Of a DNA stretch of 64,000 nt, positions 1 through 64,000 are shown one piece after another. Source of the DNA: a virus; IMG/VR virus record IMGVR_UViG_3300023202_000383, positions 1 to 64,000 of that record, one strand, 5' to 3'. Position numbers and translations under genes: made by a program. A model generated the notes under the pieces. That model did no database searches, was not told the DNA's origin, and was given only the letters and a program-made list of their open reading frames with translations. The first letter of the stretch is position 1; every line of letters begins with the position of its first letter.

Positions 1-255
1 ATGAATATACAGAGCGATTTAGATCACTTATTGATGACGGTGAAATCAGTAGTTCTGTACGCAATCTTGGTTAAAGACAAAGACCAAGAATTAAGCGATC
101 AAGAAATAGAAGAAAAAGTATTCAATGTGTTTATGGGAATGCTAAATAGAACATTTGGTAATAGGCCAGGCGATTATGAGTTGGTGAGAGCCGACTATGA
201 GATAATATATGAAGCCGCAGTCAAATGGTCTTATGATTATTTGTATCTTTCTTAA
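1..255 (+). CDS. Hypothetical protein, 84 aa (possibly 5'-partial)
   Basis: The frame is open from an ATG at the first base of the window, so the true start may lie upstream. The product is mixed helical and acidic in its middle part, with no recognised motif, signal peptide or membrane segment. Its 3' end overlaps the 3' end of the minus-strand methyltransferase by about 35 bases, a convergent arrangement. Function unknown. Confidence 0.6.
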   Translation: MNIQSDLDHLLMTVKSVVLYAILVKDKDQELSDQEIEEKVFNVFMGMLNRTFGNRPGDYELVRADYEIIYEAAVKWSYDYLYLS

Positions 256-997
256 AAAGCATAAAATTTTTAATAACCCATGATTCAGCGTCCGTTTTGT
301 TTTTCCAGATATCAGACCACCATTGACTAGCGGTTTGATCATATTCGAATCCATATTTTGATATTTTACCTATCCAATATTGTTTTGGTTGGCAATTTAT
401 GTGGCCTGTCCCAGGCTGCCCAGGCCTTGCGGCAGTAAAAAATATCATCCTATTAGACGCCCTACATAAATTATCAATAAACTTATTTGATAATTCCTCC
501 GGTATGTGCTCAGCTACTTCTACCGACCACGAGCAATCAAATCCGTTAACATTTATTTCAGATGTAATATCTGCTTTTTCTATATATTGCTTTATATACG
601 CAGGAATATATGGCTCAGCATTGTCGCGATTTAGCTCATAGCCCCTGATCTTGTGCGCTCCACCTTTTAAGCATCCTTCCAGGAATGAACCTACCCCGCA
701 CCCAAAATCAGCAACCGACTTTATATGATAATATTTTACGAACATTTCCGCTATATCTATTTGCCAATTTCTATATTGGTCTAAATGGCGTTTATAATAT
801 TTCTGCTTATATATGCTTTCTGGATTAGATAAATATTTTGCGGTAGTTTTATATATCTTCAGCCGCCTAGATAATTGCTTATGGTCATCGCTATCTGCTT
901 TTACAGAAGATAACTTTTTGTTTAACCTATCTATTCTATCAAATGTAAGTTGTAGGAGATATTCGTTATCCAAAATAGTGCCTCGTGGAGGAATCAT
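221..997 (-). CDS. Class I SAM-dependent methyltransferase
   Basis: About 258 aa. The SAM-binding motif I is visible as ADFGCGVGSF near residue 93, followed by an acidic strand end (GYELNRDN) and a DCSWSVEVAEHIPEE segment resembling motifs II-III of class I methyltransferases of the type found in phage sugar- or FkbM-like modification genes. The open frame extends upstream to 1312, but that part is antisense to the lipoprotein gene. I therefore place the start at the ATG at 997, which overlaps the divergent lipoprotein ATG (996) by two bases. No strong Shine-Dalgarno precedes it, so the start is uncertain. The substrate is unknown; given the glycosyltransferases elsewhere, a sugar or small molecule is more likely than DNA (inference). 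Confidence 0.75.
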   Translation of the reverse strand: MIPPRGTILDNEYLLQLTFDRIDRLNKKLSSVKADSDDHKQLSRRLKIYKTTAKYLSNPESIYKQKYYKRHLDQYRNWQIDIAEMFVKYYHIKSVADFGCGVGSFLEGCLKGGAHKIRGYELNRDNAEPYIPAYIKQYIEKADITSEINVNGFDCSWSVEVAEHIPEELSNKFIDNLCRASNRMIFFTAARPGQPGTGHINCQPKQYWIGKISKYGFEYDQTASQWWSDIWKNKTDAESWVIKNFMLFKKDTNNHKTI

Positions 998-1838
998 GGG
1001 TAGGCTTATAATAATATTAATACTTGTCGGATCTATTGTCGGTTGCAGCAGCTCTACAAAAACACCTAGTGATAAAGAAATACCTAAGAATCTAGAACAG
1101 GCAGAAAAAGTTATAAAAGAATCTGCAGAAGGAATAAGCTCATCTGCAGACAAAATCACCGAGCATACTGACAATATAAATAATGAAGTCAATGAGATAA
1201 AAAGCCAACCACCCGAGACGCCCGTAAGCAATGTTGGTGAGAATGTTAACAAGATAGAAGAAAACAGTAAGAAGATAGAAGATCTTGCCAATAAAATAAA
1301 GCTCTTGAGCAATGATTTAAATGTTGCAAGAAGCCAATTAAAAGAGGCTAGTGATAAGGCTGAGTCGCTTCAAAAAGAATTCAACGAGCTTAATGACAAA
1401 TATCAAGAACTTATAATGGAACAGACTGCAGCCAGGAATAAGATGTTGTATGGTATAGTCTTTATGGGGATCATTGGGTTTGGTATAAGTGCTGGGTTGT
1501 TGGTATTTGGTGCGGGCAAGTTGGGAGTTGCTGGTATGGTTGGTTCAATATCTGTTGCTACCGCTGCTACAATCTACCAAGACGAATGGGAAAATATTGG
1601 CACTATTGGCGGCATAGTGCTGTTGCTTATTGTTGTGTTTGCAATATATCACTTCTGGAAACAGAGACGAGCTACTCATCAAGTTGTCCAAACTGCTGAA
1701 ATAATGAAGGAAAGACTTGATCCAGAAGACAAAAAAGAATTGTTTGGTACTGAAACGGAGCCTGGCAAAATCAACATGCTCCAAGACAAAGATACTAAGA
1801 ATGTAGTTAAGAAACTCAGGAAAGTTAAAATCTGGTAG
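996..1838 (+). CDS. Lipoprotein with coiled coil and C-terminal membrane segments (possible spanin-like or envelope protein)
   Basis: 280 aa from the ATG at 996, preceded by a good GGAGG at 987-991. The N-terminus has a hydrophobic signal ending in a lipobox (IVGC, Cys17). A long Lys/Glu/Asn-rich coiled coil follows (about residues 25-150), then two or three hydrophobic stretches (GIVFMGIIGFGISAGLLVF, then GIVLLLIVVFAIYHFW) and a charged cytoplasmic-looking tail. A lipid anchor plus coiled coil plus C-terminal membrane segment resembles phage unimolecular spanins, which join inner and outer membranes at lysis, although this protein is larger than typical ones. It is followed after 8 bases by another small membrane protein, suggesting a lysis or membrane cassette. 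The spanin role is inference; a superinfection-exclusion or envelope protein is possible. Confidence 0.7.
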   Translation: MGRLIIILILVGSIVGCSSSTKTPSDKEIPKNLEQAEKVIKESAEGISSSADKITEHTDNINNEVNEIKSQPPETPVSNVGENVNKIEENSKKIEDLANKIKLLSNDLNVARSQLKEASDKAESLQKEFNELNDKYQELIMEQTAARNKMLYGIVFMGIIGFGISAGLLVFGAGKLGVAGMVGSISVATAATIYQDEWENIGTIGGIVLLLIVVFAIYHFWKQRRATHQVVQTAEIMKERLDPEDKKELFGTETEPGKINMLQDKDTKNVVKKLRKVKIW

Positions 1839-1846
1839 GAGATAAA

Positions 1847-2089
1847 ATGAAGAAATTATTTGAAAAAATCAAGAATTGGTGGAGCGTTACTGATGGCAAG
1901 AAGACCTACATCATGGTCGGCGTTATCTTGTTTTTGGTCGTCGTGGAAGTGCTTGTAGATCTTCCATTTTGGGTCTGGCTAGTTGTAGGTGCCGCAGTTG
2001 TCTATACTCTTAGACACAGCATCGAGAAGCTGCACAAAGCAATTGTCGACTCGAATAGCGAAGACAAAGCGGATTCTAACGATGAATAG
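1847..2089 (+). CDS. Small two-helix membrane protein, holin-like
   Basis: 80 aa with a basic N-terminus, two adjacent hydrophobic helices (YIMVGVILFLVVVEVLV and FWVWLVVGAAVVYTL) and a charged C-terminal tail. A GGAGA precedes the ATG. It starts 8 bases after the lipoprotein stop, so the two are probably co-transcribed. Size and topology fit a class II holin or holin accessory protein, but no family signature is visible and no endolysin gene lies beside it. Confidence 0.6.
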   Translation: MKKLFEKIKNWWSVTDGKKTYIMVGVILFLVVVEVLVDLPFWVWLVVGAAVVYTLRHSIEKLHKAIVDSNSEDKADSNDE

Positions 2090-2264
2090 ATTTGCTGACG
2101 TTCGTTAGCTGGTGTTCTTTCCAACCTTCTGCTTGACCCTTAAACATCTTTCTGGGCCATTTGTATGGCTTGTTCTTGCCGACAGCGCCGAAGTGCTCGT
2201 CGTCTTGCCATACCTTTTTGCTTGTAGCTTTGGGTTGATTGCGATGCAATATGGTCAGTTTCAT
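2076..2264 (-). CDS. Hypothetical protein, 62 aa
   Basis: Basic, Trp/Lys-rich small protein. Its ATG overlaps the TGA of the upstream membrane protein gene (ATGA at 2264-2261), a translational-coupling arrangement used all over this genome, which is the main reason to accept it. The 3' end overlaps the convergent holin-like gene by 14 bases. No domain recognised. Confidence 0.55.
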   Translation of the reverse strand: MKLTILHRNQPKATSKKVWQDDEHFGAVGKNKPYKWPRKMFKGQAEGWKEHQLTNVSKSIHR

Positions 2265-2596
2265 GGGCTAAATTCTACTAGTGTATGCCAATTTAACAAA
2301 AACATATATCCTATTAATGTAGAAAATATAAGCGCGAGAATCAACGAAACCATTAAGACTCCGGGCTTATCTTTAACCAAGTACAATGCTAATAACGCCG
2401 TAGAAGCTGCCAGAGTTTTAAATCCTACTAAGCCAAGAACGCCACAATTTGCTAAAAACCACGACGCAAGTGGGTTTAATTCATCTACGTTCTCAATATT
2501 CATGTGGGTGATTGTCATGATCAAGTCCATTATGTTGGCACAAACTAAGTATCCTATTATTATACAAACTAGGTTCGCCTTCGTTGACTCTTTCAT
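2261..2596 (-). CDS. DUF5658-like small membrane protein
   Basis: About 111 aa with three or four hydrophobic helices. The pattern of an early Asp in a helix (NIMDLIMT) followed by ELNPLASWFL resembles the D...T ... E.NP signature of DUF5658 proteins (family function unknown). I chose the ATG at 2596 because a GGAGG lies six bases upstream; an in-frame GTG at 2602 also exists. The ribosome-binding site lies inside a perfect hairpin (see 2599-2630). Confidence 0.6.
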   Translation of the reverse strand: MKESTKANLVCIIIGYLVCANIMDLIMTITHMNIENVDELNPLASWFLANCGVLGLVGFKTLAASTALLALYLVKDKPGVLMVSLILALIFSTLIGYMFLLNWHTLVEFSP

Positions 2597-2598
2597 TA

Positions 2599-2630
2599 TC
2601 ACCCTCCATTTTAGATTTGACGGAGGGTGA
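2599..2630 (-). promoter_or_regulatory. Hairpin that would sequester the ribosome-binding site
   Basis: On the minus strand, TCACCCTCC pairs perfectly with GGAGGGTGA across a 14-base loop. The 3' arm contains the GGAGG that serves the gene starting at 2596, so the folded leader would hide its Shine-Dalgarno. The pairing is seen directly; the regulatory role is inference. Confidence 0.45.
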
Positions 2631-2634
2631 TATA

Positions 2635-2952
2635 TTATTCCGGTTTTCCCGGCACATACAATTTACACCAGCCGCTAGGCTGTATGCGGCCTCTAATTTG
2701 AGAGCATATATGCTTTTTGTTTGCTAATTTAAGATATATGAATTCGCAATTGCCGCATGTATTGTCAGACCCGCTGTCGTCAACATATTGCGAATCTTCT
2801 TTTGACATCTTATATGGTGGGGTTCCACTACCAAGTATATGATATAGCAATACCTCATCTCTCTGGTCATCAGGCAATTCCCTGAATTCATTAATAACCT
2901 TCTTTACTTCTTCAGGGGCGTTCTTACCAGCGTCTGGGTACATATTATCCAT
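2635..2952 (-). CDS. Hypothetical protein with four-cysteine metal-binding pattern
   Basis: 105 aa. The C-terminal half carries CGNCEF, then IC 16 residues on, then a GWCKLY motif. This four-Cys C-x2-C...C...GWC-x-[YL] pattern recurs in small phage proteins and in high-potential iron-sulfur-like folds; zinc or Fe-S binding is likely but not provable here. The N-terminal half is helical and acidic. It lies in a minus-strand run of small genes. Confidence 0.6.
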   Translation of the reverse strand: MDNMYPDAGKNAPEEVKKVINEFRELPDDQRDEVLLYHILGSGTPPYKMSKEDSQYVDDSGSDNTCGNCEFIYLKLANKKHICSQIRGRIQPSGWCKLYVPGKPE

Positions 2953-2973
2953 AGTTTCACCTCATTTTATTTT

Positions 2974-3498
2974 TTACGGACTGTACCTATCGTAGCCTTT
3001 CTTCTCCAATTTAGATCTGAGCTTATCGATGTCTTTGATAGGATAGCCCTTTTTGCCGCCATTTAATATGTCTTTGTATGGAGGCACTTTCCCCTTTTTG
3101 CCAAATGTTCCATTATAAGTATTGAATGTAATATATCTCCCAATGTCTTCAAACACCATACATAAGGTCACAACATCGGTCTGGCCATCGAATTCTACGT
3201 CATCTCTTATCCACAATTCGCTTATGCTGTTTAAATGATTCATATCTGCGATATTGCTGCCGACATTTTGCAGCTTCTTTATCGGTTTGCGTTTTTTGAT
3301 TTTCAGATTAACAGTGTCAGTATCCTTATCGAATATTCTCTGTCTGTTTACTCTAATTTGCTTGCCCGATTCTATATGAACGGCATGGATCAGCCCTTGT
3401 TTGTCTGGCTTCATGTTATATATGGCATATCCATCCAATAAGTTTCCCATAAAGCATAATTTGACTTTTTTAAGTGGTCTCTCTTCCATTTGCTCCAT
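2974..3498 (-). CDS. Hypothetical protein, 174 aa
   Basis: No family recognised. The protein is beta-rich, with a very basic KIKKRKPIKK stretch near the middle and a Lys/Asp-rich C-terminus. The ATG at 3498 has an AAAGGA seven bases upstream and overlaps the end of the upstream HNH-like gene by 29 bases, consistent with coupled translation. Function unknown. Confidence 0.6.
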   Translation of the reverse strand: MEQMEERPLKKVKLCFMGNLLDGYAIYNMKPDKQGLIHAVHIESGKQIRVNRQRIFDKDTDTVNLKIKKRKPIKKLQNVGSNIADMNHLNSISELWIRDDVEFDGQTDVVTLCMVFEDIGRYITFNTYNGTFGKKGKVPPYKDILNGGKKGYPIKDIDKLRSKLEKKGYDRYSP

Positions 3499-3886
3499 TT
3501 TGCCATCCTTTAACTAGATCTTTAATTAAATTGCTATTCCTAAACTTCATTTGGTCGCTCAAAATTGCTCTGAATTTATCCATACTTATATATCCACATT
3601 TTACAAATTCAATGGGATCCATATTGTTTTTCCTTAGTTTACAGCCATCACATATTGGTACTATATTAGCCTGTACACAAGGACCCTTTTTGGATATAGG
3701 GAACATAAATTCTACGCTAGAAGTGTCCGAGCTGCAGTAGGCACATTTAGACTCATAAAAGTCTAAAATGTCCATTGCTTGATCAAGCGTAATGTCCGAT
3801 AGCATGCCAGATTTTTTGGCCCGATGCCTGCCTTGGCGAAGCCAACCGCCTATGCGATGTCTAATATGATTATCAGCATCTGGCAT
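3470..3886 (-). CDS. Degenerate HNH-endonuclease-like protein
   Basis: 138 aa. CAYCSS in the middle and NIVPICDGCKLRKNN later match the zinc-binding and helix parts of a CxxC...CxxC HNH nuclease (usual form: D-H...P...G....N-hhP-C..CN..K). Where the catalytic Asp-His should be, this protein reads VEFMFPISKKG, so the catalytic His appears lost. It is probably a zinc-stabilised, catalytically dead HNH fold, or a sequence-specific binding relic of a homing nuclease. The N-terminus is basic (RHRIGGWLRQGRHRAKK). Confidence 0.6.
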   Translation of the reverse strand: MPDADNHIRHRIGGWLRQGRHRAKKSGMLSDITLDQAMDILDFYESKCAYCSSDTSSVEFMFPISKKGPCVQANIVPICDGCKLRKNNMDPIEFVKCGYISMDKFRAILSDQMKFRNSNLIKDLVKGWQNGANGRETT

Positions 3887-3900
3887 TACATATAATATGC

Positions 3901-3916
3901 GCGTTATTATTTGATA
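3901..3916 (-). promoter_or_regulatory. Candidate phage promoter motif TATCAAATAATA
   Basis: Read on the minus strand, TTATCAAATAATAA lies about 15-30 bases before the ATG at 3886. It matches the TATCAAATATA motif found upstream of the genes at 15600, 25364, 61566 and 60704. Promoter function is inference from recurrence and position. Confidence 0.4.
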
Positions 3917-3920
3917 ACAA

Positions 3921-4241
3921 TTACTTAGATAATGCTGAAGACGTTATCATTCTTATTATCGATGCAACCACGTCTGCAAAATCACCACCATCAACAACAT
4001 ACCATACATTTTTGAGTTTTATTACAGGAAATGACGACATATCTAGACGCCCAGTTTCAGTGGATTCGTCTTCACCAGACTCTATTGATTCAGCAATAGT
4101 TGGCTGCAGAACAAACACGAATCCAACCCCTGCCCCAGCTTTGTCTAGAGCGTCTAGTTGATCGGACACGGATCTGTCCGGTATTTCAACAAAGCTGTCA
4201 TTTTTCCAATTATCAGCCGGTATTATTCTTATAGTATCCAT
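3921..4241 (-). CDS. Hypothetical protein, 106 aa
   Basis: Small acidic protein with an alternating hydrophobic stretch (GVGFVFVLQP) and a Ser/Glu-rich central loop. No recognised motif. It is a member of the minus-strand run 2076-6940. Function unknown. Confidence 0.55.
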   Translation of the reverse strand: MDTIRIIPADNWKNDSFVEIPDRSVSDQLDALDKAGAGVGFVFVLQPTIAESIESGEDESTETGRLDMSSFPVIKLKNVWYVVDGGDFADVVASIIRMITSSALSK

Positions 4242-4270
4242 GCCAATGAAAATACTATCTGTCTTATATA

Positions 4271-5275
4271 TTACTCTTCATCATCATATTCATATTCATC
4301 TTTATCATCACTATCGTCAGCTACCTCGTATGTCTCATATTCAGCAGCGTGATCTTCTAACATTTTAGCAGCTTTATGAACCTGCATTTCCATAGCAACA
4401 GACATAACTTCTTTGCGAGTCATCAAGTTATATCCATCATATTTTATACCTTGTAGCATTTTTGATATTTCCAATATCCTGCTCGACGATATTTGACGTA
4501 TCATGTCATTGGCTAAACTATCGTCTATATTGGCCAGTTTTATAATATTGTGCATTGCCACAATTTTTTCATTTGGTGTCATCGGTATGCGTTTATTGTT
4601 TATTACCATACCATCAGGGGTCACGGCAAGACTAAAATCTTTCTCATCACCAGGTACTATACCAACAACAACCGGCTCAGATATATTAATATCTTCTATG
4701 CCAGCCTTTCTCTTCAGATCGATAAACTGCTTTATAGCGATAGAGAATTCACCCATAATTTTTCTGATCGCTCTTCTTTCATCATGATTTAATTCGGTTC
4801 TTCTTAGGTGCAGAAGAGTGTCCTTTTCTGGGTCTACCTCTCTTACCTCAAACTCGCCTCTTGGGCTAATATCCGGATCTTTAATCTTCCCGCTTTTGTA
4901 TTGTTGGATTGCCTCTCTAGCTTCTTCTTCAGAGTCATAAAATCCACCAAATTCTGCACCGGTTTTTATAAGCGGAATTGGCTTCTGCTCTTTGTTTGAC
5001 AACTTTTCAGAAAACCTTCTTGGTGCTTTATATAATATTATCCAATGAGGTCTATTAGATGCTTTTAGGCCATTTAAATATTGGTCGACTCTTTTAGCAG
5101 CAGTCTTTGCCGGGTCTTTAATGCCATCATCGGCATATAAATCCGTCAACCCGTTTATCATCATTCTTCTAAATGATACAGTTATCCCAACTTTTTTAGC
5201 ATGTTTGTAAGCACTAGATAAGGAATTGATAAATTCCTTATCGAAATGCACAGAATCTTCATGGAGTATATTCAT
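4271..5275 (-). CDS. Hypothetical protein with acidic tail, 334 aa
   Basis: Mostly helical, charged protein ending in a strongly acidic run of Asp/Glu/Tyr (last 20 residues). A PEKDTLLHLRRTEL-type helical region and a small beta segment (VVVGIVPGDEKDFSLAV) are visible, but no family is recognised. It lies 21 bases downstream of the helicase gene, so the two may be co-transcribed. The acidic tail could mimic DNA or contact another replication protein; this is speculation. Confidence 0.6.
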   Translation of the reverse strand: MNILHEDSVHFDKEFINSLSSAYKHAKKVGITVSFRRMMINGLTDLYADDGIKDPAKTAAKRVDQYLNGLKASNRPHWIILYKAPRRFSEKLSNKEQKPIPLIKTGAEFGGFYDSEEEAREAIQQYKSGKIKDPDISPRGEFEVREVDPEKDTLLHLRRTELNHDERRAIRKIMGEFSIAIKQFIDLKRKAGIEDINISEPVVVGIVPGDEKDFSLAVTPDGMVINNKRIPMTPNEKIVAMHNIIKLANIDDSLANDMIRQISSSRILEISKMLQGIKYDGYNLMTRKEVMSVAMEMQVHKAAKMLEDHAAEYETYEVADDSDDKDEYEYDDEE

Positions 5276-5296
5276 ACCAGATTATAATATCTTTGT

Positions 5297-6940
5297 CTAA
5301 TCCGGCCATTGTATGGCCTCATTAAACCATTTAGGTAGAATATTCTTATTGCGATCATGCCACCATTTAAATGATTTGTCTAATATATAAGTGTCTGCAG
5401 AATCGGATTTGCTACGGACACTCCTGCCGCTGCTTTGGACTAGTTTTAAAGCCGTCAGCCATTCATAATAAGCTGGATCCACTTCCATTCTAGCAGCCAA
5501 CTGCTTGTCCTGATAAAAATTCGGGAACGGCACTTTGCATATTATTTGAAACCTGCTTAAGTCTTCTATTAAATCGACACCTTCATGCATCGCTGGCGCT
5601 ACTATTATGGTATTATCGCTATTTTTATGATATTCCAGCATGTCTTTCTTTGTTCTGAAATCATTCTGGAATAGCACTCTATTAGAAACTTCTTTCGGCA
5701 AATCTTCGATCAACATTTTTGATATAGAAAAATTATGAGTATGCACGATCCCTTTATTATTTGGGTATCTGTTGCATATCTCAGCCACCTTTTTTGTGAT
5801 TGGTGGGCCCCACCTGCCTTTTTGTTTGTCTCCGCCACTCACTTTTACTGTTGGCATATAATATATTGGTCTATTTTCAACTGGGAATCTGCTCCTCATG
5901 CGCTTTGCGGCCAATTGATCTTTATCTATCGACAAAGATCTGGCCATAACATTTACATCTAGGATGGTTGCGGACATCATCAGAACATAGTCCGCCATGT
6001 TAAATAGGTGGTTGTGTACTTCATTGTACACATTGACTGGCTTAAATTGAACCGTTCTAGAATTGTCTCTCTCAACTTTATGCTCTACTACCCAACGCCC
6101 AGCACTGTCAGATTGCATTTTCGCAACAAACCAATTTAACTTATCTAAAAGCCGCTTGTATTTGTCTAATTTCTTAGTGTCTTCAGCTTTCCTGGCTTGT
6201 ATGATTCTTCGGCCAACATGAGTCAATATCTTCTCATCTTCTATCCATGTAGCATATTGTTTCGCTGATTTAAATTTTGGATATTTACAATCAAAATCTC
6301 TGTCGTTGAGGCTAACAGATATAAAATCAAGCATGACGGGTTCTATATTGTGAGCCTCGTCTATAATCATTAATTTTCTGTTCTTGAAGCTCTTAGTGTA
6401 CGTAGTTTGATATAAAAAGCTAGAGAAATTCATTAAGCATATGCTTGCAGATTTAGCTTTATTAAGTTGTGTATAATACGGGCACAATCCGCGATCCACA
6501 CACTCGTCATACTTGGCTTCGTCTTTTCTTTTGCAGTGCCCATCTGCACAATCATAAAATTCCTTCTTCCACGATGCTGCCGTTGATGGCTTGATTAATT
6601 TAGAACCTACCAACCTATCAGCATTTAATTTATAATAGCTGCACTCATAGGCATTTCTGCCCTTCAAATCTACAAGGCGATGACCAAATCGACCTGATTC
6701 TCCAAATTCGTTTACTAGCTGGTCTTGAAGGACTTTTTGAACTGTTAGATAGTAGCTGTTACCAAACAATCCAGCCAATGTCAGAGCTATAGCAGATTTC
6801 CCTGCACCGGTTGGTGCTTCTAATATGACAAACTTTTTGTTGTCACTAAAGCTCTTAAGAGCGAATTTTATGGCATCTAATTGCCCTTCCCGTGGCGCAG
6901 GAAACGGGAAGTGCTTCATGATTGAAGTTTCTATGTCCAT
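5297..6940 (-). CDS. XPD/DinG-type Fe-S superfamily 2 DNA helicase
   Basis: 547 aa. The Walker A APTGAGKSAIAL lies near residue 41. Next come four cysteines spaced as in the Fe-S domain of XPD/DinG helicases (YECSYY, YDCADGHC, ECVDRGLC). The DEAH box IIDEAHN, SATILD (motif III) and QSSGRSVRS (motif VI) follow. These define a 5'-3' ATP-dependent helicase with a 4Fe-4S cluster, acting on forks, R-loops or repair intermediates. It is shorter than E. coli DinG (about 700 aa) but has all core motifs. Its start is 34 bases from the divergent SbcD-like gene, so a bidirectional promoter probably serves replication and repair genes on both sides. Confidence 0.9.
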   Translation of the reverse strand: MDIETSIMKHFPFPAPREGQLDAIKFALKSFSDNKKFVILEAPTGAGKSAIALTLAGLFGNSYYLTVQKVLQDQLVNEFGESGRFGHRLVDLKGRNAYECSYYKLNADRLVGSKLIKPSTAASWKKEFYDCADGHCKRKDEAKYDECVDRGLCPYYTQLNKAKSASICLMNFSSFLYQTTYTKSFKNRKLMIIDEAHNIEPVMLDFISVSLNDRDFDCKYPKFKSAKQYATWIEDEKILTHVGRRIIQARKAEDTKKLDKYKRLLDKLNWFVAKMQSDSAGRWVVEHKVERDNSRTVQFKPVNVYNEVHNHLFNMADYVLMMSATILDVNVMARSLSIDKDQLAAKRMRSRFPVENRPIYYMPTVKVSGGDKQKGRWGPPITKKVAEICNRYPNNKGIVHTHNFSISKMLIEDLPKEVSNRVLFQNDFRTKKDMLEYHKNSDNTIIVAPAMHEGVDLIEDLSRFQIICKVPFPNFYQDKQLAARMEVDPAYYEWLTALKLVQSSGRSVRSKSDSADTYILDKSFKWWHDRNKNILPKWFNEAIQWPD

Positions 6941-6974
6941 AACAAGTAAATACCGGCTTAGTATTCAACTACTT

Positions 6975-8051
6975 ATGAAAATCAACATATCAGCTGATAT
7001 TCATGTTGGCGTTCCCAATCGTTTAGACGATATAATGTGGGCATTGCGTAAGATGCGTCAATACAACGCCGATAATAATATAGATACATGGTTAATATTG
7101 GGAGATCTTCTGCACGACAGAGAATCATTAAATATTAAAGACTTATGTGAATTAGTGGAATTTTTAGAGGAAACCGACAATAGATATAATCAGAAAATCA
7201 TATCATTCCCAGGCAATCATGATATGTTTCTTAAAAATTCCTGGGACATAAATAGCTTAAAACCGCTAAGTAGATATATAGATTGTAAGACTACAGTATG
7301 CAAGGTAAATCTCGGTGGCATCAGATTTTGGATTCTTCCGTTTATACATTATGAATCCAAGTACATGAAGGTCTTAAATAAGATAGAAGAAAAGCACGAA
7401 GATGGCGATGTGTTGCTAACACACATAGGCGTAAAGTCAGCAACAATAAATACCTGTTTTCTGCTTCAATCATGGTCGATAGTTGACTTTTCCAACAGCC
7501 CATTTGATAGAATATATACTGGTCACTTCCATTCAAAGCAACAGGTTGGAGACAATGTTTGGTATCCAGGGAGCCCAATACCGTTTAAATTCGACGAAGG
7601 TGATGTTGATCACGGGTTCTTTGTATTCGACACAGACACTAGGACTCATGAGTTTGTGAGCATATGGCATGGTGGGAAAGATTCAGATGACCCACCACAA
7701 TTCATAACTTTAGACGACAATTTAATAAGCTCAAAAAAGAGCGATGAAATAAATGGCAATATGGTAAGGGTAGCTTTATCTAAGGATTACACCCACAATC
7801 AGCTGTCAGAAATAAAAGACCACTTGACGAAACTAGGTGCCAAAAAAGTCAGGTGGATGCATCTAGCATCTAAAGAAGACAAAGAAGGAATAAAGCTAGC
7901 CCAGAAAACAGCGTCGTCCGCATCAGAGTTATTTGAGCAATATGTTGACGCAGACGAAAAGGGAACAAAAGACCTGAATAAGTCCCTTCTAACCAAGATA
8001 AATAAAATGATTATCGCAGAAGGCGATAGAAGATACGAACTTATAGAATGA
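6975..8051 (+). CDS. SbcD/Mre11-like nuclease subunit (T4 gp47-like)
   Basis: 358 aa from the ATG at 6975; the frame runs further upstream but antisense to the helicase. All calcineurin-type phosphoesterase motifs are present: ADIHVG, ILGDLLHD, FPGNHDMF, LLTHIG and YTGHFHS. This is the manganese-dependent nuclease of the SbcCD/gp46-gp47 complex, which processes DNA ends and recombination intermediates and in T4 degrades host DNA. Its end overlaps the start of the ATPase subunit by four bases, so the two subunits are translationally coupled. Confidence 0.93.
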   Translation: MKINISADIHVGVPNRLDDIMWALRKMRQYNADNNIDTWLILGDLLHDRESLNIKDLCELVEFLEETDNRYNQKIISFPGNHDMFLKNSWDINSLKPLSRYIDCKTTVCKVNLGGIRFWILPFIHYESKYMKVLNKIEEKHEDGDVLLTHIGVKSATINTCFLLQSWSIVDFSNSPFDRIYTGHFHSKQQVGDNVWYPGSPIPFKFDEGDVDHGFFVFDTDTRTHEFVSIWHGGKDSDDPPQFITLDDNLISSKKSDEINGNMVRVALSKDYTHNQLSEIKDHLTKLGAKKVRWMHLASKEDKEGIKLAQKTASSASELFEQYVDADEKGTKDLNKSLLTKINKMIIAEGDRRYELIE

Positions 8052-9802
8052 TAGAAATAGAAAATGTTAGATTTAGGAATTTTCTAAGTTATGGGGACTC
8101 CGACACAAGCATACGTCTCGATAACCTAGGATCATGTCTGATAACCGGAGAGAACGGTGCTGGTAAGTCTACTATATCGAATGCCATATTGTGGTGTTTA
8201 TTCGGCAGGACAATGCACTCTGCTGCTCCAGGGGATAAAGTAGTAAATTTTTTCGTCGGTAAAGACTGCTTTGTAGAGCTAAATTTCAAAAATGGAGACA
8301 AACTAACTAGAACCAGAAAATCAGATAAACACAACGACCTGCTTTTAGTCAAGGATGGGCAAGATGTTTCTTTGGGCACAACCAAGATGCAACAAGCCAA
8401 CTTGAATAAAATGCTTGATCTGGATTGGGATATATTTTGCGGCTCTACATTTTCAACTCAATTTGGAAAATCGTGGATGGAAATGGGCGACACAAAAAGG
8501 AAGCAAGCCCTGGAGCGCGAATTCCACATGGATAAAATAGTGTTATATGCCACTATTGCCAAAGAAAGCAAGAAGAAATTAGAGGAAAAGCAAGAGTCTC
8601 TTAGGACGGCTATTAATCACAAAAGACTCCTAATAGATAATTTATCGACTGAGATCGAGCAGTTAAAAAAGTCATCCGAAACCTTCGAATCCGACAAAGC
8701 CAATAGGATCAAATCAGCGACAGAAACCCTAAATGATATGATAGAGAGCCGGGATTCTATCGATACATATGACATAAAGTCTCTACAATCTAAATGGGAC
8801 TCTATAAATAAGGTCGCAGATAAGTTATCAAAGAAACGACCTGATGTTGTGAAATTAGAATCGGAGTCTAGAAGAATTTCGAATGACATAGCATATCAAA
8901 AAGAGAAAGTTAAATCTTGGAAAAACAAAGATGGGAAAGTCTGCAGCGAATGCGAACAGACTATACCGCATGATCACGTCAAAGACAAAATAAAAGACCC
9001 AGCCGAAGCTATAAAGTCTCTTAATGATAAGTTACAATCGATAGATTCAGATATAAAATCTAAAAAAGACGAATTATCCAGAATCGAAAAAATCATAGAA
9101 GAAAACAAACCGTCAAAGACTGTCTCAGAAGCGAAGGCGGCTAATGATGAGCACAAAAAGCGATGCAACAGTGTAGAGAAGCACAAAAAATTTATAGATA
9201 GCATTAAATCAGAAAAGAATGAGTACAAAAGCTCAATAGACAGGATCAACACCAAAATCAAGCAAGCAAATGTGGAGGTTGACGACCTATTAAGTAAGAT
9301 CAAGAATATTGATACGGCTTTGCTGCATTATAACTATGTATATAAGGCATATAGCGACAGACGAAAGATCAAAAGCTATATGCTAGATCAGTATGTGCCT
9401 TATCTAAACGAGAGAATCAAGCATTACCTAGATAAGTTCGATCTTGATTTGGAGCTAGAGTTCACAAATGCCCTGTCAATAAAGACAAACTATTGGGGAT
9501 ATGAATTCTTTAGTGGGGGTGAGAGAAAACGAGCGGATGTTGCTATGATGCTGGCGATGTTCGATTTGCACATACTAATGTATGGCAAGCAATGTAATAT
9601 TATGATGTTCGACGAAGTAGATGGCAGGCTAGATCCGCCCGGCGTAGAAGCGTTTGCTGACATTATAAAGAACGACTTAGAGAATAAAGTAGACTCTATA
9701 TTGGTGATAAGTCAGCACAAGGATATGCGCGGAGCATTGTCATCAGAAATAAAAGTTATTATGGACAATAGAATCTCAGAAATATCAGAAATTCTAATTT
9801 AG
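8048..9802 (+). CDS. SbcC/Rad50-like ATPase subunit (T4 gp46-like)
   Basis: 584 aa. The Walker A TGENGAGKST lies near residue 34, a long two-part coiled coil surrounds a zinc-hook CSEC near residue 298, the ABC signature FSGGERKR is near residue 488, and the Walker B IMMFDEVDG is near residue 518. This is the compact phage form of the SMC-like partner of the Mre11-type nuclease. It overlaps that gene by ATGA. A D-loop-like DGRLDPPG and a terminal switch His (ISQHKD) are visible, so the enzyme looks intact. Confidence 0.93.
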   Translation: MIEIENVRFRNFLSYGDSDTSIRLDNLGSCLITGENGAGKSTISNAILWCLFGRTMHSAAPGDKVVNFFVGKDCFVELNFKNGDKLTRTRKSDKHNDLLLVKDGQDVSLGTTKMQQANLNKMLDLDWDIFCGSTFSTQFGKSWMEMGDTKRKQALEREFHMDKIVLYATIAKESKKKLEEKQESLRTAINHKRLLIDNLSTEIEQLKKSSETFESDKANRIKSATETLNDMIESRDSIDTYDIKSLQSKWDSINKVADKLSKKRPDVVKLESESRRISNDIAYQKEKVKSWKNKDGKVCSECEQTIPHDHVKDKIKDPAEAIKSLNDKLQSIDSDIKSKKDELSRIEKIIEENKPSKTVSEAKAANDEHKKRCNSVEKHKKFIDSIKSEKNEYKSSIDRINTKIKQANVEVDDLLSKIKNIDTALLHYNYVYKAYSDRRKIKSYMLDQYVPYLNERIKHYLDKFDLDLELEFTNALSIKTNYWGYEFFSGGERKRADVAMMLAMFDLHILMYGKQCNIMMFDEVDGRLDPPGVEAFADIIKNDLENKVDSILVISQHKDMRGALSSEIKVIMDNRISEISEILI

Positions 9803-9854
9803 ATAGTCTTGCTAAGAGACCCAGCTATAAGAAGTATCACACAAATCAGATCTA

Positions 9855-10394
9855 TTAATACTTTCCTCCGCCACCTTCCGGTCTAGCAGGCACATCTCTT
9901 CTGAAGAACTGCCCAGATCCGGTATCTGCTGTAGCTCTAGACGGCGACATAGATATTGTCTCGACATCAACATCCCTTATTCTACCTGCTTCCAAGCCCT
10001 TTGTCGAGTTGACCACGAATTTTATAATTTTTCTTGCTGTTAGATGATCTCTTGCTGGTGACTCTGCCAGCGTCTCTGGCCTGTTAAAATCCAAACCAGT
10101 CGCATTGGCGTGTTCTGTGTATCCTAGGAACAATTTTTTGTTGCCTAGAACGAACATATTCCATCCGAGTTTCGTATATCCAGTCGTAGGGTCTATTTCA
10201 TCGGCGTGCGGTATGACTTCTATCTTATTTATTAATTCTGGTATTTGCTCATGGATATCAGACATCAATGCCGGGTGCACAAGATTATCTACGTTCTCTA
10301 TGCCTTTGTTATAAAAATATTGCAAGAGCAATCTTCTAATAATTTCAGCGTTGAGCTGGCTAAATATACGTTTTGCTAGTGTGTTGCTTACCAT
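9855..10394 (-). CDS. Hypothetical protein, about 179 aa
   Basis: No family recognised. The protein has a helical N-terminal half, a central beta segment (WNMFVLGNKKLFLGYTEH) and a Gly-rich end (PEGGGGKY). The start is ambiguous: ATG at 10394, just after the upstream gene's stop, or ATG at 10439 overlapping it by 31 bases. I chose the former because the extra 15 residues look like an out-of-frame shadow of the upstream gene. It is presumably expressed with the sigma-like gene. Confidence 0.55.
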   Translation of the reverse strand: MVSNTLAKRIFSQLNAEIIRRLLLQYFYNKGIENVDNLVHPALMSDIHEQIPELINKIEVIPHADEIDPTTGYTKLGWNMFVLGNKKLFLGYTEHANATGLDFNRPETLAESPARDHLTARKIIKFVVNSTKGLEAGRIRDVDVETISMSPSRATADTGSGQFFRRDVPARPEGGGGKY

Positions 10395-10408
10395 TAACTT
10401 ATCTTTGC

Positions 10409-11728
10409 CTATCGATCTACGATGCCCAAGGAAAGGCATTTAGATTTTATCTCAGACTTATGGCTTTCTACTTCTTTAGCTGAAATGCCTAAGAACTTCG
10501 CTATGTGGATCTTTCTGGCCGTTTGACTCCCCCAAGATGACGAAAACTCTATCCAAGTGTTTCCTTTTTGACTCAGAATGTCGAATATTTTCTTTGTGGT
10601 TCCAGAGTCTAAATTAGACCTAATCGTATCCAGCGCTTCATTAGATATATATTCGTCTACCGACCCAGTATGATTATATTCTTTTTGGCTATTAAATTCT
10701 ACTGCATCTGACCAGTTTGAATCTTCTTGCCCACTTCCGGACCTTTTGTAAGGCGAATTCATACTAAGAACTATCACTGGATCTTCGCAATCAACCTTTG
10801 CGTCTATCATAGATATCTGTTTGCTGGTTGATGTGACGGAGATTTGTGAAAAGTCAATCCATGAAATATCAATATTGTAGTTTTTATATTCTTTTGTGAT
10901 ACCAACCATAAATGAATCGAACGCCAACGGTGTCTGCATCAAGCTTAGGTATATGTCAAGCTCGCCTCCACTAACCGCTTTTGATTCATCGTAGTAGTAT
11001 TTACACTTGTTCGATTTTAATTCATTTAATATAGAATAAAATGCTATTATATCGGCTGGACCACATACTTCCACTTTAGTGGTCTGCGTCTTTATGATGT
11101 TCTCTTTTAATATCTGTCTAAAATAATTCCAAATCCATACAGAATACCATTTCCTTCTCTGAATACTATCATCTAGGATGCTATATGGATCCTCTACTTT
11201 CGTATCGCCACCAATGGATTCTATTGGAGATTCTAATTTCCGCTCAGCCGCTTTTTTGGATCTATATGGCCCGAGATCTATACTATCCCCAGAGATAAAG
11301 TACCCTTCGTCGTCTTTGTCTATATCGACTACATTTCCGTCTATTTCGGACTTCTTGCAATTTGGGCATATTTTATATTGCCTATCAAATTGCCTGATTT
11401 TTCCTGCGCTAGTTTTGTATTCTGATGATTCACAAAGATTGCATTTGTATGTGTAATCTTTGTGATATAGCAAATGTGCAGTGGCCCGCCATATTGCTAT
11501 TATAAATTCTTGATATGCCGCATTTTGGTCAGACCTGTAATCTCCAGATATAGTAGCACCAAGTTGCTTCATAAATTCGAACTTGTCTGCTGCCAGAGAC
11601 GGGTCGTCAGCCACCTCCTTGACTATGCCTTCTATTGTCTTTCTTTGCTCTTCTGAAAGATTTGTCATCGTTTGCGTGGCTATAGATCCACGCAAGTACA
11701 ATGCCGGTAGCTGCATTAACTTAGACAA
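10409..11728 (-). CDS. Zinc-ribbon protein with sigma-like helical regions (possible phage transcription factor)
   Basis: 439 aa starting at a TTG with a strong AGGAG seven bases upstream. A helical segment (YQEFIIAIWRATAHLL) is followed by a four-cysteine zinc ribbon (CNLCESS ... CPNCKKS). A second aromatic helical segment (WYSVWIWNYFRQILKENI) resembles sigma region 2, and the C-terminal HTH-like ARKIHIAKFLGISAKEVESH could be region 4. It is divergent from another sigma-like gene at 11769. I infer a phage-encoded sigma or late transcription factor, but the similarity is structural guesswork; a structural or replication protein cannot be excluded. Confidence 0.45.
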   Translation of the reverse strand: MSKLMQLPALYLRGSIATQTMTNLSEEQRKTIEGIVKEVADDPSLAADKFEFMKQLGATISGDYRSDQNAAYQEFIIAIWRATAHLLYHKDYTYKCNLCESSEYKTSAGKIRQFDRQYKICPNCKKSEIDGNVVDIDKDDEGYFISGDSIDLGPYRSKKAAERKLESPIESIGGDTKVEDPYSILDDSIQRRKWYSVWIWNYFRQILKENIIKTQTTKVEVCGPADIIAFYSILNELKSNKCKYYYDESKAVSGGELDIYLSLMQTPLAFDSFMVGITKEYKNYNIDISWIDFSQISVTSTSKQISMIDAKVDCEDPVIVLSMNSPYKRSGSGQEDSNWSDAVEFNSQKEYNHTGSVDEYISNEALDTIRSNLDSGTTKKIFDILSQKGNTWIEFSSSWGSQTARKIHIAKFLGISAKEVESHKSEIKSKCLSLGIVDR

Positions 11729-11768
11729 TTTTATTCTCCTGGTTCCTACTTCATAGTATTTATATCAT

Positions 11769-12404
11769 ATGGCACAATATTGTAATTCACAGAAATTAGA
11801 TACCATATGGGAATCGTGGCAGCTTTCTAGAGAGACCCCTGATTTAGAATTGGTCCGTGATTCTGGGTTGTTATGGACCAGAAGATGTGGCGACGATATG
11901 CTGCTACACTGCACGGCATCAGAGAATGATTTTTGGTTTGTGTCTATTAACGGTTCGATCCATTCATCTGATATTATTTTGGCTTTTAAATCCAGTACGT
12001 TTGAACCGGATTATGATTTGATTTCTGAGCTATCAGAATCTGAATTCATATATGAGCAAGACGAAATAGAAAGTTGGAACGAATTAGTGCACATGATAAT
12101 TCCGGTAGTGACTAATATATCTAAAAAATTCAATCCTAGGAATGAAGACGAAAAGTTTGAATTGATCCAAGAAGCCCTCTACGTGATATTAGACAAAATA
12201 AATAGAGGTATTCTTAAAATGAAGAAAGGCAAAGCCCCTTCATTTAATCTACTTACTACAGCAATAATAAATGCTATGCGGTCAATTAAAAATAAAGAGA
12301 ACCGCATCAAGACCAAGGATGCTAAGATATTTCAAGGGCTGATTAATTCAAAATGGCAAAATCGATCCTCGTACCAGTGTCAGCAATCTCTGGCAAACGA
12401 GTAG
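11769..12404 (+). CDS. Possible sigma-70 region 2-like transcription factor
   Basis: 211 aa. The C-terminal half reads like sigma region 2: an acidic helix (EDEKFELIQEALYVILDKI) followed by PSFNLLTTAIINAMRSIKNK, the pattern E-hh-Q-Eh...h in which a folded helix meets a basic DNA-contacting helix. The N-terminal half is unrelated to known families. A region 4 is not evident. It could work with the divergent zinc-ribbon protein at 10409. The next gene begins inside its last 52 bases. Confidence 0.4.
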   Translation: MAQYCNSQKLDTIWESWQLSRETPDLELVRDSGLLWTRRCGDDMLLHCTASENDFWFVSINGSIHSSDIILAFKSSTFEPDYDLISELSESEFIYEQDEIESWNELVHMIIPVVTNISKKFNPRNEDEKFELIQEALYVILDKINRGILKMKKGKAPSFNLLTTAIINAMRSIKNKENRIKTKDAKIFQGLINSKWQNRSSYQCQQSLANE

Positions 12405-13279
12405 CATATAAGAAGAAGCCCAGAGTAGGGGGAAAGACGGTTTCGATAAAGTCGAAAACCCCGATTGTCTCTCATAAAAGTATAAAGCCCAAGATAGGCA
12501 AAAGAACAAGGCAGATAGCTAGCACAAAGCAAAGGCTTAAAGCTAGCATAAATACTAAAAAGGGCGTCGTAAAAAACAGTCTCAACGGTGGGTCTGATCC
12601 GAGAATAAATGACTTAAGGAACAGTTGCGCCGGGAAACTACTTGTAATCATTGGGAATGGGCCGTCGCACAAAGAAGCACCACTATACAAGTTAAAAGAT
12701 TTAGATAATGTTGAGATGATGTGTGTAAACAGGCCCGACGAGAGAATATGGCCGCCGGACTACTGGACATTCTGCGACAACAGCCAGTATAAAAGACACC
12801 TGAATTTGTGGGAAAGGTTTGCCGGAACAATATTTAATACCAAATCTGTAAAAGCGGAAAAGACAAGTAGTATAAAACTGGTCACTAAAGCCGGTAGAGG
12901 GTTTAGTAACAATTTAAATAAAGGCGTCCATGTAGGAAGATCAACTGTATATACATCTATGCAGATTGCCACTTGGTTAGGGCATGATAAAGTGTACATA
13001 TTTGGATGCGATATGGCGGCAGTAAAAGGAAAGTTGTATCCATGGGGCTCTAACCCAGATGTTGATGATCAAACCAGAATAAATAGGTTCAAGAATGAAT
13101 CGGAATACTATTCCTGGGCCGCAGAAAACATGCCACAAAGGATTATAGATAAATTTGTATTTTGTAGTGCGTACAACACGTGGCCCTTTACAAAGAAATT
13201 CAAAACTATTGACCACATGCAGGCAGTAAAAAATATTATAAAGCTTTCCAAGGAGATGAGCAATGGCCAAGAAGAATGA
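12353..13279 (+). CDS. MptE/DUF115-like protein with basic N-terminal extension
   Basis: 308 aa. Residues 1-80 are a Lys/Arg/Ser-rich, probably disordered extension. The rest has the Rossmann-like pattern of the DUF115/6-hydroxymethylpterin pyrophosphokinase MptE-like family: LLVIIGNGPSHKEAP, then STVYTSMQIATWLGHDKVYIFGCDM. In bacteria such proteins often accompany flagellin or surface glycosylation genes. A second, shorter relative lies at 59009. Its start overlaps the preceding gene by 52 bases. Substrate unknown; a role in nucleotide-sugar chemistry together with the glycosyltransferases is inference. Confidence 0.6.
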   Translation: MAKSILVPVSAISGKRVAYKKKPRVGGKTVSIKSKTPIVSHKSIKPKIGKRTRQIASTKQRLKASINTKKGVVKNSLNGGSDPRINDLRNSCAGKLLVIIGNGPSHKEAPLYKLKDLDNVEMMCVNRPDERIWPPDYWTFCDNSQYKRHLNLWERFAGTIFNTKSVKAEKTSSIKLVTKAGRGFSNNLNKGVHVGRSTVYTSMQIATWLGHDKVYIFGCDMAAVKGKLYPWGSNPDVDDQTRINRFKNESEYYSWAAENMPQRIIDKFVFCSAYNTWPFTKKFKTIDHMQAVKNIIKLSKEMSNGQEE

Positions 13280-13493
13280 TGGTAATATCCCGAAGAATAC
13301 AAAGGCGTCTGTGCCTAAAAATTCAACAACAGGAAATGCTAGCCAAAAGACCACTGCTGGCGGGCATCCTGGCGGGGAGAATAAATTCCAAGAGATGGCA
13401 CCAGGAAAAGGGTTCTTTGTCGTAGATAGCCGCCCAGGTCATACTCAGAAGAAAAATATAGAACACAAGCAAGATTATAATAAGGACAAATAA
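13263..13493 (+). CDS. Small basic, disordered protein, 76 aa
   Basis: Lys/Asn/Gly/Thr-rich low-complexity protein whose ATG lies 17 bases inside the end of the preceding gene. There is no hydrophobic core, signal or known motif. It may bind nucleic acid or be an accessory virion protein. Its 3' end overlaps the convergent gene at 13475 by 19 bases. Confidence 0.5.
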   Translation: MAKKNDGNIPKNTKASVPKNSTTGNASQKTTAGGHPGGENKFQEMAPGKGFFVVDSRPGHTQKKNIEHKQDYNKDK

Positions 13494-13786
13494 TCTTCGA
13501 TTTCGCGTTCTAGATATTCACTCTTCTTCTTACTCATACTGACGCGCGACGACATCACTATATGGTTTGTATATGTCCATCTAAATATGCCGCCAATGTA
13601 TGCTAGTTTAGTTCCAAAACCCATGCCACCCAATCTAGACGTAAATTCTACAACAACACAAACATTTGTTCCCGGTTTTTGAATATCGTCGTTAACTTTC
13701 AGCCACTCACCCTTATAAGCTGAAAGATATACTTTGATAGTTGATTTATCGATAGTTCCCGATATATCATCAGATACTTTAATCAT
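13475..13786 (-). CDS. Hypothetical protein, about 103 aa
   Basis: Small beta-rich protein with a basic C-terminal helix (SMSKKKSEYLEREIEDYL). I place the start at the ATG at 13786, because the longer frame (to 13807) would begin inside the GC-rich hairpin at 13795-13823. No family recognised. Confidence 0.5.
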   Translation of the reverse strand: MIKVSDDISGTIDKSTIKVYLSAYKGEWLKVNDDIQKPGTNVCVVVEFTSRLGGMGFGTKLAYIGGIFRWTYTNHIVMSSRVSMSKKKSEYLEREIEDYLSLL

Positions 13787-13794
13787 AACATAAA

Positions 13795-13823
13795 GCAGGC
13801 CCTGCACATAATGCAGGGCCTGC
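13795..13823 (-). terminator. Perfect 12-bp inverted repeat, probable terminator
   Basis: GCAGGCCCTGCA and TGCAGGGCCTGC form a perfect 12-bp stem with a five-base CATAA loop, very GC-rich compared with its surroundings. On the minus strand it lies 30 bases after the stop of the gene at 13853-14245 and is followed by TTTATGTTATG, a weak U-tract. It most likely terminates or attenuates that transcript before the gene starting at 13786. Confidence 0.6.
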
Positions 13824-13852
13824 TAAACGAGGGCGGGCGCGACCGAACTGGT

Positions 13853-14245
13853 TCACGCAGATTCAGCGGTTGCCTCTATCACATCAGCAACATCTACTGC
13901 TTCCGGTTTTTCTTCAGCTTTTGTTTCAGCTTTTGTTTCGGATTGTGTGTTTTGGGACTTTGCCTGCTGAGCTACTGGGCAGTCGTCGATTTTTCTCTCT
14001 GTGTAAATCTTGCACTTTTTCTCAAGCTTGTTCTTATCAATGTCGTGCGTCGTCTTTTCTGCATTCCACTTTTTGCCGGGTTTGTCATTGAATGTATTGA
14101 CGTACGTTACCTTGTTGGTATTATCGTTAATCAGCATCCAACTAACCGCTTCGATTTTAAATCCCTTTAGCGGCTTAGAAAAAACTCTGGTTGCCGGGAT
14201 CGGCTTCATTCTTTGCCCATACTTTTCTGCTAGTTGCTTATCCAT
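13853..14245 (-). CDS. Hypothetical protein with Lys/Glu/Ala tail, 130 aa
   Basis: The N-terminal 85 residues look folded (KGFKIEAVSWMLIND). The tail is low-complexity ETKAETKAEEKPEA followed by a short hydrophobic patch. Each of its two Cys lies in the middle region. No family recognised. A strong hairpin follows the stop. Confidence 0.5.
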   Translation of the reverse strand: MDKQLAEKYGQRMKPIPATRVFSKPLKGFKIEAVSWMLINDNTNKVTYVNTFNDKPGKKWNAEKTTHDIDKNKLEKKCKIYTERKIDDCPVAQQAKSQNTQSETKAETKAEEKPEAVDVADVIEATAESA

Positions 14246-14294
14246 TTTGATTCTCCAAGAGTGTATTGTTCAAATACTTGTTTAGTATCATATT

Positions 14295-14507
14295 CTAGGC
14301 TCTAGAATAATATCCACTAGATATATCTTCTAGAGCCTCCTCGATTTTCTTATCCATATAATCCCATCCTTTATTCCAATTTCTATAAAACGAGCTCGTT
14401 GATGGGTATGGATTGTATGCTCGGCTTTTTGCGTCTTGTCTGGCTATTGCGCCTTCCTCAAAATAGACCGATCCTGGCTTCGTATTGTTTTTCCGTCGTC
14501 TTTGCAT
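14295..14507 (-). CDS. Ribosome modulation factor-like protein
   Basis: 70 aa, basic. The layout EEGAIARQDAKSRAYNPYP followed by WNKGWDYM matches the RMF family pattern (A..GY.AG..G....NPY....S...W..GW). RMF dimerises and inactivates bacterial 70S ribosomes (100S particles) in stationary phase. It is longer than E. coli RMF (55 aa) because of an Arg/Lys-rich start and a C-terminal helix. A phage copy could tune host translation or stabilise ribosomes during infection (inference). It sits in a minus-strand group of small genes. Confidence 0.6.
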   Translation of the reverse strand: MQRRRKNNTKPGSVYFEEGAIARQDAKSRAYNPYPSTSSFYRNWNKGWDYMDKKIEEALEDISSGYYSRA

Positions 14508-14522
14508 CGAACTTATAATACA

Positions 14523-14756
14523 TTAGCTAGTAATTATCTTGGTCCGCCTAAGATCAACATATACCTCTCTGCGGCCCTGCCTGTCTCCGTCGCCTATAAG
14601 ATTTCTGTATCTCATTTTCCTAGCTGATGCTTTTACGAAATCCCTACTTATTTGAAGATGCTCAGCAGTCTTTTTGAGAGACATTCCACATTTAAACGCC
14701 TTTAAGATTTTATAAGACGTTGGGCCAACTTCTACAGTGCCTTCTATCTTGTTCAT
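14523..14756 (-). CDS. Small helix-turn-helix protein
   Basis: 77 aa. SLKKTAEHLQISRDFVKASARKMRYR reads as a helix-turn-helix (K.TA..L.IS...V....R) followed by a basic wing (DRQGRREVYVDLRR). It is probably a DNA-binding regulator of neighbouring early genes, but its target is unknown. It lies 15 bases upstream of the RMF-like gene. Confidence 0.5.
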   Translation of the reverse strand: MNKIEGTVEVGPTSYKILKAFKCGMSLKKTAEHLQISRDFVKASARKMRYRNLIGDGDRQGRREVYVDLRRTKIITS

Positions 14757-14801
14757 GCAACGCAGTAGAACATTCTATCTTCCAAAAGAATCAACATTTA
14801 A

Positions 14802-15539
14802 TTATTTGCTCAATCTGTCATTTATAATTTTAGTACATTCTTCGCTCAATTCGACGCCCAAGAAATTCCGAGATTCTAATTTAGCAGCCATTAAACTAGA
14901 CCCACTTCCAGCAAATGGATCAAAAACCAAGCCGCCAGGCTTGCACATTGCCTTTACCCAGATTCTGACTAACTTCACAGGCATTTGGGTTGGAACACCT
15001 TTGACTCTTTCTTTATGTGTCCCTGCTATTCTCTTAAACGAGAAAACATCGTCCGGGCATTTACCTCTAGGATCAGCTCTTTTGTCATTATATAAAAGCT
15101 GCCTATCTGATGGCGTAGCAACCGATATTGGATCAAAATAACACTTCTTGTCTTTTCCGAATCTAAGGCCATGGGTCTTGCTTCTAGTGAATTTCTTTCT
15201 GTTATCTAGCTTTCCGCTCTGTCCGAATTTATAATGCCAAATAAGCCATTCTAAGCGTTTCATCTCCAGCTTTTTCCTACATATTGTATCTATATCTGAG
15301 ATATACTCATCGCCCATAAATATTAACATATTTCCGCCGCTCTTCAACAATCTGAAAGCTTCATATATCCACTCTTCAGACCACGCTAAAAAATCATCAT
15401 CAGGTCTGTTGTCATTATATGAGTCATACTTAAAATCAATATTAAACGGCGGATCTGCTATTATTAAATCCGCAAATGGTTTGTCTATTGTTTTCATCCA
15501 CTCTAAAGAGTTTCCGTTAATGCATTTGTTGATTTCCAT
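14802..15539 (-). CDS. DNA methyltransferase, N6-adenine/N4-cytosine type (beta class)
   Basis: 245 aa. The catalytic motif IV DLIIADPPFNIDF is near the N-terminus and the SAM-binding motif I VFDPFAGSGSSLMAAK is near the C-terminus, the motif order of beta-class amino-methyltransferases of the D12/N6_N4_MTase family. DPPF suggests adenine N6 methylation, though N4-cytosine is possible. No cognate restriction enzyme is adjacent, so it is an orphan methylase, perhaps protecting phage DNA. I prefer the ATG at 15539; an in-frame GTG lies two codons upstream. If the genome contains 2-aminoadenine, its substrate would be modified too (inference). Confidence 0.85.
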   Translation of the reverse strand: MEINKCINGNSLEWMKTIDKPFADLIIADPPFNIDFKYDSYNDNRPDDDFLAWSEEWIYEAFRLLKSGGNMLIFMGDEYISDIDTICRKKLEMKRLEWLIWHYKFGQSGKLDNRKKFTRSKTHGLRFGKDKKCYFDPISVATPSDRQLLYNDKRADPRGKCPDDVFSFKRIAGTHKERVKGVPTQMPVKLVRIWVKAMCKPGGLVFDPFAGSGSSLMAAKLESRNFLGVELSEECTKIINDRLSK

Positions 15540-15573
15540 AAGCACGTATGTAACATCGATCCCTACTCAATAA

Positions 15574-15587
15574 TATCAAATATAAAA
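15574..15587 (+). promoter_or_regulatory. Candidate phage promoter motif TATCAAATATAAAA
   Basis: The motif ends 12 bases before the ATG at 15600, followed directly by a GGAGGGAG ribosome-binding site. The same string occurs upstream of the gene at 25364, with near copies before 61566 and 60704. Promoter function is inference. Confidence 0.45.
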
Positions 15588-15599
15588 AAGGAGGGAGAT

Positions 15600-15842
15600 A
15601 TGGGAGCTAAGAGGCACACGAAGTTTCCGTTTGGAAAGCATAGAGGCATGCCCATAGAACAATGCCCCACTGCATATTTAAAATGGGTGTCAGAAAATCT
15701 TATTGACACAGACATGCATGAATTCGCTGTAGTTGCTAGAGAAGTTCTGGAAGGCAGGGCAGACGATAAGAAATGCCATGATATAGAAGAAGCCGCTGAC
15801 GAATTCCTTAGAAGCCACGGCATAGATCCTCGTAATTTATAG
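15600..15842 (+). CDS. DUF3820-like small protein
   Basis: 80 aa. FPFGKHRGMPIEQCPTAYL with KWV shortly after matches the DUF3820 pattern (PFGK..G..h...P..YL.W), a small domain also found at the end of exodeoxyribonuclease X-like proteins. It probably binds nucleic acid, but the function is not established. A strong GGAGGGAG precedes the ATG. Confidence 0.65.
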   Translation: MGAKRHTKFPFGKHRGMPIEQCPTAYLKWVSENLIDTDMHEFAVVAREVLEGRADDKKCHDIEEAADEFLRSHGIDPRNL

Positions 15843-15858
15843 ACAGTATTTTATTCGC

Positions 15859-16494
15859 ATGGGAATACTGTCTCACTCCAAAGTATACTTGTGCGGCCAA
15901 GTAGAGAGCGATCTAGATAACGCTTATTCATGGCGTTCATCTATGGCCGATATATTAAAAAGTATAAATAAAGAGATAATAGTTTGGGACCCTCTTATAA
16001 CTCCGTCATGGGTCCCAGATTTCTGCCAAGATCCGAAAGCTTTCGACAAAAGTATACTACACCATAACTTGTTTAATATAGATCCTGATCACGAATCAAG
16101 AAAAAGAATAGTAAACACAAATCTGATCGTTCGAAAGGTATGCCATAAATTAGCGTCGACATGCGATTGGATGATAGCCAGGTTGAGCGACAAATTCACA
16201 TGGGGTAGTATACAGGAACTTGAAATAGCCATACAGAGAGGTATCCCGATATTTATAATATATGCCGATCGACCGCTTAGCGTATATGGATCAACTGGCA
16301 TTTTAGAAAACAGGGTAGGAGATCCAATTATAAGCCATTTAGACGACTACGTATTCAATGATGTTAATAAAATGTATGATATAATTAGGGAATTGGACTC
16401 TAAAGGACCAGCTTCCGATTTGATTAAGAATGACCCATTTAAATGGTCTTTCATAACATACACAGACGGAGAAGACTATGCTCCCATTGCATAA
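15859..16494 (+). CDS. Nucleoside 2-deoxyribosyltransferase-like protein
   Basis: 211 aa. KVYLCGQVES at the N-terminus, CDWMIARLSDKFTWGSIQELEIAIQ with a candidate catalytic Glu, and GIPIFIIYAD match the N-deoxyribosyltransferase fold (hYhAG ... D..ha.....GT..Eh..A...g.Ph). Such enzymes exchange or hydrolyse the base of deoxynucleosides or deoxynucleotides. It is followed by an aldolase-like gene with a 17-base overlap, which suggests a deoxyribose or nucleotide salvage pair. With the PurZ-like gene nearby, a role in shaping the dNTP pool is plausible inference. An insertion of about 60 aa around HHNLFNIDPDHES is unusual. Confidence 0.6.
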   Translation: MGILSHSKVYLCGQVESDLDNAYSWRSSMADILKSINKEIIVWDPLITPSWVPDFCQDPKAFDKSILHHNLFNIDPDHESRKRIVNTNLIVRKVCHKLASTCDWMIARLSDKFTWGSIQELEIAIQRGIPIFIIYADRPLSVYGSTGILENRVGDPIISHLDDYVFNDVNKMYDIIRELDSKGPASDLIKNDPFKWSFITYTDGEDYAPIA

Positions 16495-17164
16495 ATTAGA
16501 AATTGATGTAACTAATTCAAAGCAGATAAACGAAGCTGCACAAATAGCCACAGAGCATTTTTGCGCAGCAGTTGTTGTTACTCCAGAGTTAGTTCAAGAT
16601 ACATTAATAGCCAGAAACATGTATCGCGGAAAATGGAAAATAATATCTACAGTTGATACTCCAAAAGGTCTGCAATTTGCAGACAATAAATTTAGGGGTA
16701 TGCCTGTTCAGTCATTGTCAGCCGATGGATACGAGATACTCTTAACTTATGGCGAAAAGAACGACATTGCCAGAGAAATAAAATATCTAAATCAATTTTA
16801 CAAAGGTCATTTTAGTCCATTAACCGAATTTAGATATACATTGGATTTTGGCACTGACAAAAGAGACGAAAAGTTCGTTCAAAATGTGTGTGATATTATC
16901 ACCAAAATATCTATGCCATCATTTTTGAGAAACACACATTTATGCAAAGTATCAGCTACAGCTGGTAGTAAAAGTTCGCTAGAAAAACAAACTAAAATGA
17001 TATCTGACAAGTCTGTTGTGCCAGTAAAACTTAGCGGCAACATTGATGCAGACAATTATACTGATATAGTTGTCCCAAGATTTGGCGTGAACCTCAAGCA
17101 AGCTAGGTCTATTATCAGGAAGCTAAAAGAAGCCAACGAAAAATTAACAGCTAAAGGGCGGTAG
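16478..17164 (+). CDS. DeoC-like TIM-barrel protein (possible deoxyribose-phosphate aldolase)
   Basis: 228 aa. CAAVVVTPELVQ near the N-terminus, a central LCKVSATAG and a late VPVKLSGNID resemble the strand-end motifs of DeoC/aldolase barrels, where Lys residues sit on strands 6 and 7 (KhShGhG, KhsGGI). The Lys in VKLSGNID is in the expected Schiff-base position. It overlaps the deoxyribosyltransferase-like gene by 17 bases. The assignment is moderate to weak; it may be an inactive barrel. Confidence 0.4.
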   Translation: MLPLHKLEIDVTNSKQINEAAQIATEHFCAAVVVTPELVQDTLIARNMYRGKWKIISTVDTPKGLQFADNKFRGMPVQSLSADGYEILLTYGEKNDIAREIKYLNQFYKGHFSPLTEFRYTLDFGTDKRDEKFVQNVCDIITKISMPSFLRNTHLCKVSATAGSKSSLEKQTKMISDKSVVPVKLSGNIDADNYTDIVVPRFGVNLKQARSIIRKLKEANEKLTAKGR

Positions 17165-17173
17165 ATTTGAAAT

Positions 17174-17779
17174 CTACTTTAATCTAGACGCTTCTTGCTC
17201 AATGCTCTGATCACTCGTTTCTTGTTGTTCTTTCATTTCGCCTTTTTCTTTGTCGATTAGACGAACCACGTACTGAATGATATCGCGATACCACCATAAT
17301 TCATCCTCTGATACGTCATTCGACAAATGCTTGTCGATTTTCAATACTTCAGACTTGATTTCAGATAACAATCTCTTCGTTTCAATGTTCATTCTGATTC
17401 GTCCTGATTCGTCCTGTTCGTCCTGTTCGTCCTGTTCATCCTGTTCATCCTGTTCATCCTGTTCATCCTGTTCATCATCCTGTTGGTTTGTGGTCTCACG
17501 TTCGACCAATTCATCAATTTCAATTTCTTCAATGAGTTTATTAGCTCTGGCAAACCACTTTTTGACCGCAGATCGGCTTTCGGTAACAACAAAAAAATTA
17601 CCACAGGGGGTATGTATTGTTACACAATTAAAGCCAAACGGGGGGATGCAAGTGTCGCAGTCGATATGGATTTCGATTCCGTTTTCGTGAACCAACTGCA
17701 CGGTGTATAAATCGACGCGGTTTGATGTCCATCCCTTTGTTCTGGACATCAATTTCCACATCTTCGTTTCAATGTTCAT
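17174..17779 (-). CDS. Hypothetical protein with Asp-Glu-Gln tandem repeat linking two similar starts
   Basis: 201 aa from the ATG at 17779, preceded by AAGGA. A first domain with paired cysteines (HIDCDTCIPPFGFNC) is followed by seven or so DEQ tripeptides and a second helical domain. A 27-bp sequence covering the ribosome-binding-site/start region and first codons (MNIETK) is repeated exactly inside the gene at 17374-17400, so the second domain has its own potential ATG at 17392. This looks like two once-separate or duplicated genes joined in frame by a 9-bp tandem repeat. Function unknown. Confidence 0.55.
   Translation of the reverse strand: MNIETKMWKLMSRTKGWTSNRVDLYTVQLVHENGIEIHIDCDTCIPPFGFNCVTIHTPCGNFFVVTESRSAVKKWFARANKLIEEIEIDELVERETTNQQDDEQDEQDEQDEQDEQDEQDEQDESGRIRMNIETKRLLSEIKSEVLKIDKHLSNDVSEDELWWYRDIIQYVVRLIDKEKGEMKEQQETSDQSIEQEASRLK
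17374..17400. repeat. 27-bp perfect direct repeat, copy 1 (copy 2 at 17761-17787)
   Basis: The two copies are identical over 27 bases and 387 bases apart. Each covers, on the minus strand, the AATCAGA leader, an ATG and the codons for MNIETK. They imply a duplication that copied a translation-initiation region into the gene. Confidence 0.85.
17400..17481. repeat. 9-bp tandem repeat array, about 9 units
   Basis: Units of the form CGTCCTGTT, changing to CATCCTGTT in the second half, run head to tail and encode Asp-Glu-Gln on the minus strand. Each unit carries an AGGA core on the coding strand, directly upstream of the internal ATG at 17392. Such arrays are prone to copy-number change. Confidence 0.85.
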
Positions 17780-17944
17780 TCTGATTCCTTCTGATTCCTT
17801 CTTTCTTTTGATGTTACTGAATATCATTTGACTCGTCTCAAATCTTTTGCCGCCTTAATCGCCCGCTCTTTTCCGCCAAAATTGAAATTGCAGCGTTACA
17901 ATCAAGCAGTCCGTTTATTTTCTTCCCGACGTGCAGAAAAAGCT

Positions 17945-18376
17945 TTACAGAAAATTCCCAAGATACTGACGGAGAAGAATAATAACGTCATCTCCGTTAA
18001 TCGATCTCAGTTCCAGATCTTGTATATCGTCGAAATCATGCTGGTGCGAGAATACCAAACCTGACATATTAAAAGACACATCTTTTTTAGTGGCAAATCT
18101 ATGTGCCGCATTGTTCGCATATATTGTTTGGTGCTCCCGATGAAAATCTAGATCAACCGACGTAATAATTATTTCATGTGTTATCAGTACCATCGGCGTC
18201 TTTATATATGGAACGTTAGCATGTTCGCTTATATATAAATCTGCGGCGGCAATTACAGTTCTTGGGACACCGGCCAGAGTGCTGATAGGACTGGAATCAA
18301 ACAAAGATGCTAATTCGTAGCTAGGCTTTATTCTGGTCAAGTGAGTATGAGAATCTATTCTCGGGTACGGTAACAT
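17945..18376 (-). CDS. Hypothetical protein, about 143 aa
   Basis: The ATG at 18376 overlaps the upstream sulfotransferase stop (TGATG), supporting a coupled gene. The sequence has several His pairs (DSHTHL, SHQHDFDD) and a GVPRTVIAAADLYI segment, but I recognise no family. A metal-binding role is possible. The 116 bases between this gene and 17828 show nothing convincing. Confidence 0.5.
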   Translation of the reverse strand: MLPYPRIDSHTHLTRIKPSYELASLFDSSPISTLAGVPRTVIAAADLYISEHANVPYIKTPMVLITHEIIITSVDLDFHREHQTIYANNAAHRFATKKDVSFNMSGLVFSHQHDFDDIQDLELRSINGDDVIILLRQYLGNFL

Positions 18377-18951
18377 CAAGCTGGATATCCAAAGATCTCA
18401 AAATCCATGTCCAGTTTACTATAAGCCACTCGCTTTAAGTCGTCATCGTAATATTCGGACCAATGCTTGTGGTCTGTAGAATTGTGCTTATCTAATTTTA
18501 AATCAATCCCTATAGTCTTTACAATAGCGTTGAAATCCTCGTCTAGATTTTCGAATCGCCCAACAAAGTCAACGACTATTTTGCTTCTATCATCACATAT
18601 CCATCTTCTTTGTCTCCACCAATCTAGAGAATTATTTATTATAAAATCTTCGAATGTCTTGTACTTTTCCGTGAATTTAATGATATTTCTTTTATAATTG
18701 TATTCATAAGCAGACACTAAATGATCATACGGGTTCCTTACGAATGCGAATTTATAGTAATTTGCCCATTCCTCTGGAAATCTTCTCTTTATTTTCCGCC
18801 AAGTAACATGATGATAATCGTCGCTATCGATTTCGTCGTTTGGGACTATATCATTAGCTATATTGCCTTTTTTCATGGCAAATTTTATGCTAGTCCCAGC
18901 GGTCTTAGGGATATGGACAAATATGAACTTGTGTTTGTGCGAAATAATCAT
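18376..18951 (-). CDS. Sulfotransferase (PAPS-dependent, Sulfotransfer_2-like)
   Basis: 191 aa. FIFVHIPKTAGTSI is the 5'-phosphosulfate-binding loop and FAFVRNPYDHLVSAY the 3'-phosphate-binding motif of PAPS-dependent sulfotransferases. These move sulfate from PAPS to hydroxyl or amino groups, usually on carbohydrates in this subfamily. The gene overlaps PurZ by ATGA. A second, different sulfotransferase lies at 32885 next to a glycosyltransferase. Sulfation of a virion or host-surface glycan is inference. Confidence 0.85.
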   Translation of the reverse strand: MIISHKHKFIFVHIPKTAGTSIKFAMKKGNIANDIVPNDEIDSDDYHHVTWRKIKRRFPEEWANYYKFAFVRNPYDHLVSAYEYNYKRNIIKFTEKYKTFEDFIINNSLDWWRQRRWICDDRSKIVVDFVGRFENLDEDFNAIVKTIGIDLKLDKHNSTDHKHWSEYYDDDLKRVAYSKLDMDFEIFGYPA

Positions 18952-20156
18952 ACGTTTGCGAACACCACACTATCCGTACTTGGCCCGTGACTCCAGAATG
19001 ATGCCTCAACTCTATCTGGCAGGCAATCAAGATTATGATGTCTTATGAAATCTTTCATCTTTTCGTCGCCATATCTTTTAGACCCAACATAATTTAAAAA
19101 CGTGAACGCCAAGTATATCTTAAATGGGTTTGGGGGCATATTTTTTATTATAAAATCTTCTAATGCGAGTGTCGAAAATCTCATAATACGCCTAGGTAAC
19201 TTGGTAAGTGTAGTCATTTCAACAGGCACATCATAGCCAGCGATTCTCGACACCTCTTCCCAAGTCAATTCCTCACTGTCTTTAAATATATCGCCACTAT
19301 ATGAATCTACTTCTTCATATTCCTTGCCTTCCGATTCATATATCTGCACTTCATCCCAAGTTAAGAACTTTCTAGACTCTTTGTCAAGATATCTCTTGCT
19401 ATTTATTCTAATTGGCATAGTTCTATTTACTCCAATAATGTTGCCAATCAGATTCGGCGGCAGGTCCATGTCTGACATAAGCCCACCCACTGTGGTAGCT
19501 CTACTTGTGCAGTTAGGGTAGAAATTGGAATATAACGACAAGAAATGGCCTTGACTACCGTCCATAAGTGCGGTCGAGCTACTTAATTCAATTATCATAT
19601 CCAAAGGATCATATATCATATCCTTTAATTCATCATAGTCTTTAGCAACCTTCGTCTTTCTTAAGGACTTCTTGGCTCTACATGCGCCGCTTCCGGACCC
19701 AGTTGTGCCGTGCTTGCTTGTGCCCTTATATGGGTCAACTTCATTGTATGGGTCGCCCTCGAAGTTTTTTACTCCATTCTCAAAATCTATGTCATCCTGC
19801 GTGACTATCCCGGCATTGGGGTGTATATGTACGTGCGTTTTGGGGATATTTAGATCATGCATTTCTTTCAAAAGATCGTCTATGACAAACGCAGAACCGG
19901 GGCCAATAACCGCATGCGGCTCATATGGGATACCGTTTGCTAGATAACCATAATAAAACATACCAGATGGTAGTATTTTGAAGACATATTTTGTTCCGGA
20001 ATCTCTTACGGTATGGCTAGCGTTTCTGCTATTAGCAGTCAAAAGATAACGGGGGCAATTATTTTTAGCTAAATACGCTGATATTAGGCCTTTAGATTCA
20101 GATCCAAATTGTGCACCAAGACAAATATTTACTTTGCCGTTCTCGAAAAAACTCAT
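18948..20156 (-). CDS. purZ: PurZ-like adenylosuccinate synthetase homologue (2-aminoadenine pathway candidate)
   Basis: 402 aa. The PurA fold is clear: GAQFGSESKG (residues 14-23), NASHTV with His48, a LPSGMFYYG strand, GTTGSGSGACRAKK, and MDGSQGHFLSLY with TSRATT. In PurA the first motif is GxQWGDEGKG, and its Asp is the catalytic base that activates IMP. Here Ser19 replaces it. Asp-to-Ser at this position is the reported hallmark of PurZ enzymes, which condense aspartate with dGMP to give the precursor of 2-aminoadenine deoxynucleotide in Z-genome phages. The usual companions DatZ and MazZ are not seen in this window, so Z-DNA status is unproven. The gene is co-directional with the sulfotransferase and ends at the ATGA overlap. 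Confidence 0.8.
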   Translation of the reverse strand: MSFFENGKVNICLGAQFGSESKGLISAYLAKNNCPRYLLTANSRNASHTVRDSGTKYVFKILPSGMFYYGYLANGIPYEPHAVIGPGSAFVIDDLLKEMHDLNIPKTHVHIHPNAGIVTQDDIDFENGVKNFEGDPYNEVDPYKGTSKHGTTGSGSGACRAKKSLRKTKVAKDYDELKDMIYDPLDMIIELSSSTALMDGSQGHFLSLYSNFYPNCTSRATTVGGLMSDMDLPPNLIGNIIGVNRTMPIRINSKRYLDKESRKFLTWDEVQIYESEGKEYEEVDSYSGDIFKDSEELTWEEVSRIAGYDVPVEMTTLTKLPRRIMRFSTLALEDFIIKNMPPNPFKIYLAFTFLNYVGSKRYGDEKMKDFIRHHNLDCLPDRVEASFWSHGPSTDSVVFANV

Positions 20157-20203
20157 TTATGTCTCCAAACTGGTATTTTATTGCAAGGTAACGTTTTAAT
20201 ACA

Positions 20204-20593
20204 ATGATAATCCCAACATCCATAAAAGTCAACGGCGTGTCAGGTGGAGGTTCTTACTATCCAGAATCTGTAGTTAAGGAAGCCATAGATGATTTTAATA
20301 ATAACTTGAAAGTCCGTAAGTCTGAGGGCGGATTAATAAATAGGAAGCACATCCAGATTACAGATGAAGTTACTCATATTACAAAGAAATTATTTATAGA
20401 AGATGGTAGGCTATATGCTGACATAGAATTGTTAGACAACCGACACGCTGATGATATAAGGTCTAAAATAAAAGGTGGATATTCTGTTATAGCAAGACCT
20501 GTAATGGCTGTTCCGTCATATGTTTTAGATGACCCATCCAAAATAATATCAGACATCACTAAAATCATGAAAGTTCAATTAGAGATCCAATAA
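20204..20593 (+). CDS. Possible prohead core protease-like protein (S80-type), short
   Basis: 129 aa. The pattern EVTHITKKLFIEDGRLYADIELLDNR followed by IKGGYSVIARPVM resembles the gp21/S80 prohead protease core, with a catalytic His after a strand, a central extended sheet, and a G-x-S...R loop with the nucleophile Ser. It is shorter than typical proteases (about 200 aa) and may be a protease remnant or an unrelated capsid protein. Start ATG at 20204; the next gene overlaps by one base. Confidence 0.4.
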   Translation: MIIPTSIKVNGVSGGGSYYPESVVKEAIDDFNNNLKVRKSEGGLINRKHIQITDEVTHITKKLFIEDGRLYADIELLDNRHADDIRSKIKGGYSVIARPVMAVPSYVLDDPSKIISDITKIMKVQLEIQ

Positions 20594-20979
20594 TGAAAAA
20601 CAGAGAATACATTTTCGTTTTCGAAGGCAAGTTTCTTGAATCAGATTCGCTAATAGACATATTTGGTGGAGTCACTAAAGAAGAGTGGGAAGTAATAGTA
20701 AAGGGGACTATAGGGTACTACTGCTTGATGATCGCTACAGACAAGGTATCGGAGTCTCTAGACAAAAAAGACCTTAGGCTCTCTAGGAAGCTCAAAAGAA
20801 CAATTCTGCAAATGAAAAATATAGACCCTGCGTTGTTATCTGAATTCGATTTAGAAGAAATCATTGAAGCAAGAGCTGAGGAAATGAAGAAGTTTGAAGA
20901 GGCTAACCAGAAAGCATTTGAGTCCATGAGAAATAACGGCAATCTCATGAAGTATCATGTAAAAACGAGTTCTTTATGA
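20593..20979 (+). CDS. Hypothetical helical protein, 128 aa
   Basis: Highly charged helical protein rich in Glu, Lys and Met in its second half (EIIEARAEEMKKFEEANQKA). Its ATG overlaps the TAA of the preceding gene by one base, and its TGA overlaps the next ATG. It could be a scaffold-like partner of the possible protease upstream, but nothing proves this. Confidence 0.55.
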   Translation: MKNREYIFVFEGKFLESDSLIDIFGGVTKEEWEVIVKGTIGYYCLMIATDKVSESLDKKDLRLSRKLKRTILQMKNIDPALLSEFDLEEIIEARAEEMKKFEEANQKAFESMRNNGNLMKYHVKTSSL

Positions 20980-21314
20980 TAGCACAATGGAACAAATCTC
21001 CAATTGATGTATTCGGTACTCCCAACGGCTTTGATGCTTCAATATGCGGCTACTGTGAGGAGAAAAACGGAAGGTTCTATGTGTATATTGTACTTGAAAT
21101 AAACCAAAACAACTCTACATCATCGTATCTTCTTAAAGAAAATTCTAGAAAGATATTTGGACATGTTGATGTTGATAATATAGAGTCGCCGCACTTACAA
21201 AAGCAGATAGATAAGTTAAATGGAATATCTCATAAAGATTTAATAATAAAAGCCCAGCTATATGAATCAAAGGGTAAACTATTAGATGAAAATTGGAATA
21301 TTTTCAAAGTTTGA
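20976..21314 (+). CDS. Hypothetical protein, 112 aa
   Basis: Starts at an ATGA overlap. It contains CGYCEEKNG near residue 24, a Cys pair in a beta hairpin, and a C-terminal helix. No family recognised. The following glycosyltransferase start lies 29 bases inside this gene. Confidence 0.55.
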   Translation: MIAQWNKSPIDVFGTPNGFDASICGYCEEKNGRFYVYIVLEINQNNSTSSYLLKENSRKIFGHVDVDNIESPHLQKQIDKLNGISHKDLIIKAQLYESKGKLLDENWNIFKV

Positions 21315-22362
21315 TATGGCTGGCGGTTCTGAATTCAGAGCCGCTGAAATGGCCAATGCGATAGCTAAATACAGCAATCACGAGTCTCTTATTCTGGCAG
21401 AGAAGCAAGTGCCAACCAGGATAAGAGACTATGTGAATAATAGTGTTAAAATAATTGAAAACGTAGTGCTACCCCAACCAAAGAACAAAGACGTTCTTTA
21501 TGAGGTAGATTCCCTTTTAGTCATCAATACTGATTCAAAAGATTTTACAACATTAGACTATTGGCAAGGCAAATCCACTAGGCATAGTGCTGTCATAGAT
21601 GTCTCTAAAATCAAGCAGATATGTTTTTTATTTAATTGGATAGTCAGCCCGTCTAGGCATCTATTCAAGCTTAATGAACTATCTGACATAAGAATAATCA
21701 CCACAAACGAGAAATTCTTTAAAGAAATAAGCGATCAAGACAGATATGAAATGGTAAGACATCTGCCTAGAACAATATTAAGAAGCCCAATAGATAATAC
21801 CAAATTCGACGACATCACAAGAAAACCATTAATCGATAGACCAATAAGAGTTGGAATGCATTCTAAATCCGTTGGGAACAAATGGAACAAAGAATTTAAA
21901 GACTTAATTAAGTACACAACAACCAAATATGGTAACAAAGTCCATTGGAAATTCATGGGAATGTCAAGAGAGCTAACTGAGTCTTTAAAACAAACCGATG
22001 GTAATATAACGATATCAAAAGAATTCGCAGAAGAAGTACCTCAGTTCCTATCTGATTTAGATATATTTACATTTTATATATCATGGTCCAGAGAAGAACC
22101 TTGGTCTAGAGCTTGTGCTGAGGCTATGGTTAGCGGATTGCCTGTCCTGGCGACCAACAAAGGTGGTAATAAAGATCAAATAGTGCATGGTAACAATGGA
22201 TTTTTATGTAAATCGCTACAAGATTTCAAAAATCACCTGACCGTCTTGATAGAGCACCCAGGAATTATATCAGATATGGCAAGAAATTCTAGGATATTGT
22301 CAAAGCAATTCCATAGCCAAGAAATAATCAGACAGTATATAAATTTTATAGATGCTCATTGA
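21286..22362 (+). CDS. GT4-family (GT-B fold) glycosyltransferase
   Basis: 358 aa. N-terminal KIGIFSKFDMAGGSEFRAAE is the typical acceptor-domain start. The C-terminal half has SREEPWSRACAEAMVSGLPV and the E-x7-E-type sugar-nucleotide site (EPWSRACAEAM), then GGNKDQIVHGNNGF, all classical for retaining GT4/GT1-like enzymes. It is the first of four co-directional transferase genes ending at 24626, with overlapping or ATGA junctions, so the cassette probably builds one glycan. The acceptor, virion protein, DNA base or host surface, is unknown. Confidence 0.85.
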   Translation: MKIGIFSKFDMAGGSEFRAAEMANAIAKYSNHESLILAEKQVPTRIRDYVNNSVKIIENVVLPQPKNKDVLYEVDSLLVINTDSKDFTTLDYWQGKSTRHSAVIDVSKIKQICFLFNWIVSPSRHLFKLNELSDIRIITTNEKFFKEISDQDRYEMVRHLPRTILRSPIDNTKFDDITRKPLIDRPIRVGMHSKSVGNKWNKEFKDLIKYTTTKYGNKVHWKFMGMSRELTESLKQTDGNITISKEFAEEVPQFLSDLDIFTFYISWSREEPWSRACAEAMVSGLPVLATNKGGNKDQIVHGNNGFLCKSLQDFKNHLTVLIEHPGIISDMARNSRILSKQFHSQEIIRQYINFIDAH

Positions 22363-23143
22363 AAAAGAACAATATAAAGTATCCATGTGTACAACATGCA
22401 TGGATAGGCTATATACATTAAGAGAAACTCTTCCGAAGAACATAGAAGATAATGCTGACTATCCATTTGTCGAATTCGTTGTCTTAGATTACAATAGCAA
22501 AGATGGCTTGGGCGACTGGATAAAAGAAAATATGATGCCATTTATAGAATCTGGCATCGTCAGCTATTATAGAACAGAAGAGCCTCAATATTTTAGTATG
22601 TCACATTCAAGGAATATTGCTTTCAGAGTAGCATCTGGTGACATAGTAAATAATTTAGACGCTGACAACTTCACCAATCAAGGGTTTGCGTCCAGAATAA
22701 ATGAAATGGCACAACTGGGATCAAAGGATAGGGAAGTTGCATACCCAAACCCAGCAACAGAAGTAAATAAAGTCATGTTTGGTAAAGGCAAAAAGCTATT
22801 AAGAGGCAGATTGGGGTTCTTCAAGAGCGACTTCGTAAACCTTTTAGGTGGATATGACGAAGATCTGCAAGGATATGGTCACGACGATAGGGATTTGTAC
22901 AACAGAGCTATGAAACTTGAGTTTAATTTGTTGTGGTTTGGTGGCCAATATGTCGATAGAATAAAAACTTCCAGAGCCGAAAAAGTAGTAAATATGAAGA
23001 TAAAGGACTGGAAGAAGACAGAAAATATGAACAAAGAAGTAAGCAAGAAGAAAATAGACGCGGGTATATATAAAGCTAATCAGAATAGGCATTGGGGCAA
23101 AGCAACCCTAATAAAAAATTTCGATCAAGAAATACAAATATGA
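22352..23143 (+). CDS. GT-A glycosyltransferase (galactosyltransferase-like family 2)
   Basis: 263 aa. The pattern VSMCTTCMDRLYTLRETLP, FVVLDYNSKDG, a DxD-like NNLDADNF, and GYDEDLQGYGHDDRDLYNRA matches the GT2/GT7-like galactosyltransferase domain (DADN metal site and the GhDEDhxGWGxxDxD acceptor loop). It is related to the next gene, so the pair may be duplicates. It overlaps the upstream transferase by 11 bases. Confidence 0.85.
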   Translation: MLIEKEQYKVSMCTTCMDRLYTLRETLPKNIEDNADYPFVEFVVLDYNSKDGLGDWIKENMMPFIESGIVSYYRTEEPQYFSMSHSRNIAFRVASGDIVNNLDADNFTNQGFASRINEMAQLGSKDREVAYPNPATEVNKVMFGKGKKLLRGRLGFFKSDFVNLLGGYDEDLQGYGHDDRDLYNRAMKLEFNLLWFGGQYVDRIKTSRAEKVVNMKIKDWKKTENMNKEVSKKKIDAGIYKANQNRHWGKATLIKNFDQEIQI

Positions 23144-23859
23144 GCAGAAGCATATCATTTTGCACCACAACCTTCAACAGGTTGGAGCATTTAAGCAAGA
23201 CTCTGCCATATAACATCAGAGATAATCGCCTATATTCTAAATTAGAATTAGTTATTCTTGACTGCGGATCTAAAGATGATACGCATAAATTCATGAGACA
23301 GTTCGAAAACCTTATGGAAGTCGGTAAGCTATCATATTATAAATTATTGTGGCCTGAAATCGAGTTCTTTGATGCAGCAAGAATGAAAAACATATGCCAT
23401 AAATTAGCAAATGGTGAATTACTGTGCAATTTAGATGTTGACCAATACTCTACAAAAGGGTTCGCAAGAAAATTAAATATATTGTGCAAGCATAAAAAGG
23501 ACAAATTCATAATAAGCAAAAATGGAAAATTGTGGGGAAAGTTGGCTGTCCTAAAGAAAGATTTCATCAAGATGCTTGGCGGATATGATGAATCAATGGA
23601 TGGTTATTGGTCTGATGATGAGGACTTATTTAATAGAGCTATTGCACAAGATTTTGAGCCAATAAGATTTAATAATGGGTTCAAAATGATTCACCACGAC
23701 AGATCAAGCAAATACTTCACATATGATCATGACAACAAAACCAAAAACAGGATAATATCTAATAAAAACATATTAGATCATAGATATAAAGCCAATATAG
23801 ATAGACAATGGGGCTGTGGAGTATTATTAAAAAACTTTCGTGAAGAAATCAAGATATGA
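23140..23859 (+). CDS. GT-A glycosyltransferase, paralogue of the preceding gene
   Basis: 239 aa. The start is set at the ATG at 23140, giving an ATGA overlap with the upstream stop. It shares the layout of its neighbour: ISFCTTTFNRLEHLSKTLP, LVILDCGSKDD, NLDVDQYS (DxD) and GYDESMDGYWSDDEDLFNRA. The two C-termini also match (NRHWGKATLIKNF versus DRQWGCGVLLKNF), supporting a tandem duplication. Confidence 0.83.
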   Translation: MSRSISFCTTTFNRLEHLSKTLPYNIRDNRLYSKLELVILDCGSKDDTHKFMRQFENLMEVGKLSYYKLLWPEIEFFDAARMKNICHKLANGELLCNLDVDQYSTKGFARKLNILCKHKKDKFIISKNGKLWGKLAVLKKDFIKMLGGYDESMDGYWSDDEDLFNRAIAQDFEPIRFNNGFKMIHHDRSSKYFTYDHDNKTKNRIISNKNILDHRYKANIDRQWGCGVLLKNFREEIKI

Positions 23860-24626
23860 AAAATCTTTTGGTAGCAAATTTCCAGCCTCCAGCCGATAGC
23901 GGTAACGATAAAAAGAAAGGTATGGACATAAATGGCTTAAAACTATTTATAAATGCTCAGATAGACAATAGCCTTCATTTAGGGTGGGACCCTAAAGACA
24001 TAATATTAGTCACAAATTTTATGCATCATTACAACGGCATAAATGCTTTTGTGACTAATTTAAACTCTAGTTGCCTGACTGGTAGCAAAATGTTTACTAT
24101 AAAATGGCTTTATGAAAACAATATAATAGATGATACGATATGGGCTCATGATTTAGATGCATGGCAGAATGATCCATTTTACGAGCCAGAATTTAAAGAT
24201 GTAGGAGTCTCAACATATAGCAGACCCAAATTCAACGGCGGTAGTATATTCATAAAACCGTCGGCCTTGGATATTATCAATGAAATAATAAATAATATAA
24301 TTACAAATAATGAAGATAGAGAAGAACCAACTATAAATGAAATTTTAAAATCAAATAAATACAAAGACAGAGTCACTGTACTAAATAACACGTATAATGT
24401 TGGGTGTTCTGGATATAAGGAGAGATACGAAAGAAGCAGCAAACCAATAAAAGTTTGCCATTTTAATCCACTAAATAGATTAGCATGGTGGACATTTGTT
24501 GGTGATAGACACAAATTAGGTCAAGCAGCCTCTGACAGATTAGCTTCTTTGTTGACCAAAAAATTCGGCAAGTATCAAAGCTTCAGAAGCGTGCCTTATA
24601 CTATGGATGAAAGAGATTTTAAATGA
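23856..24626 (+). CDS. Glycosyltransferase-like protein with DxD motif (GT8/GT32-like)
   Basis: 256 aa. WAHDLDAWQNDPF provides a DxD, preceded by IILVTNF strands and followed by FNGGSIFIKPSALDIINE, the pattern of GT-A transferases that assess an acceptor loop. The C-terminus HFNPLNRLAWWTFVGD has the conserved His seen in GT8/GT32 proteins. It completes the four-gene transferase cassette and overlaps the following small ORF by ATGA. Confidence 0.65.
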   Translation: MKNLLVANFQPPADSGNDKKKGMDINGLKLFINAQIDNSLHLGWDPKDIILVTNFMHHYNGINAFVTNLNSSCLTGSKMFTIKWLYENNIIDDTIWAHDLDAWQNDPFYEPEFKDVGVSTYSRPKFNGGSIFIKPSALDIINEIINNIITNNEDREEPTINEILKSNKYKDRVTVLNNTYNVGCSGYKERYERSSKPIKVCHFNPLNRLAWWTFVGDRHKLGQAASDRLASLLTKKFGKYQSFRSVPYTMDERDFK

Positions 24627-24748
24627 TTATCAGTAGTATAGTGATAAAAATATTAAGAAGACATTATTTTAATAAAATAATCAAAGACTTATTAGACACA
24701 AGATATGCAGAAGAAAGTTATGAATGTATTATACTTGAAGAAAAGTAG
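24623..24748 (+). CDS. Small hypothetical ORF, 41 aa
   Basis: Starts in an ATGA overlap with the glycosyltransferase stop and encodes a short basic-then-acidic peptide (MIISSIVIKILRRHYFNKII at the start). Its stop codon is the first TAG of the 8-bp repeat array at 24742, so the array may have truncated a longer gene. Real translation is plausible but unproven. Confidence 0.4.
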   Translation: MIISSIVIKILRRHYFNKIIKDLLDTRYAEESYECIILEEK

Positions 24749-24805
24749 CAAAGTAGCAAAGTAGCAAAGTAGCAAAGTAGCAAAGTAGCAAAGTAGCAAA
24801 GTAGC
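24742..24805. repeat. 8-bp tandem repeat (AAAGTAGC) x8
   Basis: Eight perfect head-to-tail copies. Because 8 is not a multiple of 3 and each unit contains TAG, the array places stop codons in all three forward frames. It separates the glycosyltransferase cassette from the structured noncoding region. Confidence 0.9.
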
Positions 24806-24846
24806 AAAATAACACCAGAGCAAAATAACACCAGAGCAAAATAACA
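24806..24846. repeat. 16-bp tandem repeat (AAAATAACACCAGAGC) x2.6
   Basis: Two perfect copies and a partial third directly abut the 8-bp array. The unit shares the AGCAAAA junction with it. No coding potential. Confidence 0.85.
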
Positions 24847-24855
24847 AGATTTGTA

Positions 24856-25243
24856 GATGGGAATCTCATATTGTCGGATCTGGTCCAGGCGAGATATGAG
24901 ATTGACTTTCCATCAGATTAATCCAGATCCCGCAAAGGTAGAGAACTACCTTCAGCGAAAATCCGATTGCTGAGAGAGCGCCCGGTAGGCTATTTCACCG
25001 GTCTAAGCCTACCATTCACCTTGGATAACCATTGGGTTACATGGCAAAAATGCAACAAGCAAAGCACAGTAACTCCCAGGAGAACACCCGCAGTCTCCGG
25101 CTCCGGGCCTAGCTATATCGGTTGGCACCCTGGGGATTAGAAACCAGGCTCTGTCATTACTAAATACCTACGCTGCTAGAAGCAGTGGGCAAAAGGGCCG
25201 AAATCGGGAAGGTTCCTGTCCATGGCAGCGTGAGAGTCAGACG
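24856..25243 (+). ncRNA. Putative large structured noncoding RNA with 5' pseudoknot
   Basis: About 390 bases with no supported ORF, between the repeats and a terminator-like hairpin. Perfect pairings read directly: 24862-24871 with 24894-24903 (10 bp), interlocked with 24876-24883 and 24923-24930 (8 bp), which is a pseudoknot. Others are 24935-24941/24946-24952 (7 bp, AGAA loop), 24984-24991/25006-25013 (8 bp), 25129-25133/25144-25148 (5 bp) and the closing 25170-25176/25225-25231 (7 bp). The region is clearly more GC-rich than flanking genes. It does not match tmRNA, RNase P, 6S or tRNA signatures I know. Known large phage ncRNAs such as GOLLD or ROOL are candidates, but I cannot test them here. 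Confidence 0.6.
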
Positions 25244-25244
25244 T

Positions 25245-25301
25245 GATTAAAAAAGAAAAAGATGTTTCTCTCTTCGATTTTTCTTCTTCTTTTTTTTAAT
25301 C
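25245..25301 (+). terminator. Long A/T-rich hairpin, terminator-like end of the ncRNA region
   Basis: GATTAAAAAAGAA pairs with a downstream TTCTTTTTTTTAATC-like arm around a pyrimidine-rich loop. The run of T in the 3' arm resembles an intrinsic terminator, or the closing stem of the noncoding RNA. It precedes the promoter-like motif and gene at 25364. Confidence 0.45.
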
Positions 25302-25345
25302 ATCATGATCTCTCCAAGGTAAGGGAAACCGGACTATTTATAAAT

Positions 25346-25359
25346 TATCAAATATAAAA
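25346..25359 (+). promoter_or_regulatory. Candidate phage promoter motif TATCAAATATAAAA
   Basis: Identical to the motif at 15574 and only four bases before the ATG at 25364. If it is a -10 element, the transcript would start within the gene's first codons, so the true arrangement may be a leaderless mRNA or an A/T-rich initiation enhancer instead. Function inferred only from recurrence. Confidence 0.4.
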
Positions 25360-25363
25360 CGAC

Positions 25364-25585
25364 ATGTTTAAATGGCTTTTCGGCAGCAAGAAGCAAGAAA
25401 TGCATATCCATGTACATGTGGATGGTATTTTGAATGTTCAAGGTCAGGATTTAAAGCTTGGCATAAATTCGGATGCAGATATAAGCAACAATAAACAGGA
25501 TCCAAAAGAATCACACATACCTGAAATGGACCCGACAATTGGAGAAATTGACTTACCGCAGGTAGAATTTGGCGAAGAGGACTAA
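25364..25585 (+). CDS. Hypothetical protein, 73 aa
   Basis: A short N-terminal amphipathic segment (MFKWLFGSKKQEMHIHVHVDG) followed by an acidic tail. The first codons are immediately downstream of a TATCAAATATAAAA motif. It ends two bases before the actin-like gene start and is probably co-expressed with it, perhaps as a partner or adaptor. No family recognised. Confidence 0.5.
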   Translation: MFKWLFGSKKQEMHIHVHVDGILNVQGQDLKLGINSDADISNNKQDPKESHIPEMDPTIGEIDLPQVEFGEED

Positions 25586-25586
25586 A

Positions 25587-26615
25587 ATGATTAAAATAGG
25601 ATTAGATCTTGGCACAAAGACAATCGTTTCTGCTAAAAGAGGCGAAGAAAACAAGCCTATATTCAAGCATGAAATAAATGGGTTTTATGAATTCCCGACA
25701 CCAGATAGCTTTACAAAAAAGCTGTTGGTTGGTCAGAAAATACCATTTGTTGAGAAGGATGGCAAGATATATGCTCTTGGCCGGAAGGCTGAGCAGTTTG
25801 CATATGCTGTCAATTCTACTCTTCGTAGACCGATGGCTGATGGTACAGTTAGCAAAGAGGAAGAAGCCATTAATATTATGGCATCGATTGTCCATGCTAT
25901 AATTGGCAAGTTAGATGATGATGCAATATTGTACTATTGTATCCCAGCAGACGCTATAAATAAGAGCACAAATGTGCAGTTCCACCAGAAGATTGCACAG
26001 ATGATAATTGATCGGTATCAAAGAAGTAAAGTAACTGTCAAGGGTTATCCTATCAATGAAGCCAGAGCGTTAGCTATAGGTTCTGGTGAGCCGGTTTGTA
26101 TTGCTGTGTCATTTGGTGCTGGTATGGTCAATGTTTGTTATTGCATGTACGGCATGTCAGTGTTTGAATTCAGTTTAGTTGGTAGCGGAGACCGGGTTGA
26201 TGCGGAGGCTGCTAGGCAGTTTGGATATGATCCAGAAAATCCAAATAAGAGCAGTCGCGAAACGCCGACAACCATGTGTAAGAGAAAGCACCAAATAGAT
26301 CTGACAAAATCTAAAGATGAAGTAGATAGAAAAGACCAGGCGATAATGATTTCGTATCAGATTCTGATAGAGAATGTTGTTGACGGTATTATAAAGGGTT
26401 TCAACGAAAACGAAGAAAAAGCCAAGATAGATCAGGCAATCCCTGTTGTAATAGCTGGTGGTACTTCATCTCCTCCGGGGTTCGGCGAATATTTTGAGGA
26501 GATTATGAAGTCTAAAGAACCCCCGTTTGAAATATCCACTATAACGGTACATCCTAGACCATTATATGCTGTTGCGGAAGGTTGTCTTATCGCTTCTGAG
26601 AGTCATGAGGAATAA
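25587..26615 (+). CDS. Actin-like ATPase (MreB/ParM/Hsp70 superfamily)
   Basis: 342 aa from the ATG at 25587. IGLDLGTKTIVSAK (phosphate 1), VSFGAGMVNVCYC (phosphate 2) and VVIAGGTSSPPGF (adenosine motif) are the three signatures of the actin/Hsp70 ATPase fold. Length fits MreB/ParM-like filament proteins. In jumbo phages, tubulin-like or actin-like filaments position DNA or segregate genomes. Here the gene stands directly ahead of virion-like genes rather than beside an obvious adaptor-centromere pair. Role in the cell is inference. Confidence 0.85.
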   Translation: MIKIGLDLGTKTIVSAKRGEENKPIFKHEINGFYEFPTPDSFTKKLLVGQKIPFVEKDGKIYALGRKAEQFAYAVNSTLRRPMADGTVSKEEEAINIMASIVHAIIGKLDDDAILYYCIPADAINKSTNVQFHQKIAQMIIDRYQRSKVTVKGYPINEARALAIGSGEPVCIAVSFGAGMVNVCYCMYGMSVFEFSLVGSGDRVDAEAARQFGYDPENPNKSSRETPTTMCKRKHQIDLTKSKDEVDRKDQAIMISYQILIENVVDGIIKGFNENEEKAKIDQAIPVVIAGGTSSPPGFGEYFEEIMKSKEPPFEISTITVHPRPLYAVAEGCLIASESHEE

Positions 26616-26640
26616 AATCAAAATTAAGTAGGAGGCAATT

Positions 26641-26883
26641 ATGGCACATCATGTAGTAGGTATAGGTCTATTTTCAGTTGCCAGAGATGGCACTGTTATG
26701 CCTGGAAAAGAAGGTACGATAGCTCAGGTTGCTACTTCTAATCTAGAAAGAAGAATTGTACCAACTAAAGGTGTAGATAGCTCAATGAATTATCCCACAA
26801 TAGTTGAATATCTAGATTTAGAAGAAGATGCTGGCTTTGATCTGGTTCATATAGACCAATATACTATAATAACTAAGGGCTAA
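26641..26883 (+). CDS. Hypothetical protein, 80 aa
   Basis: Preceded by a strong TAGGAGG. Compact beta-rich protein (HHVVGIGLFSVARDGTVMPG). It lies one base before the next gene, so it forms an operon with 26885-28238. Possibly a small virion or decoration protein; no family recognised. Confidence 0.55.
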   Translation: MAHHVVGIGLFSVARDGTVMPGKEGTIAQVATSNLERRIVPTKGVDSSMNYPTIVEYLDLEEDAGFDLVHIDQYTIITKG

Positions 26884-26884
26884 A

Positions 26885-27310
26885 ATGCCGAGAAAGAGCC
26901 TAGAAGACAGGCTATGTGAAGCGTTATTAAGTCATTCGTCAAAAGACAATGACCAGTTTGATGAATATGTTGAAGATATCAAAGATCTCATGGGGTCATC
27001 TGGAGTTCTAGAAGAAGGCAAAAAGATAACTGTTACTACTATAATAGATACTGATGAAGATGAAGAAAAGATAGATCCTCAGGTAAAATTAAATATCCCA
27101 GATGAAGCAAAAAACAATTTCATGAACAAGGCTCAGGAATTGGGAAATTTTGATAGTCCTGCTTGGGTTGAGCAAGTTGTCAATGGTCTAAAGCAAGCGG
27201 GGGTTCAAGGAATGAACCCTATTGAGGATGATGAAAAGCCTGTAACTAAGAAAGAGATCATGTATCTAATATCTATGCTGATTGATCTCATAAAAACAGG
27301 AAAAGTATAA
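26885..27310 (+). CDS. Hypothetical acidic protein, 141 aa
   Basis: Acidic and helical with an extended Asp/Glu segment (IDTDEDEEKIDP) and a C-terminal amphipathic helix. Its last base overlaps the next ATG. Context suggests a morphogenesis accessory or chaperone; no motif supports a specific role. Confidence 0.5.
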   Translation: MPRKSLEDRLCEALLSHSSKDNDQFDEYVEDIKDLMGSSGVLEEGKKITVTTIIDTDEDEEKIDPQVKLNIPDEAKNNFMNKAQELGNFDSPAWVEQVVNGLKQAGVQGMNPIEDDEKPVTKKEIMYLISMLIDLIKTGKV

Positions 27311-27915
27311 TGGCGCTAGAAGGTAAGGGACTAAACCTTAAAGGCGACAACACTTTCAAACCAGTTACCCCAGGCGTTAGAGTCACAGATATAGTTGTTA
27401 GAGGTGGCGGGGGAACGGTAACATTCTCTGATGGTGTTACTGTAGAATATTTATTTCAATTTATACAAGATCCCAGTATACCGTCTGGCGGTATCTTCGA
27501 TGTCACTCTGCAGGGCGATAGAGCTAAGAGAACGTATGAAAATGTGATATCTCAAGCTGTTTGTGATATGGTTGATTGGGTGACTCAGTGTTCCAGTCTC
27601 AATAGGCGAGTTTCTGAATTAGAAAAGTTACTTGGTAGAGGTGTTGAATTTACGTTCGAGATTGAGGATTGGGACGATCTTGGTGTAAAGAATCAGATCC
27701 ACATTATAAATGAAGGAACTCCTGGGCCTGGAGAAATTGGTCCACATGAATTAGGTACTTCTAGATCATTCCATATATCTGTTTGGAAAAGGGATGGGTC
27801 CCCTGCGATATTCGGCGTAGATACTGAATTCGAAATCAATTTAGATACTGGATTAATCAAACTTATTAAAGCTCCTTTAGGTAAGCCATTTGCTGGCAGG
27901 GTTATTGTAAGTTGA
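27310..27915 (+). CDS. Virion-like protein with GEIGPHxL C-terminal domain
   Basis: 201 aa. The N-terminal part is Gly-rich (VVRGGGGTVTFSDGVTVEYL), the middle is helical, and the C-terminal 70 residues contain PGPGEIGPHELG ... TGLIKLIK ... FAGRVIVS. The same C-terminal module recurs in the gene at 28294 (PGAGEIGPHGLA ... TGDITLTK ... FDGRVIVV), so a shared tail or fibre-type beta domain is likely. Its stop overlaps the TTG start of the next gene. Confidence 0.55.
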   Translation: MALEGKGLNLKGDNTFKPVTPGVRVTDIVVRGGGGTVTFSDGVTVEYLFQFIQDPSIPSGGIFDVTLQGDRAKRTYENVISQAVCDMVDWVTQCSSLNRRVSELEKLLGRGVEFTFEIEDWDDLGVKNQIHIINEGTPGPGEIGPHELGTSRSFHISVWKRDGSPAIFGVDTEFEINLDTGLIKLIKAPLGKPFAGRVIVS

Positions 27916-28238
27916 TTAGGCTGAAAGCTATAGAACTCGTTGAAGCAAGAAATGCTTTTGAACCATATTTAAGTAGGCAATTGCCGTATGGTTTGTCTAA
28001 AAGAATGGGCAATATTGTAGCTGAACTTGACAAGCATATTTTAAGGTTAAAATCGCATCGCCTTGCTATGGCCGATAAATATAAAGAACTTGACGACCCT
28101 GAAGGATTTAATAAGAAGTCAATAGAATTAATGATGTCAGACGTAAAATTAGACGTTGATAAGATTCCTGAAGAACTTATTGATAAAGTAGAAGTCAGAC
28201 CATCAGATATGAAATATCTTTCGCTGTTTGTTGAATGA
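27912..28238 (+). CDS. Hypothetical helical protein, 108 aa (TTG start)
   Basis: The frame begins at a TTG (27912) overlapping the preceding TGA. Helical and charged, with LPYGLSKRMGNIVAELDKHIL, which resembles the small helical tail-accessory proteins of DUF1617 type, though this is weak. It closes the 26641-28238 operon. Confidence 0.45.
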   Translation: MIRLKAIELVEARNAFEPYLSRQLPYGLSKRMGNIVAELDKHILRLKSHRLAMADKYKELDDPEGFNKKSIELMMSDVKLDVDKIPEELIDKVEVRPSDMKYLSLFVE

Positions 28239-28246
28239 TTAATTCT

Positions 28247-28260
28247 TTAACAAATATATT
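28247..28260 (+). promoter_or_regulatory. Variant of the TATCAAATATA motif (TTAACAAATATATT)
   Basis: One mismatch to the recurring motif, located 34 bases before the ATG at 28294, a normal promoter distance. Weak on its own; recorded because the position fits. Confidence 0.25.
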
Positions 28261-28293
28261 ATGAAAGATTAACTCTAATGAAAGAGATATCTG

Positions 28294-28992
28294 ATGTCTA
28301 AAACTTTTTATGAAGCAATTATCGCGCAGGGTGGCTTTGCTGGGCAGGTATTTGATGTTGCTGCTGGTCCTGCCAACACCGATGTGATTGATGCTCTTTT
28401 GAGTGCCAGCGATGGTGTTCTTACGGAGAATGCTCCAGTCAATATGATATCAACCGGTGCTCTCTCTGCTGGAGCTGGTACTGATGGTATTGTTGACCTT
28501 GATATTACTGCGTTGGAGCAGGAAGGTCGCTGGTTCTGGCTTTCTGTTAGAAACAGTGATATCGGAACAATTAGCTTAACTGTTACTTCTACCACAGATA
28601 TTAATGGTGGCGGTGCCACCTTAACTATCAGTAGTGCTCAGGACCTGTTGTTTGTTCATGAATCTGGAGGCACTTGGAGAGCTTATCGCCAAGAACTTAG
28701 CACAGCCCCAACAAATGCTAAGATTTTCCGCGATACATTTGCTGCTAGTGATTGGTCTGGTGGGCCTACTAACTCTATTACAGTAATACAAACTGGCGCT
28801 CCTGGTGCTGGTGAAATCGGGCCTCATGGATTAGCTATTGCTAGTTCTTATGCTGTTCAGGTATATCGAGATTCAGACGATGAGCTTGTGGATCTTGGTA
28901 CAGTAGTAGATGGTGGCACCGGTGATATCACCTTGACTAAAACTGGCCTTGGTACTAATTTTGATGGTCGTGTGATTGTCGTTGGTGACTAA
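28294..28992 (+). CDS. Virion/tail-fibre-like protein with GEIGPHxL C-terminal domain
   Basis: 232 aa, Gly/Thr/Ala-rich and beta-rich with almost no Lys, typical of tail-fibre or decoration proteins. The C-terminal module PGAGEIGPHGLA...GDITLTK...FDGRVIVVGD is shared with the gene at 27310. The N-terminus (MSKTFYEAIIAQGGFAGQVF) resembles that of the gene at 29233 (MAREFFDTVATKAGLAGEYE), hinting at a common attachment domain. Confidence 0.6.
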   Translation: MSKTFYEAIIAQGGFAGQVFDVAAGPANTDVIDALLSASDGVLTENAPVNMISTGALSAGAGTDGIVDLDITALEQEGRWFWLSVRNSDIGTISLTVTSTTDINGGGATLTISSAQDLLFVHESGGTWRAYRQELSTAPTNAKIFRDTFAASDWSGGPTNSITVIQTGAPGAGEIGPHGLAIASSYAVQVYRDSDDELVDLGTVVDGGTGDITLTKTGLGTNFDGRVIVVGD

Positions 28993-29013
28993 AACTTATG
29001 AGGGGGGCTGGCG

Positions 29014-29205
29014 ATGGACGCCGACAAAGTATATAAAGATCTAAAGGATGAAGCTAATGCTCTCATTGGTCGCGAGAGAGAGCTGGAGAGTAGGATAGAA
29101 GCTGTCAAAACTTTGAGAAGCAATAACAGAGATCGAAGAGTTAGGATTGAGAAGCTTGAGGCTCAGCTTGCGGAATTAATGGATGACGTTCTTGATAACA
29201 AATAA
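29014..29205 (+). CDS. Small coiled-coil protein, 63 aa
   Basis: Starts after GAGGGGGG. Almost entirely helical with heptad-like Leu/Ile spacing (RERELESRIEAVKTLR, RIEKLEAQLAELM). Probably an oligomerisation or chaperone protein for the neighbouring fibre genes; function inferred only from context. Confidence 0.55.
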   Translation: MDADKVYKDLKDEANALIGRERELESRIEAVKTLRSNNRDRRVRIEKLEAQLAELMDDVLDNK

Positions 29206-29232
29206 GAAATAAACGCTGGTTTATAAAGTGGT

Positions 29233-29991
29233 ATGGCTAGAGAGTTCTTTGATACTGTTGCTACTAAAGCTGGTTTGGCTGGCGAATATGAAGAACTAAT
29301 TGAGTCTGAATTCGCCGCCTCGGCTGGACCAGCGTATACGCCCGGCGAAGATGGAATTTTTAGGGTAGTTGCCTCTAGGACAATTCAGTTATTGAAGGGT
29401 AGTCCAATCTATGTGGAGACTTTTCAGGACTCTGCTGCCACCCTACGAGTTCCGTCTGGGCTAATAGCAAGCAATGATGCCAACGATGGTAGATTTTATT
29501 TTGTCAAGAACAGCGGAATTGGGAATGTTGCATTACAAGATCACTTAGGTGGATCTTTGGCGGCAATCCGTAAAGGTCAATTTGTTGTTGCCCTACATGG
29601 AGATGATGATAATTGGGATGCTTCTGGGTTGCTTAGTTCCGACGCCGTCGTCGAAGTCAAGAACACGTTGACGACCACGGACACACTGCTGAACACGATC
29701 GCCACGATCGACGTCGACCCCAGCACCGTACACCATCTGGACGTGACGATCACGGCGCGGGAGGGCGACAATAATAGAGGGTCGTTCGTGCGTAAGGCCA
29801 CGATTTACCGTAATTCGACGGGCGGGGCAGCAATCGAGAATAACGTAATCGTGGTATTTGACGAGAGCAGCAGCGGTAACTTTAAGATAGCTGTCGTGGC
29901 GAGCGGCAACAGCATACTCATTCAGGTTCAGGATGAGCAGGGGCAAACGGTGAACTGGACCAGTTGGCACAAACTCTACTCACAGGCGTGA
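29233..29991 (+). CDS. Chimeric fibre-like protein (AT-rich 5' part, GC-rich 3' part)
   Basis: 252 aa. The N-terminal 136 residues are encoded in AT-rich DNA like the rest of the genome. From about 29640, in the middle of the gene, composition and codon choice switch abruptly to GC-rich with C/G third positions, and stay so to about 32110. The N-terminus resembles that of the 28294 gene, while the C-terminus is a fibre-like beta domain. This is what recombination that swaps fibre tips would leave: own base-plate attachment end, foreign distal end. The reading frame is intact. Confidence 0.7.
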   Translation: MAREFFDTVATKAGLAGEYEELIESEFAASAGPAYTPGEDGIFRVVASRTIQLLKGSPIYVETFQDSAATLRVPSGLIASNDANDGRFYFVKNSGIGNVALQDHLGGSLAAIRKGQFVVALHGDDDNWDASGLLSSDAVVEVKNTLTTTDTLLNTIATIDVDPSTVHHLDVTITAREGDNNRGSFVRKATIYRNSTGGAAIENNVIVVFDESSSGNFKIAVVASGNSILIQVQDEQGQTVNWTSWHKLYSQA

Positions 29992-29992
29992 C

Positions 29993-30634
29993 ATGATTAC
30001 CGGCATCACACAATTCGGGTTGGAGGGGCGTGTAGCAACGGTGGATCACGACCCGGCTATCGTGTCGACCGATGTCCCCGCAGGTTCGATTATCCTGTCG
30101 ACCTCCACAGGATTGCTCTACCGAAAACTCACCGGCGGCAGCAACACGGATGTGTTGCCGATGACCGCTTCCAGTCAGCCGTTCGATTGGGACAGCGGGG
30201 CGTCGGCGGTCGCGGCGGTCGTCGCGGCCGGGATGCTGTCGCTCGAATTGCTTGCCGATACCGACTCGAAGGTAGTCGGCGGCGACGTTGCCCCGCTGCA
30301 CGTCGACCTCGATCAGGCGTTGGAGCTTGACGTCAAGATCGTCACCCTCAGCTTGGGCGACGCGTCGGCCGACGCGCACCTGCGGCTGACGGCCCGCTAC
30401 GTGGGGTTGGGCGAGGCGGCGGACAAGACGCCCGACGAGACGATCGACCACATCTTTGAAGTCGCCAACGTAGATAAGTGCGTGCACGCCGTGACGTTCA
30501 CACTGGACCCGTCGCTTATCTCCCCCGAAGACCTGCTAAACCTGGAGCTGTCGCGGCTGGGCACGTCAGCGAGTGACGTGTTTACCGGCTCCATCGGCGT
30601 TGCCGAGAGGTCGCTGCTGAGGTTCTTTAACTGA
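29993..30634 (+). CDS. Tail-fibre/virion-like protein (GC-rich module)
   Basis: 213 aa. GC-rich, Asp/Ala/Leu-rich, with beta-strand repeats (VHAVTFTLDPSLISPEDLL) typical of phage fibre or decoration proteins. Starts one base after the preceding stop; the next gene begins in the last base of its stop. No specific receptor-binding fold recognised. Confidence 0.6.
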   Translation: MITGITQFGLEGRVATVDHDPAIVSTDVPAGSIILSTSTGLLYRKLTGGSNTDVLPMTASSQPFDWDSGASAVAAVVAAGMLSLELLADTDSKVVGGDVAPLHVDLDQALELDVKIVTLSLGDASADAHLRLTARYVGLGEAADKTPDETIDHIFEVANVDKCVHAVTFTLDPSLISPEDLLNLELSRLGTSASDVFTGSIGVAERSLLRFFN

Positions 30635-31164
30635 TGGCAAGCACGTACGAACTGATACTGTTCCGCGAGGAGACCCGAGACGACGGGAAGGTGGCGTTGC
30701 TGCGTATCCCGTTGGTGGCCGGTGCGGGGATCGACCTCGACGCGGTGATCGGGGAGGTATCCGCCGGTAGCGGTGTGAGCGTGCAGGAGGGATACGCCGA
30801 GAGCGAAGGGACCAGTTCGACGACCAGCACCAACTTTCAGCAAAAGCTCCGCGCCAGCTTGACGGGTCTAGACGCCGGTACGTATGAGGTGGCGTGGTCT
30901 TGTGAGGTGTTGCCCGGCAAAAACAATCTGGCTGCCCGCGTGCGGGTTCAAGTGGATGACACGACGACGCTAAACAGCCCTGACCCGGTCCTCAATCGAG
31001 ACAATAGCGGGGGCAACGTGAAGGGCTGGATGCCTCTCAGTGGGTTCCGTCAATTGGCATTGAGCGCCGGGGATCATGACTTCGACATCGACTTTGCTTC
31101 ACCTCAGAACGGAAAGTCAGTAGATATCCGGTTTGCGCGTATCAAAATAGCGAGGACAAATTAA
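30634..31164 (+). CDS. Tail-fibre distal/virion-like protein (GC-rich module)
   Basis: 176 aa. Serine/threonine-rich start, then a beta-sandwich-like sequence (AGTYEVAWSCEVLPG, DHDFDIDFASP, VDIRFARIKIA) of the kind seen in small carbohydrate-binding fibre heads. Overlaps the preceding gene by one base and is followed immediately by a GTG-start gene. Confidence 0.55.
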   Translation: MASTYELILFREETRDDGKVALLRIPLVAGAGIDLDAVIGEVSAGSGVSVQEGYAESEGTSSTTSTNFQQKLRASLTGLDAGTYEVAWSCEVLPGKNNLAARVRVQVDDTTTLNSPDPVLNRDNSGGNVKGWMPLSGFRQLALSAGDHDFDIDFASPQNGKSVDIRFARIKIARTN

Positions 31165-32106
31165 GTGGCCGAGCAAGCATACACGTACAGCATCGCCAGC
31201 GACTTCCCGTCGGGCGCGGTCAACACGCAGAAGCTGCACGACGAGGTCGTGGCCGACACGGCGATCACGACGCAGCTCGACCGCATCGACACCGACGGCG
31301 ACGGCTTGTCAATCGTGTTTCAGGCGGCGCTGTCGGCGGCGGAGAAGACGGCGCTGGACGGCGACACGACCGGACCGGCCGGGGGGCTGATCGCGCAGCA
31401 CGACAACAGCGCGTCCGCCCCCGACTACGGGAAGATGCAGATCGACGGGATCTCCCCGGACGCCAACGGCTCGCTGCCGCAGGCCCCGATCATCTCCACG
31501 CCGGGCCACCGGCTCAACGACCGCGACGTGCTGGTGCGGGTGGGCGAGTTCGACAACCCGTTCGAGGACCTGCGGGTCAACCCCGACGACAACAAGGAAG
31601 TGGCGTGGGGCGAGGTCACGTGCGACCCGGCCGACACCGATCCGGCGAACAAGACCGGGGTATTCAAGCTCGACGGCAACGGCGACTGGGTCCGCTGCAC
31701 CGACCAGACCGACGCGGCCGCCAACGCCGGGCTCACGGTCCTGGAGTACCAGGCCCGGCAGGGCGGCGTGGCCGGGGGCGATGCGCTCAAGTACGACGTG
31801 CGGGGCGGGACGCTGTGGGTCGACTCCAACGTGCCGGACGACGGCGACCGCTGGTCGCACCGCGTCTATTCGGTCGGTGCCCCGGACCTGTCGGCCGTCC
31901 TCGGCGGCCGGGTGCCGTTCTTCGACGGTTACCTGTTTCCCTATCGCAACAACTGGATGCAGACGCTCAATCCCGTGGCGTTCCCGATGGATCCGTCGGC
32001 GTCGGCGGCGGCGAGCATCGTCCGCGTGTGGTTCTATTACAAGGCGGGCACGGCGTACGAGCACGTGCTGCGGTTCCACCTGTACCGACCGACCGGAAGC
32101 TGGTAG
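31165..32106 (+). CDS. Tail-fibre-like protein (GC-rich module, GTG start)
   Basis: 313 aa from a GTG directly after the preceding stop. YTYSIASDFPSGAVNTQKLHDEV at the start resembles the virion-attachment repeat found in fibre proteins of siphoviruses and myoviruses, and the C-terminus is a jelly-roll-like beta domain. The most GC-rich gene in the window. It probably determines host binding (inference). Confidence 0.6.
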   Translation: MAEQAYTYSIASDFPSGAVNTQKLHDEVVADTAITTQLDRIDTDGDGLSIVFQAALSAAEKTALDGDTTGPAGGLIAQHDNSASAPDYGKMQIDGISPDANGSLPQAPIISTPGHRLNDRDVLVRVGEFDNPFEDLRVNPDDNKEVAWGEVTCDPADTDPANKTGVFKLDGNGDWVRCTDQTDAAANAGLTVLEYQARQGGVAGGDALKYDVRGGTLWVDSNVPDDGDRWSHRVYSVGAPDLSAVLGGRVPFFDGYLFPYRNNWMQTLNPVAFPMDPSASAAASIVRVWFYYKAGTAYEHVLRFHLYRPTGSW

Positions 32107-32118
32107 GGTTTCCCATTC

Positions 32119-32190
32119 ATGAAGCTAATATTCTGCCCAGACTGCCGGGACGTGTTTAAGCTAGTCCGCGATGAGCCCCGTAAATGCTGA
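32119..32190 (+). pseudogene. Truncated zinc-ribbon ORF remnant at island edge
   Basis: Encodes MKLIFCPDCRDVFKLV then RDEPRKC and a stop (23 aa). Full-length phage relatives of this CPDC-start family continue with a second CxCG-type knuckle; here the frame ends right after the third Cys, where composition falls back to AT-rich. It looks like a gene from the GC-rich donor cut by the recombination junction. Confidence 0.45.
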
Positions 32191-32237
32191 GATTCTTGCT
32201 ATATCGAGACCCATCTGCTTAGTATTTGGATTAAGCT

Positions 32238-32888
32238 ATGGCTGACAAGATCAGTGTGCTTATGCCAACATATAATCGTGCGCACTTGATAGGTGTGTCT
32301 ATAAAGTCTATATTGTCCCAGACCCATAAAAATGTTGTTTTGTGCATCTATGATGATGGGTCTACTGACAATACAGAAGATGTCGTAAAATCATTTGGCG
32401 ATAACAGAATCATATATCATAAATCCGGAAAGAATTCTGGGTGTCCAGTTGCTAGAAATAAACTTCTTGAGATGGCCAATACTAGGTATGCTTGTTGGCA
32501 AGATAGTGATGATATCTCAAATAAGCATAGAATAAGAGAACAATTGAAGGCTATAAAGAAGTCGAAGGCGGCTATGGTTTGGTCTACGTTTAGGTGGTTT
32601 GACAAAGATATTGGCGATTCTTGGATGGAAGAACCAAAATCGCATAGTGGTACGGCTGCCCATGCTAGCATAATGTTTGAAGTATCTAAGGCCGTGCCAT
32701 TTAGATTGGTAAAAACTTTGGGTGGAGAAGATGCTAAGTGGCGTAGAGAAATAGAATCAGTTTATGGCAGGACGTTAAAAATCCCCAAAATATTGTATTA
32801 TGTAAGAAAGCACAATGATAGGATTGGGGTATGGAAGAAGAATCCTAAAGCCAATAAAGACTGGTACAACAGGATGGTCAAAAGATGA
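32238..32888 (+). CDS. GT2-family glycosyltransferase
   Basis: 216 aa. ISVLMPTYNRAHLIGVSIKSIL, IYDDGSTDNTEDVVKSF and WQDSDD (DxSDD-type metal site) are hallmark GT2 motifs. The C-terminal part is shorter than in full-length GT2 enzymes but includes the acceptor-loop region. It overlaps the sulfotransferase by four bases, so a sulfated sugar product is plausible. Confidence 0.85.
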   Translation: MADKISVLMPTYNRAHLIGVSIKSILSQTHKNVVLCIYDDGSTDNTEDVVKSFGDNRIIYHKSGKNSGCPVARNKLLEMANTRYACWQDSDDISNKHRIREQLKAIKKSKAAMVWSTFRWFDKDIGDSWMEEPKSHSGTAAHASIMFEVSKAVPFRLVKTLGGEDAKWRREIESVYGRTLKIPKILYYVRKHNDRIGVWKKNPKANKDWYNRMVKR

Positions 32889-33529
32889 CACTAAAATATT
32901 TAGTGGTTGGGACTGGCAGATGTGGTACTGGCTATATATCAAAATCGTTTGATAAAATTGGCATCCCATGTGGGCATGAAGAAATATTTAGCTTAACTAG
33001 AGTTAAACGCATAGATAACTTAAGAGTCAAAGAAAATCTAAATAAGTCCAAAAAAGAAGCCGAGTCAAGTTGGCTAGCCGTTCCGTGGTTAGATAATTAT
33101 GTGATAATACCGGAAGATTGTAAGATCATTCATATAACTAGACATCCAAAGGATACCATAGAATCACTTTTAGACACTGGAATGTTATCTAGATATGACA
33201 ATAAATATACACAATTTGCGTTTAGAAATATGCCGAGGATGAGGCCGGAGTATGACCCTATTATAAATTGTGCTATTTGGTACGTTTGGTGGAACAGGAA
33301 AATAGAAAACACAACCAGAAATGTAATAAGGCATAAAGTAGAAGACGATATAACTAATTTGTTTGATAGAATAGGACTGCCACACAATAATAAGCTATTT
33401 AATAACACTAAATATAATAGCAGGGTATCTAAAAAGAGAAGACAAGTAGATCTCAAGGAAGAACTTAGCGGGAAACCGATATTAAAATATTTATTGAGCA
33501 TGGCAAGCGAATATGGATATGAAATGTGA
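32885..33529 (+). CDS. Sulfotransferase-family protein
   Basis: 214 aa. KYLVVGTGRCGTGYISKSF is the PAPS 5'-phosphosulfate loop in its G.GR.GT.Y variant, and KIIHITRHPKDTIESLL is the 3'-phosphate-binding RHP motif. It differs from the sulfotransferase at 18376, so this phage has two independent ones. Coupled by ATGA to the GT2 gene. Confidence 0.75.
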   Translation: MTLKYLVVGTGRCGTGYISKSFDKIGIPCGHEEIFSLTRVKRIDNLRVKENLNKSKKEAESSWLAVPWLDNYVIIPEDCKIIHITRHPKDTIESLLDTGMLSRYDNKYTQFAFRNMPRMRPEYDPIINCAIWYVWWNRKIENTTRNVIRHKVEDDITNLFDRIGLPHNNKLFNNTKYNSRVSKKRRQVDLKEELSGKPILKYLLSMASEYGYEM

Positions 33530-33702
33530 AAGACGTCGGCAAAGCCAAACTGGAATCAGAGAAAGCTTTAACTGAGTATCTAAAATGCCAGCAAGAACTG
33601 CTGGTAATGATCAATAAACAAATGGATCTGGGAAGAATCTACGCTGAGAAGAGAGCCGAATATTTGGCTTTGAAAGAAGATAATGAGCCAGGAATTGATT
33701 AA
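33526..33702 (+). CDS. Small helical protein, 58 aa (GTG start)
   Basis: A GTG at 33526 overlaps the upstream TGA (GTGA). The frame runs 58 codons: a charged amphipathic helix rich in Lys, Glu and Leu (KAKLESEKALTEYLKCQQE). It ends overlapping the convergent endonuclease stop by four bases. No family recognised, but coupling and codon usage support it. Confidence 0.5.
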   Translation: MKDVGKAKLESEKALTEYLKCQQELLVMINKQMDLGRIYAEKRAEYLALKEDNEPGID

Positions 33703-35327
33703 GGTTTCAATATAAATTTATAATGTCCAGCATCCCACAGTCTTCTATATTTATTATTAAACATATTTTCGGCCTCGGTAAGACGCGAGTCGAAATTTTC
33801 TAGTAATTTTGATAATTTGTGTTTTTGAAAGTGTTGGCGAGAATACAATATCGATGTGTTGCCGTCTTTATAATATTTATAATTTGGCTTAGTTAAACCG
33901 CATGGTTTGAATCCTAATTTTTTATATAAATTTCCTGTCGAATATCTTGCGTCTGCATATGTTAAAATTGATTTTGGGTCATGTAATGCTATAAAATGAT
34001 TTAGTAGTTTTCCTGCTCCCCCGATAGCTGTTGAACCTATAGCTTGTGCGTATCTTATTATTTCCCATTTATATTTATGGTGCTTGGCAAAAGACATGCA
34101 TGCGACTAATTCTCCATTATATGTTAATCCAATTCTTACCGATGCATCCCGCGATCCATATATATGGTTTTCAGTCATAAATGAATCGTAATCTTTTGTG
34201 TTCAACGATATTATTTTACATTTTCTGGCGTATAATTTTGATGAATACCCAAGTTTATGATTTATTATTGATTTGACTATATTTTGTTTGTTTGACCATT
34301 CGTCCTCGTTTATTTGCAGAAGTTGTATATTGTTTTCTACGCATCTAGTATGTTTAGCTTGATGTTTAAATCTTTCGTCTTTTGATTCAGTATGGTTGTA
34401 TGAATGGTAATATAACCCATTATATTCGATAGCTACGTTATGATTTGGCAGATAGATATCGATTTCTAATGGATATATTGTCTTTCTATCGTTAATAATA
34501 TATTCAGTATTTATCGATTTTATATATTCTATTATTTCTTGGTGTGGTTTAGAAATCGAGTTAGAGCATTTAGGGCATCCGTGTCCGTTTAAATGATTAC
34601 TTACTGTTTGGGAAAAATTGCCGTGTATGATACATGTTATTGTGATTGGTTCCATGTACCCGCTGTAATTGGATTTGTCATATGAATATTTGTCGCCGTG
34701 GATCGATATTGCTCTATTTATTATATCTTCTGTTGTAGGTGTGTTTATTGCACATTTAGGGCAACCGTGGCCTTCGAGGTGCCTTCTGGTTAATTGTTTA
34801 AATTTGCCATGTTTCGGGCATTTTATTATTATGTGACTTCGATATGATTTATATATCGAATCGCTATAATCATATTTGTTATTGTGTAATTTTGATGATT
34901 TATTTATAAAATCGTCAATTGTATTACTTAAATTTTTTATTCCGCATAATTTGCACCCATACTTTCCGTAGATGTGTGATTTTGGTGTTTGTTCGAATTC
35001 GCCGTGTTCTGGGCATATTATTGTGATTTTTGTATAGCTATTGACATACTCAGATTTACTATAATCATACTTATCGCCGTGCACTAATGTTGCTTTTTCT
35101 ATAAATTTATTTAGTGGCAATTTAAGATTTTGTTTTTGTTGTTGCCTAAAACATTTTTTGCATCTTGCGCCTTTTTTGTGATTTCTAGCGCGTTGTCTAA
35201 ACTCTCCGTGTTCCGGGCATATTATTGTGACGCGTCCGCTCAATTCAATTTCTGTAACCTTTGAATAGTCATACTTGTTATTGTGTATCAGGGATGATTC
35301 ATGTATAAAGCGTTGTAATTTATTCAT
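33699..35327 (-). CDS. Hef-like homing endonuclease (DUF723 repeats, EDxHD/Vsr-like nuclease, acyltransferase-like C-terminus)
   Basis: About 542 aa from the ATG at 35327. Four or five tandem DUF723-type units (HGDKYDYSK ... CPEHGEF ... H..G.GCPKC) form the DNA-binding half. LEIDIYLPNHNVAIEYNGLYYH is an EDxHD/Vsr-like nuclease core. The C-terminal 150 residues (SFMTENHIYG ... TYADARYSTGNLYKKLGF) are an acyltransferase-like domain, ending with the signature FQKHKLSKLL ... WDAGHYKF tail. It is convergent with small genes and divergent from the polymerase gene, consistent with a free-standing mobile nuclease next to its target. Confidence 0.85.
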   Translation of the reverse strand: MNKLQRFIHESSLIHNNKYDYSKVTEIELSGRVTIICPEHGEFRQRARNHKKGARCKKCFRQQQKQNLKLPLNKFIEKATLVHGDKYDYSKSEYVNSYTKITIICPEHGEFEQTPKSHIYGKYGCKLCGIKNLSNTIDDFINKSSKLHNNKYDYSDSIYKSYRSHIIIKCPKHGKFKQLTRRHLEGHGCPKCAINTPTTEDIINRAISIHGDKYSYDKSNYSGYMEPITITCIIHGNFSQTVSNHLNGHGCPKCSNSISKPHQEIIEYIKSINTEYIINDRKTIYPLEIDIYLPNHNVAIEYNGLYYHSYNHTESKDERFKHQAKHTRCVENNIQLLQINEDEWSNKQNIVKSIINHKLGYSSKLYARKCKIISLNTKDYDSFMTENHIYGSRDASVRIGLTYNGELVACMSFAKHHKYKWEIIRYAQAIGSTAIGGAGKLLNHFIALHDPKSILTYADARYSTGNLYKKLGFKPCGLTKPNYKYYKDGNTSILYSRQHFQKHKLSKLLENFDSRLTEAENMFNNKYRRLWDAGHYKFILKP

Positions 35328-35385
35328 AATAAAATATCTTTGATTACAGATAGATCCTCTGCATTGCGTGTTGTATTTTATATAC

Positions 35386-36747
35386 ATGGTTGACATAATG
35401 AAATATAATGGTCCTACAGACTTTGCTCATCTTCATGTCCATACTTTATATAGTACGCTTGATGGGGTTCAATCTCCAGAAGAATTGTTTTCTACGTGCA
35501 AAGAAAGAGGATGGAGTGCGTTAGCCGTAACCGAGCATGGGACATTGGCATCAGTCCCAGACAATTATGCGGCTGCAAAAGAATACGGCGTAAAGTATAT
35601 AGTTGCTTGCGAAATTTATTACAATGATTATGAACCGACTAGGCAAGATCTTGTTAAAGAAGATGTTAAAATTCGCAAGCTAAAAGAAACCGACCCTAAT
35701 TTTTATTATAAAATGTCTAGAAATAGGCATTTAACAGTCCTTGCTAAAAACGATAAGGGTGTGGAGAACATAATAAAATTGACCACTCAAGCGTGGGAGA
35801 CTGGATTTTATTATAGGCCGAGGATATGGTTTGATAAATTAGATGAATATAGAGAGGGTTTATTGGTATTGAGTGGATGTTTAAATGGGCCTGTTTCTCA
35901 TGAGTTAAGACATGGGAATTTAAGGTCTGATGATATGAGAGGTGCATTAGACTATATACATAAATTCAAAGAAGTATTTGGCGATGATTATTTTGTAGAA
36001 TTGCAGATGCCTTGTCTTCCTGATTTTCCTGACCACAAAGTCTTCCGTGCATTAAATCATATAGCTAACAAGTACAATATACCGAAAGTTCTTACAAATG
36101 ACGCACATTATCTAAATCGTGAAGACTTTGAAATCCAGAAATTAATGATGGCTATATCCCAGGGTTTAACTGTTGATGATCCGAATCTGTTCCATGTAAA
36201 TAGTGATGAGCAATATCTTAAAACCAGAGCAGATCTATGGCACACATTTAAGACTGGGAAAGACGGCAAATATTGTGAATATGTGACTGATAGCGAATTT
36301 GAAGATATGTGCAACAACACATTGGTAGTTGCCGGTAAATGTGATAATTTCGAACCTGATTTGTCGTCGAAGGTTCCTACATTAGATAATGACGAGCAGA
36401 TCTTAAGAACCCTTGTGTACGATAGGCTTAAGCAAGAGGGATTCGATAAAGATGAAACTAAGTACAATATAGACAATAAAGAAGTTACTTATAGAGAACA
36501 AGCCGACATAGAATTGAATAGGTTTATTGAGAAGAATTTCGCCAGCTATTTCTTGATAACCAGAGATTTGGTGCAGTATAGTTTAGATAACGGTTGGCCT
36601 GTTGGACCGCGAGGTTCAGTTGGCGGCAGTCTAGTGTGTTATTTATTGGGCATAACCGAGTTGGATCCAATAAAATGGAATTTATCGTTTAACAGGTTTT
36701 TAAGCCCCTCGCGCGGAGGAAAGATGCTAAACATTAAGGCAGAATAG
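35386..36747 (+). CDS. dnaE: DNA polymerase III alpha, N-terminal piece (PHP domain plus start of palm)
   Basis: 453 aa. HLHVHTLYSTLDG, VTEHGT, VLSGCLNG and LTNDAHYL are intact PHP metal-binding motifs, suggesting proofreading-type or pyrophosphatase activity. The C-terminus reaches GPRGSVGGSLVCYLLG and SFNRFLSPSRGGKM, where normal DnaE continues directly into the catalytic PDxDxD. Here it reads LNIKAE and stops. An ATG at 35398 is an alternative start. The catalytic Asp pair lies in a separate gene at 39423, so polymerase activity needs assembly of the pieces. Confidence 0.88.
   Translation: MVDIMKYNGPTDFAHLHVHTLYSTLDGVQSPEELFSTCKERGWSALAVTEHGTLASVPDNYAAAKEYGVKYIVACEIYYNDYEPTRQDLVKEDVKIRKLKETDPNFYYKMSRNRHLTVLAKNDKGVENIIKLTTQAWETGFYYRPRIWFDKLDEYREGLLVLSGCLNGPVSHELRHGNLRSDDMRGALDYIHKFKEVFGDDYFVELQMPCLPDFPDHKVFRALNHIANKYNIPKVLTNDAHYLNREDFEIQKLMMAISQGLTVDDPNLFHVNSDEQYLKTRADLWHTFKTGKDGKYCEYVTDSEFEDMCNNTLVVAGKCDNFEPDLSSKVPTLDNDEQILRTLVYDRLKQEGFDKDETKYNIDNKEVTYREQADIELNRFIEKNFASYFLITRDLVQYSLDNGWPVGPRGSVGGSLVCYLLGITELDPIKWNLSFNRFLSPSRGGKMLNIKAE
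36733..36746. repeat. 14-bp direct repeat flanking the homing endonuclease, copy 1 (copy 2 at 38615-38628)
   Basis: ATTAAGGCAGAATA occurs at the end of the polymerase N-terminal gene and again just before the gene at 38629. An extended TAAACATTAAG segment is shared too (36728-36738 and 38604-38614). Removing the interval would place the ATG at 38629 immediately after the polymerase stop, as expected if the endonuclease gene is an insertion. Confidence 0.8.
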
Positions 36748-36777
36748 GTCTAATTCAGTTATAAGCAAATATATAAT

Positions 36778-38613
36778 ATGATAAATGTACAACGAAGCAA
36801 AGAAGTGTTTGGATTAAAAAGCATCAATAGGATTCCTAAAAAACAGAAAGTTATATGTAATTGTGATGTTTGTGGGGTTGAATCACGTATTACTAAGCAG
36901 CACCATTATATATGCAGCAAACGTGCTGGTTTATATAGATGTAAAGATTGTGGTAGAAAAGCCATGGCATCTAAAGTATCAAAAGCCATGATATCAAAAT
37001 GGCAAAACGACAAATACAAATCCAAGCAGATTGGCAGGACTCATAGCGATGAATTAAAGGAATATGCTAGGCAGAGAGCTATCAAATTGTGGAAAGATAA
37101 AGAATATGTGGCAAAGTATAATGCTGGGTTTGACCCGGCCAAGGCTAGAAAGAATCTAAAGGCCACCAGATCGGTTGCCAATAAAGCTGCATCGCTTGCT
37201 ATGGCTGATAAATGGCAGGAAAAAGAATATCGCAGTAAAATGTCAGATCAATCAGCTAAGCTATGGAGTAACGATTGTTATAGAAACAAAGTAATAAGTA
37301 GCCTCAAAAAACATTATTCGTCATTAGAAGTTTTAGATAGATGTTCAAATAGAGCGAAAAAATTGTGGAAGAATAATGATTATAGGGATAGGTGGTTCAA
37401 ATCATTTATGCAATCATTTGGCAATGAAAGGTTACACGAAATTTCATTACAAAGTGCCAAGAATTGGGGAGACCGAGAATATAGAGATAAAATAGAATCA
37501 CAATGGGACGATCAAAAACGTGCAGAAATGTCCGAAATATGTAAAGAATGGTGGACTGATGATAGGAGAGCTGAAGTTTCTGAGATTATGATAAGTAGGT
37601 GGTCGGACCCTAATTTTAGAAAGAAAACAATAAAAGCATTTATTGATTCATGGACTGAAGAACGCAGGCAGGCTGCTAAAGATTCATGGACTGAAGAACG
37701 CAGGCAGGCTGCGTCTGATAGATCCAGGAATTTGTGGAAAGATCCGAAATATGTTAGCAAGATGGTTGATATGATCGGGAGGCCGTCGTCTTTAGAAATT
37801 CAATTCGCCAGCTTATTGGATGATTATGGCATCGAGTACACGCAACAGTTCCATTTAGGGCCATATTTATTTGATTTTAAGGTCAACGATGTCTTAATAG
37901 AAATTAATGGCGATTATTGGCATAGATTGCCGAAGACAATATCAAAAGACAAGGCTAAAGCTACTTATGTTGAAAAACATTATCAGCAATATCAGCTTAA
38001 GTATTTATGGGAGCATGAATTTTATCAATTAGAAAAGATTAATAAATTTATTGAATTCAGTTTTGTTGGTTCTGACGTAGAAGAGGTTGATTTTTCAGAA
38101 TTAAAATTTGTTACTGATATAGATTATGATTCAATAAAATCGTTAATTGAGAAATATCATTATAAAGGAAGTATTGGTCGGGGTGGGGTGTATTATGGTG
38201 TTATATATCGTGGTAATTTGATCGCTGGGTCTGTTGTTGGGTCACCAACTAGGAATGTTGTTGGTGGCGAGTTGTTACGATTTGTTATACACCCACAGTA
38301 TCAGGTCAAGAATCTTGCATCGTGGTTTTTGAGTAGAATCTCAAAGCATGCTTTGAGAGATTATGATTTATTGTTTACATTTGCTGATCCGAATTTTAAC
38401 AATTACGGCACAATATATGAGGCTAGCGGCTGGGAATTTGCTGGCGAAACAAAATCAGATTATTGGTATGTTAGCGAAGACGGTTGGGTTATGCATAAAA
38501 AGACTTTATGGAATAGAGCAAAGAATTTATGTATGTCAGAAAGGTATTTTGCTGAGGTTTTTGGATATAATCGGGTATATGGGTTGCCAAAGAGAAAGTA
38601 TATTAAACATTAA
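36778..38613 (+). CDS. Free-standing EDxHD/Vsr-like homing endonuclease inserted in the fractured polymerase
   Basis: 611 aa. An N-terminal Cys/His zinc finger (CNCDVCG ... YRCKDCG) is followed by seven or more NUMOD-like repeats (KLWKDKEYV, KLWSNDCYR, NLWKDPKYV). The nuclease core LEIQFASLLDD ... LFDFKVNDVLIEINGDYWH is the EDxHD/Vsr-like family described for fractured phage genes. A C-terminal acyltransferase-like domain follows. It lies between the first and second polymerase pieces and is flanked by 14-bp direct repeats. It contains an internal 30-bp tandem duplication (DSWTEERRQAA twice). Confidence 0.85.
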   Translation: MINVQRSKEVFGLKSINRIPKKQKVICNCDVCGVESRITKQHHYICSKRAGLYRCKDCGRKAMASKVSKAMISKWQNDKYKSKQIGRTHSDELKEYARQRAIKLWKDKEYVAKYNAGFDPAKARKNLKATRSVANKAASLAMADKWQEKEYRSKMSDQSAKLWSNDCYRNKVISSLKKHYSSLEVLDRCSNRAKKLWKNNDYRDRWFKSFMQSFGNERLHEISLQSAKNWGDREYRDKIESQWDDQKRAEMSEICKEWWTDDRRAEVSEIMISRWSDPNFRKKTIKAFIDSWTEERRQAAKDSWTEERRQAASDRSRNLWKDPKYVSKMVDMIGRPSSLEIQFASLLDDYGIEYTQQFHLGPYLFDFKVNDVLIEINGDYWHRLPKTISKDKAKATYVEKHYQQYQLKYLWEHEFYQLEKINKFIEFSFVGSDVEEVDFSELKFVTDIDYDSIKSLIEKYHYKGSIGRGGVYYGVIYRGNLIAGSVVGSPTRNVVGGELLRFVIHPQYQVKNLASWFLSRISKHALRDYDLLFTFADPNFNNYGTIYEASGWEFAGETKSDYWYVSEDGWVMHKKTLWNRAKNLCMSERYFAEVFGYNRVYGLPKRKYIKH

Positions 38614-38628
38614 GATTAAGGCAGAATA

Positions 38629-39015
38629 ATGGATAAGAATCAGATTAAGTTAGGAATAACATCTATACAGCGATCCGTTGTTGTGTGCAATAGGTTGGGG
38701 CTGTTTGAAGCAGCGTCGGCTGCTGTTTACAGTATGATAGATGCTATAAACGCTTTGGTAGAAGGCAACGAAGAAACTGCTGCTGAAGATTGTTTCAAAT
38801 CATCGTTTCTGATATATAAGGTTTTGTACGAATCATTTTCTGAAAAGTTTGAGAAGAGATCCAGTCTAGCGGAAGACGCGGAGAAAATTCTGAAAGAATC
38901 CAATGATTGGAATGCATTTGCAAAAGCGTCCAGTAATTATATGGATGCAATAGCAGAGGTTGTACATGGAACGGAATTCGAGGCCGAATTCTTGAAATTT
39001 AAAGTTGGCTCCTGA
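38629..39015 (+). CDS. Hypothetical helical protein, 128 aa
   Basis: All-helical, Ala/Ser/Glu-rich. No family recognised. Its ATG lies directly after the second 14-bp repeat, so before the endonuclease inserted it would have followed the polymerase N-terminal gene without a gap. It overlaps the next gene by 11 bases. Possibly a polymerase accessory. Confidence 0.55.
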   Translation: MDKNQIKLGITSIQRSVVVCNRLGLFEAASAAVYSMIDAINALVEGNEETAAEDCFKSSFLIYKVLYESFSEKFEKRSSLAEDAEKILKESNDWNAFAKASSNYMDAIAEVVHGTEFEAEFLKFKVGS

Positions 39016-39496
39016 TAAAATAGACATATATTGCTTTGCTAGAGGCAAGGATAGTCCATACGCATATGGCATCCTTGTGGTCGCACATTATGGCGAAGAG
39101 TGTAAAGAGCACGAGAAATTTGGTTTCGTAGATGCGAAAACGCCTACTGAGGCCAATATCAAGATAATATTGATGGCGTTGAAGTCCGTTAAAGATGACT
39201 TTAAGGACCTCGATATCACTCTTCATGTAAGAAAATCTGCATTTTATTGTGTTGATAGAACATCTTGGGGAACCTATAGAACAAAGCCAACCAGACATCA
39301 TAAACTGATAGGTGCGGTGAGAAGTTTGTTTGACGAGCTTCCTAATGCAAGATCAAAGATGATATTCTCCAAATACCAAAAGTATGCTAAAAGATGTATA
39401 AAAAAGTCTAGGAGCATGTTTCATGCGAAACGACGCGAGTTGGGACGATATAAAGGTGATAGCGGTCAAGGAGCTCGTCCAGAAAAAGCTACCTAA
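39005..39496 (+). CDS. Possible RNase H-fold protein, 163 aa (TTG start)
   Basis: A TTG start overlaps the preceding gene. IDIYCFARGKDSPYAYGILVVAHYG ... DAKTPTEANIKIILMALKSV ... ITLHVRKSAF follows the strand-strand-helix-strand order of RNase HI, but the usual Asp and Glu catalytic residues are not in place (first Asp replaced in CFARGKD). It is probably an inactive or divergent RNase H-like fold, perhaps a polymerase partner. It overlaps the polymerase catalytic piece by 74 bases. Weak assignment. Confidence 0.4.
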   Translation: MAPDKIDIYCFARGKDSPYAYGILVVAHYGEECKEHEKFGFVDAKTPTEANIKIILMALKSVKDDFKDLDITLHVRKSAFYCVDRTSWGTYRTKPTRHHKLIGAVRSLFDELPNARSKMIFSKYQKYAKRCIKKSRSMFHAKRRELGRYKGDSGQGARPEKAT

Positions 39497-41192
39497 CGAG
39501 TATAAGTCTAGATTTAAGACAGAAATAAAAGAGATCGAAAAGCAAGGTGCCAATGCCTATTGGCAGCAGCTATATAACGAAGATCACAAATACGACACGA
39601 ATAACAATGGTTTGGTCTTGCCCTGGATATTAGGCATGACCGATGTTGATCCTTTAAAATCAGACCATCAATATACAAGGTCGACGGACTGGCCTGACAT
39701 AGATGTTGACTGCTTACCGACAGCCAGAGATAGGATCAAAGAATATGCTGCAGAGAAATATGGCAAAGACAAAGTCTGTAGCGTAGGGTTGTGGCAGACA
39801 TATAAATTTAGGTCAGCATTACAAGACTCTGTTAGAGGTGTTGGTGGTAATGTCAAAGAAATCATGGACATCACTAAGCAGTTGCCGGATGATGTTGACG
39901 ATCTGAAAGATGGTGGTTTTGCAAAGTGCACTGAATGTAAAACGAAGCATAATGAGCATAAATGCCCAGAATGTGGATCAACAGAAATAGATGGGATCAC
40001 ATTTGGGAAGGTGATAGAAGATCATGAAGAATTAAAGAAATATTATGGAGAGCATCCTAAAGAAGTCAATCTAGCCGTTAGAATGATAGGAAAAATAAAA
40101 GCGCTGGGTAAACACGCTGGCGGCCTTATTATATCTGATAGAGTGCTATTCGGAAATGTCCCTATGGGCGTTTCAAATGGCCATTGGACAAGTTTGTGGA
40201 CTGAAGGCAGGAGTACTCAATTATCTAAATTCGGGTATATTAAGTGGGATATGCTTGGCCTTAAAACTTTGCAGTATATTCATGAGTGCTGCAAATTAAT
40301 CAATAAAACCAGAAATTACAAGTTTAATGTTATTCCATGGAAAGGAATGGACCCATGGGAAAACTGTCTTGGATACTATTGGGATAATAATGGCGTAAAA
40401 CACAAAGTGAGGATGGATGACGAAAAAACCTTTGAGATGATGAACGCCATAAGGACCGATACAGTATTCCAATTCGACACGGCACTGCAGAAGAAGATTT
40501 TAGAAAATGGCGTAAACAGCTTTTATGATTTACAGATATTTAATGCAATGGGCCACCCAGGTCCGTTGCCAATGATCGATGAGTATGTAGCTCGACGTGA
40601 CAATGAGGACTACGATTGGAAGAGCGAGGAGCATCCTGATGTTGCATCGTTGCTTAAAGACACAAAGGGTATCATAGTATATCAGGAGCAATTGCAGAAG
40701 ATCTGGCAACATTTGGCTAAATTCACGGCTCCCGAAGCTGAATCTGCGAGGAAGGCTGTTGCTAAGAAATGGACGGAAAAACTAAAGCCTGTTGAGGAGA
40801 AGTGGGTAAGGGGCGCATCTAAGATAATGGGCGAGCGGCGGGCTAAAGATTACTGGGGGAAGATGAAAACTTTCGGTAGGTATGCCTTCAATAAATGCCT
40901 GGACAAAGATACTATATTAGAAGATCCTACAAATGGCAATACTATAACTGTTGAAGAGCTTTTTGAATCTAAATCGAGCTTTAAATTAGAATCTTATTGT
41001 GATGATGGATTTGTGGTCGATGACGTTGATGAGATAATCGAATGCGGTGAACAAGATATTTATGAAATAGAATTAGATAATGGGGCGATTCAGAAAGTCA
41101 CTTTGAATCATAAGTTTAGGTGCGATGATGGAAAATACTGGACAGTCAAAGAAATCATCGAAGGCAATTATTCCATCGTGGTTCGACCATAA
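39423..41192 (+). CDS. dnaE: DNA polymerase III alpha, catalytic piece fused to split-intein N-fragment
   Basis: 589 aa. Residues 91-96 are PDIDVD, the catalytic Asp pair of C-family polymerases, and KWDMLGL near residue 274 supplies the third Asp. A four-Cys zinc ribbon (CTECKTKHNEHKCPECG), unusual for DnaE, lies near residue 165. The N-terminal 80 residues (ILGMTDVDPL) repeat in degenerate form a region already encoded at the end of the first piece. The extein ends at FGRYAFNK. From Cys at 40896 the sequence is an intein N-fragment. A stop at 41190 ends the protein, so trans-splicing with the piece at 41923 is needed. Confidence 0.85.
   Translation: MRNDASWDDIKVIAVKELVQKKLPNEYKSRFKTEIKEIEKQGANAYWQQLYNEDHKYDTNNNGLVLPWILGMTDVDPLKSDHQYTRSTDWPDIDVDCLPTARDRIKEYAAEKYGKDKVCSVGLWQTYKFRSALQDSVRGVGGNVKEIMDITKQLPDDVDDLKDGGFAKCTECKTKHNEHKCPECGSTEIDGITFGKVIEDHEELKKYYGEHPKEVNLAVRMIGKIKALGKHAGGLIISDRVLFGNVPMGVSNGHWTSLWTEGRSTQLSKFGYIKWDMLGLKTLQYIHECCKLINKTRNYKFNVIPWKGMDPWENCLGYYWDNNGVKHKVRMDDEKTFEMMNAIRTDTVFQFDTALQKKILENGVNSFYDLQIFNAMGHPGPLPMIDEYVARRDNEDYDWKSEEHPDVASLLKDTKGIIVYQEQLQKIWQHLAKFTAPEAESARKAVAKKWTEKLKPVEEKWVRGASKIMGERRAKDYWGKMKTFGRYAFNKCLDKDTILEDPTNGNTITVEELFESKSSFKLESYCDDGFVVDDVDEIIECGEQDIYEIELDNGAIQKVTLNHKFRCDDGKYWTVKEIIEGNYSIVVRP
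40896..41189 (+). other. Split-intein N-fragment in DnaE (site FNK|S)
   Basis: 98 codons beginning with Cys1 (CLDKDTILED), with block B-like IYEIELDNG and VTLNHKFRCDDGKYW (TxxH form) and ending ..GNYSIVVRP before a stop. Size and ending match natural split inteins such as the gp41/NrdJ type. Its C-partner lies at 41923-42054, 730 bases downstream. Confidence 0.75.
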
Positions 41193-41942
41193 AATTATAA
41201 GCTACAATGATAATATAAAAAGTAATGATACAATAAAATCAATATGTTCAATATGCGGCGATAAAACAAGTAGAAAATTTATCGAACATAAAAGGCTGTG
41301 CAATAGGCAATCAAGATATGTTAGCTCATATCGGTGCCGGTCTTGCCTGACAAAGTCAGATGATTACAAAATCAAAATAAAAAAAGCTGAATTCGACACA
41401 GATGCTATGAGTAAGAGGTCAAAAAAGCATTGGGCTAATTTATCAAAGCACGATCGTAAGGCATTAACTAGCAAGATAACAGCCAAATTAAGAACTGATG
41501 CTGTAAGAGAAAAAATTAGCAAGTCTATAAAAGAAAAATTTGACGATCCAGATTATATTCGTAAAGTTTCGGAGGCGAGAAAGAAATATTGGGAAAATTA
41601 TGAATATAGGAAAAATAGGACGTTATCGATAGATGAATTTATAGAGAGATCTAAGTCAGTTCATGGCGATAAGTATGATTATTCGAAAGTTCAATTCGAT
41701 TCTGCCAGGAATTCTAAAGTTGATATTATATGTCCAGATCATGGTGTCTTCCGACAAAGACCGTTATGGCATTATTTGTATGGTAATGGGTGCCCAGATT
41801 GTTAGACAAGAATTCCAAAAGCACAAACTTAGCGGTAAATTAGACAATTTTGATAGTAATTTGACTGAACTACAGAATATGTTCAATAATGGATATAGGG
41901 TGGGATGCTGGACACAATAAATATGAATGGAAACGTAGCTAA
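41125..41942 (+). pseudogene. Decayed homing endonuclease between split-intein halves
   Basis: The frame 41125-41805 keeps an N-terminal zinc finger (CSICGDKT ... YRCRSC), a NUMOD-like helix array and one DUF723 unit (VHGDKYDYSK ... CPDHGVF ... GNGCPDC). It then stops. A different frame resumes with QEFQKHKLSGKLDNFDSNL, and a third with GWDAGHNKYEW, which are the C-terminal tail of the endonucleases at 33699 and 63349. The nuclease and acyltransferase domains are deleted, so this is a remnant that marks a former homing insertion in the intein. Confidence 0.7.
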
Positions 41943-42054
41943 AATAAAGTCTATAAAATATGTCGGTAAAAGAAGATCATACAACATATGTATGGAATCT
42001 AGCCAACATAATTATTTAATAAAACCATCTAGCGGGCAACCTATTCATAAAAAT
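41923..42054 (+). other. Split-intein C-fragment in DnaE
   Basis: 44 codons ending in ..PIHKN before Ser. Block F is HNYLI. Together with the N-fragment at 40896 it would total about 142 residues, a mini-intein size. The combined interval is not a multiple of three, which excludes a single contiguous intein gene. Confidence 0.72.
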
Positions 42055-43071
42055 TCCCATAGCATAGGCTATATAACGGAGGCATATTGGTGTGCATGGT
42101 TAAAGGCTCACTTTCCGCCAGAATGGTGGGCGTCTGTTATGAGTTATTGCCACCATGTGAGACTCAAGAGATACATGAATGTGGCAAGGTCTGAGGGCGT
42201 TAAATTTGGTCCTATAAATATAGAGGACCTGTCACCATATTATTCAGTCGACCCAGAGACGCATAAAGTCACTCCTGGTCTTATAAGCATAAAGGGGATC
42301 GGCCAGAAAGCTGCAGACAAACTGTCTGGTAAAGGAAAGTATGATAATATAGATGATTTCGTGGATAAATTTGGAAAAGACAAAAGGGTGATGGAAAGAT
42401 TGATACTTCTTGGTGCTTTTCAGAAATACCACCCAAATATAAAAGCCACTTGGATTTGGTACCAATATAAATATTGTAGTGGCGCTGCCTCTAGAGAAAT
42501 CAAGAAGCACATTAAGTCTGAACTGCTGGCTGACTGGACCGATGAGAGAATTGAACAAGAACGCAAAAGACAGGCGGATGAATATTTTAAATTGTATCCA
42601 AATAGGCGTAAGCTTCCGAATAAGATAGCCAACTGGAATCCTAAGCCTGATGATACAAGAGAAAATGTTATGGCATTGATAGAAGACGATTATGCTAATG
42701 CCGAAAAATTCAATTTTGAAAAGGAATATCTAGGGTACTATTGGAGGAATCCAATAGAATATTTTAAGACTGATTCAGATAATACAATTATAAATGCCAA
42801 GAAGAATGGTGGGGGGTTCATAGATGTAGTGATAGAGTCTTTCGAAATAGCGGAGACTCGCAAAGGAGGATTATTCGGCAGGTTGGCAGTAATGGATGGC
42901 AGCACAGCCTGTAACGTATACATGTGGGAAGGCGAGCTCGATGCCTCTGAGAGCTTCATCGATGACGGGATAGGTATTAGACTAAATGTTGATTATAACG
43001 ACGGAAGAAGGACATTCTCAGTCAAGAGAGGATCAGTTCCTGTGATACTTGAGATGTCTGAGGACCAGTAG
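41923..43071 (+). CDS. dnaE: DNA polymerase III alpha, C-terminal piece with split-intein C-fragment
   Basis: 382 aa from ATG 41923 (ATG 41905 also possible). Residues 1-44 are an intein C-fragment: KIKSIKYVGKRRSYNICMES, the block F QHNYLI and a terminal PIHKN, then extein Ser42055. The extein SHSIGYITEAYW ... WLKAHFPPEWWASVM matches DnaE after the canonical FNK|SH site. A helix-hairpin-helix (ISIKGIGQKAADKL) and an OB-type region (FGRLAVMDGSTACNVYMWEG) follow. The DnaE is short and lacks a tau-binding tail. Penultimate Lys in HKN instead of the usual HN is unusual. Confidence 0.85.
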   Translation: MNGNVAKIKSIKYVGKRRSYNICMESSQHNYLIKPSSGQPIHKNSHSIGYITEAYWCAWLKAHFPPEWWASVMSYCHHVRLKRYMNVARSEGVKFGPINIEDLSPYYSVDPETHKVTPGLISIKGIGQKAADKLSGKGKYDNIDDFVDKFGKDKRVMERLILLGAFQKYHPNIKATWIWYQYKYCSGAASREIKKHIKSELLADWTDERIEQERKRQADEYFKLYPNRRKLPNKIANWNPKPDDTRENVMALIEDDYANAEKFNFEKEYLGYYWRNPIEYFKTDSDNTIINAKKNGGGFIDVVIESFEIAETRKGGLFGRLAVMDGSTACNVYMWEGELDASESFIDDGIGIRLNVDYNDGRRTFSVKRGSVPVILEMSEDQ

Positions 43072-43593
43072 ATGTTAATTGATACAGACAAACTATGCTG
43101 TGATTATTGCGGGGAGATATTAGATGGGGATTTCTATTATTATTCGTTTGATTTTAAGGAAATAAATGTCCAAAACATGGCTGTGTCTGTAAAGGATGGC
43201 ATATTTAGTGCTGATGTATGCAATGATTGTATGGAATCCTACAAACAACGAGTAAAGCAAGCATATAAGCCACCTGACAAAGACGCAATATATTGTGACA
43301 TATCGGGCGAAAAATTGTCTGGCAATATATTATACTATTTGTGTATCATAACGCGCGTTGATGTGCGTTTTAGCGGAAAACTATATTACTGTGAAGTATG
43401 TAAACAAAATAAGAAAGTAAGTAACATCCCCTGTGAAGAATGCCCAGAAAATCACCAATTAACAAGAAATGCAGATGTCAAAAAAGATGAAGAGCATTTT
43501 GAATTTAATTTTAGCAAACAAATGTATGATTTGTTTGTAAATCATGTCGACATCATTAAGAAAAGAGGAATAGAAGAATGGGCGAAGATATGA
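43072..43593 (+). CDS. Hypothetical Cys-pair zinc-binding protein, 173 aa
   Basis: Several CxxC pairs: CCDYCGEIL, VCNDCMES, CEVCKQN and CEECPE, consistent with two or more zinc knuckles separated by beta segments. The ATG follows the polymerase stop directly and its 3' end overlaps the next gene by 16 bases. Possible nucleic-acid-binding partner of the replisome; function unknown. Confidence 0.6.
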   Translation: MLIDTDKLCCDYCGEILDGDFYYYSFDFKEINVQNMAVSVKDGIFSADVCNDCMESYKQRVKQAYKPPDKDAIYCDISGEKLSGNILYYLCIITRVDVRFSGKLYYCEVCKQNKKVSNIPCEECPENHQLTRNADVKKDEEHFEFNFSKQMYDLFVNHVDIIKKRGIEEWAKI

Positions 43594-44075
43594 ATCCATA
43601 TAATATGTCTGAAATTAAAATAGAAGACGAGATCGTTCTAGGCAGGCCGGTCGAATGGGACTCCGAACCAGACAATGCAGACGGATCAAAATCTGATGGT
43701 ACCTATATTGAGCCAATTAAGTATGAGACTACATGTCCATATTGTGGGAGCTTAATTAGCTATGAGTCGAAATTTTTATCCGTGCAGTGCCAAGAATGTG
43801 GTAAGGGCGAGTTTGAAGAAAGAGATCCTGTTGACCACGAATCGCCAGTCGATCTAGATATTGAATTAACGGACATTGAAGGCGAAGAAGATGAAATCGA
43901 CACAGAAATTGATGGACAAGAAGAGAGCGAAGAGAATGAGGAAGAGGGAGGGTCAGAAGAGAAAGAAAATGCTGAAGATGAGAATGATCAAGAGATCGAT
44001 AAAAAGGGCGACGAAAGAGAGAATAATGAGGAAGATGGAGAAGAAATAGATATCGATAAGCTTTTAGAAGATTGA
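43578..44075 (+). CDS. Zinc-ribbon protein with acidic tail, 165 aa
   Basis: CPYCGSL ... CQECGKG is a four-Cys zinc ribbon near the middle, after a short helical start. From about residue 85 on the protein is an extended Asp/Glu-rich tail. Acidic-tailed zinc ribbons in phages often bind polymerase or RNA polymerase, but no specific homologue is recognised. Overlaps the next gene by one base. Confidence 0.6.
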   Translation: MGEDMNPYNMSEIKIEDEIVLGRPVEWDSEPDNADGSKSDGTYIEPIKYETTCPYCGSLISYESKFLSVQCQECGKGEFEERDPVDHESPVDLDIELTDIEGEEDEIDTEIDGQEESEENEEEGGSEEKENAEDENDQEIDKKGDERENNEEDGEEIDIDKLLED

Positions 44076-45001
44076 TGAATTATATTATTGGTGGTGGATT
44101 CGTTGGGCTGTTGGCTAGGGACATATTGGGTCCTGGGTATTCTATTATACCGATTGGCAAATCAAGATTTTATTCTCATAAGCCGCCAGTGGCCGATGAT
44201 TTTATAATTCGGGATGAAGCCATTGATGATTATATGAATCAGTTCGCATTCATGCCAGTATATCATAAAATAGGATACTCTATAGCCGGTCAGATAACTT
44301 ACAACCATGACCTGGCGTTGGACGCATGGTTGCATAAAAAATTCGGGGACGATATCCCATCTCATGCCGATCAATATATGAGATCCCATACTGAATTTTT
44401 TGTGTACGGTGATTGCTCTGAGATATACACTAGATTGAAGAACAGATATAAAGAAGAGATGATAAGTAATCATCAGAAATATGGTGTAGTTACTTCAATC
44501 TCCAATCATGTCATTAAGACTGAAACCGGTGCTAGCATCGAGTATGACAATGTTGTGTCTACAGTTCCATTGAATGTTATCACCGGTTGGCTTGGCAAAG
44601 AAACTAAGTTGCCAGTTTCTGATGTGTGGTGTTATCATTTAAAAACCGATAAGCTGGATTTTGAAGGCGCAAACGGCCTTTTAGTCTGTGACCCTGAGAT
44701 AGAAGGCATATATTATGCCAATAAGATTAGTAACGACAATTATATTTTATATTCTAATAAAAAGATAGAATACCCAGGCCAGCTGTTCCATAGCTTGGTT
44801 GGAGACTTTGTGCTGATAGGCGAAATAAATATCCCGGAAGCGATGCCGCGTGGCGATAAGCCGAAGCCAGCTTCATTTAGTGACGGCTATCTGATGGCAA
44901 TGCTAGAGGATAATGGTGTTACTCCCGTTGGGTCGTGTGCTGAATGGGATGACTGTTTGGATATTGGGTCCGTGATTAAAAAACTGATTCGAATGAAATA
45001 A
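44075..45001 (+). CDS. FAD/NAD(P)-binding oxidoreductase-like protein (UDP-galactopyranose mutase/amine oxidase-like)
   Basis: 308 aa. NYIIGGGFVGLLARDI at the extreme N-terminus is a Rossmann dinucleotide-binding GxGxxG-type loop. A later YDNVVSTVPLNVITGWLG is the strand-turn typical of UGM/protoporphyrinogen-oxidase-like flavoproteins. Substrate domain weakly conserved. A UGM-type role would supply galactofuranose to the glycosyltransferases (inference). Starts at an ATG overlapping the upstream TGA. Confidence 0.6.
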   Translation: MNYIIGGGFVGLLARDILGPGYSIIPIGKSRFYSHKPPVADDFIIRDEAIDDYMNQFAFMPVYHKIGYSIAGQITYNHDLALDAWLHKKFGDDIPSHADQYMRSHTEFFVYGDCSEIYTRLKNRYKEEMISNHQKYGVVTSISNHVIKTETGASIEYDNVVSTVPLNVITGWLGKETKLPVSDVWCYHLKTDKLDFEGANGLLVCDPEIEGIYYANKISNDNYILYSNKKIEYPGQLFHSLVGDFVLIGEINIPEAMPRGDKPKPASFSDGYLMAMLEDNGVTPVGSCAEWDDCLDIGSVIKKLIRMK

Positions 45002-45621
45002 TGTCAGAAAAACCAGACAAAATGGAAATGCTATGCAGCCTCAAAGAGGCATGTATGAATTGTGGCATGTGCGACTTAGGTTGGCAAACCGGCGATGATG
45101 TTGAACAATACAATCCGCATGTCTTTAGCAACTTTGATCCAGCTGTAAGACTCCCTGAGATAATGGTTGTTGGGCAGAATCCAGGATGGAATGAAGTGTG
45201 CCAAAAACAGCCTTTTGTTGGAGATGCCGGTAAAAATTTTGACAATGAGCTTTTTAAACATGATGTAGACAGAAAGCACTTATATATAACAAATGCTGTA
45301 AAATGTTTTAGTAAGGGAAACAAAAAACCATATGAAGAGCAAGTCAACGCTTGTGAGCCGTTCCTTCGTATGGAGATCAATATTATAAAGCCGCAATTTA
45401 TAGTTGCGCTTGGGGCGTTGGCGTTTAATTTATTGTGCCCTGGAGAAGATTATCGCAGCAACCTTGGTAAAATAACCAAGAGCAAAAAATTCAATCAGAA
45501 GGTGTTTGCAATATATCACCCTTCTCCGCTCAATTTATCTAATGCTGATAGGCGTAGTAAATACGAAAAAGACATTAGAAAGCTCTGCAAACTCATGCAA
45601 CATTTCTTGACACCATTTTAA
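45001..45621 (+). CDS. Family 4 uracil-DNA glycosylase
   Basis: 206 aa. MVVGQNPG, QPFVGDAGKNFD, ITNAVKCFSKGNKKP, IKPQFIVALGALAF and IYHPSPLN are the family 4 (Fe-S) UDG motifs. The N-terminal cysteine cluster CMNCGMC plus later Cys can hold the 4Fe-4S cluster. It removes uracil from DNA. A phage-encoded UDG protects against cytosine deamination and would argue against a uracil-containing genome. It overlaps the flavoprotein gene by one base. Confidence 0.88.
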   Translation: MSEKPDKMEMLCSLKEACMNCGMCDLGWQTGDDVEQYNPHVFSNFDPAVRLPEIMVVGQNPGWNEVCQKQPFVGDAGKNFDNELFKHDVDRKHLYITNAVKCFSKGNKKPYEEQVNACEPFLRMEINIIKPQFIVALGALAFNLLCPGEDYRSNLGKITKSKKFNQKVFAIYHPSPLNLSNADRRSKYEKDIRKLCKLMQHFLTPF

Positions 45622-45990
45622 TTATCTTATGGGGTCTAGGTAATAATATGTAATTTTATTCCTCTTGCGCTTCTTTAATGTATATAAATTTTGTTTTTTT
45701 AGGTAGTTCTTGATGCGAATAACTATCGAGGAAAGGTTTTCTGTGTCAGAAGCCAGCAAGAGTTCTTGCTTTGTTAGCCCAGGTGGTGATTCCAATAACG
45801 CGACAATTGCGTTTTGGGTTTCTCGTATCGCGAGCATTTTCTCTTTTGATTTAGCGTCTTTTACTTCTTTTGCTTCTTTAGCATTTTTTAATATTTCCGA
45901 TCTAATGTCCTGGACTTTATCGGATATATCTGCATCCAAATTTATAGTTGGATGTTCTTCTAGATTTACTGTTATTTCTTCTGAGGACAT
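45622..45990 (-). CDS. Winged-helix-like DNA-binding protein, 122 aa
   Basis: The C-terminal half (LTKQELLLASDTENLSSIVIRIKNYLKKQ then LYTLKKRKRNKITYYYLDP) fits a winged helix: recognition helix followed by a basic beta wing. The N-terminal part is a charged coiled coil. Convergent with the UDG, divergent from the PQQ-repeat gene. Possible regulator. Confidence 0.55.
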   Translation of the reverse strand: MSSEEITVNLEEHPTINLDADISDKVQDIRSEILKNAKEAKEVKDAKSKEKMLAIRETQNAIVALLESPPGLTKQELLLASDTENLSSIVIRIKNYLKKQNLYTLKKRKRNKITYYYLDPIR

Positions 45991-45993
45991 ATG

Positions 45994-46803
45994 ATGGAAA
46001 AAAGATGCATATTTAGTGGTAGCACTGAGAATTTAAATACTTCTATGAACATAATTGTTGATGGTGAAACAGTGACGTGTTTTATATCTGATGAATATGC
46101 AGAAGACGCTACAATAAAGAGTGTCAAGGAGGCATACGCAGCCAGGCAGCATAAAATAGAAGAGCTCAAAAGACAAGCCGAGGAATTGGGCATTGTTATA
46201 GGTGATGATGCTGCACAGAAGCAAGCTGGTATGCAGCCACAGCAGCCACAGCAGCCACAGCAGCCACAGCAGCCACAGCAGCCACAGCAGTCACAGCAGT
46301 CACAGCAGCCACAGCAGCCACAGCAGCCACAGCAGCCACAGCAGCCAGAAGTCGATCAAACAGGTATGGTCGATGCGAAGGTGGCCGATGGTAATTTAAT
46401 TGATCTATCTAAAGTAAAATCCACATCAAATGTTGGTGGCCCGCAATCTCAATATGCCATAGAGTCTATAACAGAAGCGTCTGAAGATTTAAAAGAAGGC
46501 GAGAAGGCTAGGATTCAGAATGTTGAAGCTCGGAAGGGGTTAAATGTCCCGATACCAGTGGAGAGAGTTGGCAAGACTGGCACTACTAGAGTTAAGATTT
46601 CTAAATATTCAGATGCTGAATTGCAGAATAGATTTAAAAAGATGGCAGATGCTACTCAGAGCGATCAATTTGAAGGATATAGCAGATCATATGAGGTCAG
46701 GCTATCTAAGTGCCCATTGTGTAGAGGTAGTGGGACGGTTAAGAATAGCCAGGTGTGCCCAAAATGTGGCGGTGCTGGCGAGATAGAAGTGCATCAATTT
46801 TAA
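45994..46803 (+). CDS. PQQ-repeat protein with DnaJ-type zinc finger
   Basis: 269 aa. The start is at ATG 45994, since GAGG lies about nine bases upstream; ATG 45991 is possible. A coiled-coil region is followed by a Pro-Gln-Gln tandem repeat (residues about 82-117), then a linker and a C-terminal CPLCRGSGTV ... CPKCGGAGEI zinc finger like one half of the DnaJ cysteine-rich domain. It may be a chaperone-like adaptor or virion protein. The repeat length probably varies between isolates. Confidence 0.65.
   Translation: MEKRCIFSGSTENLNTSMNIIVDGETVTCFISDEYAEDATIKSVKEAYAARQHKIEELKRQAEELGIVIGDDAAQKQAGMQPQQPQQPQQPQQPQQPQQSQQSQQPQQPQQPQQPQQPEVDQTGMVDAKVADGNLIDLSKVKSTSNVGGPQSQYAIESITEASEDLKEGEKARIQNVEARKGLNVPIPVERVGKTGTTRVKISKYSDAELQNRFKKMADATQSDQFEGYSRSYEVRLSKCPLCRGSGTVKNSQVCPKCGGAGEIEVHQF
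46237..46346. repeat. 9-bp tandem repeat CCACAGCAG, about 12 units
   Basis: In-frame repeat encoding Pro-Gln-Gln; two central units read TCACAGCAG (Ser-Gln-Gln). Third example of a short, frame-preserving tandem array in this window besides 17400 and the non-coding 24742 array. Confidence 0.9.
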
Positions 46804-47072
46804 TATGGCGTGCCTGGGTTATTTAGGCCGAAATATTTTCTATATCTTGGGTTTTTGATAACTGGAGATGTCAAAACTCCTGACCCGCCTTTTGTCTTTC
46901 TTAATTCTGGGACCCCAGGCCCGGAGCCTATTAGAGACTTCTTTCTTCTTTGCCTTCTCTTAGCATCATATGCTTTCATGCGCATAGCTTTCGCTATGGT
47001 CTTGCCCAAACCCCAAGCCGTCTTTAGACCAATTCCGATAGTAGTTTCTTCATATAGGTCATTAAGCTTCAT
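46800..47072 (-). CDS. Hypothetical basic protein, 90 aa
   Basis: A basic helix (KAYDAKRRQRRKKSLIGSG) is flanked by Gly/Pro-rich sequence. The start overlaps the end of the upstream gene by 11 bases, supporting coupled translation. Convergent with the PQQ protein (four-base overlap). Function unknown; the basic core may bind nucleic acid. Confidence 0.5.
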   Translation of the reverse strand: MKLNDLYEETTIGIGLKTAWGLGKTIAKAMRMKAYDAKRRQRRKKSLIGSGPGVPELRKTKGGSGVLTSPVIKNPRYRKYFGLNNPGTPY

Positions 47073-47487
47073 ATTGAGCTGGCTGCGAAGCGTCGACTAT
47101 TTCATCCATATCTGGATTGTTTCCGGCGTCCTTTTCGGCCCCATCAAGGCCTTCTACTATTTCGGAGAGGGCTTTATGGGCAACTTCCCTCTCTTCATCA
47201 GGGACCGCCATTGCGGTCATCTCTTTCTCGAACGCTAGGCCAAATGATGGGTCGTCCACATATTTATATGAATGGACTCTGTTAAAAGCCGAAGCCACTC
47301 CATCATGGTATTCTAAATCTATGACTTTGAGCCTAAACGATTGCTCGATGTTTTCGTGCAAGTATGTAAATGTATTAGCACGCTCTTCGGGCTGCGGATC
47401 GTGATATGCCAGTCCTAATTTGGCTTTACCACTTAGCATAGACTCAACGGCTTCCAGCAATTTCTGTTGATCTTTATTGAGTGTCAT
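47062..47487 (-). CDS. Hypothetical protein, 141 aa
   Basis: Helical acidic protein (EEREVAHKALSEIVEGLDG) with a beta region near the middle. No recognised motif. First gene of the short minus-strand pair ahead of the recA gene, so the region 47488-47590 must hold divergent promoters; I see no clear match to the TATCAAATATA motif there. Confidence 0.5.
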   Translation of the reverse strand: MTLNKDQQKLLEAVESMLSGKAKLGLAYHDPQPEERANTFTYLHENIEQSFRLKVIDLEYHDGVASAFNRVHSYKYVDDPSFGLAFEKEMTAMAVPDEEREVAHKALSEIVEGLDGAEKDAGNNPDMDEIVDASQPAQYEA

Positions 47488-47590
47488 TAGACTCCCTCAT
47501 ATGGAAATTTCTAAAATTATTTTTGATAACGGTCTAAAAATATTTACTCACAATGTGCTATTTAAGCAGTATTAGATGTCAGGAGGCAAC

Positions 47591-49741
47591 ATGGCTAAAG
47601 GCAAAAAAGAAAGCAAGACAGACTATTCGAACATGGACATAGACAGTCTGATGAGTAGTCTTAACAAGAAATATGGTGAGGGGTCTGTGCAGAAGTATGA
47701 TAGGGCCGCAATAGTGTCGTGCGATACTATAAGCACTGGCGTGGCCACTTTAGATGATGCTTTGCATATTGGCGGAGTACCTAAAGGGCGGGTAATAGAA
47801 ATCTATGGCCCCGAATCTGGCGGCAAGACTACTCTATCTCTGTCTATCGTAGCCGAATGCCAGGCTGCCGGTGGGACAGCGGCATTTATTGATGCTGAGC
47901 ACGCGTTGGATGTTCAGTGGGCGCACGACATTGGTGTTGATGTAGAATCATTGCTGATAAGCCAGCCGGATTCTGGCGAGCAGGCGTTGGAAATCTGCGA
48001 AGCTATGGTTAGATCGAACAAGTTTGGTATTATAGTGGTTGATTCGGTTGCAGCCCTTGTTCCTAAAGCCGAAATTGATGGTGAAATGGGCGATGCCCAT
48101 GTTGGTCTGCAGGCCAGGATGATTAGTCAGGGTATGAGAAAGCTATCTGGTGCAGTTAAGACCAGCAATACATGCTTGGTATTTATTAATCAGCTTCGCG
48201 AGAAGATCGGCGTGATGTTTGGGTGTTTACATGCTGACAATCTTATAAATTTTTCGGATGGCAAGTCGGCCACAATAAAAGACGTTGTTGATAATAAAAT
48301 CAAAGGATCAGTATGGTCTTATGATGAGGAATTAGACGAATTTTGTGAATGCCAGATTACTGATTGGCATTTCAATGGTGAAGTCAGTAATCCAGAGGAT
48401 TATTTATCTATTTCAATAAAAGGATCTGGTAATAAAAATGGGCGAATGAATATAATTGTGACGCCCGACCACGATGTGCTTACTGATTATGGCTGGGTTC
48501 GGGCAACCGATCTGGATATCGGAGACAAATTAATAACCAAGCAGCAAGATGTTATGTGTGGTGATTTAGGAAATTTTCTTAGAGGGACATTGTCTGGCGA
48601 TTCGCATATATCTCAAGCGGATGGGCACCTGTGTGCAAGTTTGAAAATCAGGGATAATATTGATATTAATTATGCAAAATGGAAGGCAAATAAGTTGTCT
48701 GCAATCAGTATGACCAAAAAGACTTATGGTAAATATGATATATATACTTCTGGGCAATTTTCTCAATTTGTTGACATAAAAGAAGATTTCCCAAACAGGG
48801 ACCCTATGCTTTTGTTGAGTAGTTTTAGTTGGCTTGGTTTTGCTATATGGATAATGGATGATGCTTGTTATAATAGAAGTAGATATGTTTTGTCTATTAA
48901 AAGGCTAAAAGGCGACCATAAAAAGATCGATGAAATTAGTAAGACACTAGACGACCTAGGCTTATATCATCATTCTAGTTATGGCGGGAAAATCACGTTC
49001 GACAAAGACATATCTGATATGATTGCCCATAAGATAGCCAAATATGTTCCTATATGTATGCGTCATAAATTACCAAATGACGTTGAATTAGATAATTATT
49101 GCGAATTTGAATTGAAGAATTCAACGAAGCAGTGCAAGACTTATGCAGAGGTTGTTGATATACGTACCGCAAGCAATAGACAAATGAAAAATGTCGGAAA
49201 ATATGATATTTCAGTGGACAGATGCCACAATTATTCCGTTGGTGGGAGACATAATGGCGTTATTGTGCACAATTCGCCCGAAACAACGCCTGGCGGTAGG
49301 GCACTGAAATTCTATGCATCAGTTAGGCTAGATGTTAGACGTACTGGAATAGAAAAAGACGGCGATACGCCGATTGGAAGTAAGGTTAGGGTAAAAGTTG
49401 TTAAGAACAAAGTGGCTCCGCCATTCTCGCAGGCTGAATTTGTTATATACTATGGCAAAGACGAGATGCCAGTATATGGTCCTGATAAGTTCGGATCCAT
49501 CTTAGATATGGCGGTAGATAAGGATATTGTTGGTAAAAGCGGGTCGTGGTATGAGTATAATGGCGATAAAATAGGGAATGGTAGGACTAACGCTGTAAGA
49601 TTCTTACAGGATTCTGATTCAGTGTCTGAGGAAATCAAAGCTAAATTGGCCGATCTTAGGAAAGCGCGTGTTGCTGAGGTCAATGAGGCCGATGAAGTTG
49701 ATGAAATCAAAGACGAAGACACAGAATCGGAAGGTGATTGA
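47591..49741 (+). CDS. recA: RecA recombinase interrupted by an intein
   Basis: 716 aa precursor from ATG 47591, preceded by [23 protein letters not shown] (Walker A), a DSVAALVPK strand and [14 protein letters not shown] are RecA core motifs. The protein continues after the intein with [20 protein letters not shown]. The extein is about 366 aa, ending in an acidic tail, close to bacterial RecA length. T4-like phages usually use UvsX; a bacterial-type RecA here is notable. The intein is in frame, so cis-splicing should restore the enzyme. Confidence 0.92.
48224..49273 (+). other. RecA intein with LAGLIDADG endonuclease domain
   Basis: 350 codons. Begins with Cys1 ([13 protein letters not shown]) after ..GVMFG, has [13 protein letters not shown] (TxxH block B), [12 protein letters not shown] and [12 protein letters not shown] as the two LAGLIDADG-like helices, [15 protein letters not shown] (block F) and ends GVIVHN before Ser. 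All canonical splicing residues (Cys1, His, terminal HN, Ser+1) are present, so it looks active. Confidence 0.9.
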
Positions 49742-50091
49742 TGGCACCATTTAGGCCACGATTTTCAGTTGGAGATATTGTATATCTCGTTGAATCTGCT
49801 AAGTTAGGATCACTAGAATCTTATACAATAGCTGAAGTGCGGCAGGATTTAAGGGGCCAGGCGATTTATAGAATTGGAATTCCTGCGAGGCCACCTACTG
49901 CTTTGCAAACGGTTGGCGACAGAATTACTTTAAAGAGAAGCTTCGATTTTGAGCTTAGTGAGTCTGAATTAACAGATTTATGTAGTGCTATTGAATTCGC
50001 AAAGGCTGCTTTGGAGCGGCAGCTCGCTAGAATTAATGATATTTCCGATAAGTTCTGCAGCGATGAGACTGATGGGACAGGTACTGAATGA
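49741..50091 (+). CDS. Hypothetical small beta-barrel-like protein, 116 aa
   Basis: PRFSVGDIVYLVESAKLGSLESYTI resembles an SH3/KOW-like strand set (FSVGDhVhhh), followed by a helical C-terminus. It overlaps RecA by one base and the helicase gene by four, so it belongs to the recA-dnaB operon and may be a recombination or helicase accessory. Weak assignment. Confidence 0.5.
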   Translation: MAPFRPRFSVGDIVYLVESAKLGSLESYTIAEVRQDLRGQAIYRIGIPARPPTALQTVGDRITLKRSFDFELSESELTDLCSAIEFAKAALERQLARINDISDKFCSDETDGTGTE

Positions 50092-50921
50092 GCTTAAAGG
50101 CTCTTGAAAATGATGAGCCGAACGACTCGCCGTTTGGTAATTATGAAGAAGAAGCAATAGCTTCCTTGATTTTAGACCATCCTGAATTTTTCACCCATAT
50201 TGCCAAATTTATAACATATAAACTTTTCAAAAGACCTGAAGTACAGTATATTATTGCAAATATTGTTGAATACCATGACAAGTACAATGAATTCCCTACT
50301 AGGGGAATATTGAAAGACACTATAGCCAAACAGTTGACCGTTGATGATGAATATGTAGACGATATATTATCTATCGTAGACAGGCCATCGAATCCCAGAG
50401 AAATACCAGCAATAAAAGACAGATTGTTAGAATGGGCAAAGACTCAAGCATATAGTTTGCTTTGGGACAAAGAAACAATTGATAGGTACAAGCAAGGCGA
50501 TTATGACTATATAGAACAGGTAGTGAATGAAGCGAAGCTGATACAGGACGTTAGTTCTACGGGACTGTGGTTCTTTGATGAACTGGAAAGTTTATTCTAT
50601 AGAGACGAGAAAGAAAGATTCACAACTGGGATTTATGAATTAGATCAATTGCTAGACGAAGGCGGACCATCCAGAGGCGATGAAGTAGTATGGATGGCAC
50701 CGACGGGTGTCGGCAAATGCCATACTCTAGAATCAAAGATGATTGAAGAAAATTTGTCAGGAATCTTTGAAATAGAGCTAGACAATGGCAAGACTCTCAA
50801 ACTCGCAGGATTTAGAGAAGTTCAAACAGCACGTGGGCCAGTAAAGGTCTGCGATCTTACCGAAGAAGACGATATTGTCGAGATACCAAATATCAGAGAT
50901 GGGGGGGATATATCTGTGTAA
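50088..50921 (+). CDS. dnaB: DnaB-like replicative helicase, N-terminal piece ending in a split-intein N-fragment
   Basis: 277 aa. A helical DnaB/gp41-type N-terminal domain leads to TTGIYELDQLLDEGGPSRGDE and WMAPTGVGK. Directly after the GK of the Walker A motif comes Cys and intein sequence, then a stop at 50919. The Ser that completes GK[ST] is at 51424 in the next gene. A run of seven G (50901-50907) just before the stop could allow slippage, but all frames hit stops before 51010, so two proteins joined by trans-splicing is the simpler reading. Confidence 0.85.
   Translation: MSLKALENDEPNDSPFGNYEEEAIASLILDHPEFFTHIAKFITYKLFKRPEVQYIIANIVEYHDKYNEFPTRGILKDTIAKQLTVDDEYVDDILSIVDRPSNPREIPAIKDRLLEWAKTQAYSLLWDKETIDRYKQGDYDYIEQVVNEAKLIQDVSSTGLWFFDELESLFYRDEKERFTTGIYELDQLLDEGGPSRGDEVVWMAPTGVGKCHTLESKMIEENLSGIFEIELDNGKTLKLAGFREVQTARGPVKVCDLTEEDDIVEIPNIRDGGDISV
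50718..50918 (+). other. Split-intein N-fragment in DnaB (Walker A site GVGK|S)
   Basis: 67 codons beginning CHTLESKMIEENLSG, then FEIELDNGKTLKLAGF and GPVKVCDLTEEDDIVEIP, the strands typical of an intein N-terminal half, although the block B His is missing here and appears in the downstream fragment (CDPNHK). This unusual division distinguishes it from the DnaE intein. Confidence 0.6.
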
Positions 50922-51009
50922 GCATTGCGAATTCTCTACGATCTCATCGATTTTAATCATATAAGCTCCAAACATGGAAGGCTGAACGACAATCTAAGGA
51001 AATTTATAC

Positions 51010-51423
51010 GTGAAAATAAAATCAATTAATAAGACTAACCAATATAAGCATGTGGACTTCGGGATGCTTGCTGAACGATGGAATAAGTCTAGGGTTCTTA
51101 CGCCAACTGGATTTGAAGAGGTAAAAGCATTCGATTTAATAAAACGAGATGCCCCCACTTTATTGCTTAGCATAGATAATGGTATGGAGATTAAGTGTGA
51201 TCCAAATCATAAAATTGTCTGTGAATCATACAAATCGGACAGTGAGACCAGTGAAATAATAGAGAAGTTCGTTAAAGACTTAGACCCAGGCACAGACAAG
51301 CTGATAGGATATGGTGGTCAACGTAGGTCATTCGAAGTGCGTGATGGTGGTACGCACGATCTATATGATATCGAAATTTGTTCGCCACATTTGTATTATA
51401 CAGCTGGCGTTTTGAGCCATAAT
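51010..51423 (+). other. Split-intein C-fragment in DnaB (138 residues)
   Basis: Contains RVLTPTGFEEVKAFDL and SIDNGMEIKCDPNHKIV, normally part of intein N-halves, then ..HDLYDIEICSPHLYYTAG (block F) and VLSHN before Ser. A long C-fragment with a short N-fragment is reminiscent of atypically split inteins. Splicing residues HN|S are intact. Confidence 0.65.
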
Positions 51424-52110
51424 AGCATTATGCTAGTCAATAATGCGATTGCTAACTCAAAAAAGAGCAAGAATGTTTTATATATAACTTTGGAATTGTC
51501 CCATTTAAAATCTGCGTTGAGAGGCTTAGGCGCATTGTCAAATAAATCGATAGTTGGAGAGAGCAGATTTGACAATAAAGATGATATGATAGATGTTGCC
51601 AGAAAGGTAAAAGCGAGTGGTGCTGGCGATATCGTTTTTTATCAGTACCCACCGGAAGAAATAGATGTTGATACAATATATGCATTGATAGACACTCTTA
51701 GAAAAAACGAGAAATGGCACCCAGATGTTGTAATAATTGATTATCTCGAATTAATGCTCAGTCGAAGAGACTCAGATAACTCCGAAGATTACATTAGACA
51801 AAAGAATGTTTCTACTCAGATAAGAGGCTTGGCTATTAATGAGAATGTTTGTGTCTTTACAGCCACACAAACCAATAGAAGTGGCAATGATGATAGCAAA
51901 ATGATAGATGTCACCAAGATATCTGAAAGCTATGGAAAATCTATGGCGATGGATTATTTGATAAGTATTAACCAATCACCAGATGAGTATTCGTCAACGC
52001 CAGCACAAGCCAGGTTATATGTTGCTAAAAACCGTAATGGCCCTAAATTCATAAGTATTCCAATCAAGATAAACTACAAAACAATGTCCGTTAAGGAGAT
52101 AGACCAATGA
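51010..52110 (+). CDS. dnaB: DnaB-like replicative helicase, C-terminal piece beginning with split-intein C-fragment
   Basis: 366 aa from a GTG at 51010 with an AAGGA nine bases upstream. Residues 1-138 are intein; the extein begins SIMLVNNAIANSKKSKNVL, restoring the Walker A. WHPDVVIIDYLELM is Walker B, QIRGLAINENVCVFTATQTNRSG is motif H3-like, and ..ARLYVAKNRNGPKF is the C-terminal RecA-fold arginine region. Thus the hexameric 5'-3' fork helicase is complete once spliced. Confidence 0.85.
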   Translation: MKIKSINKTNQYKHVDFGMLAERWNKSRVLTPTGFEEVKAFDLIKRDAPTLLLSIDNGMEIKCDPNHKIVCESYKSDSETSEIIEKFVKDLDPGTDKLIGYGGQRRSFEVRDGGTHDLYDIEICSPHLYYTAGVLSHNSIMLVNNAIANSKKSKNVLYITLELSHLKSALRGLGALSNKSIVGESRFDNKDDMIDVARKVKASGAGDIVFYQYPPEEIDVDTIYALIDTLRKNEKWHPDVVIIDYLELMLSRRDSDNSEDYIRQKNVSTQIRGLAINENVCVFTATQTNRSGNDDSKMIDVTKISESYGKSMAMDYLISINQSPDEYSSTPAQARLYVAKNRNGPKFISIPIKINYKTMSVKEIDQ

Positions 52111-52433
52111 AGCTGAAGCAACTGGATGCAAAGAATGATTACCTCGCAATATACGTATCACCTATTTCTGAGGATCTTTATGTCGATGACAAGTCGCAAT
52201 ATAACAATGAAGGGGTTGTTGTTGGCAAAGGCCCGAAAGTGAGCGATTCTGATCTAGACCTGGGCGATAAAGTTATATTTCTTAATAAGAACTATAGTAC
52301 CATTACTCCAGAAAGTGGCGGATATAATGGCAATACTATAGTGATTATTAGGGAAAGCGATATATTAATCAAACATCGTGGGAGTTCGGAAGTTCATGAA
52401 GTAGTACATTGGGATGAATGGTCTGAAGAATGA
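52107..52433 (+). CDS. GroES-like co-chaperonin
   Basis: 108 aa. GVVVGKGPKVSD, LGDKVIFLNKNY and GNTIVIIRESDILI match the Cpn10 layout (G.VV..G......GD.VhF......h..h.E.DIL). A mobile loop would be YVDDKSQYNNE. No GroEL is encoded here, so it would act with host GroEL, as T4 gp31 does for capsid folding. Overlaps the helicase stop by ATGA, an unusual place in a replication operon. Confidence 0.75.
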   Translation: MKLKQLDAKNDYLAIYVSPISEDLYVDDKSQYNNEGVVVGKGPKVSDSDLDLGDKVIFLNKNYSTITPESGGYNGNTIVIIRESDILIKHRGSSEVHEVVHWDEWSEE

Positions 52434-52813
52434 TATACGAATACACATGTATAGATTGCGTAGAGAGGGCTGCTGGGAAGAAAGTATCTGAGTTGTCTGT
52501 TGCTGACCATAATATATTGTCTAATCGATATAAGATATTGGTCAAGCATAGGCTTTCTGAATCTCCAACAGTTGTGTGCCCTATTTGTGATGGCAATAAC
52601 ACTTGCAAGTTGTTGCAGATGGAGACTTCATATGTTAGAGGGTATGGGTATCTCGACAAAAAAGGTGTATATAACGATATGGACTTACACAAGATGGCTT
52701 CGGGGAATGACCCATATGCCGGGTCTAGAGCTGAGGGCGAAGCCAAAGATGTGATTGATAAATTAAGAAAGAATAAGAAACGAAATGTACGATCTAAGAA
52801 TGTATATATGTAA
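52430..52813 (+). CDS. Zinc-ribbon protein, 127 aa
   Basis: MIYEYTCIDC at the start and CPICDGNNTC in the middle suggest a FmdB-like zinc ribbon; the C-terminus is very basic (RKNKKRNVRSK). Coupled by ATGA to the GroES-like gene and by a one-base overlap to the polymerase gene. Probably nucleic-acid-binding. Confidence 0.55.
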   Translation: MIYEYTCIDCVERAAGKKVSELSVADHNILSNRYKILVKHRLSESPTVVCPICDGNNTCKLLQMETSYVRGYGYLDKKGVYNDMDLHKMASGNDPYAGSRAEGEAKDVIDKLRKNKKRNVRSKNVYM

Positions 52814-53985
52814 TGCTTGGTGTTTATACAGTATTTAGTGAAAAAGACAGGTCCAAGCCGTTAGCAACCGCTATTTCTAACGGCTTGGAAACCAGAGTAG
52901 TAAGCCTATTCGGATCAAAATCCGGCAAAACCATATATGACATAAACCAAGATGTTTGTAAGATAAAGAGTGTACTTACGTCTGGTAAAGAGATCTTAAT
53001 CAATAATCTTAAAGATCATATTATAGGGTTCGGTGTCGACAATAGTATATCTGATTCCATTAATGCCTATGAGATTCTAGAAGTAGATGGTCAACGCGAT
53101 CATAATATAGATTCCGCTAGAGCGAAAGCCAAAAAGCGGTGTCAGATGATGGTAAGTGCTAAAAAGATGGATTGGCATAAGGTAAAAGCCGGTGCGTCTA
53201 AGGTATACGCTCATTTAGAAAAGAAGGGAATCCTGTACAACTATAGTCCAACGTATCCGGCGTGGGACACCAAATTGTTCTCTGGCAGATCTAGAACCAG
53301 TGGATTTAGTATACATGGTGCTAGTAAAGATGATATGATTGCCAATATAAATGGCGACGATTTATATATAAACTTCGACTGGGTTGCAGCAGATATTAGG
53401 ATAGTGTCATACTTGAGCAAGGACAAAGTATTGTTAGAATCATTTGAAGATGGAGACCCATATAGTTATATAGCAAAAATGCTGAATGCGGATTCTGATT
53501 CTGACGAAATATCTAGAGATGAGAGCAAACGAGCATTGTTGGCCACTATCTATTCTATGGACATAGACAATCCGCTTTTAAATCTCTTCGAAAGTTTAAG
53601 GCCCTGGATGGTTGAATCATTGAAGAGATTTGACAAGGATGGATATTTGTCTAGTGTACTGGGTCGTAGATTTAGAATATCTAAAGATAGGACAAAAAAG
53701 TCAGTATTTAATGCGGTCATCCAAGGGTCTGTTGCGCACGCCATGCAGAATGTTATGTACAAAGCGTGGTTAAAATATCCAAACAAGATATTGACCGAAA
53801 ATCACGATTCGTTAGTTGTAACATGTAAAGAAAACAATAGCCAGATGCGTAAGATAATAGAGTATGTGAGTGCAATAATGTTAAGGCCATTTGATGGTAT
53901 TTTAGAAGATGAGATGATATTCCCAGTTAGTATAAGTATTGGTAAAAAATATAAGAGATGGAAATTTTATAAGAGATTGCAATGA
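52813..53985 (+). CDS. Compact family A DNA polymerase-like protein
   Basis: 390 aa. NFDWVAADIRIVSYLS is a divergent motif A (usual DYSxIELR), SRDESKRALLATIYSMD is the fingers motif B with R...K...Y, and ILTENHDSLVV is motif C with HDS for HDE. There is no 3'-5' exonuclease domain, and the N-terminal 130 residues are unlike Pol I. Together with the fractured DnaE this phage has two polymerases. Family A polymerases (DpoZ) accompany PurZ in Z-genome phages, so it is the best local candidate to use a modified dNTP, but no sequence marker of DpoZ is demonstrated here. Confidence 0.7.
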   Translation: MLGVYTVFSEKDRSKPLATAISNGLETRVVSLFGSKSGKTIYDINQDVCKIKSVLTSGKEILINNLKDHIIGFGVDNSISDSINAYEILEVDGQRDHNIDSARAKAKKRCQMMVSAKKMDWHKVKAGASKVYAHLEKKGILYNYSPTYPAWDTKLFSGRSRTSGFSIHGASKDDMIANINGDDLYINFDWVAADIRIVSYLSKDKVLLESFEDGDPYSYIAKMLNADSDSDEISRDESKRALLATIYSMDIDNPLLNLFESLRPWMVESLKRFDKDGYLSSVLGRRFRISKDRTKKSVFNAVIQGSVAHAMQNVMYKAWLKYPNKILTENHDSLVVTCKENNSQMRKIIEYVSAIMLRPFDGILEDEMIFPVSISIGKKYKRWKFYKRLQ

Positions 53986-54185
53986 TTAGTAGAAGAAAAA
54001 GAAAAGAACTTAGAAGAAAGAGAAGAAAAGACAAGAAGAAGACAACAGAACAAAAAGACACAAAGAGCACAAAAGCAACAGAGCAAAAAGCAAAAGAGCA
54101 AAAGAGCAAAAGAACAAAAGAGCAAAAGAGCAACTTCGACAAAAGAGCATGGGGCGTAAAAAATGGCAAAGAGGCAGATACCTAA
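53982..54185 (+). CDS. Lys-rich low-complexity protein, 67 aa
   Basis: Starts in an ATGA overlap with the polymerase stop. Nearly all Lys/Arg/Glu/Thr/Gln, encoded by degenerate AGCAAAAG repeats (about 54060-54130), reminiscent of the array at 24742. May be translated and bind nucleic acid, or may be an expanding spacer that keeps the reading frame. Overlaps the next gene by 23 bases. Confidence 0.4.
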   Translation: MISRRKRKELRRKRRKDKKKTTEQKDTKSTKATEQKAKEQKSKRTKEQKSNFDKRAWGVKNGKEADT

Positions 54186-54663
54186 GTGGTTTAAAGAGAA
54201 TATCCCATCAGAAGTTTCCGATAGTTCCCTTTTCAAATTCAAAATATTGGTCAGGAAAGACCAGGTCGTCGAAGTAGATATGCGATCTGATCTAGATGTT
54301 GATTATGTGAATATTCAGCAGGAGCTAGAGGAATCCCCGTCTGTTTTTGCATATTGGGCTTCTATCTATAGCGAATTAAAAATGCAATGTACTAAAATCG
54401 AAAGACAAATAAAGACAAGGCGTGGCAGATTAGTAGAGGAAATAATAAATGATGCCACTCAAAATGGAGTAAGGCTTACTGACAAACAAGTAGGCTTAAT
54501 AATAGAAGCAGATGAAGTATTAAATGGTCTAGAAACAAAGCACATGATACTGCAGAAGCACACTGGCAAAATGTGGTTTATGGTTGAAGCAATCAGAATG
54601 AAAGCTGACAACTTAAGATCATTGTCTGGATTCGCAAAAATGGAATTTAGCCAACAGCAATAA
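54163..54663 (+). CDS. Possible recombination-mediator-like protein, 166 aa
   Basis: Helical second half: FAYWASIYSELKMQCTKIERQ ... MILQKHTGKMWFMVEAIRMKADNL. It lies immediately before the gp32-like SSB, the same place where small UvsY-like mediators occur in many T4-type phages, and its length (UvsY is 137 aa) fits. No diagnostic motif confirms it. Confidence 0.45.
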   Translation: MAKRQIPKWFKENIPSEVSDSSLFKFKILVRKDQVVEVDMRSDLDVDYVNIQQELEESPSVFAYWASIYSELKMQCTKIERQIKTRRGRLVEEIINDATQNGVRLTDKQVGLIIEADEVLNGLETKHMILQKHTGKMWFMVEAIRMKADNLRSLSGFAKMEFSQQQ

Positions 54664-54683
54664 TAGAAAGGAGCGATGGCAAA

Positions 54684-55724
54684 ATGTCCAAGTACGATTT
54701 GAAGAAAATTAGGAAGAAGATCAAAGAGAAGCAAGGTGGGAGGTCTAGGGACCCGAATGAGTTTAAGACCCCGCAGCCCAAATCTGACTCTGAGCCGATA
54801 AAGATTAGGTTCTTTATTCTGCCGCCACTCAAGAAGGGCGATACATGTGCAGACGGCGTAGCTAGTCAGGATATGGATCTGTTTTATGTGGCCAATGGCT
54901 CGCACTGGGTTAACAACAGACCATATCCTTGTCCAAGAGTGCATGACGATGAGAATTGCACGATGTGTGATTTCGCTTTTGAGTTGATGAGCGAAACGCA
55001 GGACAAGGATGAGCGTAGAGCGATAGCTAGACAGTATCTGCCGCAGACAAAATATGCTGTCAATGTTTTGTTCTTAAATAGCGAGACGAACCCAGAGGAT
55101 GTTCGCGGCAAGGTCATGTGGTATAATGTTTCGAAGCAGGTGTTTGATAAGTTTGAAGCTTGCATCTGCAGGGACAATGCTGGCGATGACGCTGATCCTC
55201 AAGCTTATGGTGTATTCTTTGATGAAGAGAATGCTTACGCATTCCAGCTTGAGATTCTTAAGTCAGGTCAATATCCTAGCTACAAGACTTCGAAGTTCCT
55301 CGCTGGATCTGGGACAATGCCAATAGCCGCGAAGAAGGTCGACGGTAAGGTTGTTCCTGATAGCAATAAGATCAAGAAGATTCTTGACCAGAGGCACGAC
55401 TTGTTCACTAAATTCGAAACCAGAGATCAAGACAAGATCTCCGAGTTGGTGACGATGGTGACGAGTGAATCTCCTGGGTCTGGGTTTGACGAGGATGATA
55501 CTAATGAATCAGACTCGTCTAGTAGCTCGGATGATGAGGTCAACGCCAGCGAACTTGGCATAAGTGAGGAGATTTCCGGCGAAGAGCCGGTCTCCGAGAC
55601 TGCTGATGAATCTAAAGCTGAAGAGAAAGCCGAAGACAAGCCCAAGGAAACGGCAGAAGTTAGCAGCAATGATGAAGAAGAGGAAGAGATCGCTGCTCTC
55701 CTCAATGACTTGAATGACGACTAA
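54684..55724 (+). CDS. Single-stranded DNA-binding protein, T4 gp32-like
   Basis: 346 aa. A Lys/Arg-rich N-terminal cooperativity segment (DLKKIRKKIKEKQGG) is followed by an OB-type core that contains the zinc site CPRVHDDENCTMC (Cys, His, two Cys as in gp32), and a long acidic C-terminal tail ending in DLNDD for partner binding. It coats ssDNA at forks and during recombination. Preceded by GAAAGGAG. A strong terminator follows the stop, ending the replication operon segment. Confidence 0.85.
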   Translation: MSKYDLKKIRKKIKEKQGGRSRDPNEFKTPQPKSDSEPIKIRFFILPPLKKGDTCADGVASQDMDLFYVANGSHWVNNRPYPCPRVHDDENCTMCDFAFELMSETQDKDERRAIARQYLPQTKYAVNVLFLNSETNPEDVRGKVMWYNVSKQVFDKFEACICRDNAGDDADPQAYGVFFDEENAYAFQLEILKSGQYPSYKTSKFLAGSGTMPIAAKKVDGKVVPDSNKIKKILDQRHDLFTKFETRDQDKISELVTMVTSESPGSGFDEDDTNESDSSSSSDDEVNASELGISEEISGEEPVSETADESKAEEKAEDKPKETAEVSSNDEEEEEIAALLNDLNDD

Positions 55725-55732
55725 GCGATTAG

Positions 55733-55766
55733 AGGGCACTGGCATAGCAGCCAGTGCCCTTTTTAT
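55733..55766 (+). terminator. Rho-independent terminator after the ssb gene
   Basis: AGGGCACTGG and CCAGTGCCCT form a perfect 10-bp stem with an 8-base loop, followed by TTTTTATA. It lies nine bases after the SSB stop. Read-through into the nuclease gene, whose ATG begins four bases after the U-tract, may still occur. Confidence 0.9.
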
Positions 55767-55769
55767 ATT

Positions 55770-56615
55770 ATGGGTCCACTGTTATTAATAGATGGTAGAA
55801 ATGCAGCGTACCGCACGCTGTTTGCTGGATTGGGCGACCAAAGATTCGCCAAAAGCGGATACCATATGTTCGTTATATGGATGAGGTTTGCTCACACTTG
55901 GCTCGAGAAGTTCAATCCGCAGTCAATTCATGTGTTTTGGGATTGTCCGGGGCACCATGTATGGCGGAATAAGATATTTAATGAGTATAAAGACGGCAGA
56001 GGATATGATCATCCTGAAGTAAATATTCCGGATGAAATAAATAAGATCTGCAGCACTGCAGATGCTTTATTGAAGTACATGAATCATAGGACCTATATCA
56101 AAGACAATCAAGAAGCGGACGACTTGATTTATTCGTTTTGTCGCGTCACTTATCCGCAGGAATCAATTATAATATCTAGCGATACCGACATGTCTCAGAT
56201 TTCTTGGTGGATGCCAAATGTAAAGTGCTTTGACCCACGAAAGAAAAAGTTTATAGAGCATGATGGATGCAACCCTGCTGTTCAAAAGGCATTGGTTGGC
56301 GACAAATCAGACAATATTGAAGGCTATAGGGGAATAGGTCCAGTTAAAGGTAAGAAGCTCGCTAGCGACCTATGCAAATTATCTAAATTTTTAGACGAAA
56401 ATGGCAGCGGTGCATTTAAGAAGAATTTAAGTCTCATAGACTTGTCGCACAATCCATATAAAGTGTCTAATGACATGTATATTGTAAAACAGCTTAGCGA
56501 AGAACCGATTTTTGATAAGTCTAAAATTATGAGTTCTATTTTAGAGCATAAGGTTAGAGGCCTTCAAGCTGAATACCCTAGAATTGTCAGTCCATTTAAA
56601 CAGGTGACTGCTTAA
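55770..56615 (+). CDS. 5'-3' exonuclease / flap endonuclease (FEN, RNase H-like of T4)
   Basis: 281 aa. LLLIDGRNAAYRT, the EADDLI metal site, SSDTDMSQI and VGDKSDNIEGYRGIGPVKGKKL (H3TH/helix-hairpin region) are all FEN-family signatures. It removes RNA primers and 5' flaps during lagging-strand maturation. Free-standing because the family A polymerase lacks this domain. Preceded by the ssb terminator and convergent with an HNH gene (four-base overlap). Confidence 0.9.
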   Translation: MGPLLLIDGRNAAYRTLFAGLGDQRFAKSGYHMFVIWMRFAHTWLEKFNPQSIHVFWDCPGHHVWRNKIFNEYKDGRGYDHPEVNIPDEINKICSTADALLKYMNHRTYIKDNQEADDLIYSFCRVTYPQESIIISSDTDMSQISWWMPNVKCFDPRKKKFIEHDGCNPAVQKALVGDKSDNIEGYRGIGPVKGKKLASDLCKLSKFLDENGSGAFKKNLSLIDLSHNPYKVSNDMYIVKQLSEEPIFDKSKIMSSILEHKVRGLQAEYPRIVSPFKQVTA

Positions 56616-57034
56616 TCTTCTTCCTCTGTTATCATGCTGTCTAATTTTGTTGTTGATTCTTTATACGTAAGGTCGCATTTTCTGGACGGTGTCTGTGATG
56701 ACACCCATTCCCAAATATCTTCGTGCTCTTTCATAAGCCAAGTTATAAATGCTATGGGTGCTTTGTGTGGCGATATTTCGAATGAATATTTGTGATGGCT
56801 AGCACACAGCAGGATTCCGTTTTTTACGACATGTCTGTGGGATTTCATTTCCCTTGGTATTAAATGGTGCGCCTGTACATACTCTGTCGCCCCACATATT
56901 GCGCATTTATTATTCCACTTCGCTGCTACTAGTGATCTCCATAATTTGTCGGCTTTATTTCTCCATAATGTACTATTTGGGTTGTCTTTTCGCTTTTGGA
57001 GCTTGCTTTTCTTTTTTCTCTTTTTTCGTGCCAT
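56612..57034 (-). CDS. HNH endonuclease
   Basis: 140 aa from ATG 57034. A basic tail (ARKKRKKKSKLQKRK) precedes CAICGATEYVQAHHLIPREMK and GILLCASHH, which is a full HNH with the catalytic AHH and zinc cysteines. No intron or intein is adjacent, so it is a free-standing homing-type or packaging-associated nuclease. Confidence 0.85.
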   Translation of the reverse strand: MARKKRKKKSKLQKRKDNPNSTLWRNKADKLWRSLVAAKWNNKCAICGATEYVQAHHLIPREMKSHRHVVKNGILLCASHHKYSFEISPHKAPIAFITWLMKEHEDIWEWVSSQTPSRKCDLTYKESTTKLDSMITEEED

Positions 57035-57115
57035 ATAGTAAATTTTGATCAAGTATTATAATTATTAAATACAATATCCTATATAAGCGAAGATACTGTA
57101 AGAGAGGATGTCATT

Positions 57116-57379
57116 ATGGGATGTTGTGGTAAATCAAAGAGCACGAAACCTAAAAAACGCAAAGTAAGAATAAAAACAACGGCTTCTAGTCGCAAAAGAG
57201 CTCAGAAGACCGCTGCTATATCTTCTATATCTAAGAGGAACAATATTATTTCGGATGTATCTAATAAGTGTCCAAAATGCAATAGTAAAGTGGTGGTTGT
57301 TAATCGTATGTTGAACGGTAAGCAGCACAAAATGGTGCAGTGCACGAATATTGGTTGCGGGCATATAGCTAGGAGATGA
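57116..57379 (+). CDS. Small basic zinc-ribbon protein, 87 aa
   Basis: N-terminal GCCGKSKSTKPKKRK is very basic; the C-terminal CPKCNSKVVVVNRML ... CTNIGCGH is a zinc ribbon. A good GAGAGGA precedes the ATG. Probably nucleic-acid-binding; followed by a GTG-start gene one base later. Confidence 0.6.
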   Translation: MGCCGKSKSTKPKKRKVRIKTTASSRKRAQKTAAISSISKRNNIISDVSNKCPKCNSKVVVVNRMLNGKQHKMVQCTNIGCGHIARR

Positions 57380-57380
57380 C

Positions 57381-57800
57381 GTGGATTTAGATAACCAAGG
57401 CAGAGTAATAATAAGGACAGTATATGATATCAAAGAGGCCATTTCTGAGTTTTTAAAAGAAGATGATGCTACGGAAATGCAAACTGTAATTATGTCTGGC
57501 GGCAAAAAGTACGCTGTCAAGGCTGAGTCTAGCTGTAGTTATAGTCGCATGTTTATTGAAGGATTTGATATATTAAAGAGACGAAAGGAAGCAGCTGAGA
57601 ATATCAAAGTCAAGGATGGGTGTTCTCCTATAATGTTAGAGGGAAGAATGTGGTTGGATGATCTAATAGAACGGAGACTTGGTGGCGTAAGAGATGATCT
57701 TAGGGTTAGATGGGACTTGGATGACGGAACATACTATTACGATCCGTTCGCTAAAAAACTCACAAAGGCTATAGATGATGGAACGTCAAGTATCGACTGA
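57381..57800 (+). CDS. Hypothetical protein, 139 aa (GTG start)
   Basis: GTG at 57381 directly after the preceding stop. Mixed alpha/beta, no motif. Its last 26 bases overlap the following gene. Member of a small operon 57116-59025 that ends with a glycosyltransferase. Confidence 0.5.
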   Translation: MDLDNQGRVIIRTVYDIKEAISEFLKEDDATEMQTVIMSGGKKYAVKAESSCSYSRMFIEGFDILKRRKEAAENIKVKDGCSPIMLEGRMWLDDLIERRLGGVRDDLRVRWDLDDGTYYYDPFAKKLTKAIDDGTSSID

Positions 57801-58095
57801 ATTAGTTAGATATCTAGATATCAGAAATTATAATCCAGAAGTTGGCGATATAATAATAGAACACGGGTGGTTTAAAAGAACTCGGTGGTTTGGGGTGGTT
57901 AACTATATCACCGAGAATGGTGTGTTGCAGGTAATATGTGAAGGATCTATGAGGTTATTGGTTACAACTACACCAGACGCTGTTGAATCTAAAACCAAGT
58001 TAATCAGGCCTTCAGACATCGTCAATAGCTGGCCAGGAAAATACTCGATCATGCAGTCTGACCCTAAAACAAACACGCCTATATGGTATATCTAG
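57775..58095 (+). CDS. Hypothetical beta-rich protein, 106 aa
   Basis: EVGDIIIEHGWFKRTRWFGVVNYI resembles an SH3-like or KOW-like barrel start. Two adjacent ATG codons (57775 and 57778) could be used. Overlaps the upstream gene by 26 bases. Function unknown. Confidence 0.5.
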   Translation: MMERQVSTELVRYLDIRNYNPEVGDIIIEHGWFKRTRWFGVVNYITENGVLQVICEGSMRLLVTTTPDAVESKTKLIRPSDIVNSWPGKYSIMQSDPKTNTPIWYI

Positions 58096-58110
58096 ATCAA
58101 AAGTCATTAG

Positions 58111-59025
58111 ATGCTTCAATGGTCATCAGCAAAATCAGTGGCAACACACGGCGTGGTTACTGGCTGTGATAGAAGAATGGAATGGATGCTGCCGTGGTGG
58201 TACGGCCATTACCAAAAGCATAATAATTATAAAGTGTGTTTTGCTGATTTCGGGATGTCTGGTGAAGCGCAGAAGTGGTGCGAGAGTCGTGGGATTTTGG
58301 TCAATGTCAGACAAAAAGCCAGAAAGACATGGTTCAAAAAGCCTCTTTCTATGCTCAGAACCCCGTTTGACAATATCATATGGGTTGATCTTGATTGTGA
58401 AATAAGGAAGTCGCTGTCTCCGCTAATGGCATACTGTCAGAATGGTGTTGGGGTCACTCTTGATCCGCACAACCCGCATAACAAAGATGAGTCTGGCACA
58501 AAAATAGAAGACGCTGTTGCTACTGGCGTGGTCGCGTCTTATAGATTTAATCAGTTGATTCTTGAATGGGCAAATGCATGTCTAGATGCCAACAAGATGC
58601 GAGGCGACCAAGAAGTATTCAACCAGCTTATAATAAACAATAGGAAGCAAATAAACATAATGCCGCCTGAATATCAGTGGCTGAGGTTAGATGGCGAAAA
58701 TGATGACGCCATAATGATGCATTGGACTGGTTCTAAGGGCAAAATAAAAATCGCAAATGATCTCGGTTTCAGATCCACTCCTAAAGGCAATATAAGTGCT
58801 AGATCAGCTAGGATTAAACAGATTAATTCCAATGGCAGCAAATATGCGAAGCTAGCAAAACGAGCGGCCAGAAGACCTGCACGTTCGGTAGCTAGTCATA
58901 TAGGTAGCAAAGAACCAAAAACTATCAGCAGGAGAGTCGGCACTCCGCTCCAGCCATACTCTAACTCGCTTAAACAAAAAGTTAAAGATAAGTATAATTC
59001 CGGCAGAATCAAACCACCGAGTTGA
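58111..59025 (+). CDS. Glycosyltransferase-like protein (GT-A, DxD) with basic C-terminal tail
   Basis: 304 aa. VVTGCDRRMEWMLPWWYGHY, NIIWVDLDCEIRKSL (DxD), and DQEVFNQL ... MMHWTGSKGK resemble GT8-like or nucleotide-diphospho-sugar transferase folds. The last 85 residues are a basic, Ser/Arg-rich low-complexity tail. Separate from the cassette at 21286-24626 but likely the same glycan system. Convergent overlap of 17 bases with the gene at 59009. Confidence 0.65.
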   Translation: MLQWSSAKSVATHGVVTGCDRRMEWMLPWWYGHYQKHNNYKVCFADFGMSGEAQKWCESRGILVNVRQKARKTWFKKPLSMLRTPFDNIIWVDLDCEIRKSLSPLMAYCQNGVGVTLDPHNPHNKDESGTKIEDAVATGVVASYRFNQLILEWANACLDANKMRGDQEVFNQLIINNRKQINIMPPEYQWLRLDGENDDAIMMHWTGSKGKIKIANDLGFRSTPKGNISARSARIKQINSNGSKYAKLAKRAARRPARSVASHIGSKEPKTISRRVGTPLQPYSNSLKQKVKDKYNSGRIKPPS

Positions 59026-59668
59026 TATCTTGATACTTAATGAATTTATTCAGGTAGCCGTTCTTAGAACACGATATGATTTCTGTGTTTGGGAATACTG
59101 ATTTATAATTTATCACTGCGTCTTTAAAATATCCTCTAAAGTTATCCATGAATCTTGAAAATTTTTTGGAATTTACTTTATATCTGTTGTGATAGTGAGT
59201 ATCTTTAGAGTCATTTAGATCTATTCCGCATAAATAAATCTTTTTGTATCCGAGTATCAACGCCAATTGCATAGCGCAGTATCCGCTGTTATCTCCGGTT
59301 CTGAAATCATTAAATGATTTGCCTAAACCATCTTTTCTGTTGCTTTTGATCACTTTATCGAACCTATCTAGCATGTTGTATTTTAAGCCTATCTTAGTAT
59401 CTGTTATTGTGCCGTCTATTTCCTTAAGCCTGCCGGTGGCGCAATTGGCGACGAATATTTTAGTTGACTTGCATTGATTAAATAGTAGGTCTTTTTTCTT
59501 TTTGGTCATTCTGTCTACCCAACTATAATCTATTGTCATAAAATAATTGGATGTTCTTATATCAAAGATTGCTTCGTTGGTCGCTATAGTGTCTTTATTG
59601 GTAAATTTCTTAAAGTTGAAGCCCTTTAGACTTGGGCCTCCACCAATTATAAATATCCTATTGTTCAT
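59009..59668 (-). CDS. MptE/DUF115-like protein, short form
   Basis: 219 aa. IFIIGGGPSLKGFNFKKF, NEAIFDIRTSNYF, GYCAMQLALILGYKKIYLCGIDL match the same core as the 12353 gene (GNGPS, GCDM) without its basic extension. The late LCGIDLNDSKDTH loop is conserved. Probably a nucleotide-sugar or pyrophosphate-transfer-like enzyme in surface-glycan synthesis; substrate unknown. Confidence 0.6.
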   Translation of the reverse strand: MNNRIFIIGGGPSLKGFNFKKFTNKDTIATNEAIFDIRTSNYFMTIDYSWVDRMTKKKKDLLFNQCKSTKIFVANCATGRLKEIDGTITDTKIGLKYNMLDRFDKVIKSNRKDGLGKSFNDFRTGDNSGYCAMQLALILGYKKIYLCGIDLNDSKDTHYHNRYKVNSKKFSRFMDNFRGYFKDAVINYKSVFPNTEIISCSKNGYLNKFIKYQDINSVV

Positions 59669-59695
59669 AATTCAAAAATACTTTGGAGAAAAATT

Positions 59696-59998
59696 ATGTC
59701 ATTTGAAACAATCCAAATCTTTCGTAAGATTCCGATCGTCAATGGTTTCGTAAGGCCGCATGATGCGTTGGAAAAAGATAGGAATGCTGTTGATGTTGAC
59801 AGTGTTTTGAATTCTGTTCCAGATGCTAATCTTAAAAAGCTTGAGCCACGCACTGGCAATGGTCATAGAGTCGCGGGACTGAAGTTTGGGGCACAAGAAT
59901 TTATAGAGACTCCAGGTGTTCCTATAGTAGATTCCAATGGCAATGTTAATTCTGGCACGATTAGCGATACTTATAGCGACGTAAGAAATCTGTTCTAA
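59696..59998 (+). CDS. Small virion-like protein, 100 aa
   Basis: ATG at 59696 after TTTGGAG. Pro/Gly/Asp-containing extended sequence (RKIPIVNGFVRPHDALEKD) without a hydrophobic core; small structural or head-decoration proteins often look like this, and its N-terminus (QIFRKIPIVNG) slightly resembles the protein at 60806 (NVFRRVRTF). Followed by a strong bidirectional terminator. Confidence 0.5.
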   Translation: MSFETIQIFRKIPIVNGFVRPHDALEKDRNAVDVDSVLNSVPDANLKKLEPRTGNGHRVAGLKFGAQEFIETPGVPIVDSNGNVNSGTISDTYSDVRNLF

Positions 59999-60008
59999 TT
60001 ATATAAAA

Positions 60009-60040
60009 ATGCCGCCGTCCAGGGGTCTGAACGGCGGCAT
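60009..60040. terminator. Bidirectional terminator
   Basis: ATGCCGCCGT and ACGGCGGCAT form a perfect 10-bp GC-rich stem. On the minus strand the stem is followed by TTTTTATAT, so it best terminates the gene at 60072; it also lies 11 bases after the plus-strand stop at 59998. Confidence 0.85.
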
Positions 60041-60071
60041 TTGCCTGCCTGACCATTAATGGTCTGGTAAC

Positions 60072-60704
60072 TCATTCTCCCGATTGCAGTGCTTGTAATT
60101 CTAGAGCGGAAAGCTCTTCGTGCATCCTATACTGCACTAAATCACGCAGAGCTTCTGTAAATTTCATTCCGCTTTCCCTGCTCTTTTGCATCACCATTGC
60201 CTGCGTTATGCCCAAAGCCCTGGACATTGGTGTGGCACCAGCGAAGTCTAGATTAACGTGTGAGGTCATGTTGTTAGTGGCTCGCACGCCTTTTGTAACA
60301 GCCAAGCCGTATCCAGTTGGCAGGCCTCTGTCTCTTTTCTCCGCCATGGTAAGTCCAAATTTAGAGAAATCGAGAGTTGCGCCGGACATCCTCAATCTGC
60401 GTACTTCTTCAACCGAGGCGTTTCTAGGAACAACCACTTTCCTATCCCCTATTTTGGTTTTCCAATATTTGCGCAGCCTAGTTTTCTCTGTGACTAGGGA
60501 ATCCAGGGCGTTTTGGTGCTTCTGGATGCTTGTTGCAGTTCTCTTTAGTACTTCTTCATATTGATCGTCCCAGGCTTCTTGGCCCAAAACTTTATCAACA
60601 ATGGAAATTGCCCTTTTGGCAGAGTCCTTGTCAACAGCAAATGTTGGCGATGCTATTAGTAGCGCTACTAGCGCCATCAACGGTATTAGGTGCGTCCTCC
60701 TCAT
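60072..60704 (-). CDS. Secreted protein with signal peptide, 210 aa
   Basis: MRRTHLIPLMALVALLIASP then TFAVDK is a classical Sec signal peptide (cleavage near TFA|V). The mature part is helical and charged with no lipobox and no recognised enzyme domain. A strong AGGAGGATACC precedes the ATG and a TATCAAATATATTAAT motif lies about 30-45 bases upstream. A periplasmic or secreted phage protein is uncommon and may affect the host envelope. Confidence 0.7.
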   Translation of the reverse strand: MRRTHLIPLMALVALLIASPTFAVDKDSAKRAISIVDKVLGQEAWDDQYEEVLKRTATSIQKHQNALDSLVTEKTRLRKYWKTKIGDRKVVVPRNASVEEVRRLRMSGATLDFSKFGLTMAEKRDRGLPTGYGLAVTKGVRATNNMTSHVNLDFAGATPMSRALGITQAMVMQKSRESGMKFTEALRDLVQYRMHEELSALELQALQSGE

Positions 60705-60733
60705 GGTATCCTCCTGTGCTAAAGAATCTGCAC

Positions 60734-60749
60734 ATTAATATATTTGATA
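60734..60749 (-). promoter_or_regulatory. Candidate phage promoter motif TATCAAATATATTAAT
   Basis: Read on the minus strand, 30 bases before the ATG at 60704; distance and orientation fit a -10-like element better than the copies at 15574 and 25346. Confidence 0.45.
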
Positions 60750-60805
60750 GGTAATTTCTATTCAAAAATAATTAGGATTCAACGTTGGACTAAGGAGGTA
60801 TTACT

Positions 60806-61192
60806 ATGGCAAGTCAGCCTGCAAATCAAACAATCAACGTTTTTCGTAGGGTCCGTACGTTTCGTGAGGATCTCCGTCATGAGTCTGTCAAGAACATCAC
60901 TTCTTGGCTGCGTGGTTTAGTATTCTCGGTACCATCCGAGGAAGTAAGAACTGTCAATGGTGATCTGGATACATCTGTAAGCGATCTCAGTGTCTTCGCT
61001 AAGGATGGATTCCCAATTACTGTTGGTGTCCGTGCTGCTAAGGACTTCAGCACTGTTGAAGCCCTCGGTGCCCTTGCTGGTTCGCCAGCTGGTGCACAGG
61101 TCAGGGTCATTGAAATCGGTCACGACAAGTTTGTCGAGCACCGTGAGCAGAACTTGGATCGCGATCTGCACCAAGATCTCCGCGACGCCTGA
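60806..61192 (+). CDS. Probable abundant virion or DNA-associated protein, 128 aa
   Basis: Strong AAGGAGG before ATG 60806. Codon choice (CGT, CTC, GGT) differs from the AT-rich average and looks optimised for high expression. The beginning FRRVRTFREDLRHESVKNI is basic; the end is a helical DKFVEHREQNLDRDLHQDL. An immediate strong terminator follows. Likely a highly expressed structural protein (inference), family not recognised. Confidence 0.55.
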   Translation: MASQPANQTINVFRRVRTFREDLRHESVKNITSWLRGLVFSVPSEEVRTVNGDLDTSVSDLSVFAKDGFPITVGVRAAKDFSTVEALGALAGSPAGAQVRVIEIGHDKFVEHREQNLDRDLHQDLRDA

Positions 61193-61228
61193 TCAAAATT
61201 TTCACAACCAATTCCAACCTGAATCCAG

Positions 61229-61256
61229 CAGAGGGCCGCAAGGCCCTCTGTTTTTG
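61229..61256 (+). terminator. Rho-independent terminator
   Basis: CAGAGGGCC and GGCCCTCTG with a GCAA tetraloop form a perfect 9-bp stem followed by TTTTTG. It lies 37 bases after the stop of the 60806 gene. Confidence 0.92.
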
Positions 61257-61288
61257 TATATGAATTCTATGGATGAGGTCTGATTTAG

Positions 61289-61512
61289 TCGGGGGCAATT
61301 TTTGCATTTGCTGACACTGTACATCATTTGTGGCATGGCGAAAGGGCTTTGCGGAAGTATGATGACAGGATAGATACTTTAGATCAGTTTAGGTTCAATC
61401 TTGATTCTGACATTAGAAAAAACGCTCATGGTGCTGGGAGTGGACTGGGCGTAACCCAGAATTGGAAGATGCTGTAGCTGAGTATATGTACCAAAGGAAA
61501 GAAGATGGATAA
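61289..61512 (+). pseudogene. Frameshifted glycosyltransferase C-terminal remnant
   Basis: Reading from 61289 gives ..FAFADTVHHLWHGERALRKYDDRIDTL ... FNLDSDIRKNAHG; after a frame change near 61441 it continues WTGRNPELEDAVAEYMYQRK and ends at 61512. The HxWHG...RxYxxR...DxDI..N.xG order matches the C-terminal end of phage GT-A glycosyltransferases. No start codon or N-terminal domain remains. This explains the apparently empty interval 61193-61565. Confidence 0.5.
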
Positions 61513-61532
61513 TGAGTTTAGTTATATGTAAT

Positions 61533-61547
61533 TATCAAATATATAAA
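61533..61547 (+). promoter_or_regulatory. Candidate phage promoter motif TATCAAATATATAAA
   Basis: Lies 19 bases upstream of ATG 61566, which also has a CAGGAG ribosome-binding site. Same core as the motifs at 15574, 25346, 60734 and 3901. Confidence 0.45.
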
Positions 61548-61565
61548 TGAAACAGGAGAAATAGA

Positions 61566-62144
61566 ATGGTTAGAATACCGTTTACTGCATATATGAAGAT
61601 CATTCCTGATCGTGGCAGTGGTAAGCGATTTGAAGCTTGGCGAAGCTTGCAACAGATCGCACACCTTATCCATAGAGATCTCAATGAGAACCTATCTACA
61701 GCTAATATAGCTGAGCCAGGTGGCAGCGGAGAAAATTGGGGTCTTGCGCCTGGAATAGGTACCGATGATGCCAGCGAGGAAGCGGCACGCGGCAGCATGT
61801 CTAAGCTCATAGAAATAGTTGCGGTTAAGCCATCTTTTGGCGATCAGCCAGATATGGTAACTATTGTTGGGTTTAATAATGTTGCAGATTCTGCAGCTAA
61901 TAGGGCGAAGCCATACCCAGAGAAAACTATCATACATGCTGGTGAAACCGTATCGGGTCACGCTGCGGGAGCACCTGGGTGGAGAAGAGATAATTCTCTG
62001 AATCCTACGGCTAATACTGATAGCCTTGTGAAGACTTTTAAGTCTGATCTTGAAGCCGCTATTACTAATGTTAGTGCTGAGACTATTAAAATGAACTATT
62101 CTGGTATCCTTTATGGTAGAGGCGGGCATAACTTCCCGGTTTAA
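61566..62144 (+). CDS. Hypothetical virion-like protein, 192 aa
   Basis: Beta- and Gly/Ala-rich central part (AGETVSGHAAGAPGWRRDNS) after a helical N-terminus. CAGGAG precedes the ATG. Begins an operon with the next gene, one base after its stop. Function unknown. Confidence 0.55.
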   Translation: MVRIPFTAYMKIIPDRGSGKRFEAWRSLQQIAHLIHRDLNENLSTANIAEPGGSGENWGLAPGIGTDDASEEAARGSMSKLIEIVAVKPSFGDQPDMVTIVGFNNVADSAANRAKPYPEKTIIHAGETVSGHAAGAPGWRRDNSLNPTANTDSLVKTFKSDLEAAITNVSAETIKMNYSGILYGRGGHNFPV

Positions 62145-62145
62145 T

Positions 62146-62424
62146 ATGCGACGATATACTCCACAAGACATTGTTAACTTGATTGAAGAGGATTTGGGGA
62201 AATCTTCAACTCCTAATTATTTCCGAATAGTTCAAGACTATTTAAGCAGGAGAGTCAAAGAGCTTCAGGAGGAAGGTGAGGATAATCCTTATCCTTATGC
62301 ATTGGGCGAAGCGGGTGCACATATGTCAAATCTGCTCTATGCTTTGGATCGCATAAAGATCTATGTGGATGACGAGCATGTTATTGACATAATCGATCAG
62401 GCGATCGAAAAGTACACTAAATAA
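62146..62424 (+). CDS. Hypothetical helical protein, 92 aa
   Basis: ATG at 62146, one base after the preceding stop. Helical, charged, with acid/Tyr-rich loop EEGEDNPYPYALGEAGAHM. No recognised family. Confidence 0.5.
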   Translation: MRRYTPQDIVNLIEEDLGKSSTPNYFRIVQDYLSRRVKELQEEGEDNPYPYALGEAGAHMSNLLYALDRIKIYVDDEHVIDIIDQAIEKYTK

Positions 62425-62437
62425 GTTATAATTTAGA

Positions 62438-63324
62438 ATGAGATTGGGCTATTTATATTCTGTGACTCTCATGGAAGCCGACCTCATGGTCGGATTTGGT
62501 CCACAAATCCAAAAAACATCCAAAGAACTAGGATTGCTCCAGAAGAGTTAGCTGGGTTTATTCAATCAATAAAAGATGAAACAAAAGTATATATCCCATG
62601 GCTTATCAAACAGATTTCTCCATCAAAAGCGGGCAGTCAAAGATTGCGTCTTCCAGAAGACATACCAAGAATAATCAATGTCTTGCGGTCATTTAATAAA
62701 TTAAAGACCAAACTGCCACATAAAGACATCAATAAATACACTTTTAGAGATTTAGAAGCGCAAGTAGATAAATTGAGCGGTACCGCTATAAAATCTAAAC
62801 GCCAAAAAGCGAAAGATATAAAAGCTGAAGGAGTAGAGGATTACAGGGAAAATGCTTCATGGAAGATAATTAAAGTGACTACCGCTAAAGCAGCTTGTAT
62901 TTTGTCTAAGAACACTAAGTGGTGCACAAGCGATGAAGGTGTAGCGGCAGGATATCTCCCGCTATATATCGTGTTTAAGAAAAGTGGCAGCAAGTTGATC
63001 AAAGTTGCACAGTATGATGCTGATTTTGATCAGGTTATGGATGTAAAAGATAATCCGATAGATCAAGTACCAAAATCATTGGCTGAATTGATGAAACCTC
63101 AATCGCCTAGTCCTGAACAAGCATATCGCTATGCTAAAGATGTCATCAAGGGAAGATGGCCCGATGGAGAAGAAACGATAAAGAAAGATCCTAAATGGGC
63201 TTATCACTATGCTCTCGATGTCATCAAGGGAAGATGGCCTGAGGCTGAGGAAACGATAAAGAATGATCCTGAATGGGCTTATCACTATGCTCTCGATGTC
63301 ATCAAGGGAAGATGGCCTGAGTGA
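62438..63324 (+). pseudogene. Frameshifted repeat protein truncated at its 3' end
   Basis: An ATG at 62438 opens MRLGYLYSVTLMEADLMVGF, but that frame stops at about 62551. A second frame is open over the same interval and continues RIAPEELAGFIQSIKDE ... TKWCTSDEG, then three 26-residue repeats (DVIKGRWPEAEETIKNDPEW type). The two frames appear to be one gene broken by a frameshift between about 62520 and 62560. The C-terminus stops abruptly after RWPE in the third repeat, next to the homing endonuclease gene. The second-frame part (TTG at 62644) may still be translated. Its family recurs in phages, function unknown. Confidence 0.6.
63133..63324. repeat. 78-bp tandem repeats (3 units, last partial)
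   Basis: Units begin at 63133, 63211 and 63289, encoding YAxDVIKGRWP-E/D-x-EETIK repeats of 26 aa. The third is cut after about 36 bases by a stop. Confidence 0.85.
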
Positions 63325-63348
63325 CAACATTAAGTTTTATGAAGTAGA

Positions 63349-64000
63349 TTACTTACTCCAGATAAATTTGAAATGGCCAGCGTCCCATAATCTGCGATAT
63401 CTATTATTGAACATATTTTCAGATTCAGTAAGAGACGGATCGAAATTATCTAATTTGTCCAATAATTTATGTTTTTGAAATTGATGTCTATTAAAGACCA
63501 TATTGTCTTTGACATAACAATATCCAGGCTGTGTTATTGAATCAAGTTTGAATCCCAGTGCTTTATATAAATTTCCAGCAGAGAATCTTCTGTCGCAGTA
63601 TGTCATTATTGTTTTTGGGCCATGCGATCTGGTAAAATGTCTAAGCAATTTACTTGCGCCGCCAATAACGTTGTTGTTTATTTTGTTGGCAAATCTTGAT
63701 ACTTCCCATTCGTATTTTTTGTGTTTGTTGAATCCCATACAACAAACGATTTCATTATCATATGTAAGAGCATATTTAACCCTTGAATTTATATGTCCTT
63801 GCATATGGTTGGTGCTCATAAAATCACTGAAGTTGTTATTGTCGAGTTCTACAATGTCACATTTTCTGGCATATATCTTGTTACTCAACCCCATCTTGTT
63901 TTTTATTATCGACTTGATTATGTCAGTTTTGTCTTTCCATTCGTTCTCATAGATTTGATATACTAGATAGTTATTGCTAAGAGCTAGATCCGCTTTATAA
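63349..64000 (-). CDS. Hef-like homing endonuclease, C-terminal part (5'-partial at window end)
   Basis: The frame stays open to base 64000, so the N-terminal part lies outside the window. It has the acyltransferase-like domain of the 33699 enzyme (FMSTNHMQGHINSRVKYALT, TYCDRRFSAGNLYKALGF) and the same tail (FQKHKLLDKLDNFDPSL ... WDAGHFKF). The nuclease core is probably just outside the window. It points into the truncated repeat gene, suggesting insertion at its 3' end. Confidence 0.8.
   Translation of the reverse strand, partial: YKADLALSNNYLVYQIYENEWKDKTDIIKSIIKNKMGLSNKIYARKCDIVELDNNNFSDFMSTNHMQGHINSRVKYALTYDNEIVCCMGFNKHKKYEWEVSRFANKINNNVIGGASKLLRHFTRSHGPKTIMTYCDRRFSAGNLYKALGFKLDSITQPGYCYVKDNMVFNRHQFQKHKLLDKLDNFDPSLTESENMFNNRYRRLWDAGHFKFIWSK

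Follow-up and report, generated by a model that had tools for sequence, protein, structure and literature searches.

A predicted phage homing endonuclease gene followed by a stranded copy of the upstream polymerase gene end, a probable footprint of one-sided homing

We found that a predicted free-standing homing endonuclease gene of a large, uncultured double-stranded DNA phage lies directly behind DnaE-N, which encodes the N-terminal piece of a split DNA polymerase, and that a second, stranded copy of the DnaE-N 3′ end follows the endonuclease gene. The window (the whole stretch of DNA analyzed) covers the opening 64 kb of a virus record 256,507 bp long. Besides the repeat itself, we observed the empty junction in one related phage (L051), the same site occupied and free of repeats in another (L058), a matching arrangement in three further members of the endonuclease family (L001, L008 and L138), and an origin of the two copies from different alleles in L001. 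We consider it probable, with moderate confidence, that the arrangement arose by one-sided homing into the DnaE-N 3′ end, the left side being repaired by homology and the right side by end-joining. Features of the locus are collected in Table 1.

Table 1. The DnaE-N locus and its inserted endonuclease gene, in window coordinates.
Feature	Coordinates	Strand	Remarks
DnaE-N, N-terminal piece of phage C-family DNA polymerase (PHP and first part of polymerase domain)	35398..36747	+	Pfam PHP 1.8e-40, DNA_pol3_alpha 1.7e-26; 67% identical to L051; 3′ end duplicated
Left copy TAAACATTAAGGCAGAATA, authentic DnaE-N last codons (L N I K A E)	36728..36746	+	stop TAG at 36745-36747; L051 gene ends with same MLNIKAE
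Leader of inserted element (GGTCTAATTC...)	36747..36777	+	homologous by eye to L058 leader (TAGGTCCAAGTC...)
Predicted free-standing homing endonuclease gene, 611 aa	36778..38613	+	Cys-rich N-terminus; W-K-D-type helical repeats; EDxHD/Vsr-like nuclease at ~335-430; Mom-like GNAT domain at 445-583
Right copy TAAACATTAAG-ATTAAG-GCAGAATA, stranded duplicate of DnaE-N 3′ end	38604..38628	+	endonuclease stop codon (38611-38613) within
AAGG ribosome-binding-like site and TAATG stop/start overlap, retained by right copy	38618..38631	+	feeds downstream gene; TAATG overlap also at L051 empty junction
Downstream gene, 128 aa, no assigned function	38629..39015	+	homologue between the two DnaE pieces in L051, 31% identity
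DnaE-C, second polymerase piece up to split-intein junction	39423..40895	+	starts with degenerate repeat of ~80 residues, also in DnaE-N

The flanking direct repeat is as originally predicted: the 14-bp ATTAAGGCAGAATA occurs in two exact copies, at 36733-36746 and 38615-38628, and TAAACATTAAG accompanies each (36728-36738 and 38604-38614). On the left the two motifs overlap within 19 bp; on the right a 6-bp tandem duplication lies at the point where they join. The stop codon is TAG in the left copy and TAA in the right, the latter like the empty site. Removing the gene and one copy in silico joins GCAGAATA to ATGGATAAG and restores a TAATG stop/start overlap. Coincidence, which the original prediction had named as what would refute it, has a probability close to nil: 60-nt stretches at the gene ends share a match of 14 nt, against no more than 10 nt among 1500 random placements with the same spacing in this window, and similar anatomy with longer, diverged copies is found at L001, L008 and L138. 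Moreover the right copy agrees with the established end of the neighboring gene and with the ancestral junction, and a chance match is refuted by the empty site.

That empty site was sought in related phages and found in L051, a region of IMGVR_UViG_3300005512_000001, a contig with an endonuclease relative and both polymerase pieces. DnaE-N of L051 ends in GGCTGAATAATG with no endonuclease at the site, and at its junction, GGCTGAATAATGTCT, the stop and start codons of the adjoining genes overlap as TAATG. The rebuilt window junction is of the same type, so the expectation that excision would leave an ordinary gene junction held. Since DnaE-N ends in MLNIKAE and TAATG at the empty site, the left copy in the window is the true end of DnaE-N. 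The gene at 38629..39015 is the ancestral neighbor of DnaE-N in this lineage. The right copy is a stranded second DnaE-N end that keeps the ribosome site and TAATG start of the next gene. Single-sequence pattern searches of viral contigs returned no close relatives of the downstream gene, DnaE-N or DnaE-C, and a degenerate search of viral contigs for the empty junction returned none; a search of genome contigs gave a 27% match and nothing else.

With the empty site at hand, the proposal of a recent insertion with a duplicated target can be divided. An insertion with part of its target on both sides is supported; what is repeated is the upstream gene's 3′ end, not a transposon-style duplication. 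Identity of the copies fits a recent date, short of proving it. The right copy could have been kept or built because the ribosome-binding site and start context of the downstream gene lie within the DnaE-N end, insertions without it being lost. It does carry AAGG and TAATG at proper spacing, and DnaE-N overlaps its neighbor in the empty phage; this would account for retention of the copy and not for its origin, and the relics of L001 and L138 feed no overlapping gene start, which makes such an explanation very improbable.

L058 (IMGVR_UViG_3300031565_011202) is more distant. Its DnaE-N is 53% identical to that of the window, contains an intein and ends in MLNIKL followed by TAGGTC. The same site is occupied there by an orthologous endonuclease, 50% identical to that of the window along the whole length, and the two leaders are alike (TAGGTCYAA). 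A polymerase end was looked for behind the L058 endonuclease and none was found. Occupation without a repeat indicates that the endonuclease belongs to the site, while the duplication is a property of the event in the window and not of the element. The L058 intein (L058:7230-7755) lies in frame at GPRG/C...SN/SAGG and is missing from DnaE-N of both the window and L051.

The gene downstream of the L058 endonuclease differs, and the window has an empty-type downstream junction. Such a pattern could also arise if the duplication came after insertion: a recombination event or template switch near the endonuclease 3′ end, involving one occupied and one empty phage, would have brought in the DnaE-N end and the downstream gene from the latter, with no cleavage at that step; the repeat-free occupied site in L058 favors this as well. 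We hold it to be unlikely, since a separate chance crossover at the exact endonuclease end would be needed in four independent target genes, which one-sided repair achieves in one step.

The label of a free-standing homing endonuclease gene, also part of the original prediction, is borne out at the level of sequence: the gene has its own reading frame outside any intron or intein, a nuclease domain like that of 3r3p, and both an empty (L051) and an occupied (L058) relative. The nuclease region matches I-Bth0305I (PDB 3r3p) with a family profile E of 7.2e-9 (38 bits over the nuclease domain). D366, H382 and D391 are invariant in 19 members; the first residue of the motif, E, varies in the same alignment. 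The C-terminus matches Mom (PF25680, 6.1e-12; 8bv8, 3.1e-9; Foldseek, 2.8e-8), which is also its best fold match in an AlphaFold model (pLDDT 79, pTM 0.42). The protein thus appears to be an EDxHD (Vsr-like) nuclease fused to a Mom-like domain. I-Bth0305I shares the EDxHD/Vsr-like nuclease domain and is annotated as a mobile-intron protein, whereas the window protein is free-standing and has the C-terminal Mom-like domain and long helical repeats. The W-K-D helical repeats before the nuclease, which make up much of the protein there, are a putative DNA-binding part. A 36-bp unit (DSWTEERRQAAx, at 37645-37716) is present twice in this region and three times in L058, a difference that suggests change of the DNA-binding repeats by unequal recombination. 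A search of a known-phage collection gave one weak relative of the endonuclease, in Vibrio phage Bakedbeans (25% identity).

The nuclease and Mom-like domains were the only ones found in the insert, with no transposase or recombinase domain. This bears on target-site duplication, in which a staggered break or transposition-like reaction at the DnaE-N end would be filled in on both sides and duplicate 14–19 bp. The short, identical copies of the window suit that reaction. Against it, besides the missing domains, stand L058, with the same gene at the same site and no duplication, and the repeats of L001, L008 and L138, which are longer, variable in length and 86–96% identical over their aligned parts, with synonymous differences only in L001. 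The right end of the insert also matches sequence to the left of the 14-bp unit, which fill-in does not predict. We rejected transposition proper on the absence of a transposase, the variable repeat length and the repeat-free L058 site, and give the wider class of target-site duplications a low probability.

We collected 139 relatives of the endonuclease in viral contigs and kept 80. A same-strand frame of at least 80 aa ends no more than 400 nt upstream in 58 of the 66 members with enough sequence, and family members follow essential phage genes, immediately past their stop codons. Judged by their tails, the upstream genes frequently come from one small set: major head protein (..DGGLYYGVI.VSNL), head protease (..EINKYFG.K), tail sheath (..EVLAAGGVV), tail tube and others, named through PHROG for L001 and L138 and by likeness of their tails for the rest. 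The genome of the window (G000:C1) has at least five more members, at 75587-77221, 111404-112771, 190859-191977, 243533-244768 and 247307-248413, several of them directly behind structural genes (sheath, head protease). Flank repeats around these five close paralogues and the opposite-strand endonuclease of the same genome did not rise above background.

In L001, L008 and L138 the 3′ end of the upstream gene is repeated downstream of the endonuclease. In L001 it is the end of the major head protein gene, GGLYYGVINVSNL and its stop codon, repeated over 37 nt at 117–153 nt behind the endonuclease. The copies differ at 8 positions in 13 codons, and 8 of 8 differences are synonymous (P ~1e-5 by neutral simulation), so the copies come from two different alleles, each a working gene end beforehand. 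A terminator-like hairpin stands behind the first copy and, by eye, a second behind the other. When other phages were searched for the L001 relic allele, the L001 contig itself was the sole hit. In L138 about 150 nt of the head protease end are repeated; the first 113 nt contain 5 substitutions, which suggest different alleles there too, and the repeat also has a 19-nt gap. In L008 the repeat is 37 nt with 4 differences. All three are longer than the window repeat.

A DNA flank score of at least 34 was reached by 3 of 68 family members and by 0 of 156 other genes on the same contigs, a modest support (estimated p ~0.03). The window repeat falls below this cut-off and was accepted on the evidence of the empty site; with it, relics are present in 4 of about 68 members tested. 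Other members at head-protein sites (L103, L104, L125) and head-protease sites (L094, L098, L107) had no relic. The translated flank hits of L100, L124 and others were dismissed as neighboring tail paralogues or low-complexity frames, and a candidate relic in L079 was unsupported at the DNA level.

The original prediction called such a repeat unusual for homing endonucleases. There is no contradiction with homing, as double-strand-break repair with homology on one side leaves such a repeat. Under one-sided homing, an endonuclease from a co-infecting phage would cleave the empty allele at the last DnaE-N codons or slightly before them. The left broken end would pair with the donor DnaE-N, and the donor DnaE-N end would be copied in together with the endonuclease gene. 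Homologous repair on the right would remain incomplete, and the copied strand would be joined near the end of the endonuclease gene to the broken end of the recipient. The joint probably used a short match between ATTAAA, at the native endonuclease gene end and also present in L058, and CTAAAC of DnaE-N, with a 6-bp templated duplication (ATTAAG) at the seam. The last codons of the recipient, its ribosome-binding site and TAATG would then stay downstream of the endonuclease as a relic, the direct repeat. Neither neighbor would lose function, since DnaE-N is completed by the donor end and the next gene still takes its start from the relic.

The observed junctions leave cleavage, cut site, repair direction and the end-joining step as parts that we infer. 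Synonymous-only divergence between copies agrees with one of them having come in from the donor and the other having been retained from the recipient, and not with a fresh duplication of a single target. At the window locus the copies span 19 bp and are identical, so a local duplication at the break would look alike; there the two-allele origin goes beyond what the window alone can demonstrate and would follow by analogy with the diverged relics. Further points count against one-sided homing. The 6-bp tandem duplication needs an extra event, relics accompany only the 4 of about 68 members noted above, and L058 gives no donor-like tract in the window: none from an L058-like phage is visible in DnaE-N, and over the full gene the window resembles L051 at least as closely as L058.

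The insertion was also placed inside a fractured polymerase locus, which is true of its position. The endonuclease did not fracture the polymerase: L051 is split like the window yet lacks the endonuclease at the DnaE-N end, so the split predates the insertion. On the map of an intact phage DnaE, the end of DnaE-N falls at residue 424 and the beginning of DnaE-C at 342–349, an overlap of about 80 residues. In DnaE-C the overlapping stretch has degenerated, with loss of GPGRGS. Compared directly with each other, the two copies in the window show no significant similarity; the evidence for the overlap is the alignment to intact DnaE together with Pfam. The overlap is common to the window and L051 and so marks an old overlapping gene fission. 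DnaE-C contains a split intein at 40896-42054 (FNK/C...HKN/SHS), with a decayed endonuclease frame (41125-41805, 41663-41920) between its halves, that is absent in L051. A second endonuclease gene of another PHROG group (phrog_559/3339) lies on the opposite strand at 33699-35396 and abuts the start of DnaE-N, which is thus bracketed by two endonuclease genes. GC content at 30001-32000 is 64%, compared with about 38% in most of the window, and points to a recently acquired segment.

Similar arrangements are known as mobile ORFs (mORFs) with carboxy-terminal duplication from mitochondria, in atp6, atp9, cox2 and nad3 of Glomus and atp6 of Allomyces (PMC3630166). There too a free-standing endonuclease gene sits directly behind a host gene and supplies the gene end, the native 3′ end persists downstream as a relic, and the copies have diverged mostly synonymously. 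An upstream 3′ end present twice, the second time behind the endonuclease, marks these mORFs and was found in the window, L001, L008 and L138. The mORFs differ in being from fungal mitochondria with LAGLIDADG or GIY-YIG enzymes, whereas here the host is a phage and the enzyme an EDxHD-type nuclease with a Mom-like domain; the window repeat, at 19 bp, also has zero measurable divergence between copies. The probable homing footprint is a phage variant of the kind known from mitochondria. The literature searched, a partial coverage of the field, holds no description of such a 3′-end footprint in phages.

For T4 the key paper is Parker et al. (1999), cited here through a review. In this phage, repair during intron homing can rely on homology at one end and close the other through microhomology (reviewed in PMC2988022). 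Homing of the td intron resembles the present case in both features and in its tailed phage host; it is a laboratory system, whereas here the gene is natural and free-standing, there is no intron, and the footprint is interpreted after the fact. T4-type seg/mob and ICP1-type endonuclease genes are likewise free-standing and beside essential genes (PMC10448857); they belong to different nuclease families, and the passages searched mention no stranded 3′ ends. The window locus can also be set beside fractured genes with split inteins. Such genes were reportedly described with Vsr-like endonucleases from marine metagenomes by Dassa et al. in 2009. Those systems share with the window fragmented polymerase genes with endonuclease genes between the pieces, including here the split intein and its endonuclease remnant; in the window the endonuclease under study is behind a complete DnaE-N and not within an intein, and the split is older than it.

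A broader and doubtful extension, which we offer tentatively, is that the EDxHD-Mom family homes in this one-sided way recurrently in large phages, striking the 3′ ends of essential genes, swapping those ends and leaving relics, while intragenic strikes would yield overlapping gene fissions, the split DnaE with its shared residues being an old product. If true, one-sided homing would make a short direct repeat beside a phage endonuclease gene a readable footprint of its arrival, and natural phage homing would be repairable from one side only. The ends of essential genes such as those for the major head protein and head protease would be exchanged between phages, and there would be a route to partial gene duplication and gene fission. 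The pattern of fungal mitochondria would thereby be linked to phages, and also to laboratory studies of illegitimate repair in T4.
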